Source: Actinomycetota bacterium
GTDB taxonomy: Bacteria; Actinomycetota; AC-67
Assembly (NCBI GenBank): GCA_040905475.1
Contig: JBBDRM010000139.1
Location: 34,450 to 73,025, forward strand
Length of the DNA stretch: 38,576 nucleotides
Direction: 5' to 3'
Under the pieces are notes generated by a model. It had not been told where the DNA came from, made no database searches, and saw nothing but the letters and a program-made list of their open reading frames with translations. Shown here in pieces: positions 1 through 38,576 of the stretch. The position numbers and the translations under genes are program-made. Positions within the stretch are counted from its first letter, which is position 1, and the number at the start of each line of letters is the position of its first letter.

Positions 1-28
1 GGGGCCGCCTCGCAGTGGCCTATCCCTC

Positions 29-1675
29 CTATGTGAAGGAGACGATCGAATAACGCTCGAGGTTGATCGGACTCGGGATGAACCCTTGGACGTTCTTCGC
101 CAGGACCACGTACGTCGACGTGTGGACGTACGGGACGCCCGGCACGAGATCGGAGATCAGCTTGTTGGCCTCCTTGTAGAGCGTCACACGCCTGGCCTCC
201 TCGGTCTCCCGCTCTGCCTCGTCGAGCTTGGAGAAGATCGCCTGGTTGGTGAACCCGAACTCCGCCTTCGGGTTCTGGAAGAAGACGCCGACGAAGTTGT
301 CGGCGTCGCCGAAGTCGGCGAGCCACCCCAGGAGGTACATCCCGTACTTGCCGTCGTGTGCCTCGGTGAGATAGTCGGGACTCCACGGTGCCGTCTTAGG
401 AACCACCCGGAAGCCCACAGCCTCGAGGTCGGCCTTGAACGCCTGGAAGTTCGCGGCCGGGTCGGGCATGTACCCCCGGCTGACCCCGGTCGGATAGGCG
501 AACTCGAGGGTGATCGGCGTGGTGACGCCGGAGTCGGCGATCAGCTGCCTCGCCTTGTCGGGGCTGTACTCGTACATCGTGACGTCCGCGTTCCATCCGG
601 GAAGATCGGGCGGGACGAACTGCGTCGCCGGCACGGCTCCCGGCGGGTACTTCGCCTTGAGGAGCGCGTCCTTGTTGAGGGCATGTGCGATCGCTTGGCG
701 GATCTTGAGGTTATCGAACGGCTTCACCTTCTGAGTGAAGCCGACGTAACCCACGTTGAACGGATCGCGCTGGGCGAGCTTGAACCCGGCGGCTTCGAGT
801 GCGGTGAGATCGCCCGGGTCGGGATTCTCATACGCCTGGATCTCGCCCGTCTCGAGGGCGACGCGCCGGTCGGCCGCTTTCTCGATGGTGCGGAAGATGA
901 GCCTGTCGAACAGAGCCTCTTCGCCCCAGTAGTCGTCGTTGCGAACGAGCGTTACCCGATCGTTCGCACGGAAGCTCTCGAATTTGAAGGGACCCGTTCC
1001 GGTAGGATGCTCGAAGTCGTAGCTTCCCTCGAACTTCGGAGCGTCCGCCGTTCCGGAGATTTTGTCCGCCTCGTACTGACGGAGCGCCGTCGGGCTTGCG
1101 ATCGAGAACGACGGAAGGGTCAGGCCGGCGATGAACGAAGACGACGGCGTCGTGAGATTGATCACCGCGGTGTCGGCATCCGTTGCCGTGCACGACTTGT
1201 ACAGGCTATCCGAGGCCTTGTCACTGAACGTGCCGAAGACCGACGTCCAGTAGTACGCCACCGATTCAGTGGCGAGCAACCCGCGGAAGTTGAACCACCG
1301 ATTGAAGTTCGCGCATACCGCGTCGGCATTGAAATCGGTACCATCGTGGAACTTCACGCCCTTGCGGAGATCGAAGGTCCAGGAGGTGCCGTCGGCCGAC
1401 GGCTTCCACGACGTCGCCAGAGAGGGTTCCGGCTCGAAGCCGCCATCCTTCACACGAACAAGGCCTTCGAACATCTGGTAGATGACTCGGATCGATTCGC
1501 CGTCCGACACTTTCGCGCCGTCGAGACTCACCGGATCGGCAGACGCTCCGAACACGAACGACCCGCCTTTCTTCCCACCGCCTCCCGGCTCCTCGTCACC
1601 CCCGCACGCCGTCGCGACCAGCGCGAGCACGGCGAACACAGCCGGGATGCGCACGAGCATGCGCGGATGCTTCAC
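29..1675 (-). CDS. ABC transporter solute-binding lipoprotein, peptide/nickel family (SBP_bac_5)
   Basis: Extracytoplasmic substrate-binding component of an ABC importer for oligopeptides or related solutes. The 548-residue product starts with a lipoprotein signal: a basic N-terminus, a hydrophobic stretch at about 8-22, and a lipobox ending VATAC with Cys24 as the lipidation site, followed by a Gly-rich linker. The mature part has family 5 features: a PVSLD segment near the N-terminus, a YQMFEGLV segment, the sequence LRKGVKFHDGT, and a GYMPDP region near the C-terminal lobe. Length is normal for the family. The start is GTG at 1675 (GTG AAG CAT), preceded by a GGAGGTGGGGG ribosome site. It is divergent from moxR. 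No permease or ATPase is visible, so they may lie beyond the left edge, downstream of this gene. The substrate cannot be told from sequence. Confidence 0.93.
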   Translation of the reverse strand: MKHPRMLVRIPAVFAVLALVATACGGDEEPGGGGKKGGSFVFGASADPVSLDGAKVSDGESIRVIYQMFEGLVRVKDGGFEPEPSLATSWKPSADGTSWTFDLRKGVKFHDGTDFNADAVCANFNRWFNFRGLLATESVAYYWTSVFGTFSDKASDSLYKSCTATDADTAVINLTTPSSSFIAGLTLPSFSIASPTALRQYEADKISGTADAPKFEGSYDFEHPTGTGPFKFESFRANDRVTLVRNDDYWGEEALFDRLIFRTIEKAADRRVALETGEIQAYENPDPGDLTALEAAGFKLAQRDPFNVGYVGFTQKVKPFDNLKIRQAIAHALNKDALLKAKYPPGAVPATQFVPPDLPGWNADVTMYEYSPDKARQLIADSGVTTPITLEFAYPTGVSRGYMPDPAANFQAFKADLEAVGFRVVPKTAPWSPDYLTEAHDGKYGMYLLGWLADFGDADNFVGVFFQNPKAEFGFTNQAIFSKLDEAERETEEARRVTLYKEANKLISDLVPGVPYVHTSTYVVLAKNVQGFIPSPINLERYSIVSFT

Positions 1676-1912
1676 GTTCCCCCACCTCCCACGGACCGCT
1701 CAGCCCCACACCGGGCCCGGCGGAATCGGACACCCAATCCTATGCGGGACGCGCTGAGGCGCGAAAACGGCGCGGCCTCCGTTTTGGGATACGTCCCCGC
1801 GCCCCTCCCGGGATTGCCTGATGCCGGTTGGGGTCCGGAACAAACCTCACCGCTGCGACGTCCGTACTACTGCCCGCAAGGGCCGTGTCGACGCCTGAAA
1901 GGGGCTGCTACG

Positions 1913-2911
1913 ATGGCCGCCACCCGTCTCGCGGAGGAGCCTGTGCCGCCACGCAAGTCCGGCCGTTCGAACGGCGATTTCGCGGCTTCGTTCGAACGCC
2001 TCCAGGCCAACATCGAACAAGTCATCCAGGGCAAGTCACAGCAGATCCGGCTCGCGCTCGTGTGCCTTTTCGCCGAGGGCCACCTCCTGATCGAGGATGT
2101 GCCGGGCGTGGGCAAGACCCTCCTCGCGAAATCGATCGCGAAAACGATCGGATGCACATGGCGCCGCATCCAATTCACGCCCGACCTCCTTCCGACCGAC
2201 GTCACCGGGGTCAGCGTCTTCGACCAGGAACACGGCGATTTCGAGTTCCGCCAGGGAGCGGTGTTCGCGAACGTCGTGCTCGGTGACGAGGTGAACCGGG
2301 CCTCGCCGAAGACGCAGTCGTCGCTCCTCGAAGCCATGGAGGAAAAGCAGGTGACCGTCGACGGGGTCACTCACGTGCTCCCCGAACCGTTCATCGTGAT
2401 GGCGACCCAGAATCCCGTCGAGCACGAGGGCACCTATCCCCTGCCGGTCGCCCAGCTCGACCGGTTCCTCATGCGCCTTTCGATCGGCTATCCGAACTCG
2501 CAGTCCGAGATCGAGGTGCTCCACCGCCACGGGCAGCACTCGGCCCTCGATGAGATCGAAGCCGTGGCGAACGCTCGAACGATCCTCGCCATGATCGAGG
2601 CCGCCAAACAGGTTCACGTGGCGGAGACCCTGAACTCGTACATCGTCGAACTGATCGCCTCGACCCGACACACCTCGGAGCTCTCCCTCGGCGCGAGTCC
2701 GCGCGCATCCCTGGCTCTGCTCCGCGCCTGTCGCGCCTACGCGGCGTCCGAGGGACGGGATTACGTCATACCCGATGACGTCAAAGCGCTCGCCTCGGCC
2801 GTCATCCCCCATCGGCTGATCGTCTCTCCCGAGGCCGACATGAGCGGAAGGACACCCGTCGACGTCGTGGACGACCTCGTGGAACAGGTCGCGATCCCGA
2901 TCCGAGGCTAG
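1913..2911 (+). CDS. MoxR-family AAA+ ATPase
   Basis: AAA+ ATPase of the MoxR class, usually a chaperone that works with DUF58 or VWA-domain partners. The 332-residue product has Walker A at about 62-69 (DVPGVGKT), Walker B around 121-126 (VVLGDE), a sensor/arginine region following MATQNP, and the MoxR lid domain at the C-terminus. The start at ATG 1913 is chosen because a GAAAGGGG site lies 8 nt upstream and the family normally begins near this point; the reading frame stays open far upstream, but that part is only antisense to the solute-binding protein gene. Two bases separate its stop from the DUF58 start, so the two are probably translated from one mRNA. The moxR-DUF58-transglutaminase order is common in actinobacteria. 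The cellular target is not known. Confidence 0.93.
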   Translation: MAATRLAEEPVPPRKSGRSNGDFAASFERLQANIEQVIQGKSQQIRLALVCLFAEGHLLIEDVPGVGKTLLAKSIAKTIGCTWRRIQFTPDLLPTDVTGVSVFDQEHGDFEFRQGAVFANVVLGDEVNRASPKTQSSLLEAMEEKQVTVDGVTHVLPEPFIVMATQNPVEHEGTYPLPVAQLDRFLMRLSIGYPNSQSEIEVLHRHGQHSALDEIEAVANARTILAMIEAAKQVHVAETLNSYIVELIASTRHTSELSLGASPRASLALLRACRAYAASEGRDYVIPDDVKALASAVIPHRLIVSPEADMSGRTPVDVVDDLVEQVAIPIRG

Positions 2912-2913
2912 AG

Positions 2914-4305
2914 ATGCCGACGCGCCGCGGCCGGGCGCTGATGTTCGGTGCGATCGGACTCTACCTTGTCGCTCGAGCGCTCTCCGTGGATGAGCTGTTC
3001 TCCGTTGCGATGGCGGCGGGCGTGCTGCCGGGCCTCTCCGCGATCGCGGTGCGGTGGGCGCGTTACCGGATCGGTTTCTCCCGTGCGGTTACACCGAAAC
3101 GTCTGTTCTCCGGCGGCCGCCTCGCGATCCAGTTCAGCGTCCGCAACCTCGGGGGGATGCCCAGCCCGCCGATGCTTCTCGAGGATCAGGCTCCGCCCGC
3201 ACTGGGCGGGCCGGGTCGTTTCTCTCTGGCCTCGCTCCCGCCCGGACGCCGCGAGACCATCGTCGTCGAGCGACACCCGACGGCTCGGGGCCGCTACTCC
3301 GTCGGACCCTTGCACGCGCGAGTCGTCGACCCGTTCGGCCTCGCCGAGGCTTCCGCGACGCTGGCGGTGGCGGAAGACGTCCTCGTTTATCCGCGGGTCG
3401 AGCGGCTCGGCACCGGGGGACCGCCGGCCGATCGCGCCGGCAAGGGACCATCTGCCGTGTATCGCCTCGCGCCGGCGGGAGACGAGTTCTACGCGGTCCG
3501 CGAGTACGAGTCCGGTGACGATCTGAGGAAGATCCACTGGAAGTCGGTCGCGCGGACCGGCCAACTGATGATCCGTCAGGACGAGGCGCGCTTCTTCCCG
3601 CGAGCCACCGTTTTCCTCGACGCGCGAGCCACCGCGCACCGGGGGTTCGGCGCCGAGGCCAGCATCGAGTGGGCCGTCTCGGCGACGGCATCCACCGTCT
3701 GGCATCTCGGCCGGCTCGGGTTCGGGTTGCGGCTCTCCACCGAGGAGCGCGAACCGATCGTCGCGCGTTCGGGACGGAACGGGACCGAGGCGCTGCTCGA
3801 GGTCCTCGCCGTGATGCAGCCGTCCGGGGTCCGCACCTTGTTGCCGGCGCTGCGCCGCGTCGGACGGCGGCCGGGCGCTGAAGGCGCACTCATCGCGATC
3901 CTCCCACCGCCGACGCCGGAGGAGGTCGCCGCGCTGGGACGACTCCGTTCCGTTTACCGGTGGTGCGGGGCCGTGATCGTCGACGTGGACTCGTTCGGAA
4001 CCATCGCACCGCGCACACGCGCGGAAGCCGACCAGAAACTGGCGGCGGCTGAAGGTGCGCTCATCCGTGCCGGCTGGCGTGTGCGTTCGGCCGGCGCACG
4101 AGACAGGTACCGGGACGTATGGCAGACCCTGATCGTCGCACCGGGCTCCCTTCGGAGCTCGGCGTCGCCGCGCTCGTCGGCGCGGCGTCGCTCCCGCTCG
4201 GCCGGCTCTTCCGGACGAGCGAGATCGGCGCGGTCGCGATCGCGGCCTCGGCGGGAAGTACCGCGGTCGCGTGGGGACTGCGGCGGTTCCGAGCGCCGGC
4301 GTTGA
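2914..4305 (+). CDS. DUF58 domain protein, MoxR partner
   Basis: Membrane-associated DUF58 protein. Residues about 8-45 carry hydrophobic segments, followed by a beta-rich middle and the DUF58 signature (REYESGDDLRKIHWKSVART) near residues 192-212. The family usually ends soon after the VWA-like C-terminal fold. Here the plausible end is near DVWQTLIVAP, about residue 405, but the frame then runs on for some 60 residues made almost wholly of Ser, Arg, Ala and Gly. That tail is the out-of-frame reading of the start of the next gene, whose own frame encodes transmembrane helices there. Either the gene has lost its original stop and gained a run-on tail, or a base error hides the true stop. Co-directional with moxR, 2 nt downstream of it. 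Function beyond the MoxR partnership is unknown. Confidence 0.88.
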   Translation: MPTRRGRALMFGAIGLYLVARALSVDELFSVAMAAGVLPGLSAIAVRWARYRIGFSRAVTPKRLFSGGRLAIQFSVRNLGGMPSPPMLLEDQAPPALGGPGRFSLASLPPGRRETIVVERHPTARGRYSVGPLHARVVDPFGLAEASATLAVAEDVLVYPRVERLGTGGPPADRAGKGPSAVYRLAPAGDEFYAVREYESGDDLRKIHWKSVARTGQLMIRQDEARFFPRATVFLDARATAHRGFGAEASIEWAVSATASTVWHLGRLGFGLRLSTEEREPIVARSGRNGTEALLEVLAVMQPSGVRTLLPALRRVGRRPGAEGALIAILPPPTPEEVAALGRLRSVYRWCGAVIVDVDSFGTIAPRTRAEADQKLAAAEGALIRAGWRVRSAGARDRYRDVWQTLIVAPGSLRSSASPRSSARRRSRSAGSSGRARSARSRSRPRREVPRSRGDCGGSERRR

Positions 4306-6374
4306 TCGCTGCACTCGCTTCCTTCGTCGCGTTCCTTTGGTTCTCGTCGCTGGCGTTCTTCCGCGATTCGCTGGTAGGACCTTTCCCGACGCCTGAATCG
4401 CTCTCCTTGATCTGGAACGCAGCCGCCGAGGGACTTCGGCGGTCGCAGACCGACGCAGCTCCGGTCCCCGCGACCACGTCTTTCCTCGTCTTGGCGGCGT
4501 TCGCGATATGGGCGACCGCCTGGCTGGCCGACGACGCGGCGAACAAGCTCCGACACCCGATGCTCGCGATCGGCGTGACGGTCCCGCTGTTCGTCTTGCC
4601 GGGGACCATATTGGAGGGCGACCGCCGTTGGTTCGACGCCGGCGCGTATCTCGCCGGAGCGATGTGGGTCCTCTTCAGCGACGAGCGGTTCCGACTCAGC
4701 CGTTGGGGCCGGGTGGTGGGTCTCGGCTCACCCGGCTGGCGGCCGGGCCTCGCCGCGCGCATCGGCGTCATCGCGATCCTCGTCGCCGTGGTGGGAACAC
4801 CGATCCTTCCGGGCTTCAGCGCGCCGCCGGGTTTGCGCGGCGCGACCGGAGGCGGCGATCGGGTGGCGCTGAACCCGCTGGTGTCGATCCGACCTCAGCT
4901 CAACAGCCGTGCGCTAACCGAGGTGATGACGGTGCGCTCAAGGATCGCGAGCTACTGGCGGCTAACCGCGCTGGACCGATTCGATGGGACGACATGGACC
5001 TCCGGCCCTCAGCGTCCGGAGCTCAAGCTCGGCGAGAGACAGATCGCCGCGCAAGGCACCTCGCCGCGCAGCACGCTGGTCACGCAGCAGTTCGAGATCC
5101 ACAACCTGTCGGGCCCGTGGGTACCTGCTGCGTTCGAGCCGGTCAGGGTCGAGGGGCTTCGTGGGGTTGGCGCCGACCCGACGACCCGCACCGTGATCAT
5201 CTCGAACGACATGCGGGGCGGCACCGACTACTCGGTCAGGAGTCGCATTCCGACGATGTCGTTCGAGGAGCTCGATCGCGCGCCGCGGACCTCGGAGGCT
5301 GCGTTGGCCCGATACCTATTGCTCCCGCCCACCGCCGAGATCGCTCGAGTTCAGGGGATCGCCGAACAGATCGTGGAGCGGGCCGACGCACGCGATGGGT
5401 CGCCGTTCCGCCAGGCGGTCGCCCTCCAGGATCACCTCCGGACCTTCGCCTACGACGAGGACGTCGCCCTCGCCCACAACATCGACGACATCGAGTCGTT
5501 CCTGGTGGACATCCGGCGCGGCTACTGCGAGCAGTTCGCGACGGCCATGGCGGTCATGGCCCGCACGCTCGGCCTGCCTTCGCGGGTGGCGATCGGTTTC
5601 GCCGTCGGGACCACCGGCGTGCAGCCGGACGAGTACGACGTCACGAGCCGGCAGGCCCACGCGTGGGTCGAGATCTGGATGTCGGGGTTCGGGTGGGTCA
5701 CGTTCGAGCCGACCCCACGCAGCGACGGCATGCTCGTGCCCCGCTACACGACACCCGCGTCGGCGCCCTCGAACCCTGCGACCTCACCCACTCCGTCAGC
5801 CGAGGAAAGCCCCGATGCGAGTGCGTCGCCGTCGGCCCCGGGCGCAGAGCGGTTCGACGAGACTCCCGGCGCGGGCTCCGGGGTGTCCGGGGGCAGGCGC
5901 CTCATCCAGGTCGGAACCCTCGCCGGCGTTCTCCTGATCCTAGCCCTGTTCGCCCTCCCGATCGCAGCTCGCGCCCGGAGGGTCGTTCGTTACCGCCGGG
6001 CGGGGACGGCGGAAGACAAGGTCTCGGCTCGCTATCTCGACTTCCTCGACTGGTGCGCCACGGTCGGGCTGGGTCGGGGACCCGGCGAGACACCGATGGA
6101 GCACGCCCGGCGCCTGGCAAACGCTTCCTCGGATGCGGGCTCGTCGCTCGACGGGCTCGCCCGCATCGGCACGGACGCGGTCTACGCCCCGCTCAACGGG
6201 ATCGAGCCCGCCGCGGCCGCGAAACTCTCCCGCGATGCCCGGCGCTCGATCTCGACGGGCCTGCCTCGGCGCGCGAGGGTGCTCGGCCGGGTCGGATGGG
6301 CCTGGTGGCGAACGGACCCCGAAGGCGGTGGGGCGCCGTGGAGCCGCATGCGGGCGGCTCGGATCGAACCGTAG
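4119..6374 (+). CDS. TgpA-like membrane transglutaminase (DUF3488/transglutaminase-core/DUF4129)
   Basis: Membrane-bound transglutaminase-like protease-fold protein of 751 residues. The N-terminus has several transmembrane helices (about 14-30, 36-54, 60-81, 121-137, 145-165, 175-186, 213-230). An extracytoplasmic transglutaminase core follows, with the triad visible as Cys470 (RRGYCEQF), His514 (RQAHAW) and acidic Glu530 in FEPTPR. A Ser/Pro/Thr-rich linker (about 545-590) leads to a last helix (about 597-618) and a cytoplasmic DUF4129-like tail. The ATG at 4119 has no strong ribosome site. It is kept because the first two helices are encoded between 4119 and 4305, inside the run-on tail of the DUF58 gene. 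Third gene of the moxR-DUF58-tgpA set; the substrate is unknown. Confidence 0.92.
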   Translation: MADPDRRTGLPSELGVAALVGAASLPLGRLFRTSEIGAVAIAASAGSTAVAWGLRRFRAPALIAALASFVAFLWFSSLAFFRDSLVGPFPTPESLSLIWNAAAEGLRRSQTDAAPVPATTSFLVLAAFAIWATAWLADDAANKLRHPMLAIGVTVPLFVLPGTILEGDRRWFDAGAYLAGAMWVLFSDERFRLSRWGRVVGLGSPGWRPGLAARIGVIAILVAVVGTPILPGFSAPPGLRGATGGGDRVALNPLVSIRPQLNSRALTEVMTVRSRIASYWRLTALDRFDGTTWTSGPQRPELKLGERQIAAQGTSPRSTLVTQQFEIHNLSGPWVPAAFEPVRVEGLRGVGADPTTRTVIISNDMRGGTDYSVRSRIPTMSFEELDRAPRTSEAALARYLLLPPTAEIARVQGIAEQIVERADARDGSPFRQAVALQDHLRTFAYDEDVALAHNIDDIESFLVDIRRGYCEQFATAMAVMARTLGLPSRVAIGFAVGTTGVQPDEYDVTSRQAHAWVEIWMSGFGWVTFEPTPRSDGMLVPRYTTPASAPSNPATSPTPSAEESPDASASPSAPGAERFDETPGAGSGVSGGRRLIQVGTLAGVLLILALFALPIAARARRVVRYRRAGTAEDKVSARYLDFLDWCATVGLGRGPGETPMEHARRLANASSDAGSSLDGLARIGTDAVYAPLNGIEPAAAAKLSRDARRSISTGLPRRARVLGRVGWAWWRTDPEGGGAPWSRMRAARIEP

Positions 6375-6383
6375 CGGGTCGCG

Positions 6384-6902
6384 TCAGCCGGACGCGCGCT
6401 TACGCTGCCGTCGCCTGGGAGTCGTCTCCAGTTCCAGCTCATGCTCGACCGCCCGAAGCGTTCGAACGAACTGGTCTCGGTCGCGCAGGAACTCGGAGAC
6501 GCCGGTCCCTACCTCCCCGGCGAGCTGGTCGATCGCCACGAAGAACGCCATCTGACCCTGCCGCAGGGCGTCGAGGATGTCTCCTTCGCCCTTCAGGATC
6601 TTGAAGATGCTCTTGCCATCCGTGACGAGCTTCACGCTCGACAGGTGCTCGTCGAGGTTCACGTTCTCGCGCAGCCAACCGTACGCCCGACGAACGCGTT
6701 GAAGGGACATGCCGCCGTCCAGTAGCGACTTGACGACTTTGAGCGCGATGAGATCGCGGAACGAGTAGACCCGGCGCACTCCCGGGCGTCCCCCTGTAGC
6801 TTGGACACCGGGCTTCACGAGCCCGATCTTGTCCCAGTAACGAAGCTGGTTCCCCGTTGTGCCGGTGAAGCGTGATGCTTGGAGCGAGGTGAAACCTTCC
6901 AT
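6384..6902 (-). CDS. MerR-family transcriptional regulator
   Basis: DNA-binding regulator of 172 residues. The N-terminal winged helix-turn-helix has the MerR signature (RYWDKIGLVKP at about 22-32, then GVRRVYSFRDLIALKVVKSLLDGGMSL). The C-terminal half is helical and has no cysteine cluster, so it is not a metal sensor of the MerR/CueR kind. The frame is open to an ATG at 6968, but the start at 6902 is preferred: a GGAG site lies 8 nt upstream, the protein then begins where MerR proteins normally begin, and the predicted promoter (6970-6997) would initiate downstream of the longer start. Convergent with the transglutaminase gene, 9 nt apart. The effector and regulon cannot be inferred. Confidence 0.88.
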   Translation of the reverse strand: MEGFTSLQASRFTGTTGNQLRYWDKIGLVKPGVQATGGRPGVRRVYSFRDLIALKVVKSLLDGGMSLQRVRRAYGWLRENVNLDEHLSSVKLVTDGKSIFKILKGEGDILDALRQGQMAFFVAIDQLAGEVGTGVSEFLRDRDQFVRTLRAVEHELELETTPRRRQRKRASG

Positions 6903-6969
6903 CAAGGTGACTCCAATGCGAGATCGGGCGGGCCGGCGTTGCGGGGGAAGGCGAAGCGTAGGTGTCATT

Positions 6970-6997
6970 TCTAAAGCACGTGACCCATTACCTGCAA
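6970..6997 (-). promoter_or_regulatory. Candidate promoter of the MerR gene
   Basis: On the minus strand, TTGCAG (6997-6992) and TTTAGA (6975-6970) are separated by 16 nt. Transcription would start near 6963, giving a leader of about 60 nt with a ribosome site before the ATG at 6902. The surrounding 6970-7060 stretch is the most AT-rich part of this neighbourhood. Confidence 0.45.
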
Positions 6998-7070
6998 GAC
7001 GTGCGTGAAGTTTCTTTCAAAAAAGTTTGGAACACGGAACCTTGCAGAAGGATGGGCGAGGCGGATCGAG

Positions 7071-7442
7071 TCAGGTTCCGTCGTTGCCGCGCTCGTAGCG
7101 GTTGCGCCACCGCTCTTCCATGCGCGCGAACCAGCCTGAACCCCTTCCACCTTCGGGACGTTCACGGCCGACCTGCTTGATCCCGGACGCGATCACCATC
7201 GCCGAAGCGACCATCACTGAGAAGGCGGTGATGCCAAAGACGACGAGAAGATCCGGAAGGAACAACCCTGCGATGAGAACCGCGAAGCCGAGTGCGAATC
7301 CCACGACGGCACGCTTGACCTTGCGCAGCGCCGCCCCTTCGCTGACGCCGGCACCAACCTCGCGCGCGAATTTCGGATCCTCGGCGACCAGACGCCGTTC
7401 TATCTCTTCCAGGATCCTTTGCTCGTGGTCGGAGAGCGGCAT
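7071..7442 (-). CDS. DUF3040 membrane protein
   Basis: Small actinobacterial membrane protein of 123 residues with a typical DUF3040 N-terminus (MPLSDHEQRILEEIERRL). Two adjacent hydrophobic helices (about 52-72 and 74-92) are followed by a basic, Gly/Arg-rich cytoplasmic tail. The ATG at 7442 is chosen over an upstream in-frame start because MPLSDHE is the conserved beginning of the family and a GAGG site sits 6 nt before it. A strong promoter lies upstream. Its biological role is unknown; family members are often found near cell-division and envelope genes. Confidence 0.9.
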   Translation of the reverse strand: MPLSDHEQRILEEIERRLVAEDPKFAREVGAGVSEGAALRKVKRAVVGFALGFAVLIAGLFLPDLLVVFGITAFSVMVASAMVIASGIKQVGRERPEGGRGSGWFARMEERWRNRYERGNDGT

Positions 7443-7481
7443 GCCTACCTCGGATTCGCTCTTGGGAGCCCGTCTGGGACG

Positions 7482-7511
7482 ATTATAGGGTGGCCCTTCC
7501 AGGCCGGACAA
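7482..7511 (-). promoter_or_regulatory. Promoter of the DUF3040 gene, consensus -10
   Basis: Reading the minus strand, TTGTCC (7511-7506) is followed after 18 nt by a perfect TATAAT (7487-7482). The transcript would have a leader of about 35 nt that includes the GAGG ribosome site. The promoter begins 7 nt beyond the stop codon of the upstream crotonase gene, so DUF3040 can be expressed separately from the polymerase operon. Confidence 0.7.
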
Positions 7512-7517
7512 GGCACT

Positions 7518-8297
7518 TCATCGCGCTCGGAACGTTGGTGCACGTTTCTCGAAACGTGCCATCACGGCTTCACGGAAGTCTTCGGACGCTAGCAGCCGCC
7601 GGTTGATCATGGCCTCCCGCTCGAGGCCGGCGATCAGCGGCACGTCGAAAGCGCCGGTCGCGAGACGCTTGGCCGCCGCGACGGCCAGCGGAGGGCCCGC
7701 GGAGAGCTCGCGGGCCCAGCCCATCGCCTCATCCAGCAAACGTTCCCTGGGAACGACACGGTTAACCAAGCCCCAGGAGAGCGCCTCATCGGCTCCAACC
7801 TTCCTTCCGGTCATAACGAGCTCTTTCGCCCTGCCGAGCCCGATGAGGCGAGGCAGACGCTGCGTGCCTCCCAGATCGGGGATGATCCCCCACCGGATCT
7901 CGTAGACGGCGAGCTCGGCGTCGTCACCGGCAACCCGGAGGTCGCAGGCCGTGGCCAGCTGGATCCCGCCGCCCAAGGCGAGCCCGCCCACGGCCGCGAT
8001 CGTTGGTTTCGAGATCGTTTCGTACACCGTGAAGCAGTTCTGCAACGCGGCGATGTCGAGCGCGAGCGGACTCCCGGCGCCGATGCCGTTCGCGAAGAGC
8101 GAGGTATCGAGGCCGCTGGAGAAGGCTCGCCCTTCTCCCGTGAGGACTACCGCGCGCACGTTCGGGTCGGCCTCTGCGCGCCCGGCCGCGTCGCGTACCC
8201 CGAAGAAGACGTCTTGGTCGATCGCGTTGAGCACCTCGGGCCGGTTGATCGTGACGAGGGCAACGGCACCGTCCACCTCGTAGAGAACCTTCGTCAT
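7518..8297 (-). CDS. Enoyl-CoA hydratase/isomerase (crotonase) family protein
   Basis: Crotonase-fold protein of 259 residues acting on an acyl-CoA thioester. The oxyanion-hole segments are present: GEGRAFSSGLD at about 54-64, and GGLALGGGIQLATACDLR around 100-117. The position that is Glu144 in rat enoyl-CoA hydratase is Gln here (GGGIQLA), while the second acidic residue is kept (YEIRWGIIPD). A simple hydratase reaction is therefore doubtful; an isomerase or other crotonase activity is possible. The ATG at 8297 has a GGAGG site 5 nt upstream and overlaps the dinB stop as ATGA, so the gene is translationally coupled to the polymerase operon, an unexpected partner for a lipid enzyme. Confidence 0.9.
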   Translation of the reverse strand: MTKVLYEVDGAVALVTINRPEVLNAIDQDVFFGVRDAAGRAEADPNVRAVVLTGEGRAFSSGLDTSLFANGIGAGSPLALDIAALQNCFTVYETISKPTIAAVGGLALGGGIQLATACDLRVAGDDAELAVYEIRWGIIPDLGGTQRLPRLIGLGRAKELVMTGRKVGADEALSWGLVNRVVPRERLLDEAMGWARELSAGPPLAVAAAKRLATGAFDVPLIAGLEREAMINRRLLASEDFREAVMARFEKRAPTFRAR

Positions 8298-9526
8298 GAC
8301 GTCCTCCCTTTCCGGGGTTGGTCGGGTCCGTCGCCTTGGCTCGGGCGACCGTGGACCGGCTTGCGTTCTGCGAGTGCAGCGCGATCGACGGCGTCGCCGC
8401 CGAATCGCCTGCGTAGCGTATCCATCGCACGGTCCGCGGTGCGCCAGCGGTCGGGCCGCTCTCCCATCCGAAGCTGCTCCGATATCCCGCCGGAGACGAG
8501 CCCCGTGGCCGCAACCCCGAGGAGTCGGATGCGCGGCCGCGCCAGGGAGAGCCGTCCGTAGAGGTCGTGCGCCGTCGCAAAGAGCTTCGCGGCCGCGTCC
8601 GTCGGCGTCTCGAGGGTCCGCGAGCGCGTGATGGTGCTGAAGTTGGCGAAGCGGACCTTGAGCGTGACGGTGCGCGCGGACAGCCCGGCGGCGCGAAGAC
8701 GGCCGGCAACCCGTTCTGCGAGTCGCAGGATCTCCCGCTTGATGTCCGCGAGGGCGTCCAGGTCGCGATCGAAGGTCTCCTCGGCCGAGACCTGCTTGGC
8801 AGGCTCGTGCGGGACGACGGAGCGGTCGTCGACGCCGCGGGCCAGGTCCTGGAAGTGGGCGGCCGGCCCCGGGCCGAGCGCACGCGCCAGGACGCCTGCG
8901 GGCAGTGCGAGCAGGTCCGCCACGGTTCGCACGCCGAGCCGGTCGAGCGACGCAGCGGTTTGCTCGCCTACGCCCCAGAGATCCTGAACCGGGAGCGGGT
9001 CGAGGAACGCGCGGATCCCGCCGGCGGGAACGACGACGACCCCACTGGGCTTCGCGTGCGCGCTCGCCAGCTTGGCGAGGAGCTTGTTCGGCGCGACGCC
9101 GACGGAGCAGTCCAGGTGCCGCTCGCTCCGGACGCGTTCCTTGATCCGATGGGCGATCTCCTCGGGTGAGCCGAACATCCGGCCTGCTCCCGTGACGTCG
9201 AGGAACGCCTCGTCGAGCGAGACCGGCTCCACGAGCGGCGTGAAGGAACCGAGCAGGGCCATCACGCGATCGGACTCCGCCTTGTATCGCTCGAAGTCCG
9301 GCGGCACGAACACCAGATCTGGACACAGGCGGCGCGCGCGGACGCTGGGCATCGCGGAGCGAACCCCGAACGCGCGAGCCTGGTACGAGGCGCTCATCAC
9401 CACCCCACGAGGGCCGGCTGCACCGACGGCGATCGGCTTGCCGGCAAGGGTCGGATCGTCCCGTTCCTCGACGGATGCGTAGAAGGCATCCATATCGACG
9501 TGGAGGATCGGCTCGTCCGGGACCAT
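8294..9526 (-). CDS. dinB: DNA polymerase IV (Y-family translesion polymerase)
   Basis: Translesion DNA polymerase of 410 residues. The palm catalytic motifs are intact: HVDMDAFYASVE near residues 9-20 and SLDEAFLD near residue 103. The helix-hairpin-helix thumb region (DLWGVGEQTAASLDRLGVRTVADL) and the little-finger domain with LKVRFANFSTITRS follow. The tail after about residue 360 is polar and may carry a clamp-binding segment, though none is obvious. The ATG at 9526 is 7 nt after the dnaE2 stop and has an AGGAG site that overlaps that stop; the longer open frame upstream is antisense or shadow. It is co-transcribed with dnaE2, which suggests joint action in damage tolerance. Confidence 0.95.
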   Translation of the reverse strand: MVPDEPILHVDMDAFYASVEERDDPTLAGKPIAVGAAGPRGVVMSASYQARAFGVRSAMPSVRARRLCPDLVFVPPDFERYKAESDRVMALLGSFTPLVEPVSLDEAFLDVTGAGRMFGSPEEIAHRIKERVRSERHLDCSVGVAPNKLLAKLASAHAKPSGVVVVPAGGIRAFLDPLPVQDLWGVGEQTAASLDRLGVRTVADLLALPAGVLARALGPGPAAHFQDLARGVDDRSVVPHEPAKQVSAEETFDRDLDALADIKREILRLAERVAGRLRAAGLSARTVTLKVRFANFSTITRSRTLETPTDAAAKLFATAHDLYGRLSLARPRIRLLGVAATGLVSGGISEQLRMGERPDRWRTADRAMDTLRRRFGGDAVDRAALAERKPVHGRPSQGDGPDQPRKGRTS

Positions 9527-9533
9527 CAGGCTC

Positions 9534-12500
9534 CTAGGCTCCGGCGGATCCTGAGCTCGCATGCCACAGCTTCCGCGGAGCGTCCTCGGTGGGCGCACGG
9601 GTCGGCAGCGGGCGCACGGCCGCGGGGCGCGGCCGTGCCGGCGACAACGGGGCCCGTTTCTGCTCCCGGGCGAGGCGACGCCGTTCGCGCTCGTAGGCCT
9701 CGATCTCCGCCACGCCCTCCTCCCACAACGCGGGGACGTCGAGCGTGCCATCCCGCTCCGCCCGCGCCAAGGCCGCGAGGTCCCAGGCGCGCTCGCAGTT
9801 GATCGACACGCCGCGCGCGCCGGTCTTGTGCAGCGTGCCCCGCGCGACGATCAGCCACGAGTGGAAGATCGTCCATGCGCAGTGCTCCTGCACGCTCTCG
9901 AACACCGTGACGTCGACGAGCCCGGTCGCGTCGTCGAGCGTCAGGAAGATGATCCGCTGCCCGGATCGAACAGCCGGTGTCTGCGATGCCACCTTCACTC
10001 CGGCGACCATAACCCGCGCCCCCTGCCGCCGCCCCCGCACGTCGGCGGCTCGCGTCACCCCGAGCCGCTCGATCAACCGATCGTAGAAGGACACCACATG
10101 CCGGCTGACGTCGAGCCCGGTGACCTCGAGCTCCGCCCGCACCCGCTCCGCCTCCGAGTACGGCCGCAACCCGAAGGAGAGGAACGGCTCCTCCACTGCG
10201 AACTCCACCTGAGTCTTCTCCGGCTTGGGCGCCGCCTTCTCCCACAAGTCCTTCACCTGAAGGAGCAGATCCCGCCGCCCTCCGAACCCATCGAGCGCCC
10301 CCACATGGATGAGGTTCTCCACCGTCGGCCTCGAAAGCTTCGTCCGCCGGCACAGATCGACCAGACCGCCGTACGGCCGGGTCCGGTTGCTCAAGATCGA
10401 CTCGATCTCCCCCGCCGAGATCCCGTCGACGTGCATGAACCCGATCCGCACGCTCAGCTCGTGGTCGGGCGCTGCGCTGTACTCGACGGTGTACTCTCGC
10501 GCGCTGGCGTTGATGTCGAGCGGCAAGATCGGCACCTGCTCGTGCCGTGCGTCGTCGAGGATCGCCCTACGCGGATACATCCCCGGCTCGTGCGTGAGTA
10601 CCCCCGCGTAGAAGGCCGCCGGATGGTTCGCCTTGAGCCAGGCGGATTGGTACGTCGGGACCGCGAAGGCTGCCGCGTGCGCCTTGCAGAACCCGAACGC
10701 CGCGAAGGAGGCGACCTCGTGCCAGACCGGATCGATCTCGTTGCGAAGCCAGCCGCGCTCGAGGCCGCGCTCGTAGAACCAGTCTTTGATGGCATCGATC
10801 TTGTCCTCGTCGGAGAGCTCGCGGCGAACCTGGTCTGCGTATCCAAGGTCGACGCCGGTGACGGCGGAGATCGCGAGCATCACTTGCTCGTGGAAGACGA
10901 TCACGCCGAACGACTCCTGCAGGAAGGCGCGCATGGCCGGGTGGGAGTAGACGGGGTTGGCGAAGCCGTGCCGGCGGTTCAGGTACGGGCCGATCATGTC
11001 GCTTTGGACGGGACCCGGCCGGAACAGCGAGATGTCGATGATCAGGTCTCGCCACCACGTCGGCTGGAACTTGCCGAGCAGCTCACGCTGGCCCGGAGAT
11101 TCGATCTGGAAGCAGCCGAGCGTACGCGAGGCGCGGATCAGCGCGAAGGTGCCGTCGTCGTCGCGCGGGATCTGATCGAGGTCGACGCGCTCCCCCGTCG
11201 TGCGCTCGATCTCGCCTATCGCATGCGTCATCGTGGAGAGCATCCGGATACCGATCACGTCGAGCTTGAGGAGGCCGAGCGCCTCGACGTCGTGCTTGTC
11301 GAACTGGATCATCCGGAAACCGTTCGCCGATCGCTCGAGCGGCGAACGCGTCACGAGGTCGTCGGGCGCGATGAGTATCCCCGAGGGATGCAGCGCCATG
11401 TGGCGCGGGAACGAGTCGAGGCGCTCGGCGACCGAGAACAGCAGATCCAGCTGCCCACGAGCGAGGCTCGTGCGTTTCAGCTCCGGGAGATGCTCGAGTG
11501 CGGCGCGGATCTCGCCGGCGTTGGTGTGCGGGAAGGACTTCGCAACGAGGTCGACCTCGCCCTCGGGGTAGCCGAGCGCCTTGCCGACCTCGCGGATCGC
11601 GCCGCGCGCGCGGTAGGTGTCGACCATCGCGACGCACGCGACCTGGTTCTCGGTGAACGAGGAAAGGATGTCGGTGTAGACGTCCTCTCGGCGGGCGCTC
11701 TCGACGTCGAGGTCCACGTCGGGCAGCTCGTTGCGGTATGGGTTCACGAAGCGCTCGAAGAGCAAGTGATGCTCGAGCGGGTCGACCTCGCTGACGCCGG
11801 TGAGGTAACAGACGAGGCTCCCCGCCGCCGAGCCACGGCACGCGACCCGGATGCGTTTGGCTTTGATGCGCTCGACGATGTCGGCGACGGTCAAGAAGTA
11901 GCCGGCGAAGCCGAGCTTCGCGATCATCGCGAGTTCGGAGTCGATCCGGTCGCGCAGCACCTTGTCCGGCTCCAGGCCGCGGCGGGCGACGCCGTCCCAG
12001 CAGCGCCGCGCGAGCAACGAGTTCGCGGAGACGCCGCGCGGGAGCGGGTAGTGCGGGAGATGGAGCTGCCCGAGGCCGATGTCGGCTTCGCACGACTCGG
12101 CGATCCGTGCGGCGTTCGCGATCACGTCCGGACGACTTCGGAAGAGGACCGTCATCTCCCGCGGGGATTTCAGGTAGGCCTCGGCGTTGGTGTTGTCGCG
12201 ATGATGCGCGGCGAGCGGCACGAGCTTGCGCATCGCGTCGAGTGTGTCGGCGAGGAACGCGTCGGCCGGCGCGAGCGTTCGCGCGCCGTTGGTCGCCACC
12301 GCCGGGATGCGGCGGGCGTCGGCGAGATGGAGCAGACGCTGCACCTCGAGCCCCGAGCCCGGCTCGAGCCAGTTGCGCACCTCTATAGAGAGGAGTCGCC
12401 CGAACACCTCGAGCCAGGGGCGCGTGGCCGTGTCGGCGTCGTCGAGGCGCCCCGCGATGGCGAGGCGGCCGGCTTCCGAATCGGGGCCGAGCATCGCGAA

Positions 12501-12878
12501 CAGGCCGGCAGCGTGCTCGGCGATGTCTTCGAAGGAGTCGCATGGGTCGCCGCGCTCGCCGCGCATGTGCGCCGCGGTGAGGATCCGGCACAGGTTCGTG
12601 TACCCGTCCTGCGTCCGCGCGAGGAGCGTGACCGTCTGTCGGTTACCCGGTTGCGCGGTTTCGACGGTAAGGCGCGTCCCGAAGATCGGCTTCACGCCGG
12701 CGATCCCGCACGCTTGCGCGAACCGGACCGCGCCGTAGAGGCCGTTCGTGTCGGTGATCGCGACCGCGTCCATGCCGAGGTGGCGCGCGGCCGCGGCGAG
12801 CTCTTGGGGCCGGATCGCACCCTCGCGCAGCGAGTAGGTCGTCCGGACCGACAGATGCGCGAACCGCGCGCCCTTCAT
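9534..12878 (-). CDS. dnaE2: Error-prone DNA polymerase III alpha subunit, DnaE2/ImuC type
   Basis: C-family polymerase of 1114 residues. The N-terminal PHP domain starts HLSVRTTYSLREGAI, where the usual His-X-His metal pair is not kept. The polymerase core has the CRGSAAGSLVCYL motif, catalytic aspartates in PDVDLDVE, and a third in LLKLDVIGIRML. The segment GFCKAHAAAFAVPTYQSAWLK and the following GMYPRRAILDDAR are typical of DnaE2 rather than replicative DnaE. An OB-fold (about residues 930-1010) ends the protein. It begins 57 nt from the divergent tRNA-like gene. No ImuA or ImuB gene is visible; dinB follows directly instead. Expected to be damage-inducible, but no perfect LexA box lies directly upstream, only a GTTCG half-site. 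Confidence 0.92.
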   Translation of the reverse strand: MKGARFAHLSVRTTYSLREGAIRPQELAAAARHLGMDAVAITDTNGLYGAVRFAQACGIAGVKPIFGTRLTVETAQPGNRQTVTLLARTQDGYTNLCRILTAAHMRGERGDPCDSFEDIAEHAAGLFAMLGPDSEAGRLAIAGRLDDADTATRPWLEVFGRLLSIEVRNWLEPGSGLEVQRLLHLADARRIPAVATNGARTLAPADAFLADTLDAMRKLVPLAAHHRDNTNAEAYLKSPREMTVLFRSRPDVIANAARIAESCEADIGLGQLHLPHYPLPRGVSANSLLARRCWDGVARRGLEPDKVLRDRIDSELAMIAKLGFAGYFLTVADIVERIKAKRIRVACRGSAAGSLVCYLTGVSEVDPLEHHLLFERFVNPYRNELPDVDLDVESARREDVYTDILSSFTENQVACVAMVDTYRARGAIREVGKALGYPEGEVDLVAKSFPHTNAGEIRAALEHLPELKRTSLARGQLDLLFSVAERLDSFPRHMALHPSGILIAPDDLVTRSPLERSANGFRMIQFDKHDVEALGLLKLDVIGIRMLSTMTHAIGEIERTTGERVDLDQIPRDDDGTFALIRASRTLGCFQIESPGQRELLGKFQPTWWRDLIIDISLFRPGPVQSDMIGPYLNRRHGFANPVYSHPAMRAFLQESFGVIVFHEQVMLAISAVTGVDLGYADQVRRELSDEDKIDAIKDWFYERGLERGWLRNEIDPVWHEVASFAAFGFCKAHAAAFAVPTYQSAWLKANHPAAFYAGVLTHEPGMYPRRAILDDARHEQVPILPLDINASAREYTVEYSAAPDHELSVRIGFMHVDGISAGEIESILSNRTRPYGGLVDLCRRTKLSRPTVENLIHVGALDGFGGRRDLLLQVKDLWEKAAPKPEKTQVEFAVEEPFLSFGLRPYSEAERVRAELEVTGLDVSRHVVSFYDRLIERLGVTRAADVRGRRQGARVMVAGVKVASQTPAVRSGQRIIFLTLDDATGLVDVTVFESVQEHCAWTIFHSWLIVARGTLHKTGARGVSINCERAWDLAALARAERDGTLDVPALWEEGVAEIEAYERERRRLAREQKRAPLSPARPRPAAVRPLPTRAPTEDAPRKLWHASSGSAGA

Positions 12879-12894
12879 CGCGATTCACGCGAAC

Positions 12895-12922
12895 TTGCTA
12901 GCACACGTTGAGCCGATACGGT
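12895..12922 (+). promoter_or_regulatory. Candidate promoter of the tRNA-like transcript
   Basis: TTGCTA (12895-12900) and TACGGT (12917-12922) with a 16-nt spacer. Transcription would start near 12929, 6 nt before the mature tRNA 5' end. Both boxes are imperfect, so this is a moderate prediction. Confidence 0.4.
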
Positions 12923-12934
12923 CGCTGAGGCGGT

Positions 12935-13007
12935 GGGCCCGTGGTGTAAAGGACAGCACACGACTCTGACTAAGTTCGAGGTGGCGGTTCGAATCCGCCC
13001 GGGCCCA
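12935..13007 (+). tRNA. tRNA-like gene, anticodon read as GAC (Val) but atypical
   Basis: A 73-nt cloverleaf can be drawn. The acceptor stem is GGGCCCG/CGGGCCC (7 perfect pairs), the D arm is GTGT/GCAC with an 8-nt loop, the T arm is GGCGG-TTCGAAT-CCGCC (perfect), and the discriminator is A. CCA is not encoded. The D arm is of the bacterial tRNA-Gln type. With the anticodon loop set to seven bases (CTGACTA), the anticodon is GAC, which would be valine. However, position 37 is T, the anticodon stem has a C-C mismatch at its base (or a bulged T), and CTG lies one base away from the right place. It may be a functional but divergent tRNA, a decayed tRNA-Gln, or a tRNA-like domain of a larger RNA. 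Confidence 0.65.
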
Positions 13008-13146
13008 CCCCTCCTATCGAGGAGGGACCCCCGCCGGGACGGCCAACCAGAGATAACCGTCCCGCCATCCGGCACTTGACCAGTAGCCTTCCGCGAGCGA
13101 GGATAGACGTGCTTAGTCAGAGTCGCGTGTCCGATACACCACGGGC
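12937..13146. repeat. Imperfect inverted repeat: tRNA 5' half facing a copy of itself
   Basis: The left arm is the 5' half of the tRNA-like gene and the right arm is its reverse complement. Matching blocks are 12937-12948 with 13135-13146 (12 nt), 12951-12955 with 13128-13132 (5 nt), and 12961-12974 with 13112-13125 (14 nt), separated by two mismatches and a short indel. The right copy has D-arm and anticodon sequence but no T arm or 3' acceptor strand, so it is not a second tRNA. A transcript running through the locus could fold the two arms together into about 31 pairs, in competition with the cloverleaf. Confidence 0.85.
13009..13063 (+). other. Two hairpins directly after the tRNA-like gene
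   Basis: CCCTCCT (13009-13015) pairs with AGGAGGG (13020-13026) around an ATCG loop, starting two bases after the tRNA discriminator. GGGACGG (13036-13042) pairs with CCGTCCC (13057-13063) around a 14-nt loop. Neither is followed by a T tract, so they look like structural or processing elements rather than classical terminators. Confidence 0.6.
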
Positions 13147-13152
13147 ATGAAG

Positions 13153-13184
13153 GAGGAGCGGGGACACCCGCTCCTCTTGTTTTT
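13153..13184 (+). terminator. Strong intrinsic terminator of the tRNA-like transcript
   Basis: A perfect 10-bp stem, GAGGAGCGGG (13153-13162) with CCCGCTCCTC (13167-13176), loop GACA, followed by TTGTTTTT. The T tract is on the plus strand only, so it ends transcription from the tRNA side. It lies 7 nt after the inverted half-tRNA, which places that copy inside the same transcript of about 250 nt. Confidence 0.85.
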
Positions 13185-13204
13185 CCGGCGGCGCGCACAA
13201 CGCG

Positions 13205-13498
13205 TCAGTCCCATACGCGGAAGAGGCTCCACGTGCCTTTGCGGAGATCGTGGCTCAGCTCGTACGTGCCCGGCGGCACACCCTTATTTTCAGATTGTGC
13301 GTCGACGCGCCAGATCTCGCGCGCGTCTCCTCTCGCCCACGGCTGCGCCACGTCTCCCGTGGGTTCCCACCACCCCGTCGCCTCGCGCCAGCGACACAGA
13401 ACCTGCCGGACGTAGTAGCGCTTGCCGCGCCACCAGAACGCCTCGATCGTTCCCTCGGGCGCTTCGACGTCGGCGGGTTCCTCGTAGCGTTTCGACAT
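13205..13498 (-). CDS. DUF6504 family protein
   Basis: Small protein of 97 residues with the DUF6504 pattern: an aromatic and basic core (EAFWWRGKRYYVRQVLCRWRE at about 19-39), a WW pair, a central REIWRVDA strand, and a C-terminal YELSHDL...WSLFRVWD. From general knowledge, actinobacterial DUF6504 genes are often found next to Y-family or DnaE2-type polymerases, and here dnaE2-dinB lies just downstream on the same strand. The start has a GGTGG site. A near-ideal SOS box sits about 70 bp upstream. A damage-response role is likely; the molecular function is unknown. Confidence 0.85.
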   Translation of the reverse strand: MSKRYEEPADVEAPEGTIEAFWWRGKRYYVRQVLCRWREATGWWEPTGDVAQPWARGDAREIWRVDAQSENKGVPPGTYELSHDLRKGTWSLFRVWD

Positions 13499-13567
13499 CT
13501 CGCCACCCGGGGACGCCGCGACGGACCTCGTAAGTAGGCCTGGGCCGCAGGCTCGTCCCCTATCATG

Positions 13568-13587
13568 ACTCGAACGTATGTTCGAGT
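13568..13587. promoter_or_regulatory. LexA-type SOS box (TCGAAC-N4-GTTCGA)
   Basis: A perfect 8-bp dyad, ACTCGAAC-GTAT-GTTCGAGT. Its core at 13570-13585 matches the actinobacterial/Gram-positive SOS consensus exactly. It lies between the divergent DUF6504 gene (start 70 bp away) and the ABC exporter gene (172 bp away). The distance and the polymerase context favour control of DUF6504. An effect on the exporter is possible, because TATGTT inside the box could serve as a plus-strand -10. Confidence 0.8.
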
Positions 13588-13759
13588 GAGAGGTTCACGA
13601 TACGCCCGGCGCGAGCGAGCCGTCAAGGGGGAGCAAGCGCGCGTCCGGAAGAGGTGTTTTCCGGCTCGCGGTGTCATCCCGTTTGCGCCTAGCCTGGGGC
13701 CGCCGCTCCCCTCTGGGAGGCGGCGCGGGAAAGTCGAGCGACCAGGGGGAGATCCGATC

Positions 13760-14437
13760 GTGGACGCCATCGTTCGTGCCACAGGCGTGCGCAAGGTGTA
13801 CCGAAGCGGGGCCGAAGTCGAAGCCCTCCGCAAGATCGATCTGGACGTGACCCGGGGTGAGATGGTCGCGATCGTCGGGCCTTCCGGTTCCGGCAAGACC
13901 ACGCTCCTCAACTGCCTGTCGGGGCTCGAGCGCATCGACGAGGGTGAGATCCTCATCGACGGCACCGATCTCGCTTCGATGAAAGACGATCCGCGAACGG
14001 AGTTCCGCGCCCGATCGATGGGCTTCGTATTCCAAGCCTTCAACCTCCTTCCGGTTTTGTCCGCGGTGGAGAACGTCGAGATCCCGCTGCTCCTCATCGG
14101 CACCGGTGCGCGAGAGGCACGCAAGCGCGCGCTCGAAACGCTCGAGCAGGTCGGGCTCGCCCCGCGCGCCGACCACCGCCCCGATCAGCTCTCCGGCGGC
14201 GAGCAGCAGCGCGTTGCGGTAGCCCGGGCGCTCGTTCACAAACCCGCGGTGGTTTGGGCGGACGAGCCGACCGGCAACCTCGACTCGGAATCGTCGGCTT
14301 CGGTGATGGAGCTCTTCCGCTCGCTCAACCGAGACGGCCAGACGATCGTCATGGTGACGCACGATCAGCGGATCGCCGCGCAGGCTTCGCGGACCATCGC
14401 GATGCGCGACGGCTTGATCGAGAGCGACACGCGATGA
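13760..14437 (+). CDS. ABC exporter ATP-binding protein, LolD/MacB type
   Basis: ATPase of 225 residues that pairs with an FtsX-type permease. It has Walker A at 40-47 (GPSGSGKT), a Q-loop in [13 protein letters not shown], the signature LSGGEQQR at about 144-151, Walker B VVWADEP followed by the D-loop GNLD, and the H-loop VTHD. The FNLLP and ENVEIPL segments are typical of the LolD/MacB group. The GTG at 13760 is chosen because GGGGGAG lies 8 nt upstream and homologues begin here; the open frame starts 65 codons earlier without family sequence. Its stop overlaps the permease start as ATGA. A hairpin in the 5' region (about 13700-13725) is of unknown use. Confidence 0.93.
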
Positions 14438-17259
14438 TGCCGGTCCTGGTCCTGTTCGCGATCGCCTACGGCCTGATCACGTTGTTCGCGTGGCGCAGGC
14501 CGCTGCTCCGGAAGCTGGCCGTCCGCGAGGCGGTCCGCCGTCGCGGGCAGACCGCGCTCGTCGTCGCGGGACTGATGGTGGGCACGGCGACCATCACCGC
14601 CGCGCTCGTCGCAAGCGACTCGGTCGGCGATTCTGCGGTGGACTCGTTCGCGTACCGCAACTGGGGCCACGTCGACATCACCGTCAGCGCATCGAACCGC
14701 TTCTTTCAAAAGGAGATCGCGGACCGCCTCGCCTCCGATCCTGAGGTGACGCGTACGTCCGACGGTGTGGCCGGCGGACTCGAGCTCATCGGATCCGCGG
14801 CAGACCTCGACCGCCGGCAGGGAACGTCTCGTGTCGTGCTCGTCGGCTTCGACCCCGCCCGGCAAGCGCCGTTCGGCGCCTACGACTTGGTCGAGGGCGG
14901 TTCGACCACAGGCGAGGATCTGGCTCTCGGCGAGGTCCTCGTGTCGCGCGTCCTGGCGGAGAAGATCGATGCGCGCGCCGGCGACCGCATGCGGTTCACG
15001 CTCGAGGTCGCGGAGGGAACCCAGCCGATCGAGCTCCGCATCGCGGGGATCGCGCGACAGGAAGGTCCCGGCGCCTACACGCTCGGCGCGGCAGTCTTCG
15101 CGCCGCTTCCGACGGCGCAGCGGATCGCCGGGGTCGAGGGCATCAACATCATCCGCGTGTCCGCGCTCGGAGGGATCCGCGATAGCCTCGATGCGGCCCC
15201 CAATACGCTCTCTGCGGTGCAGAGCGCCGTGGCCCGGATCGATGCTCCGGTCCCGCTCGAGGTAAGCGACGCCAAGCGCGCCGAGGCGAAGAACGCCGAG
15301 GGATTCACAACATTCATCCGGGCGATGCTCGTCGGGATGAGCTCGCTCGTGGTGGCGGTCGGCGCTGCGCTGGTCGTGAACATCATCGGCATGCTCGCCG
15401 AGGAACGCCGTTCGCGGATGGGCGTCCTGCGCGCCCTCGGGTTGAAACGACGGCGGCTCGTCGGCTTGTCGGTGATCGAGGGTGCGATCTACAGCCTCGC
15501 CGCCGGGGTCGTGGGCATCGCCGTGGGAGTCGCGGCCGGACGTCTCGTGGCATCGCGGTTCGGCCGCGCGTTCGCCGAGTTCGCGGGCGAGGACTTCGAC
15601 TTCCAGTTCTTCTTCGTGCTCAAGCCGGCGACGGTTCTCACGGGGTTCGCGATCGGCTCGGTGCTGACGCTGGTCGTCATCACGTTCGCTTCGTGGCGCA
15701 CCTCCCGTATGACCATCACCGCGGCGATCCGCAACCTTCCCGAGCCGCCACGCGGAGAGCGCCCTCGCTGGTTGAGGATCACACGCGCCGTGTTTCTGAG
15801 CCTCCTCACATTGCTCGGCGTCGCCGGGATCGTGGGCGGGGAAGCCTTCCCGCGCATGATCGGCGGGCTGGCCGTGATCCTGGTGGCGTCGTCGCTCATG
15901 CGCGGTCGGCTGTCGCCTCGTGCACATGCCACGCTGTTCGGGCTCGCGCTCGCCGGCTGGTCGTTCTCGCAGGTCGCCGGCCAGGATCCGAACGCCGACG
16001 TCGAAGAGTTCTTCGGCGTATTCGTGTTCGCCATGCTGAGCGCCGTCTTCGGGCTCACGATCCTGACCTCGGGGAACCTGCACATCGCGGAGACGATCGT
16101 CGGGGTGCTCGGCAGGGCGTTCGCGGGACTCCGCGCGATCCTTCGACCCCCGCTCGCCTACCTCTCACGGAGGCCGATGCGCACCGGGCTCACGACGGGC
16201 GTATTCGCGGTGATCATCGGGATGCTGGCGATGTTCGCGGTCTTCTTCATCATCTTCCGTCCGGCGTACGATCGGTTCGGGAACGGGTACGACGTGCGCG
16301 TCCTCAACGTGGGCTCGCCCCGGATCGACATCCCCGACTCGGTCCTCGCGCAGACCACGCGCTCGATCACGCTGCCGACGCGTGGCTACATCGGCTCGGT
16401 CGCATCGACCGGCGACGACTTCTCCAACTCGGAGCGGATGTTCCTGCCGCTGTTCGAGGTTCCCCCAACCGTGGCCGCCGACCCGCCGCTCAAGCTCGAA
16501 CAACTCGACGACGCGTACGACACCGACCGACAGGCGTGGCAGGCGGTCGCGACCGATCCCACGAAGATCATCACGAACTTCGGGGTGCCGGGTGAGAAGC
16601 TGACCCTCGACGGGAAGGACGGACCCGTCACCTACACCGTCGTCGGCTTCCAGTCGTTCGGTCTCATCGACGGGGTGATCGGCACCGCACAGGCGTTCAT
16701 CCCGTTCGCGGATACGCAGCTGGGCGCGACGATGCTCCTCGACCTGAAGCGTCAAGACGCGGCCCTGCCCGTCGCGCGCCAGATCGAGAGCGAGTTGTTC
16801 GAGACCGGTGTCGACGCCGACTCGGTGCAGGCGCTGCTCGACCAGGCCGACCGTGCCAACCGAGCCTTCTTCTCCACGATCGATGTCCTGATGCGCATGG
16901 GGTTGATCATCGGGATCTTGTCGCTCGGCATCGTCGCGCTGCGCGTGGTGACCGAGCGGCGGCACGTCATCGGCGTTCTCCGCGCGATCGGTTACAAACG
17001 GCGTGCCGTGATGGCGGGCCTGATGACCGAATCGGCCGTCACGGCGACGATCGGCGTCTTCGTGGGGATGGTGGTCGGGCTGACGATGGGATACCTCTTC
17101 TACCGGCAACAGGACTCGAAGCCGGGATTCGGGGTCGACTGGGCGAGCATCGGAGGCATCCTCGGGATCGTGTACGTCGCCGTCCTGCTGGTGACGCTCG
17201 GACCTGCGTGGCGCGCGTCCCGGCTCCCACCCGCCGAGGCGGTCCGCTACTCGGAATAG
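14434..17259 (+). CDS. FtsX-domain ABC exporter permease, MacB/LolC-like with duplicated core
   Basis: Permease of 941 residues. A first membrane segment (1-17) and a second (about 38-57) are followed by a MacB-type periplasmic/extracytoplasmic domain. The first FtsX domain (about 300-425) has [14 protein letters not shown]. More membrane helices are followed by a second extracytoplasmic domain, and the C-terminal FtsX domain (about 815-941) has [14 protein letters not shown]. The protein ends with the usual [15 protein letters not shown]. Two FtsX domains in one chain suggest it works without a separate permease partner. The ATG at 14434 overlaps the ATPase stop. Such systems often move lipoproteins, peptides or lipids, or act as mechanotransmitters; the cargo here is unknown, but a lipoprotein gene follows. 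Confidence 0.92.
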
Positions 17260-17287
17260 CGCGCGAGCGGTCGGCCGGGGGCGCCGA

Positions 17288-17293
17288 TAGGAT
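17288..17293 (+). promoter_or_regulatory. -10 element of a leaderless gene
   Basis: TAGGAT ends 8 nt before the ATG at 17302, and no Shine-Dalgarno sequence is present, so the mRNA probably begins at or near the start codon. No convincing -35 is visible. Confidence 0.45.
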
Positions 17294-17301
17294 GCGCCTC
17301 G

Positions 17302-18231
17302 ATGCCCGAGCTCGATCGTAGGACTTTCCTCGCCGTGAGCGGCCTCGCGTTCGTCGGGCTGGCGACGTCGTGCGGCGGGGACGACGAGCCGTCCCCTACA
17401 GGTGGCACGATCGAATCGCTCATCAGCCAGGCGGAGGCTGAACGAGCCACTCGCATTCAGGTGATCCAGGCAAATCTCCAGGTTCTCGTCCGTTCCGATG
17501 CGCGCGTTCCGTTCGCTTTGATCAGCAGCGAAGGGGCTCGATCTAGTGGGGGATCCCCGCGCGCTTGGTACGGGCAAGCCGGAACGAGAGCAAGGGGCCC
17601 CGTTGAAGTCAGCTACCACGGCGAAGGCTTGGGCGAGAAGGGTGTGTACGTCGGACGCTTCAACTTCGACCAAGCCGGGCAGTGGCAGGTTTTTGTCACC
17701 GCCAACGATGGCGGCCGCAAGCTCTACGGTGAGGCAACATTCGAGGCGGTCCAGCGCGTTTCCGGGCCCGCGCCCGGCGCCAAGGCGATCGCCGTGCCGA
17801 CACCGACGGTCGACGATCACAGGGGCGTCGAGCCTTACTGCACCCGGGTCGACTCCAAGGGCGAAGCGTCGCCGTGCTCGATGCACCGCATCTCGCTCGA
17901 TGTCGCGCTCGCGAACGGTAAGCCGACCGTGCTCAACATCGGGACGCCGAAGTTCTGCACCAGCCGCGTCTGCGGCCCGGTCGTCGACGTGATCCAGACG
18001 GTGGGCGCGGAGCTCGCCGACCGCGTGAACTTCGTCCACGTCGAGGTCTACAAGGACGACAAGGCCGACACCGTTCAACGGCAATTGCTCGCGCCGGCGG
18101 CCGCGGCGTGGGGGCTCTCCGAGGAGCCGATCACCTACTGGATCAAGCCGGACGGCACGATCACCGAGCGCGTGGTCGGCCCCATCGACGTTCCGGAGGT
18201 GCGCGACCTCACCAACGCGCTCCTCAGCTAG
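17302..18231 (+). CDS. Tat-exported lipoprotein with thioredoxin-like domain
   Basis: Secreted protein of 309 residues. The signal has a twin-arginine motif (DRRTFLAV at 5-12) and a lipobox ending LATSC with Cys24. A middle segment (about 95-150) looks like the FixH/YtkA-type beta fold (GVYVGRFNFDQAGQWQVFVT). The C-terminal part (about 195-300) is thioredoxin-like, but the cysteines are spaced C-X4-C (Cys219 and Cys224 in FCTSRVCG) instead of C-X2-C. Two more cysteines (180, 192) lie just before it. It could serve in extracytoplasmic thiol or copper handling; this is inference. It starts 42 nt after the exporter permease, from its own leaderless-type promoter. It ends with an 8-nt convergent overlap with the next gene. 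Confidence 0.8.
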   Translation: MPELDRRTFLAVSGLAFVGLATSCGGDDEPSPTGGTIESLISQAEAERATRIQVIQANLQVLVRSDARVPFALISSEGARSSGGSPRAWYGQAGTRARGPVEVSYHGEGLGEKGVYVGRFNFDQAGQWQVFVTANDGGRKLYGEATFEAVQRVSGPAPGAKAIAVPTPTVDDHRGVEPYCTRVDSKGEASPCSMHRISLDVALANGKPTVLNIGTPKFCTSRVCGPVVDVIQTVGAELADRVNFVHVEVYKDDKADTVQRQLLAPAAAAWGLSEEPITYWIKPDGTITERVVGPIDVPEVRDLTNALLS

Positions 18232-18901
18232 CGCCACGCTCCACGACCCGCGCTCTCCCCTCGCCGGCCGCCGTAACGGACGCATCCGCTCGCAGCACCA
18301 GGCCAACCCCGTCGTCCAGCGCGACCACCGGCACCGGCGCTTCCGCCGTGATCGCGGCCAGCCACTGCTTCGGCGCGCCCTTCGCGTGAACGGCGAGCGC
18401 GAACCGCTCGATCGGGCCGAGGCCGTTCGTCCACCGGGTCGGCCGCCGGTCGCCCGGCTGCGGGACGAGCGAGTGCCGGCACAGCGCCATCGCACCGGCG
18501 CTCGAGCCCGCGAGCGACGCGCCGCCGGCCCAACGACGAAGCGCCTCGTCCCAGAGCGGCGTGTCGCCGAGGCATGTGAGCAACGCGTTCGGATCCCCGC
18601 CGGCGAGGAACAAGACGTCGAACGCGGGCAAGGCCTCCGCGCGCGCGTCCTTCCGGTGGAGCACGTCGAGGATGACCGGATCGGCGCCGAGGCGCCGATA
18701 GTGCGCGAGTCCGAGCCGCGCGCTGTGCGGAGCGCCGGGTGGGTGCGCGGCGAGGATGAGCGCGACGCGCGGGCCGGTGACCTCGAGCAGGGCACGGTCG
18801 AAGGGCTCGGCCACCGGCATGAACTCGTCGGATGACAGCAGTCCGATCGCGCCGTGGCCCGGCGGGATCTGATCGACGACACCTTCGAGGTCGGCGGACA
18901 T
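18224..18901 (-). CDS. Peptidase S51 / cyanophycinase-like family protein
   Basis: Protein of 225 residues with the type 1 glutamine-amidotransferase-like fold of the S51 group (peptidase E, cyanophycinase). The nucleophile elbow is GSSAGAM at 132-138 with Ser134, and the upstream FLAGGDPNALL segment is the family strand-turn. The start at 18901 is preferred although its ribosome site is weak, because the open frame further upstream overlaps the strongly supported divergent gene at 18963 and has no family sequence. Possible substrates are aspartyl dipeptides or a related amide; the sequence does not say which. Confidence 0.8.
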   Translation of the reverse strand: MSADLEGVVDQIPPGHGAIGLLSSDEFMPVAEPFDRALLEVTGPRVALILAAHPPGAPHSARLGLAHYRRLGADPVILDVLHRKDARAEALPAFDVLFLAGGDPNALLTCLGDTPLWDEALRRWAGGASLAGSSAGAMALCRHSLVPQPGDRRPTRWTNGLGPIERFALAVHAKGAPKQWLAAITAEAPVPVVALDDGVGLVLRADASVTAAGEGRARVVERGAS

Positions 18902-18962
18902 GGCGGCGCCGAGCGTATCCCCGTACCCTTCCGGCGCCAAGCCGTCACGCGGGAGGTCACCG

Positions 18963-19493
18963 ATGCCGTTGTTCGAGTTCGAGGGCAAGCGTCCGACGAT
19001 CCATCCCACCGCGTTCGTCGCTCCCACCGCGACGATCGTCGGCGACGTCACGATCGAGGAGGAGGCCTCCGTTTGGTACGGCGCGGTCGTGCGCGCCGAC
19101 TACGCGCCGGTGGTGATCCGAGCCGGCGCGAACATCCAGGACGGATCGATCTTGCACTCGCCGCCCGAGATGGCGATCGAGGTCGGCCGCGGAGCGACGG
19201 TGGCGCATCTGTGCGTCGTGCACGGAGCGGTCCTCGGCGAGGAATGCCTCATCGCCAACGGCGCGACCATCCTCGACGGGGCGCGGGTCGGCGCCCGCGC
19301 GATGATCGCAGCCGGCGCCGTTGTGAAGCCCAACGACACGATCCCAGACGGCATGCTGGCGGCCGGCGTTCCGGCCGCCGTCAAAGGCCCGATCACCGGG
19401 ACCGCCTCGGAGTTCTGGGTCCAGATGAACCCGCCCGCCTACCGCGCGCTCGCCCAGCGCCACCTGACCGGCGTGCGTCCACTCGACGCGTGA
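18963..19493 (+). CDS. Gamma-carbonic-anhydrase-like hexapeptide repeat protein
   Basis: Left-handed beta-helix protein of 176 residues. All three zinc histidines of the gamma class can be placed: His65 (GSILH), His82 (VAHL) and His87 (VVHG). The repeated [LIV]-G-X4 turns run through residues 15-145. Many members of this YrdA/PaaY group bind metal but lack proven carbonic anhydrase activity, so the family name is safer than the reaction. The ATG at 18963 has a strong GGGAGGTC site. It lies 18 nt before glpX and is probably co-transcribed with it. Confidence 0.88.
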   Translation: MPLFEFEGKRPTIHPTAFVAPTATIVGDVTIEEEASVWYGAVVRADYAPVVIRAGANIQDGSILHSPPEMAIEVGRGATVAHLCVVHGAVLGEECLIANGATILDGARVGARAMIAAGAVVKPNDTIPDGMLAAGVPAAVKGPITGTASEFWVQMNPPAYRALAQRHLTGVRPLDA

Positions 19494-19511
19494 CCCGAAG
19501 GATGTGATTCG

Positions 19512-20534
19512 ATGACGCCCATGAACCCAACGGACAGGCCGGGAACCAGACCCGACCGCAACCTCGCGCTCGAGCTCGCGCGCGTGACCGAAGCGGCCGC
19601 CCTCGCGGCGTCGAAGTGGATGGGACGGGGAGACAAGATCGCGGCGGACCAGGCCGCCGTCGACGCGATGCGGCTGATGATCGACACCGTTTCGGTGGAC
19701 GGGATCGTGGTGATCGGCGAGGGGGAGAAGGACGAGGCGCCGATGCTCTACAACGGCGAGAAGGTCGGCACGGGGGAGCAACCCGCCGTAGATATCGCCG
19801 TGGATCCGATCGACGGGACGACCTTGCTGTCGCGGGGCGGAGCGAACGCGCTCTCGGTCATCTCCATGGCCGAACGGGGAACCATGTTCGATCCGGGCCC
19901 GTGCGTATATATGGAGAAGATCGCGACCGGCCCTGAGGCCGCCGAGGTCATCGATATCGAGGCTCCGATCGCCGACAACATCGCGAAGGTGGCGAAAGCG
20001 AAGGGCATCGAGGTCGGCGATGTGATCGTCACCATCCTCGACCGGCCTCGCCACGAGGGGTTCGTCCGCGAGATCCGCGAGGCCGGCGCCCGCGTGAGGC
20101 TCATCACCGACGGCGACGTGGCCGGCGCGATCGCGGCCGGCCGGAGCTCGCTCGGCGTCGACCTCTTGTACGGGATCGGCGGCACTCCCGAGGGGATCAC
20201 GACCGCGTGCGCGCTGAAGTGCATGGGCGGCGCGATCCACGGGAAGCTGTGGCCGCGCAACGACGACGAGCGCAACCGCGCCGTCGAGGCCGGATACGAC
20301 CTCACGCGTGTCCTCACGACCGACGACCTCGTGTCCGGCAACGACGTCTTCTTCTCGACGACCGGGATCACCGACGGCTACCTGCTCGACGGCGTGCGGA
20401 CCACTCGCGAGGGAGCGATCACCGAGACCTTGGTCATGCGATCGCGTTCGGGAACGATCCGAACCATCCGGTCGGAGCACCGCTGGGAAAAGCTCGAGAA
20501 ATTCACGCAGGTCGACTACCGGCCCGGCCACTAA
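19512..20534 (+). CDS. glpX: Fructose-1,6-bisphosphatase class II
   Basis: Gluconeogenic phosphatase of 340 residues that removes the C1 phosphate of fructose 1,6-bisphosphate. It has the metal-binding motifs [11 protein letters not shown] (about 69-79) and [10 protein letters not shown] (about 96-105), plus the GIGGTPEGI segment of class II enzymes. GlpX is the main fructose bisphosphatase in actinobacteria. The start may be ATG 19512 or ATG 19521; the first has a GAAGGA site about 10 nt upstream. It follows the gamma-carbonic-anhydrase-like gene. Confidence 0.95.
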
Positions 20535-20544
20535 GCAGAACGAG

Positions 20545-20578
20545 CGCCCGAACGCGCAGCGGAAACGCGTTCGGGGCG
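20545..20578 (+). terminator. Terminator-like hairpin after glpX
   Basis: CGCCCGAACGCG (20545-20556) pairs with CGCGTTCGGGGCG (20566-20578) with one bulged base and a 9-nt loop, starting 10 nt after the glpX stop. There is no T tract, which is common among actinobacterial terminators. Confidence 0.6.
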
Positions 20579-20663
20579 ATTCGAAAGAACACCGCGCGGG
20601 GGTCTATGAAGCGCCGCCCGTGAGCCGTAGACTCCTCGCTCCAGCAACAGGGGACGGGGATGC

Positions 20664-21896
20664 GTGGTGGCGCACGCGGGTAAGCGCAGCAAACGTCGGT
20701 ACGTCTACGCATGGTCGCTGCTGCTCGCTCTGATCGCGGCGCAAACCGTCGCCTCGGGGTCCACGTGGGTTGCCGGCGTCCGCGTCCCGAAGAACTACAA
20801 GGTCACCAAGTCCCAGCGCGTCGCGAGTGGTGTCTGGCATATCGAGCTCCGACGGAAGAACCGAGACCAAGTCATCAACATCGCGCGGATCGAGCGCAGT
20901 TCCCCCCATCGGCTCAAGGTCGTCCTGTCGAACGGGCTCGTGGCCGGCCCCGAGCCGCGAACCGAGAAGACCAGCCGGATGTGCGAACGGGTCAACTGCC
21001 TGCTCGCCGTCAACGGCGACTACTTCAGCGACGGCGTCCCGGTCGGCGGCGTGGTGAGCGAGGGGGAGCCGATGCGTTCGCCGGCCGGCGGGCGGAAGCA
21101 GTTCAGCCTCGCGGCGGATGACACTCCGAGCATCTCCACGATGGCGATGGCAACGTCGTTCGTGACCTTCCACCGGCGCATCGCGACCGGCATCAAACTC
21201 TTTTCCCCGCCCTCCACGCTCGAACCCCGCACCACGACGGTCACCGGGGTGAACATCCCCCGACCGCCGGACGGCATCGTCTTGTTCACGCCGCGATGGG
21301 GTGCCACCACGGGAACGAAGACCGGGTTCGAGATCGTCGCGCGCGTCGTGTCGCCCTCGGGAAGGCTGACCACCGACGTGGACACGACGCTCGAACTGGT
21401 CGACGCGCACACGAAGGGCGGCAAGATCCCCAAGGACGGCGTGGTCCTGTCGGGCCGCGGCGACGGGGCGAGGACGCTCGAAGGGCTCTGGAACGAGGTA
21501 TCGGCCGGCAAGGCCGAGCGGAACGCGACGCTGCGGGTCACCGCCTCGCCCGACGCCCTGCAGAGCGTCGCCGGCAAGGAAGTGCTCGTCCAGAAGGGCA
21601 AGGCCGTGGCGACGGCCAAGAGCTCCCGAGCCCCGCGCACGATGATCGGCTGGAACGCAGCAGGCGACATGCTGCTCGTAACGGCCGACGGACGACAGCC
21701 CGGCCGGGCGGATGGTTTCACCCTGATCGAAGCGGGCGACCTGATGCGCAGGCTCGGCGCGGTCGAGGCGCTGAATCTTGACGGCGGCGGTTCGACCACG
21801 TTCGTGAAGAAAGGAAAGGTCGTGAACCGGCCGAGCAACCGGGGCCGGCACGAACGCCGGGTCGCCGTCGCGGTCGCGATCGTTCCCGCCGCGTAG
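20664..21896 (+). CDS. Secreted phosphodiester glycosidase family protein (NAGPA/DUF2233)
   Basis: Secreted or membrane-anchored protein of 410 residues. The N-terminus has a basic stretch and a hydrophobic signal/anchor (about 14-31). The C-terminal half has the phosphodiester glycosidase fold signatures: LLAVNGDYFSDGVPVGG around 112-128 and EALNLDGGGSTTFV near residues 367-380. The start is GTG at 20664 (or the next codon, also GTG), after a GGGGACGGGG site. A TAGACT -10 candidate lies at 20628-20633. In mammals the family uncovers mannose 6-phosphate. In bacteria it is thought to act on envelope glycan phosphodiesters; the substrate here is unknown. Confidence 0.87.
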   Translation: MVAHAGKRSKRRYVYAWSLLLALIAAQTVASGSTWVAGVRVPKNYKVTKSQRVASGVWHIELRRKNRDQVINIARIERSSPHRLKVVLSNGLVAGPEPRTEKTSRMCERVNCLLAVNGDYFSDGVPVGGVVSEGEPMRSPAGGRKQFSLAADDTPSISTMAMATSFVTFHRRIATGIKLFSPPSTLEPRTTTVTGVNIPRPPDGIVLFTPRWGATTGTKTGFEIVARVVSPSGRLTTDVDTTLELVDAHTKGGKIPKDGVVLSGRGDGARTLEGLWNEVSAGKAERNATLRVTASPDALQSVAGKEVLVQKGKAVATAKSSRAPRTMIGWNAAGDMLLVTADGRQPGRADGFTLIEAGDLMRRLGAVEALNLDGGGSTTFVKKGKVVNRPSNRGRHERRVAVAVAIVPAA

Positions 21897-21924
21897 TCTC
21901 CGGTTCCCGAACCGTCTTCGGGTC

Positions 21925-21930
21925 TACACT
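21925..21930 (+). promoter_or_regulatory. -10 element of the leaderless cystathionine beta-synthase gene
   Basis: TACACT ends 9 nt before the ATG at 21940, with no Shine-Dalgarno sequence between them. This supports the long form of the following protein, although a second start with a good ribosome site exists at 22240. Confidence 0.45.
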
Positions 21931-21939
21931 TACGGCCGC

Positions 21940-23610
21940 ATGGACGTCCTGGTGATCATCGGCGACCATCGACCGCTCGAGCGGTTGTTCTCCCGCGCTC
22001 ATCACGTCGTCCACTCCCCCACCGCCGAGCTTCCTCCCGACGTCGTGGCGGATCTGCGCGCACGGATCCCCCGCGAGGTCGGCGTCGCGGGACCGGTCGC
22101 CGAAGCGGCCAAGGCGGCGCTCGCGCTCGAGCGCAGCGGGTTCCCCGTCTCGCTTATCACCGACGAAGAGCCTCCGGACATCGCGCAGCTCCAGCAGGCC
22201 GGCATCAGCGTCCTGCCCGCAAGCGATCGAGGGGCGGCGATGGAAACCGCGGACTCGCTCCTCGACCTGGTGGGCAACACACCGCTCGTGCGCCTCGACC
22301 GCATCGGGCGAGACCTCGCCCCCACCTTGCTGGCCAAAGCGGAGCTGCTGAACCCCGGCGGGAGCGTGAAGGATCGGATCGCGCTCGGCATGGTCGAGGC
22401 GGCCGAGCGCGAGGGGCTGCTGAAACCCGGCGGCACCATCGTGGAGCCTACCTCGGGCAACACCGGCGTGGGCCTCGCGATCGTGGCGGCGCGCAGGCGG
22501 TACCGCTGCGTGTTCGTGATGCCCGACAAGATGAGTCAGGAGAAGATCTCTCTGCTGCGCGCCTACGGCGCCGAGGTCGTGGTCTGTCCCACGGCCGTCG
22601 CGCCCGAGCACCCCGAGTCCTACTACAGCGTGGCGAAGCGGCTCACCGCGGAGATCCCCGGCGCGTTCCAGCCGAACCAATACGCCAACCGCGAGAACCC
22701 CCGCGCGCACGAGCTGACGACCGGGCCGGAGATCTGGCGACAGACCGCCGGCCGCATCACGCACTTCGTCGCCGGGATCGGGACCGGCGGCACGATCTCG
22801 GGCACCGGCCGCTACCTCAAGTCGCAGAACCCCAACGTCCAGATCGTCGGCGCTGATCCCGAGGGCTCGGTGTACTCCGGAGGCGGCGGGCGCCCCTACA
22901 TGGTCGAGGGCGTCGGCGAGGACTTCTGGCCGGAGACCTACGACCGCTCCGTCGTCGACCGCATCGTCGCCGTATCGGACCGCGACTCGTTCCTCACCGC
23001 TCGACGGGTGACACGCGAGGAGGGGATGCTCGTCGGGGGCTCGGCGGGCCTGGCCGTGAAGGCTGCCCTGGTGGTCGGCGCCGAGCTCGGACCCGACGAC
23101 GTCGTCGTCGTGCTCATCCCGGACTCAGGCCGCGGCTACCTGTCGAAGATCTACAACGACCACTGGATGGCGGAGTACGGCTTCCTCAAGGTCGGCGGCC
23201 AGACCGTCGCGGACCTCGTCGGGCGCAAGGGCGGCGGGATCCCCGCGCTGGTGCACATGCATCCCGACGAGACCGTGCGCGACGCGATCCGGCTGATGCG
23301 CGAGTACCAGGTCTCGCAGGTGCCGGTCGTCAAGGCCGAGCCGCCGCTCGCGTTCGCGGAGGTCGTCGGCGCGGTGAAGGAGCGCGACCTCCTCGAGAAA
23401 GGGTTCCGCGACGACGCGATCCTGGACCGGCCGGTCGGTGAGGTCATGGGGCCGCCGCTCCCCTCGGTCGGGATCGGCGAGTCGATCGATCAAGCGGTAG
23501 AGGCGCTCGAGCGCGGCCCCGCGGTCCTCGTCGTGGACGGCGGCCACCCGGTCGGCATCATCACGCGGTCGGACGTGCTCGATTTCCTGTCGTCGCGCGG
23601 GAGCCGGTAG
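21940..23610 (+). CDS. Cystathionine beta-synthase with CBS-domain pair and N-terminal extension
   Basis: PLP enzyme that condenses serine (or O-acetylserine) with homocysteine, or makes cysteine. The catalytic part begins at residue 101 (METADSLLDLVGNTPLVRLD). It has the PLP lysine Lys144 (NPGGSVKDR), the TSGNTG loop at 171-176, and GIGTGGTISG. Two CBS domains occupy about 430-556. The first 100 residues are not part of the usual enzyme: an alpha/beta-looking segment with VLVIIGDHRPLERL, PREVGVAGPVAEAAKAAL and GFPVSLITDEEPPD. An ATG at 22240 with GAGGGG 5 nt upstream would give the standard enzyme, so two forms are possible. The stop overlaps the next start by one base (TAGTG). Confidence 0.9.
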   Translation: MDVLVIIGDHRPLERLFSRAHHVVHSPTAELPPDVVADLRARIPREVGVAGPVAEAAKAALALERSGFPVSLITDEEPPDIAQLQQAGISVLPASDRGAAMETADSLLDLVGNTPLVRLDRIGRDLAPTLLAKAELLNPGGSVKDRIALGMVEAAEREGLLKPGGTIVEPTSGNTGVGLAIVAARRRYRCVFVMPDKMSQEKISLLRAYGAEVVVCPTAVAPEHPESYYSVAKRLTAEIPGAFQPNQYANRENPRAHELTTGPEIWRQTAGRITHFVAGIGTGGTISGTGRYLKSQNPNVQIVGADPEGSVYSGGGGRPYMVEGVGEDFWPETYDRSVVDRIVAVSDRDSFLTARRVTREEGMLVGGSAGLAVKAALVVGAELGPDDVVVVLIPDSGRGYLSKIYNDHWMAEYGFLKVGGQTVADLVGRKGGGIPALVHMHPDETVRDAIRLMREYQVSQVPVVKAEPPLAFAEVVGAVKERDLLEKGFRDDAILDRPVGEVMGPPLPSVGIGESIDQAVEALERGPAVLVVDGGHPVGIITRSDVLDFLSSRGSR

Positions 23611-24740
23611 TGGAGTTCGAGACCCGCGCGATCCACGACGGCCAGGAGCCCGACCCGGCCACCGGTGCGATCGTCACGCCGATCTACCAGACCTCGACCT
23701 ACGTTCAGGAGGCGGTCGGCAAGCACAAGGGCTTCGAGTATTCGCGCACCGGCAACCCGACCCGCACCTCGCTGGAGCGCTGCCTCGCGTCGCTGGAGGG
23801 TGCCGCGCACGGTCTCGCGTTCGCGAGCGGCATGGCCGCCGAGGACGCGATCCTGCGAACCCTGTCTCCCGACGACCACATCCTGATCCCGCACGACGCG
23901 TACGGCGGGACCTACCGGCTCGTCGCCCGGGTCTACGAGCCGGCGGGGTTGAGCTTCACGCCGGTCGACATGACCGAGGCCTCGGCGTGCATGTCGGCCT
24001 GGCGCGACGAGACGAAGCTCGTGTGGATCGAGACTCCGACCAACCCGCTCCTCCGCGTGATCGACATCGAGGCGGTGTCCGAGCTCGCGCACGAGCGCGG
24101 CGCGCTCGTCGTCGTGGACAACACGTTCGCGACGCCGTATCTCCAAACGCCGCTCGCGCTCGGAGCCGACATCGTCGTGCACTCGACGACCAAGTATCTC
24201 GGCGGACACTCGGACGTGGTCGGTGGGTTCCTCGCGATGAACGACGACGCGATCGCCGAGCGTCTGGCTTTCCTTCAGAACGCCATGGGCGGCGTTCCGG
24301 GTCCGTTCGATTGCTGGCTCGTACTGCGCGGACTCAAGACGCTCGCCGTACGGATGGAACGTCACTGCGCGAACGCGCGCGCCGTCGCGGAGATGCTCGC
24401 CGGGCATCCTGCGGTCGCCGAGGTCTACTACCCGGGGCTGGACTCGAACCCCGGACACGAGACCGCGAAGCGCCAGATGCGCGACTTCGGCGGCATGGTC
24501 TCGTTCACGCATCGCGACGGCGAGCAGGCGGCGCTGGACATGGTCACGCGTACCCACCTGTTCTCGCTCGCCGAATCGCTCGGCGCCGTTGAGTCGCTCA
24601 TCGAGCATCCTGCCCGCATGACGCACGCCTCGGTCGCGAACTCGCCGCTCGCCGTCGACCCCGCGCTCGTGCGCCTGTCTGTCGGCATCGAGAACGTCGA
24701 CGATCTGCTCACCGACCTCCGCCGCGCTTTGGACGGCTAG
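23610..24740 (+). CDS. Cystathionine gamma-synthase/gamma-lyase (Cys/Met metabolism PLP enzyme)
   Basis: PLP-dependent transsulfuration enzyme of 376 residues. PLP is held by Lys195 in HSTTKYLGGHSD, with the phosphate-binding SGMAA (about 73-77) and the tyrosine/arginine cluster YSRTGNPTR (44-52). It starts with GTG at 23610, sharing its G with the stop of the upstream beta-synthase, so the two are coupled. Synthase (methionine direction) and lyase (cysteine direction) cannot be told apart by eye. Pairing with a beta-synthase favours the reverse pathway from homocysteine to cysteine, hence a lyase role. Its 3' end overlaps the convergent gene by 32 nt. Confidence 0.93.
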   Translation: MEFETRAIHDGQEPDPATGAIVTPIYQTSTYVQEAVGKHKGFEYSRTGNPTRTSLERCLASLEGAAHGLAFASGMAAEDAILRTLSPDDHILIPHDAYGGTYRLVARVYEPAGLSFTPVDMTEASACMSAWRDETKLVWIETPTNPLLRVIDIEAVSELAHERGALVVVDNTFATPYLQTPLALGADIVVHSTTKYLGGHSDVVGGFLAMNDDAIAERLAFLQNAMGGVPGPFDCWLVLRGLKTLAVRMERHCANARAVAEMLAGHPAVAEVYYPGLDSNPGHETAKRQMRDFGGMVSFTHRDGEQAALDMVTRTHLFSLAESLGAVESLIEHPARMTHASVANSPLAVDPALVRLSVGIENVDDLLTDLRRALDG

Positions 24741-25269
24741 TCTTACCGACGGACGTCCTCTGCAAGAACATGTTCGGCTCTTTCGCCCGCTTCGCAAACG
24801 CGGCCAGGTCTTCGGCATGCTCGGTCTGAGGCACGTTCTGGGCCGCGAGTTGAACACGAACGGCTTCGGCAGCAGCGGTCTCGCGTCGGCTGAAGCGTAG
24901 ACACGTCTCGGTCTCGGGCGCCGCAACCTCCGCGTTTCCCCACCGCATCCAAAGGAAGCGGTACTTCGGGCAGTGTCTCGTCCGAACGATCGGATCGTGC
25001 CGAAGCAACAGTAGCCACTGATGGCCGAGGTCCCGTTCGGCGAACTCGTGGACTTGTGCCCAACTGAGCTCGAAGTCCAAGGAGCGGTCCTCGCGCAGAG
25101 CGTCTTTCGCTACGAGGATCCGACTCGCCGTCACGAGCACATAGTCGTAGCCGGACTCCGGAACCTGCGATGTCGCCGACGGGAACTCGTCGGTCCGGCC
25201 TTCGCCGAGGACGGACTCGCCCATCGTCAGCCGACGAAGGGCCTCGCTGGCTCGGTCAAAGGGTTTCAT
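24709..25269 (-). CDS. Hypothetical protein, possible PH-like domain
   Basis: Protein of 186 residues, not recognised as a named family. The segment YDYVLVTASRILVAKDAL followed by FELSWAQVHEFAERD and WLLLLRHDP resembles the strand pattern of bacterial PH or GRAM-like domains, where a YALVTDRR-type strand is followed by a conversion of cellular response factors; this is a guess. The last 30 residues are basic and polar. No signal peptide or membrane segment is seen. The ATG lies 6 nt after a TAGTCT -10 (25281-25276) with no ribosome site, so it is probably leaderless. Its 3' end overlaps the cystathionine gene by 32 nt. Confidence 0.65.
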   Translation of the reverse strand: MKPFDRASEALRRLTMGESVLGEGRTDEFPSATSQVPESGYDYVLVTASRILVAKDALREDRSLDFELSWAQVHEFAERDLGHQWLLLLRHDPIVRTRHCPKYRFLWMRWGNAEVAAPETETCLRFSRRETAAAEAVRVQLAAQNVPQTEHAEDLAAFAKRAKEPNMFLQRTSVGKTSRPKRGGGR

Positions 25270-25372
25270 GAGATGAGACTACCTTCGTCACGGCGATGAT
25301 CCGCAGCGTTACCGAGTGCAGGGGCGCCAAATATTGGTATGGATCTCCGACTCGACACACGAGGGGCCCGGT

Positions 25373-26953
25373 TTACACCTCCGGCGGGCTGAGCTCATCG
25401 AGCGCCCGCCCGCGGCCCTCCGGCAGCCGAGGGATCAGGAACAGCGCGACGACGATCGGCGCGATGCACGTGAGGGCCACGGCCTTTCCGATGTCGCCCA
25501 GCGGATCGGCGAGGTAACCCGTCAACAAGAGACCACCCGCTGCACCGACGACGCTGAACGTCAGGAGCACGGCGCCTGCCCGGCCACGAACCTCGGTCGG
25601 GAACAGCTCTGTGTTGAACGCGGTCAGCGCGGGCCCGGACATCGCTCCGGCCACGGTCGCGACCAGCATCGAGATCCACAGCGCTGCGCCGCCGGTCAGG
25701 AAGAACGCGATCGACGCGATCCCGAGCGCGAGCGTCGTCCGCGACGCGACAACACGTCGGCCGCTCGACTCGGCGAGCTTGCCGCCCGCCACGATCGCGA
25801 GCAAAGCCGGGAGACCTTGGGTGACGCTGCGGAGCAGGAAGATCCCAGCTCCGGAGTAGCCGTGGACATCGGATAAGTAACGGTTCGTCCACTGCAAGCT
25901 CGGCGAGCCGAAGAAGCCGAGCAGCAAACCCATCGCCGCGGCGATGAGGAAACGTCCGCCGTAGACGGCGTCGACGAGCTCGCCGGCTCGCGAGGAGGCA
26001 GCACGGGCGGACAGCGCCGTGTAGCGCCGGGTCTCTTGCAGGCGCCTCGCGAGGCCGGGGAGCAGGAAGAGCCCCAAGCCGGCGATCACGTACATCAGGC
26101 GCCATGCCTCCCCGGCAAGATCCGCGAACGGCAGCAGTCCCGCGGCGAGCGCGAACCCTGCCCCGCTCGCCATGCCGGCGATCGCGAGCAGGAACGCCCG
26201 AGATCCTTCCGGCGCCTCCTCGGTAACGGCGACGAAGCCGATGATCCCGGCGAGCTGAACGAACCCTCGGACGAAGACCTGCGCCGCGCCGAACGTCACG
26301 AGGTTCGGGGCCGCAGCCGAGATGATGCTCGCCACGCAGACGCCGATGATCGCCCCGAGCAGGATCCGCCTGCGGCCGGTGCGGTCTGCGAGCGTCGCAC
26401 CAACGAGCCCCACCAGCACCCCGATCCGCGTCACCGCGAGCGCCACGCCCAGGTCGGCGTCGGATGCTCCGAACGAGTCCGCCACGTAGTCCAGCGTGTT
26501 CGTGAACAGTCCGCCGCAGTAGCCGGCGACCAGAAGCGCGGCGCAGATCGTCGCGATCGTTGCGGCGCGGCTGCCTTCGATCCGGTCACGCGGCGCCCAG
26601 ATCGGACGGCGTGGCTCGGGAGGCTCGGGCCGGCCGGCGGCGCGCGCCTCGATCACATCGGCCATGTGCGCCAGCGTCCTGCGAACCGCTCGCCCGATCA
26701 GCGGACGGAAGAGGAAGCCGAAGTACGGCATGCGAAGGTCGATCACCGCCCGCAGGGTGAGCGTGGTCTCGTCCCCGTCGGTCGTCAACTCGCCGAATCG
26801 CTCCACCTCCTCGGCGACGTCGGCGACGGAGCCCCACCGGATCTCGCGACCGTCGACGAGCGGATCGGTCGGATCCGCGAAGCCCGTTGTAACGGGTTCG
26901 GCGGCCGCGCGAAGGACGGCGTCGGGTGACGCCACGATGCGCCGGAGAAGCAT
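25373..26953 (-). CDS. Major facilitator superfamily transporter with N-terminal SRPBCC-like domain
   Basis: Fusion protein of 526 residues. Residues 1 to about 105 look like the second half of an SRPBCC/polyketide-cyclase-type domain: DGREIRWGSVADV, a TTLTLRAVIDLRMPYFGFLFRPL strand-helix, and a long C-terminal helix (RRTLAHMADVIEARAAG). From about residue 130 there are 12 predicted membrane helices of an MFS transporter, with the loop motif ADRTGRRRIL between helices 2 and 3 and LAESSGRRV in the second half. The start at 26953 is uncertain because no strong ribosome site is present. Substrate unknown; a lipid or other hydrophobic ligand would fit the SRPBCC part, which is inference. Confidence 0.85.
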   Translation of the reverse strand: MLLRRIVASPDAVLRAAAEPVTTGFADPTDPLVDGREIRWGSVADVAEEVERFGELTTDGDETTLTLRAVIDLRMPYFGFLFRPLIGRAVRRTLAHMADVIEARAAGRPEPPEPRRPIWAPRDRIEGSRAATIATICAALLVAGYCGGLFTNTLDYVADSFGASDADLGVALAVTRIGVLVGLVGATLADRTGRRRILLGAIIGVCVASIISAAAPNLVTFGAAQVFVRGFVQLAGIIGFVAVTEEAPEGSRAFLLAIAGMASGAGFALAAGLLPFADLAGEAWRLMYVIAGLGLFLLPGLARRLQETRRYTALSARAASSRAGELVDAVYGGRFLIAAAMGLLLGFFGSPSLQWTNRYLSDVHGYSGAGIFLLRSVTQGLPALLAIVAGGKLAESSGRRVVASRTTLALGIASIAFFLTGGAALWISMLVATVAGAMSGPALTAFNTELFPTEVRGRAGAVLLTFSVVGAAGGLLLTGYLADPLGDIGKAVALTCIAPIVVALFLIPRLPEGRGRALDELSPPEV

Positions 26954-27040
26954 CGCTAGAGCGACGAAGGGTTGGGGTCCGTACGCACGCGCCGATGATA
27001 CGGACCGGGGACGGTCACCGCCCTCTCGGACGTGCGGAGA

Positions 27041-27061
27041 GGCCGTCCAGAGAGGACGGCC
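27041..27061 (-). terminator. Hairpin downstream of the small lipoprotein gene
   Basis: A perfect 8-bp stem GGCCGTCC/GGACGGCC with a 5-nt loop, 17 nt after the stop of the small lipoprotein gene and before the transporter gene. There is no T tract, so it is a likely but unproven terminator. Confidence 0.5.
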
Positions 27062-27078
27062 CCTCACGCGGGGGGGAC

Positions 27079-27246
27079 TTAACTCGACAGTGAGGCGCTC
27101 TCCTTGGAACCCCCCGAAACATCGTCGTCCTCCGGCCGAACGTCGGCCACGGCCTCACCGTCTTCGTTGATGGCGATCTCGGCGCGCAACTCGCACGCGC
27201 TGAGCGCGACGGCGAGCGCGGCGACGGCAAGCAGGGTGCGGCGCAC
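27079..27246 (-). CDS. Small lipoprotein (55 residues)
   Basis: Short predicted lipoprotein. The signal is VRRTLLAVAALAVALSAC, with the lipobox LSAC at about residue 18. The mature peptide (ELRAEIAINEDGEAVADVRPEDDD...) is only about 37 residues, acidic and Ser-rich. The first strand recalls the start of the much longer LppM-like lipoproteins (a hydrophobic strand followed by INxDG), so this could be a truncated relative; that is inference. The start is GTG at 27246, because GAGGAGG lies 4-5 nt upstream; the open frame before it has no signal-like sequence. A hairpin follows. Confidence 0.6.
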   Translation of the reverse strand: MRRTLLAVAALAVALSACELRAEIAINEDGEAVADVRPEDDDVSGGSKESASLSS

Positions 27247-27334
27247 GACTCCTCCTCGATCCGCTCTTTCGCCGGAGGATTCGGACCATCCAGTCCCCGA
27301 CTTGAGCCCCGCCACGGAGCGTGACGGAAACGGG

Positions 27335-27973
27335 TCAGCCGAGCGCGGCGCGAAGACCCTTCACGGCGGCTCCCGGGTCCCCGGACAGCGTGACGGCTCG
27401 CACCACGACGATCCGGGTCGCGCCGGCCGTTCGCACCTCGTCGAGGTTCGAGTCGTCGATCCCGCCGATCGCGAACCAGGGTTTCCTCACCTCGGCTGCG
27501 GCGAGACGGACCAGGTCGGTGCCGGCAGCCGGACGGCCGGGCTTCGTCGGCGTCTCATGCACGGGACCGACCGCGAGGTAGTCGACGTCCTCGGCCTCTG
27601 CTCGTCGAAGCTGATCCGGATCGTGCGTCGAGCGCCCGATGATCACGTTGCGACCGAGCAGATGCCGCGCCGCGCCGACCGGCAGGTCGTCCTGTCCGAG
27701 GTGCACGCCGTCGGCTCCGGCGGCGAACGTCAGGTCGGCGCGGTCGTTGACGATGAACGGCACGCCGTGATGATCGCAGGCTTCGCGGAAGATCTCGGCG
27801 CGCTCGAGGATCGGCCCGGCCTCGAGCTCCTTCTCGCGGAGCTGGATCACGTCTACCCCGGCTCCGAGGACCTCGTCGAGGAACGTCCGCAGCTCTTGGC
27901 CCCCGTCGCGTCCATCGGTCACGAGATACAGACGCGCCGCGTCGAGCTTCGCGCGCGCCTCTTCCGGATCCAT
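27335..27973 (-). CDS. thiE: Thiamine phosphate synthase
   Basis: Joins the HMP pyrophosphate and thiazole phosphate halves of thiamine. The 212-residue TIM-barrel protein has YLVTD near the start, VIQLREKE, FIVNDRADL, GVHLGQDDLP, the GRSTH motif, and the phosphate-binding VGPVHETPTKPG loop, all typical of the family. The ATG at 27973 overlaps the thiS stop as TGATG. It is the last gene of the thiGHSE operon, under the TPP riboswitch. Confidence 0.95.
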   Translation of the reverse strand: MDPEEARAKLDAARLYLVTDGRDGGQELRTFLDEVLGAGVDVIQLREKELEAGPILERAEIFREACDHHGVPFIVNDRADLTFAAGADGVHLGQDDLPVGAARHLLGRNVIIGRSTHDPDQLRRAEAEDVDYLAVGPVHETPTKPGRPAAGTDLVRLAAAEVRKPWFAIGGIDDSNLDEVRTAGATRIVVVRAVTLSGDPGAAVKGLRAALG

Positions 27974-28191
27974 CAACGCGAGGCGCCTCCGGCAACGGCA
28001 CGCACGATCTCGAGCCGGTCGCCCTCCGCCAGCCGTGTCATGGCGAACGCGCTTCGCTCGACCGGCTCACCGTTGCGTTCGACGACGACCCACTCGGGCT
28101 TCCAGCCGACGCCGTCGAGCAGGTCGCGGATCGTGGAGCCGGCGGGGACCTCCCGCAGCTTTCCGTTGGCCACCACGGTCAGCACGGACAT
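27973..28191 (-). CDS. thiS: Sulfur carrier protein ThiS with extended C-terminus
   Basis: Ubiquitin-fold sulfur carrier for the thiazole ring of thiamine, 72 residues. It has the usual pattern (VVANGKLREVPAGSTIRDLL, WVVVERNGEPVER, and LAEGDRLEIVRAVAGG). In the known mechanism the C-terminal Gly-Gly is adenylated and thiocarboxylated. Here three more residues, Ala-Ser-Arg, follow the Gly-Gly before the stop, so the diglycine is not terminal. The codons were read directly (GGA GGC GCC TCG CGT TGA). The start directly abuts the thiH stop with no gap. No thiF is present in the window. Confidence 0.9.
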   Translation of the reverse strand: MSVLTVVANGKLREVPAGSTIRDLLDGVGWKPEWVVVERNGEPVERSAFAMTRLAEGDRLEIVRAVAGGASR

Positions 28192-29334
28192 CTAGGCGCG
28201 GAGTACCCCGTCCCAGTCCTTCCAGACGACGTCGTACCCGATCCCCGACAGCGCAGCAGCGACCTGCCGTGGCGTCCGGGTGTCGTTGACCTCGAACTGC
28301 CCTTCCGCCGCGTCGGGTTCGGTGTAGCCGCCGGGCTCGGTGTGCGATCCGGCGCTCGTGTGGGTGACGCCGAGCGGCACCAAGGCGTCGCGGAACCCGG
28401 CCGCCTCGCGCGAGGACATCACGATCCCGGCGTCGGGCAGGAACAGCCGCAACGCGCAGATCGTTTGAGCCAGCTCGCGGTCGGACACGTCGGCGCGCGG
28501 GACGTATCCGCTCGCGCTCGGACGGATCCGCGGAACGCTCACCGTTACCTCCGAGCGCCAGAACCGGTGGGTGAGGAACCGCGCGTGTGCCGCTGTGGCG
28601 ATCACCTCTTCCCGCCACGGATCGTGCAGGCCGAGCAGCGCGCCGACGCCGAGGCGCCGGATGCCGGCCCTCCCGGCGCGCTCCGGCCCCTCCAGCCGCC
28701 AGTCGTAGTCGCGCTTGCGCCCGGCGACGTGATAGTCGCGGTAGGCGGCGCGGTCGTAGGTCTCCTGGTAGATCACGACGCCGTCGCACCCGGCGGCGAC
28801 GAGCCGCCGGTACTCGTCCTCCGACCAGACCTGGACCTCGATCGACAGCTGGGGCACGACGCGAGACAGCGCGCGCAGGGCCTGCTCGAGGTAGTCGACC
28901 CCGGTGATCTTCTGGTGCTCTCCCGTCAGGAGCAGGAGATGCCGGAATCCGTGCGCGGTCAGCGCCTCGGCTTCACGGACCGCCTCCGCGACGGTCAGCG
29001 TGCGCCGGACGATCTCGAGGTCCTTCGCGAACCCGCAATAGGTGCACGTCGTCAGGCACTCGTTCGAGAGGTAGATCGGCGCATACATGTGGACAGTCTT
29101 GCCGAACCGCCGGACGGTGAGCCGGTGCGCCGCCTGCGCGATCTCCTCCAGACGCGCGCCGGCGGCCGGCGAGAGCAGCGCCGCGAGATCTTCCAGGTCG
29201 CGTTCCCCCGCCCCGCGCGTGAGCGCACGCGTCACGTCGGACTCGCTCGCAGTCACGGAACGCGAGGCGATGTCGCGCAGGCCGATCGCGTCGAGCTCCT
29301 CGGAGAACGTTCGATCCGCGGTGAGCGTCGTCAC
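28192..29334 (-). CDS. thiH: 2-iminoacetate synthase (tyrosine lyase) ThiH
   Basis: Radical SAM enzyme that cleaves tyrosine to 2-iminoacetate (dehydroglycine) and p-cresol for thiazole synthesis. The 380-residue protein has the iron-sulfur motif Cys93-X3-Cys97-X2-Cys100 ([10 protein letters not shown]), the LTGEHQ segment, and the ThiH C-terminal region with [11 protein letters not shown]. The start is GTG at 29334, which overlaps the thiG stop (GTGA). Many actinobacteria use the oxygen-dependent ThiO instead, so ThiH suggests an anaerobic or microaerobic niche or lineage-specific inheritance. Confidence 0.93.
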
Positions 29335-30125
29335 GGCGAGATGGGTGCCATCGGGTCGAGGAACCCCGTGAGCGGGCTCGACGCCTCGGCCTCGATCCGC
29401 TGCGGCGCGAGGCCAGCGACGTACGCGTCGCGCCCTGCCTCGACCGCCTTGCGGAAGGCGATCGCCATCCGCGATGGATCCCGCGCGACCGCGATCGCCG
29501 TGTTGACGAGCACCGCGTCGACCCCGAGCTCCATGGCTTCCGCCGCGTGCGACGGCGCGCCGAGCCCGGCGTCGACGACCACGGGCACCTCCGCCTGCTC
29601 GACGATGATCCTGACGGCGTCGCGCGTCCGCATTCCGAGGTTCGATCCGATCCATGCGCCGAGCGGCATCACCGTCGCGCAGCCGGCTTCCTCGAGCCTT
29701 TTCGCAAGCACCGGGTCCGCGTTGATGTACGGCAGCACCGTGAACCCCTCGGTGACGAGGATCTCGGCGGCCCTCAGCGTCTCGATCGGGTCGGGCAACA
29801 GGTACCGAGGATCCGGGGTCACCTCGAGCTTCACCCACGCCGGAAGGCCCATCGTGCGCGCAAGCCGCGCCAGTCGAACCGCCTCGTCCGCGGTCATCGC
29901 GCCCGACGTGTTGGGCAACAGCAGATACCGCTCGGGGTCGATGAACTCCAGGATGTCGGGGCCGCCGGTCGCGTCCAGGTCCACGCGGCGGAGCGCGACC
30001 GTGACGATCTCGGTTCCGCTGGCGGCGAGCGCGTCGCGCATCGCCTCGCCGGACGGGAACTTCCCGGTCCCGACGATCAGCCGCGAGCCGAACGCCCGCC
30101 CCGCGATGATGAGTCGATCGTCCAT
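29331..30125 (-). CDS. thiG: Thiazole synthase
   Basis: Makes the thiazole phosphate from 1-deoxyxylulose 5-phosphate, dehydroglycine and ThiS thiocarboxylate. The 264-residue TIM-barrel protein has the N-terminal [12 protein letters not shown], the lysine-bearing [15 protein letters not shown], and the phosphate loop [18 protein letters not shown]. First gene of thiGHSE. There is no ribosome site in the 9 nt between the leader hairpin and the ATG; the nearest, a GGAGGGAGG stretch, lies before that hairpin. Confidence 0.95.
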
Positions 30126-30134
30126 GAGATGCGA

Positions 30135-30158
30135 AAGGCCACCGATCCCGGTGGCCTT
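30135..30158 (-). promoter_or_regulatory. Hairpin between the TPP aptamer and the thiG start
   Basis: A perfect 10-bp stem, AAGGCCACCG/CGGTGGCCTT on the minus strand with a GGAT loop, ends 9 nt before the thiG ATG and is followed by only TTT-like sequence. It is the probable expression platform of the riboswitch: a weak terminator, or a structure that controls access to the upstream GGAGGGAGG ribosome site. Confidence 0.7.
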
Positions 30159-30159
30159 G

Positions 30160-30257
30160 CCTTCCTCCCTCCGCCGGCGTTACCCGGATCAGGTTCTGTG
30201 GGTCGCCGCCCGCATCAGACGGCCTCTCAGCCCGGTGCTCCGAGCTCCCCGCTGCTG
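30160..30257 (-). ncRNA. TPP riboswitch (THI element)
   Basis: Read on the minus strand, the conserved elements come in order: GGGGAGCTCGG, the P3 stem closed by CCGGGC, CTGAGAGG, GACCC, then ACCTGATCCGGGTAACG with the P5 stem CCGG/CCGG, and GGCGGAGGGA. This is the standard thiamine pyrophosphate aptamer. It lies directly upstream of thiG, the first gene of a thiamine operon. When TPP is plentiful it should lower thiGHSE expression. Confidence 0.93.
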
Positions 30258-30271
30258 TAGTTGTCCCCCCG

Positions 30272-30277
30272 ATGATA
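30272..30277 (-). promoter_or_regulatory. Candidate -10 of the thi operon promoter
   Basis: TATCAT on the minus strand (30277-30272), placing the transcript start near 30265, just before the TPP aptamer. The -35 is unclear; TTCGAC lies only 14 nt upstream. Confidence 0.4.
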
Positions 30278-30321
30278 GCGCTTCCGGCCGTGTCGAACCG
30301 ACCCGGCCCGGTCACTCAACC

Positions 30322-30669
30322 TCAGGCCTCGGGGTCGATGAAGTTCAGCGAACGGAGCACCTGCTCGATACGGTCGAGCTCGCTTGCGACGAACGACACG
30401 TCGGCCGCGCCGCGCGAGTCGTATTGCGGGAACAGGAAGAGATTCAGCGCTTCGTTGGAGCCGATCTGCATGCCGCGGTGGTCGAAGAACTCCCCCACCG
30501 CGAACTCCCACGTGAACAGGATCCCTTCCTCCTCGGGATCCCAGTGAACGTGGTAGGTGAGATATCGGTTCGCCGCCTTCGCGTACTGGAAGTCACCCCG
30601 CCGGCTTTGCTCCACGAGCCGGAAGCCCAGAGCCTCCAGATCGTCGTGAAGCGTTTCCGGCCCGGCCAT
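30322..30669 (-). CDS. Hypothetical protein, coupled to an SDR gene
   Basis: Protein of 115 residues, soluble, mildly acidic, with an alternating strand pattern (RYLTYHVHWDPEEEGILFTWEFAVGEFF...MQIGSNEALNLFLFPQY) and a C-terminal helix. It has no membrane segment and no motif that I recognise. The fold could resemble YbjN-type small alpha/beta proteins, but this is only an impression. The ATG at 30669 is chosen because it overlaps the stop of the upstream gene as TGATG; the longer open frame would overlap that gene. It is translationally coupled to the NDUFA9-like SDR. Confidence 0.7.
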   Translation of the reverse strand: MAGPETLHDDLEALGFRLVEQSRRGDFQYAKAANRYLTYHVHWDPEEEGILFTWEFAVGEFFDHRGMQIGSNEALNLFLFPQYDSRGAADVSFVASELDRIEQVLRSLNFIDPEA

Positions 30670-31544
30670 CACAGCCTCGCGAGCCATCGCAGATCCGTAT
30701 CGGCCATCCGGACCGGCGGGAACCCGAACGCCCGCTCGACCGAGTCCGGTGCGCACGTGTTATCGAGCACGACCATGTCGAGCTGCTGGTTCGTCACCAG
30801 CGGTTCCTTGCGCATCCCTTGCACGAGCGCGAACGGCCGCGCGGCCCACACCGGCAGGGACACCATCCGCCGCTTCTTGCCGAGCGCCTTCATGACGGTG
30901 CGAACGATATCGGAGAAGGTCAGCACCTCGGGACCGCCGATGTCGAGCGCCGCTCCCACCTGCTCGCCGCGAAGCGACCGCACGACGCAGGTGGCGAGGT
31001 CCTCGATCGCCAGCGGCTGGAACCGCGTCCTGCCCCCGGCCGGCATCGGGTAGACGGGCGCCCATCGCAGCGACCAGACAATGGGACGGAAGAATCCGGC
31101 TCCCTCCCCGAACAAGACGCTCGGCCGCAGGATCGTCCACTCGAGCGAGGACCCACGGACCGCCTGCTCCCCCAGCCACTTCGAGCGCAGGTAGGGGAAC
31201 CGCTCGTCGGGCCCGGCGCCGAGCGCCGACTGGTGGACGAGCCGGCGAACGCCGGCGGACTCCATGGCGGTCACGAGTTTGCCGGTGCCCTGATGGTTGA
31301 CCGCCTCGAACGTCTGCGAACCGCGCTCCACGATGATGGCGACGAGATGGACGACGGCGTCCACGCCTTCGACGGCCCGGCGAACGGCTTCTGGGTCCGC
31401 GATGCTTCCGGCCAGGACCTCGACGCCGTGCGGAGCGCCGTCGGTATCGCGACCGAGCACGCGGACCTCGAACCCCTCGTCTCGCAGCCTGCGGACGAGA
31501 TGGCTTCCGACGAAGCCCGTACCGCCTGTGACCAGGACCTTCAT
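30669..31544 (-). CDS. NAD(P)-binding atypical SDR, NDUFA9/complex I-associated-like
   Basis: Rossmann-fold protein of 291 residues. The nucleotide-binding motif is TGGTGFVGSHL (7-17), with VDAVVHLVAIIVE further on and no standard Tyr-X3-Lys pair except YLRSKWLGEQ, as in the atypical SDR group related to NDUFA9 and to quinone- or flavin-linked epimerases. The C-terminal half has FQPLAIEDLA and GGPEVLTFSDI. Substrate not known. Its ATG is preceded by TAGACT 9 nt upstream and is probably leaderless. Divergent from the PASTA kinase gene. Confidence 0.87.
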   Translation of the reverse strand: MKVLVTGGTGFVGSHLVRRLRDEGFEVRVLGRDTDGAPHGVEVLAGSIADPEAVRRAVEGVDAVVHLVAIIVERGSQTFEAVNHQGTGKLVTAMESAGVRRLVHQSALGAGPDERFPYLRSKWLGEQAVRGSSLEWTILRPSVLFGEGAGFFRPIVWSLRWAPVYPMPAGGRTRFQPLAIEDLATCVVRSLRGEQVGAALDIGGPEVLTFSDIVRTVMKALGKKRRMVSLPVWAARPFALVQGMRKEPLVTNQQLDMVVLDNTCAPDSVERAFGFPPVRMADTDLRWLARL

Positions 31545-31553
31545 CCCGACCCG

Positions 31554-31559
31554 AGTCTA
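31554..31559 (-). promoter_or_regulatory. -10 element of the leaderless SDR gene
   Basis: TAGACT on the minus strand, with 9 nt between it and the ATG at 31544. No Shine-Dalgarno sequence is present. Confidence 0.45.
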
Positions 31560-31601
31560 TTCGGACGAACCGGGTTGCGTGCCCGCCCTGCCTCACGTCA
31601 C

Positions 31602-31607
31602 TACACT
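31602..31607 (+). promoter_or_regulatory. -10 element of the PASTA kinase gene
   Basis: TACACT ends 10 nt before the GTG at 31618. There is no ribosome site, so the mRNA is probably leaderless. The same hexamer stands before the cystathionine beta-synthase gene. Confidence 0.45.
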
Positions 31608-31617
31608 TGTGCGCGAC

Positions 31618-33438
31618 GTGGCGCAGGACATCGGATCCGATCGCCGCATCGCAAGCCTCGTCGGCGGTCGCTACCAGATCACCGGCCTCATCGCCTCCGG
31701 CGGAATGGGTGAGGTCTTCCAAGCGCACGACCGCGTTCTGGATCGACGCGTCGCGCTGAAGGTCCTCCGTGCCGGCATCGGCTCCGACGCCGACTTCATC
31801 GAGCGCTTCCGCAAGGAAGCGACCATCGCCGGCCGTCTCTCGCATCCGAACATCGTCCAGGTCTACGACTTCGGCCGCGGCGAGGACGGCTCGGCCTACA
31901 TGGCCATGGAGTTCGTCGACGGACAGAACCTCCGCGAGGTCCTGAATGCGAACGGCCGCCTTCGTCCCGCGATCGCCTCACGGATCACCGCTCAGGTCTG
32001 CGCCGCGCTGGAGGCGGCTCGCAGGGCCGGGCTGGTCCATCGCGATGTGAAGCCGGAGAACATCCTCCTCACTGCGGACGGCGGCGTGAAGGTGGCCGAC
32101 TTCGGGCTCTCCCGCACGATGGCGGAGTCCCGCGCAACGCAGGCCGGCGTCCTGATGGGGACCGCGCACTACCTCGCGCCCGAACAGGTCGAAGGCCACC
32201 CGAGCGACCACCGGGCCGACATCTACGCGCTCGGCGTCGTGCTCTACGAGATGCTCACCGGTGAGACGCCGTTCACCGGAGACAACCCGCTCGTGATCGC
32301 CTATCAACGGGTGCGGAACGACGTGCCGAAGCCGAGCGCACGGGTCGGAGGCGTGCCGCCCGGGCTCGACCAGGTCGTCGCGCGAGCGACGGCGCGTGAC
32401 GCCGACAACCGCTTCGCTTCGGCCGCGGAGATGGGCGAGTCGCTCCGCGGCGCGACGCCGCGCTCGGACACCGGCGAGGTGAGCACGCTCGTCCATCCGA
32501 CGACGGCGATCCCGATCGGCACGCAGGAGACGATCCAGATCCGCCGCAGGCGCGGCCCGCGCTTCACGCGTCGTGGCCTCATCGTGGTTGCGGCGCTCGT
32601 GGCTGCGCTGCTCGCGTCGATCCCGCTCCTGACGGGCGCGCTGGCGCAGGTCGATGTCCCCGCGGTCCAAGGCGCCACGAAAGCAGACGCGCAAGCGACG
32701 CTCGAGAAGGCAGGCTTCAAGGTCGCAACAGAGACCGAGAATCACCCCGACATCGCAGCCGGACGCGTGATCCGGACCGATCCTGCGGCCGGGATCTCGG
32801 CGCGGAAGGGCTCGACGGTGAAACTGATCGTCTCGGCAGGGCCGGTGACGGTCCAGGTGCCGAACGTACGCAACATGAAGTTCGAGGAAGCCGAGAAGGA
32901 GCTGTCCGGCAAGGGCCTCGAGGTGATCAAGGTCGAGCAGTTCCACGCGACCGTCGCCAAAGGGCTCGTCATCGACCAGGACCAGAACCCGGGAGTGATC
33001 ATCACGCAAGACACGCCGATCACCCTCACCGTCTCCAAGGGCAAGGAGCGCGTCACCGTTCCCGACGTGATCGGCAAGACCGAAGCCGAGGCGACGCAGC
33101 TCTTGAGCGCGGCCGGGCTGCAGATCACGGTCGAGCGTTCAAACCACGCGACGGTCCCCGCCGGGCAGGTCATCGACCAGAGCCCCGGGAAGGGCGTCAA
33201 AGCCGACAAGGGCTCGAAGGTCAAGATCGTCGTCAGCAACGGGCCGCCGAAGGTGGCCGTGCCCGACCTCGGTTGCAAGACGCGCGCGGTCGCGGAAGAT
33301 ATGGCGGCGGCAGCCGGGCTCAAGATCAGCTTCGAGAACGATGGGAACAAGGTCGTTGACCAGACACCACCTCCAGGAACCCAAGTTCCTCGAGGATCGA
33401 CCGTCACCGCGCTCATGGGCAAAGGCGTGTACTGCTAG
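31618..33438 (+). CDS. PASTA-domain Ser/Thr protein kinase (PknB/StkP type)
   Basis: Membrane Ser/Thr kinase of 606 residues, thought to sense peptidoglycan fragments. The kinase domain has a glycine loop (ASGGMGEVF, about 26-34), catalytic Lys48, the HRDVKPEN loop at 141-148, DFG at 161-163, and the activation-loop end GTAHYLAPEQ. A basic juxtamembrane stretch leads to a single helix (about 313-336), then four PASTA domains to the C-terminus. The last PASTA domain has one cysteine (DLGCKTR), and the protein ends in Cys. The start is GTG at 31618 (GTG 31609 is also in frame), supported by the -10 at 31602. It is not next to pbpA, rodA or a phosphatase gene, so it is a solitary locus. Confidence 0.93.
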   Translation: MAQDIGSDRRIASLVGGRYQITGLIASGGMGEVFQAHDRVLDRRVALKVLRAGIGSDADFIERFRKEATIAGRLSHPNIVQVYDFGRGEDGSAYMAMEFVDGQNLREVLNANGRLRPAIASRITAQVCAALEAARRAGLVHRDVKPENILLTADGGVKVADFGLSRTMAESRATQAGVLMGTAHYLAPEQVEGHPSDHRADIYALGVVLYEMLTGETPFTGDNPLVIAYQRVRNDVPKPSARVGGVPPGLDQVVARATARDADNRFASAAEMGESLRGATPRSDTGEVSTLVHPTTAIPIGTQETIQIRRRRGPRFTRRGLIVVAALVAALLASIPLLTGALAQVDVPAVQGATKADAQATLEKAGFKVATETENHPDIAAGRVIRTDPAAGISARKGSTVKLIVSAGPVTVQVPNVRNMKFEEAEKELSGKGLEVIKVEQFHATVAKGLVIDQDQNPGVIITQDTPITLTVSKGKERVTVPDVIGKTEAEATQLLSAAGLQITVERSNHATVPAGQVIDQSPGKGVKADKGSKVKIVVSNGPPKVAVPDLGCKTRAVAEDMAAAAGLKISFENDGNKVVDQTPPPGTQVPRGSTVTALMGKGVYC

Positions 33439-33454
33439 CCGTTTAACCGCCGCC

Positions 33455-33460
33455 TATACT
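33455..33460 (+). promoter_or_regulatory. -10 element of the EamA transporter gene
   Basis: TATACT ends 8 nt before the GTG at 33469 with no ribosome site, again a leaderless arrangement. It lies in the 30-nt gap after the kinase stop. Confidence 0.5.
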
Positions 33461-33468
33461 CCCCGGCC

Positions 33469-34395
33469 GTGCGGGAGCCGGGCGTTCGAAGGTTCTGGTG
33501 GGTCGCGGCTCTGCTCGGCGTCACCGCAGCTTGGGGGGCCGCCTTCCCGGTCGTGAAGTGCGCCTTGGAGCGCTGTTCGGATATCCGCGGCGGGCTCGGT
33601 CTCGATTCGGTCGATCGGCCGACCGAGCCGCTCCTGTTCCTGTCGCTCCGATTCGCGATCGCGGCGGTCGTCGTGGGCGCTGCATCGATACCGATGCTTC
33701 GCCGTTTGACCCGCCGCCAGGTGATCGTGGGCTGCGGGATCGGCCTGGCTCTCTGCGCGGGATACGTCTTCCAGACGTTCGGCCTCGAGCGGACCACGGC
33801 TTCCAACGCCGGCTTCCTCACCGGGCTCTACGTCGTGCTGACCCCGCTCCTCGGCGCGGTGGTGCTCCGCAAGCTCCCCGCCGGGTCGACCGCGGCGGGA
33901 GCCGTGATCGCGTTCGCCGGCCTTCTCTTGATCGCGTCGCCGACCGGCGTGAGGATCGGGCTCGGCGACGGGCTCGTCGTGGTGTGCGCTTTCTGCTTCG
34001 CGATCCACTTCCTGCTTCTCGGACGGTTCGCCGGAAGCGCGCCGCTGGCGGCACTCGTGACGCTGCAGCTCGGCGTGACGGCCGTCGTGACCGGCTTACT
34101 CTCGGTCGCGACCGAGCGGGCTCCCATCCCGACCGAATCGGGCATCTGGGTCGCGATCCTCGCCACCGCGATCCTCGCGACCGTCTTCGCGTTCTTCATC
34201 CAGACGGGAGCGCAGCGGTTCATCCCGCCCTCGCGCACGGCGGTGATCCTCACGATGGAGTCGCCGATGGCCGCGCTGTTCGGCTTCCTGATGCTGAACG
34301 AACGGCTCACCGCGCGCGGATGGATCGGCGGGGGGCTGATCGTGGCGGGGATGTTGGTCGCGGAGCTCATGGCTCCGGCGAAGGAAGAAGTGTAG
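33469..34395 (+). CDS. DMT-superfamily transporter, EamA domains
   Basis: Membrane protein of 308 residues with two EamA repeats and about ten helices. The first helix begins WWVAALLGVTAAWGAAFPVVK. The repeat ends show the usual helix with ASNAGFLTGLYVVLTPLLGAVVL in the first half and RTAVILTMESPMAALFGFLMLNE in the second. Members export amino acids or other metabolites. The substrate is not visible here; the neighbouring DAHP synthase makes an aromatic-related metabolite possible, but that is only context. It ends 3 nt from a convergent small gene. Confidence 0.9.
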   Translation: MREPGVRRFWWVAALLGVTAAWGAAFPVVKCALERCSDIRGGLGLDSVDRPTEPLLFLSLRFAIAAVVVGAASIPMLRRLTRRQVIVGCGIGLALCAGYVFQTFGLERTTASNAGFLTGLYVVLTPLLGAVVLRKLPAGSTAAGAVIAFAGLLLIASPTGVRIGLGDGLVVVCAFCFAIHFLLLGRFAGSAPLAALVTLQLGVTAVVTGLLSVATERAPIPTESGIWVAILATAILATVFAFFIQTGAQRFIPPSRTAVILTMESPMAALFGFLMLNERLTARGWIGGGLIVAGMLVAELMAPAKEEV

Positions 34396-34398
34396 CGG

Positions 34399-34461
34399 TT
34401 AGATCTTGCGGTAGCGGCGGCGTGCGATCAGCTGCGCCACGAAATGAGCGAAAGCGGTCAT
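34399..34461 (-). CDS. Possible 20-residue microprotein
   Basis: A tiny frame starting ATG 34461, with GGAG 8 nt upstream that lies inside the end of the preceding gene (stop TGA, one base, ATG). The peptide starts MTAFAHFVAQLI and ends in a strongly basic ARRRYRKI, so it would be an amphipathic cationic helix. At 20 residues chance cannot be excluded; the tight coupling and ribosome site are the support. Confidence 0.4.
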   Translation of the reverse strand: MTAFAHFVAQLIARRRYRKI

Positions 34462-34462
34462 C

Positions 34463-34738
34463 TCAGTTGCTCCAGGTCGAAAGCGGGCCGGCTTCGCGTG
34501 CGAAGGCCGCTTCCCACATCGCGCCGAGGATCAGGGGCATCAGGTTCGCGAGCGGCGCACCCTTTTGATTGGGCATGGGCGGAAGGCCGCTGTCGTTGAT
34601 GTGGGTGTAGTTCAGGCCCGAAGCGGTTACGCCTGCGTAGGTACCTTCGGCTGGTGCGAACGCGTCCCCTGCGTAGCCCACTCGACCCCAAACAGCCTGG
34701 TTACCGAGGGTGTTCTTCGGGTCCGCGATCCGGTCCAT
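34463..34738 (-). CDS. Small protein of unknown function (91 residues)
   Basis: Small protein with a non-shadow composition: Asn-, Gly- and Ala-rich, with few Arg residues. It includes DPKNTLGNQAVWGRVGYAGD, TASGLNYTHINDSG, and a hydrophobic C-terminal stretch (LANLMPLILGAMWEAAF). No signal peptide is seen. The ATG at 34738 has AGGAG 7 nt upstream and is preferred over an in-frame ATG 14 codons earlier. It is followed after one base by the 20-residue frame, suggesting a two-gene unit. Not recognised as any family; it could be a secreted small peptide, a peptide precursor or a structural protein. Confidence 0.6.
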   Translation of the reverse strand: MDRIADPKNTLGNQAVWGRVGYAGDAFAPAEGTYAGVTASGLNYTHINDSGLPPMPNQKGAPLANLMPLILGAMWEAAFAREAGPLSTWSN

Positions 34739-35030
34739 CGTCTGGCTCCTTGGCGGCTTCGCTAGCATCTTCGGCGCCACGTGACGCCCCTTGACCGTCC
34801 ATTCAGCCTGTTTCTGCGTGTACAGATGGACTACCGAGCTGGGACGATCGACCTACCTTCCGTGGGGTCCAAGGAGCTGAACGCACTACCTCGGAGCCCG
34901 TACACATTGAAGAACGACGAGGGATGAGAGGGTGACGTAGTACCAGGGTCCCTTCTTACATCCCTCAAATGGGTGGTTCGCGGGGAACCCCTGAACCGTC
35001 CCGATGAGGACGCTCCCGCTCCCGAGAACC
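34739..35030. other. Intergenic region between divergent units, little recognisable
   Basis: About 290 bp without a convincing gene. Its GC content is visibly lower than that of its neighbours. It presumably holds the promoter of the microprotein pair on the minus strand, but no good -10/-35 pair was found. A 33-codon frame on the plus strand (34826-34927) lacks a ribosome site and is not called. Confidence 0.5.
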
Positions 35031-35060
35031 TTGACAGGGCGAGCGAACCGCACCTACCAT
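35031..35060 (+). promoter_or_regulatory. Strong promoter of the DAHP synthase leader
   Basis: Consensus TTGACA (35031-35036), an 18-nt spacer and TACCAT (35055-35060). Transcription would start around 35067-35070, at or just before the leader peptide ATG at 35070, so the leader peptide is probably translated from a leaderless mRNA. Confidence 0.8.
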
Positions 35061-35069
35061 CCGGCCACG

Positions 35070-35129
35070 ATGCAGCGGTATTACTGGTTCTTCGGCACCT
35101 CCGGACGCCCGGGGGCTGAGGCCGTCTAG
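35070..35129 (+). CDS. Aromatic leader peptide MQRYYWFFGTSGRPGAEAV
   Basis: A 19-residue peptide with five aromatic codons in a row, Tyr-Tyr-Trp-Phe-Phe (35079-35093), encoded directly after a consensus promoter and 87 nt before the DAHP synthase gene. This is the arrangement of transcription attenuation: ribosome stalling at the aromatic codons when charged tRNA is scarce should change RNA folding downstream. Here all three aromatic end-products of the pathway are sensed in one run of codons. Confidence 0.85.
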   Translation: MQRYYWFFGTSGRPGAEAV

Positions 35130-35183
35130 AGCCGAAGCCGCAAGAGCCAGCCCCGGGCAGACCGCCCGGGGCGTTTCGTTTCT
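35107..35183 (+). terminator. Attenuator: competing antiterminator and terminator
   Basis: The terminator is CCCCGGGC (35151-35158) with GCCCGGGG (35164-35171), followed by CGTTTCGTTTCT. The alternative is GCCCGGGGGCTG (35107-35118, inside the leader-peptide frame) with CAGCCCCGGGC (35148-35158), with one bulge. The two structures share the 35151-35158 strand, so they exclude each other. A ribosome stalled at the aromatic codons leaves 35107-35118 free for the antiterminator; a ribosome at the stop (35127) covers it and favours termination. Confidence 0.8.
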
Positions 35184-35215
35184 AGAGCCCGGGCGCCAGG
35201 TGGGAGGAGACGGAC

Positions 35216-36265
35216 ATGGTGGTGGTGATGAGCCCGGCAGCGACCGACGAAGAAGTCGCGGCCGTGGTCGAGGTTATCGAGGACGCCGGCGGCGAGACCT
35301 TCGTCTCCCGCGGGAAGCACCGCACCCTTGTGGGCCTCGTCGGCGACACCGAGCGCTTCATGGCCCTGCCCCTGCCCGGCATGCCCGGCGTGGATCAGGT
35401 GATCCGGGTCGGCAAGCCCTACAAGCTCGTCGCCGCCGAGTCGCGTCCCACCCCGTCGGCCGTCCAGGTCGGGCCGGTGACGATCGGGCGCGACCGCTTC
35501 TGCGTCATCGCCGGGCCCTGCGCGATCGAGACCGAAGACCAGGCGATGACCTCAGCCCGCGCGGCCAAGGCCGCAGGAGCCCACGTGCTCCGCGGCGACG
35601 CGTACAAGCACCGGACCTCGCCGTACGCCTTCCAGGGCCTCGCGAGAAAAGGCCTCGAGATCCTGGCGCAGATGCGCGCGGAAACGGGCCTGCCGGTCGT
35701 GACCGAGGTGCTGCAAACCTCGGACGTCGAGGTCGTCGCCTCCTACGCCGACATCATCCGGATCGGCGCCCGGAACATGCAGAACTTCCAGTTGCTCCGC
35801 GAGGTCGGACGCATGGGCCGTCCCGTGATGCTCAAGCGGGGTTTGTCGGCCACGATCGAGGAATGGCTCATGGCCGCCGAGTACATCGCACAGCAAGGGA
35901 ACGAGGACATCATCCTCTGCGAACGTGGGATCCGGACCTACGAGCCGATGACCCGCAACACGCTGGACCTTTCGTCGGTGCCGCTGATCCACCGGCTGTC
36001 CCACCTTCCGGTGATCGTCGACCCCTCGCACTCGAGCGGCAAGCGCGAACTCGTCGCGCCGTTGGCGCTCGCGGCGGTGGCGGTGGGCGCCGACGGCGTC
36101 ATGATCGACATCCATCCGCACCCGGAGACGGCTCTGTGCGACGGCCCGCAGGCCTTGACCATCGAGGAGCTGTCCCCGCTGGTGGCCGACATGGCAAAGG
36201 TTGCGGCCGCCGTCGGCCGCTCGCTCGCGAAATCATCCCGAGGACTCAGCGCCGTCGGCGAATAG
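35216..36265 (+). CDS. aroF: 3-deoxy-7-phosphoheptulonate (DAHP) synthase, type I beta
   Basis: First enzyme of the shikimate pathway, condensing phosphoenolpyruvate and erythrose 4-phosphate. The 349-residue protein has an N-terminal ferredoxin-like regulatory domain (about 1-70, [17 protein letters not shown]...), as in Thermotoga-type DAHP synthase. The barrel follows with [81 protein letters not shown] and DIHPHPE. Cys, His, Glu and Asp metal ligands fall in these motifs. The ATG at 35216 has GGGAGGAG 7 nt upstream. The gene lies behind an aromatic leader peptide and attenuator. It has no chorismate mutase fusion. Confidence 0.95.
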
Positions 36266-36332
36266 CCTTCCGGTTTCCCCTATTCGGCCGGTTCCGGTCC
36301 CGGGATGATCGTCCCCGAGCCCGGACGGACCA

Positions 36333-36361
36333 TTGCTGCGCCCGGAGACGAAGCCTAGATT
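36333..36361 (+). promoter_or_regulatory. Promoter of the secreted hypothetical gene
   Basis: TTGCTG (36333-36338), a 17-nt spacer and TAGATT (36356-36361). The transcript would start near 36368, with a 30-nt leader containing GGGGAGG before the ATG at 36398. Confidence 0.55.
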
Positions 36362-36397
36362 GGTCACATCGTTTCTGGGGGCCGAGGGGAGGTCGCG

Positions 36398-36934
36398 ATG
36401 CGATCCGTCCAGTTCCGTAGGTTCCGACTCATCGTGCCGATCGCGCTCTTGTCGCTCGGCGTACTTTCGTTTGGGATGAGCCTCCAAGTTGGAGCCCGAG
36501 GCACGAATACCAACGATGAGGTCACGGTGGTGAATCTCTCGGGTGGTCCCGTGAGCACGACCGATAACAATGTCTCCGTTACGATCCCATTGAACGGTGC
36601 CGCGTCGTACACGTTCACCCAGAAGGCCGGAACCGCCGTACAGCTGATCGCGACCACTGAGATCGACGACAGCGACGCTACCGCCTGCGCGTGGCACGTC
36701 ATCGTCTACGGCGACAAGCTCCAAGCGCGCATCGACGGCGCCACCGAGAAGGGCGAAGTCGGCGAGGGATCGGGCATCGGGGGACTCGCCGCCCCCGCGA
36801 CCGACACCGTGATTACGATCCAGGCGCTCGTTCGCGAGTTAGACCAGTGCGACCAAGAGGTCGAGGGGATAGCCGACGAGGACACGATCACCGTGAACTC
36901 GCTTCGGGTTTCGGTGATCACGCTCCGCAATTAG
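36398..36934 (+). CDS. Secreted or anchored hypothetical protein
   Basis: Protein of 178 residues with a basic N-terminus and one hydrophobic segment (about 11-30), either a signal peptide or an anchor. The rest is Thr/Val/Asp-rich with alternating strands (DEVTVVNLSGGPVSTTDNN, VSVTIPLNGAASYTFTQKAG, VQLIATTEIDD), suggesting an extracytoplasmic beta-sandwich. Two cysteines (in TACAW and DQCDQ) may form a disulfide. Not recognised as a named family. It stands just before a two-component system; whether it is sensed or regulated by that system is unknown. Confidence 0.8.
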   Translation: MRSVQFRRFRLIVPIALLSLGVLSFGMSLQVGARGTNTNDEVTVVNLSGGPVSTTDNNVSVTIPLNGAASYTFTQKAGTAVQLIATTEIDDSDATACAWHVIVYGDKLQARIDGATEKGEVGEGSGIGGLAAPATDTVITIQALVRELDQCDQEVEGIADEDTITVNSLRVSVITLRN

Positions 36935-36966
36935 CCATCGCTCACTCGGTTCTCAGATTCTGGGAC

Positions 36967-36972
36967 TAGCCT
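36967..36972 (+). promoter_or_regulatory. -10 element of the response regulator gene
   Basis: TAGCCT ends 7 nt before the GTG at 36980. No ribosome site precedes the start, so the mRNA is probably leaderless. Confidence 0.4.
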
Positions 36973-36979
36973 GAGAGCC

Positions 36980-37651
36980 GTGATGGGTGGACGTGTCCTG
37001 GTCGTCGACGACGACCGCAGGCTTCGGGACATGCTCAGACGCGTCCTCGAGGCCGAGGGCTTCACGGTCGACACCGCCGAGGACGGCGGGCACGCCCTGG
37101 CGGCGATATCGCAGCGAGCTTTCGATCTGGTCGTGCTCGACGTGCTCATGCCCGGCGTGGACGGGCTCGGGGTCGCGCGGCGGCTGCGCCAGCGAGGCGA
37201 TCCCACGCCCATCCTGATGTTGACCGCGCGCGACGGCGTCGCCGACCGGGTCGCCGGCCTCGACGCCGGCGCCGACGACTACCTCGTCAAGCCGTTCGCG
37301 CTCGACGAGCTCATGGCGCGGGTGCGGGCGTTGCTCCGGCGAGCGACCGGCGAGTCGGGCGAACTGCTTCGGTTCGCCGACGTCGAGGTCGACCCGCGCA
37401 CGCGGCAGGTGACCCGCGGCGGCCGGGTGATCGAGCTCACCGCGAAGGAATGGGAGCTACTCGACTTCTTCATGCGCGAGCCGAAGGCGGTTCACGACCG
37501 GTACCGGATCCTCGACGAGGTCTGGCGCGGGGAAGAAGTGGCATCGAACGTCCTCGAGGTGTACGTCGGGTACCTGCGTCGCAAGCTCGGTGAGCCGCAA
37601 CTGATCCAAACGGTACGCGGCGTGGGATACACGCTCAAGGAGCCGTCGTGA
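36980..37651 (+). CDS. OmpR-family response regulator
   Basis: Regulator of 223 residues. The receiver domain has the acidic pair Asp10/Asp11, phospho-acceptor Asp54 (VVLDVLMPG), Thr82 (MLTARD) and Lys104 (LVKPF). The C-terminal winged helix has [13 protein letters not shown] and [10 protein letters not shown]...[12 protein letters not shown]. It resembles the MprA/TcrX branch. The start is GTG at 36980, with ATG at 36983 also possible. Its stop overlaps the kinase start as GTGA, a normal pairing. Confidence 0.93.
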
Positions 37652-38576
37652 GCCTGCGGGCACGACTCACGCTGATCTCGACGGTCGTGCTGACCGTCGT
37701 CATCGCCATCTTCGGGGCCGGCGTGTACGTTCTGCTCGAACGGAACCTCCGCTCGCGTATCGATTCCGGATTGGTTCAGCGCGCCGCAGAGGTTGGACGC
37801 GCGATGCACGTCGCCCCCGGCCAAGTGGCGATCAACACCTTCGGGTTCAGTAAGCGCAACACCTACATCCAGATCGTCGACGCAGACGGGACGGTCGCCG
37901 CGCGGTCGGACGCGCTCGGGCCCGTCGTCCTGCCGGTGGACGAACCCGTCTTGCAGGTGGGGCAGGGCAAGCGTGAGCCGTTCACGAGAGATGTCAACGT
38001 CGACGGAACGGCACTACGCGTCTACGCCAAGCCTCTGGTCGACCAGCTCGGGGCTCCGGTGGGAACCGTGCTCGTAGCGGCTCCGATCGACGACGTCGAG
38101 GACACGCTTAGCCGGCTCCGGCAGATCTTGCTCCTCGCCGGTCTCGCCGGGATCGCACTCGCCGCCGGACTATCGTGGCGTTCCGCGAGGACGGCGCTCC
38201 GGCCGGTCGAGGAGATCGGCGCGACGGCGCAACAGATCGGGATGACCGGCGATCTTTCCCGGCGCGTTCCGGCGGGAGGCTCAGACGAGCTCGGCCGGCT
38301 CGCGGAGGCGTTCAACACGATGCTGGTGCGGCTCGAGGCCGCCCAGAACGCGCTCTCTCGATCGCTCGCGACCCAACGGCGGTTCGTCGACGATGCCTCA
38401 CACGAGCTGCGCACCCCCCTCACGATCATGCGCGGGAACCTCGAGGTCGTCGCGCGCAACCCGGCGATGCCGGAACACGAGCGAGCGGCGGCGCTTCGCG
38501 ACTCGATCGAGGAAGCCGAGCGGATGACGCGTCTCGTCGACGAGGCGCTGTCTAGTCGATTCGGGCGATCTGCCGG
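37648..38576 (+). CDS. Sensor histidine kinase, partial (cut by window edge)
   Basis: Partner kinase of the upstream regulator; 309 residues are visible and the frame is still open at the end. It has an N-terminal helix (about 5-29), an extracytoplasmic sensor region to about 150, a second helix (about 155-172), a HAMP domain (about 175-230, with [14 protein letters not shown] and [13 protein letters not shown]), and the dimerisation H-box with His252 in [16 protein letters not shown]. The ATP-binding domain lies beyond the edge. The last visible residues ([14 protein letters not shown]) differ slightly from the usual LVDDLLLLAR pattern; a sequence error near the contig end is possible. Confidence 0.92.

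Follow-up and report, generated by a model that had tools for sequence, protein, structure and literature searches.

A candidate two-state RNA of Actinomycetota combining a tRNA-like domain with an antisense copy of its own 5′ half

Genetic organization of the locus

The window (i.e. the whole 38,576-nt stretch of DNA analyzed, from the genome designated G000) contains an operon composed of a DUF6504 gene (13205–13498, minus strand), a gene encoding a dnaE2-type DNA polymerase III alpha subunit (9534–12878, minus strand) and, following these two, an imuB-like gene (8294–9751). An exact SOS (LexA-type) box is located upstream of the operon (13570–13585), and a box of this form precedes the DUF6504/dnaE2 pair in all five family members. 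In three relatives (G001, G003 and G004), DUF6504 directly abuts dnaE2 and the junction is without the element described below, which in G000 is inserted upstream of dnaE2, on the opposite strand. Since this junction is empty in the three relatives, the element was either gained in G000 and in a second genome carrying it at the same site (G002), or lost elsewhere.

The copy present in the window (E1) occupies positions 12932–13184, and all of its features lie on the plus strand. It is preceded by a promoter-like region (12895–12922), in which TTGCTA (12895–12900) and TACGGT (12917–12922) are separated by a 16-nt spacer; a generic sigma-70 scan did not detect this region. The tRNA-like domain (12932–13009) comprises a 7-bp acceptor stem, a D arm, an anticodon arm (GAC), a T arm and A73, and CCA is not encoded. 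A GGU leader pairs with the 3′ ACC, which adds 3 bp and lengthens the acceptor helix to 10 bp. Immediately 3′ of this helix lies hairpin H1 (13009–13026), whose stem sequence differs among the copies with pairing retained. It is followed by hairpin H2 (13033–13078), with a conserved loop (GGGATA type) and the 3′ flank GCCA..GGCACTTG, and by a variable spacer (13079–13111). The antisense arm (13112–13146) is complementary to the element's own acceptor 5′ strand, D-stem 5′ strand, anticodon stem 5′ strand and anticodon loop. The element ends with an intrinsic terminator (13151–13184), composed of a 12-bp stem (13151–13178) and a GTTTTT U tract.

An earlier note on this DNA had described a cloverleaf, two hairpins, an inverted 5′ half of the tRNA and a terminator, and this layout was confirmed from the sequence, Rfam, ARAGORN and an inverted-repeat search; the terminator and its T tract were also borne out, but the stem is longer than the 10 bp given there. 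The cloverleaf likewise held up under a covariance model, as the Rfam tRNA model scored 12935–13007 at 51.9 bits (E = 1.8e-08). ARAGORN predicted tRNA-Val(gac) at 12934–13010, and the inverted repeats pair 12937–12955 with 13128–13146 (89%) and 12957–12974 with 13112–13129 (94%). In agreement with the earlier view that the layout falls outside the standard RNA classes, a search of Rfam 15 revealed no family besides tRNA (RF00005, gathering score) that covers the element, and neither H1 nor H2 matched a known RNA in this database. H2 faintly resembles the B12 box, but this lead was dropped, being without any Rfam support.

The fold predicted for 12930–13190 has an energy of −140.1 kcal/mol (z = −8.5 vs. 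200 dinucleotide shuffles), and the energy of the duplex between the 5′ half of E1 and its downstream region is also distinct from that of 300 mononucleotide shuffles (z = −7.5). When 38 tRNAs were scored (33 canonical tRNAs of the window's genome and the five elements found in this study), the longest exact downstream complement was 10 nt or less for the canonical tRNAs vs. 11–16 nt for the elements. For the other four copies (E2–E5) taken singly, the z of the duplex energy is only −3.8 to −1.2, and their significance therefore depends on comparison between copies.

Copies of the element and their distribution

Five full copies (E1–E5) and one remnant were identified in three genera of a small class of Actinomycetota. 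DNA searches revealed a second copy in the window's genome (E2, contig C116), two tandem full copies accompanied by the remnant in G002 (E3 and E4) and a single copy in G001 (E5); G001 and G002 represent two other genera of the same family as G000. In the remnant (contig C22, L016 4889–4950), the first ~14–16 nt of the tRNA head are joined to the terminal portion of the antisense arm and a complete terminator, which is the shape expected for a putative deletion across the hairpin. Cross-contamination is excluded, since the copies are only 70–80% identical.

A covariance model (R1) built from the acceptor 3′ strand and the two hairpins recovered exactly the five copies, at 93–99 bits with E-values calibrated only roughly, and no others in 397 genomes of the phylum, which were scanned with stricter filters. 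The element is present in three of the five genomes of the class that were covered; the remaining two are also the drafts of lowest completeness (82% and 62%). Among named genomes, a degenerate H2 pattern was matched by the Actinomycetota MAG JAIVGO010000017 (corresponding to G001) and, twice, by JACQXY010000043 (G002), as well as by presumed chance matches. The matches in Opitutus, Kiloniellales, Flavobacterium, Fructobacillus and Andreprevotia were assigned to chance, as their covariance model scores are weak or absent and no tRNA-like head is found there. JACQXY010000043 (L059) is titled “Acidobacteria bacterium”; its kinship and the common dnaE2 locus place G002 among the Actinomycetota MAGs of the family.

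Comparison of E2 and E5 revealed 78% identity over 273 alignment columns, from the −10 box through the terminator, and unrelated flanks. Since the similarity of copies at unrelated sites stops at the promoter-like box and at the terminator, the element is a freestanding unit. The −10 box (TACCGT, TACCAT or TACGGT), followed by CGC, is retained in all five copies, and its end is separated from a conserved GGUGGG by 9–10 nt in each of them. TGACTC-16-TACCGT occurs in both E2 and E5, at sites that are otherwise unrelated, and the −10-type box may well have promoter activity. Terminator hairpins are likewise present in all five copies. Besides the acceptor strands, H2 is the best conserved part of the element (mean pairwise identity of 82%, vs. 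35% in the adjoining spacer).

E1, E3 and E4 are all located between DUF6504 and dnaE2, in the orientation opposite to that of the SOS operon. Near E2 and E5, a search for exact SOS boxes was negative, the proteins encoded next to these two copies have no family in common, and G001 and G002 lack an ortholog of a LiaF-like neighbor of E2. No protein partner or neighbor gene common to the copies was found, and a DnaE2-based scan of genome contigs gave no match. RtcB was rejected as a specific partner: all five genomes of the class encode it, whether or not they carry the element. Three near-identical tandem copies of a ~65-bp unit (GTTCGACCGGGGGGCTACCGCTCCGCTCCCTGAGCCCCCCGGACCCCC...) in the region of the DUF6504 gene of G002 (L016, about 5650–5795) appear to interrupt or extend this gene.

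Covariation in the two predicted folds

Positions 25–38 of the tRNA-like domains were compared with the arms in an alignment anchored on anticodon-loop positions 32–34. When each arm was set against its own tRNA, 62 of 70 cells were paired over the five copies, vs. only 20–27 of 70 when the arm was slid by 1–4 positions. The true assignment of arms to tRNAs was the best among 120 permutations (the runner-up, at 60, swaps the similar E1 and E4), and the duplex energy of the anticodon segment was best with the own arm in all five rows. The anticodon stem-loops differ between the copies and each arm complements its own, the duplex pairs with two-sided changes including positions 11, 27, 28, 29, 31, 33, 35, 36 and 37.

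The cloverleaf is also well paired (115 of 120 cells over five copies) and nine of its pairs show two-sided changes: 11:24, four pairs of the anticodon stem and four of the T stem. Thus, tRNA positions 11, 27, 28, 29 and 31 covary with both their cloverleaf partner and their arm partner. The five copies come from three draft genomes and some substitutions are common by descent, so that the independent events are fewer than the cells. Double covariation of this kind is the signature of a two-state RNA and, as judged from the aligned copies, the element would have two mutually exclusive folds, each with covariation of its own, as required of a bistable switch.

The earlier proposal that one transcript could form either a cloverleaf or a tRNA:anti-tRNA duplex is therefore strongly supported by coordinated changes in five copies; compensatory changes in the arm (13112–13146), which the earlier note had suggested seeking in related genomes, were indeed found, the arms tracking their own tRNAs. 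A scar of an old rearrangement, one of the meanings it had considered, has to be rejected, since the four further full copies retain the arm, H1, H2 and the terminator. The pattern is also not predicted by a simple inverted scar or by templated correction of a palindrome: the T-stem strands and the 3′ strands of the anticodon stem are not part of the repeat, and the arms remain imperfect at the D loop in every copy.

Minimum-energy folding of successive prefixes, which is not a kinetic simulation, predicted for each of the five copies an acceptor helix that gives way to the arm duplex once the arm has been synthesized; some intermediate prefixes of E2 contain neither the acceptor helix nor the full duplex. 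Since the duplex is predicted only after synthesis of the arm, the cloverleaf would have a transcription window of ~100 nt for binding or processing. Comparison of the copies shows that discrete units exist and that both predicted folds are maintained by coordinated changes, with the acceptor helix as the predicted fold before the arm.

The energies themselves could be taken to mean that the duplex is the sole functional state, and the cloverleaf a vestige of the tRNA ancestral to a long hairpin RNA: the full fold lies 14–26 kcal/mol below the cloverleaf-constrained fold in the five copies, and when the tRNA domain is folded alone and without constraint, only that of E4 has the exact cloverleaf as its minimum-energy structure. 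However, the cloverleaf stems covary independently, including T-stem pairs and anticodon 3′ strands outside the arm duplex. Moreover, T8, A14, G18G19, the T loop and A73 are retained, and the two copies of the window's genome score 52–59 bits with the Rfam tRNA model. We consider a duplex-only RNA unlikely.

An unlikely explanation, too, is that the units are small non-autonomous mobile elements (MITE-like or similar to tRNA-derived SINEs), in which the complementarity of the arm results from hairpin-templated repair and not from RNA function. Units at unrelated sites, the genome with tandem copies and a remnant deleted between the arms, and the empty sites in three relatives would all fit such an origin. 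Inspection of the flanks, by eye only, revealed no recognizable target-site duplication. Against this explanation, there are only one or two full copies per genome, and the inverted repeats do not bound the unit, as the terminator and the promoter-like box are situated outside the arms. Templated repair would also erase the imperfections at the D loop and the 3′ D-stem strand, which are largely unpaired in all copies, and it leaves aside both the covariation in T-stem and anticodon 3′ strands beyond the inverted repeat and the conservation of H2, which far exceeds that of the spacer. Phage or plasmid cargo and an attachment site were rejected as well: a distant blastn search of phages and plasmids and a search of IMG/VR with two patterns gave no match to the element, and at an attachment site the 3′ end of the tRNA would be repeated directly, whereas here the 5′ half is repeated in inverted orientation.

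Possible role of the element and its relation to known systems

Each of the five heads has a 7/5 acceptor/T geometry, lengthened by 3 bp in which the discriminator base takes part, and the anticodons of the elements are GAC, GCA and GAG. In the window's genome, canonical Val(GAC), Cys(GCA) and Leu(GAG) tRNAs are present elsewhere; E2 was therefore rejected as the sole tRNA-Cys. U33 and a 7-nt anticodon loop, expected of elongator tRNAs, do not occur in all members (C33 in E4, an enlarged loop in E3), and U37 in E1 is a further feature unfavorable for translation. The existence of canonical isoacceptors, the deviations in E4 and E3 and, in every copy, the pairing of the 3′ ACC with the GGU leader suggest that the head imitates a tRNA and probably does not serve in translation. 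The structure fits the self-sequestering tRNA considered previously, except that its head is probably not a working tRNA. As to the tRNA complement of the draft genome G000, tRNA-Ile(GAT) was not found among its 49 tRNA hits, and a CAT-anticodon tRNA, possibly tRNA-Ile2, has the same acceptor as the element (GGGCCCG/CGGGCCC).

A working, regulated isoacceptor tRNA, freed from its self-antisense trailer under some condition, would account for the good tRNA scores, the canonical geometry and the readable anticodons. Such a tRNA would nevertheless be redundant with the canonical ones and burdened by the anticodon-loop deviations and the paired ACC described above. The amino acid implied by the anticodon also varies among the copies while A73 is constant, and A73 is a poor fit for Cys (CysRS). 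This reading is improbable. Equally improbable is that the arm acts in trans on other RNAs, such as canonical tRNAs or tRNA halves, with pairing to its own head as the off state. An arm followed by a terminator does resemble the layout of an sRNA, and tRNA fragments are real signals in bacteria (PMC7790460), but in every case the pairing of an arm with its own head is more stable than that with any of the canonical tRNAs identified in the window's genome (−61.5 vs. −39.8 for E1; the margin is small for E2, −48.4 vs. −46.2). That a regular additional tRNA gene adjoins a neutral inverted duplication or an assembly artefact, a view conceivable only for a single genome, can hardly be reconciled with five copies of one layout and coordinated changes in three separate genomes, which also bear out the earlier argument against an assembly chimera.

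The reading that we favor, at roughly even chances, is that of a freestanding small RNA gene encoding a two-state RNA that acts as a self-limiting tRNA mimic or decoy. The nascent 5′ end would fold into a tRNA cloverleaf closed by the 10-bp acceptor helix. The antisense arm would appear ~105 nt later, after H1, the conserved H2 and the spacer, and would invade the cloverleaf by pairing with its 5′ half over the stretch that begins at the acceptor and includes the anticodon loop. The predicted product is a long bulged hairpin enclosing H1, H2 and, in most copies, also the T arm. We infer that the cloverleaf serves as a mimic or decoy for a tRNA-binding, tRNA-modifying or tRNA-cutting factor. 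The arm would then limit its lifetime unless the factor captures it, and the resulting duplex would be an appropriate substrate for RNase III. A role in timing, or in the binding of a ligand or protein, is probable for the conserved H2.

The combination of a variable anticodon arm with a constant body suggests that the partners recognize the anticodon arm, and the different anticodon loops of the copies would be directed to different partners. That E1, E3 and E4 are located in an SOS operon is suggestive of a decoy for a DNA-damage anticodon nuclease, but E2 and E5 are without an exact SOS box nearby. More tentatively, and with considerable doubt, the elements may represent a hitherto undescribed class of bacterial noncoding RNAs, in which a tRNA mimic contains an antisense of its own 5′ half and functions as a sensor or decoy for enzymes binding or cutting the anticodon arm (e.g. 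nucleases released upon DNA damage). Capture or cutting would decide between the mimic and the self-inactivated duplex, and the anticodon loop would set the specificity. If the switch works in cells, it would constitute a cis-controlled tRNA mimic, dosing tRNA-like activity in time, and would open to test the identity of the factor reading the mimic, the reason for the variability of the anticodon loop and that for the position of the element in an SOS polymerase operon. The element is also a caution that some “extra tRNAs” annotated in genomes are not tRNAs.

Precursors are known in which a tRNA is followed by a 3′ trailer acting as a regulatory RNA; the trailer of the element differs in being antisense to its own tRNA and covarying with it. 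The bacterial Y RNA YrlA is likewise a noncoding RNA with a tRNA-like domain, and its 5′ and 3′ ends pair in a long stem, as do those of the element. However, the stem of YrlA carries the tRNA-like domain, whereas that of the element consumes it. The tRNA-like domain of YrlA has been proposed as a competitive inhibitor of a DNA-damage-induced anticodon nuclease (PMC7790460), which is the published idea closest to the role suggested for the element. Identity with Y RNA was rejected, since there is no Rfam match except tRNA and a Ro60/TROVE gene was found in none of the five genomes of the class (the positive control was found in Deinobacterium).

T-box riboswitches also pair with an anticodon and adopt two mutually exclusive folds, but they read a separate tRNA and control a downstream gene by a terminator/antiterminator (PMC4919913). 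The element instead contains its tRNA in cis, has a terminator that is separate from the switch and is not followed by a gene on its strand. A T-box was rejected, as the Rfam T-box covariance model gave no match up to E = 5 and the next gene (DUF6504) is on the opposite strand. No tmRNA match was obtained with ARAGORN or Rfam. Like the element, allo-tRNAs are additional tRNA-like genes whose anticodons vary, and some are unsuited to translation; their acceptor/T stems are 8/4 or 9/3, in contrast to 7/5 in all five copies of the element, and an antisense arm is not described for them (PMC7609411). Viral tRNA-like structures mimic tRNA to engage tRNA-handling factors (PMC4810234). The element differs from these in being cellular and 5′-terminal, in its canonical cloverleaf sequence and in its built-in antisense arm.

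To our knowledge, based on a search of the open PMC literature, no known RNA class encodes a tRNA fold and its co-evolving antisense in one transcript. The ingredients (tRNA mimicry, two-state RNAs and antisense pairing) are known and it is their combination that is new, although the element could alternatively be filed as a variant of bistable RNA.
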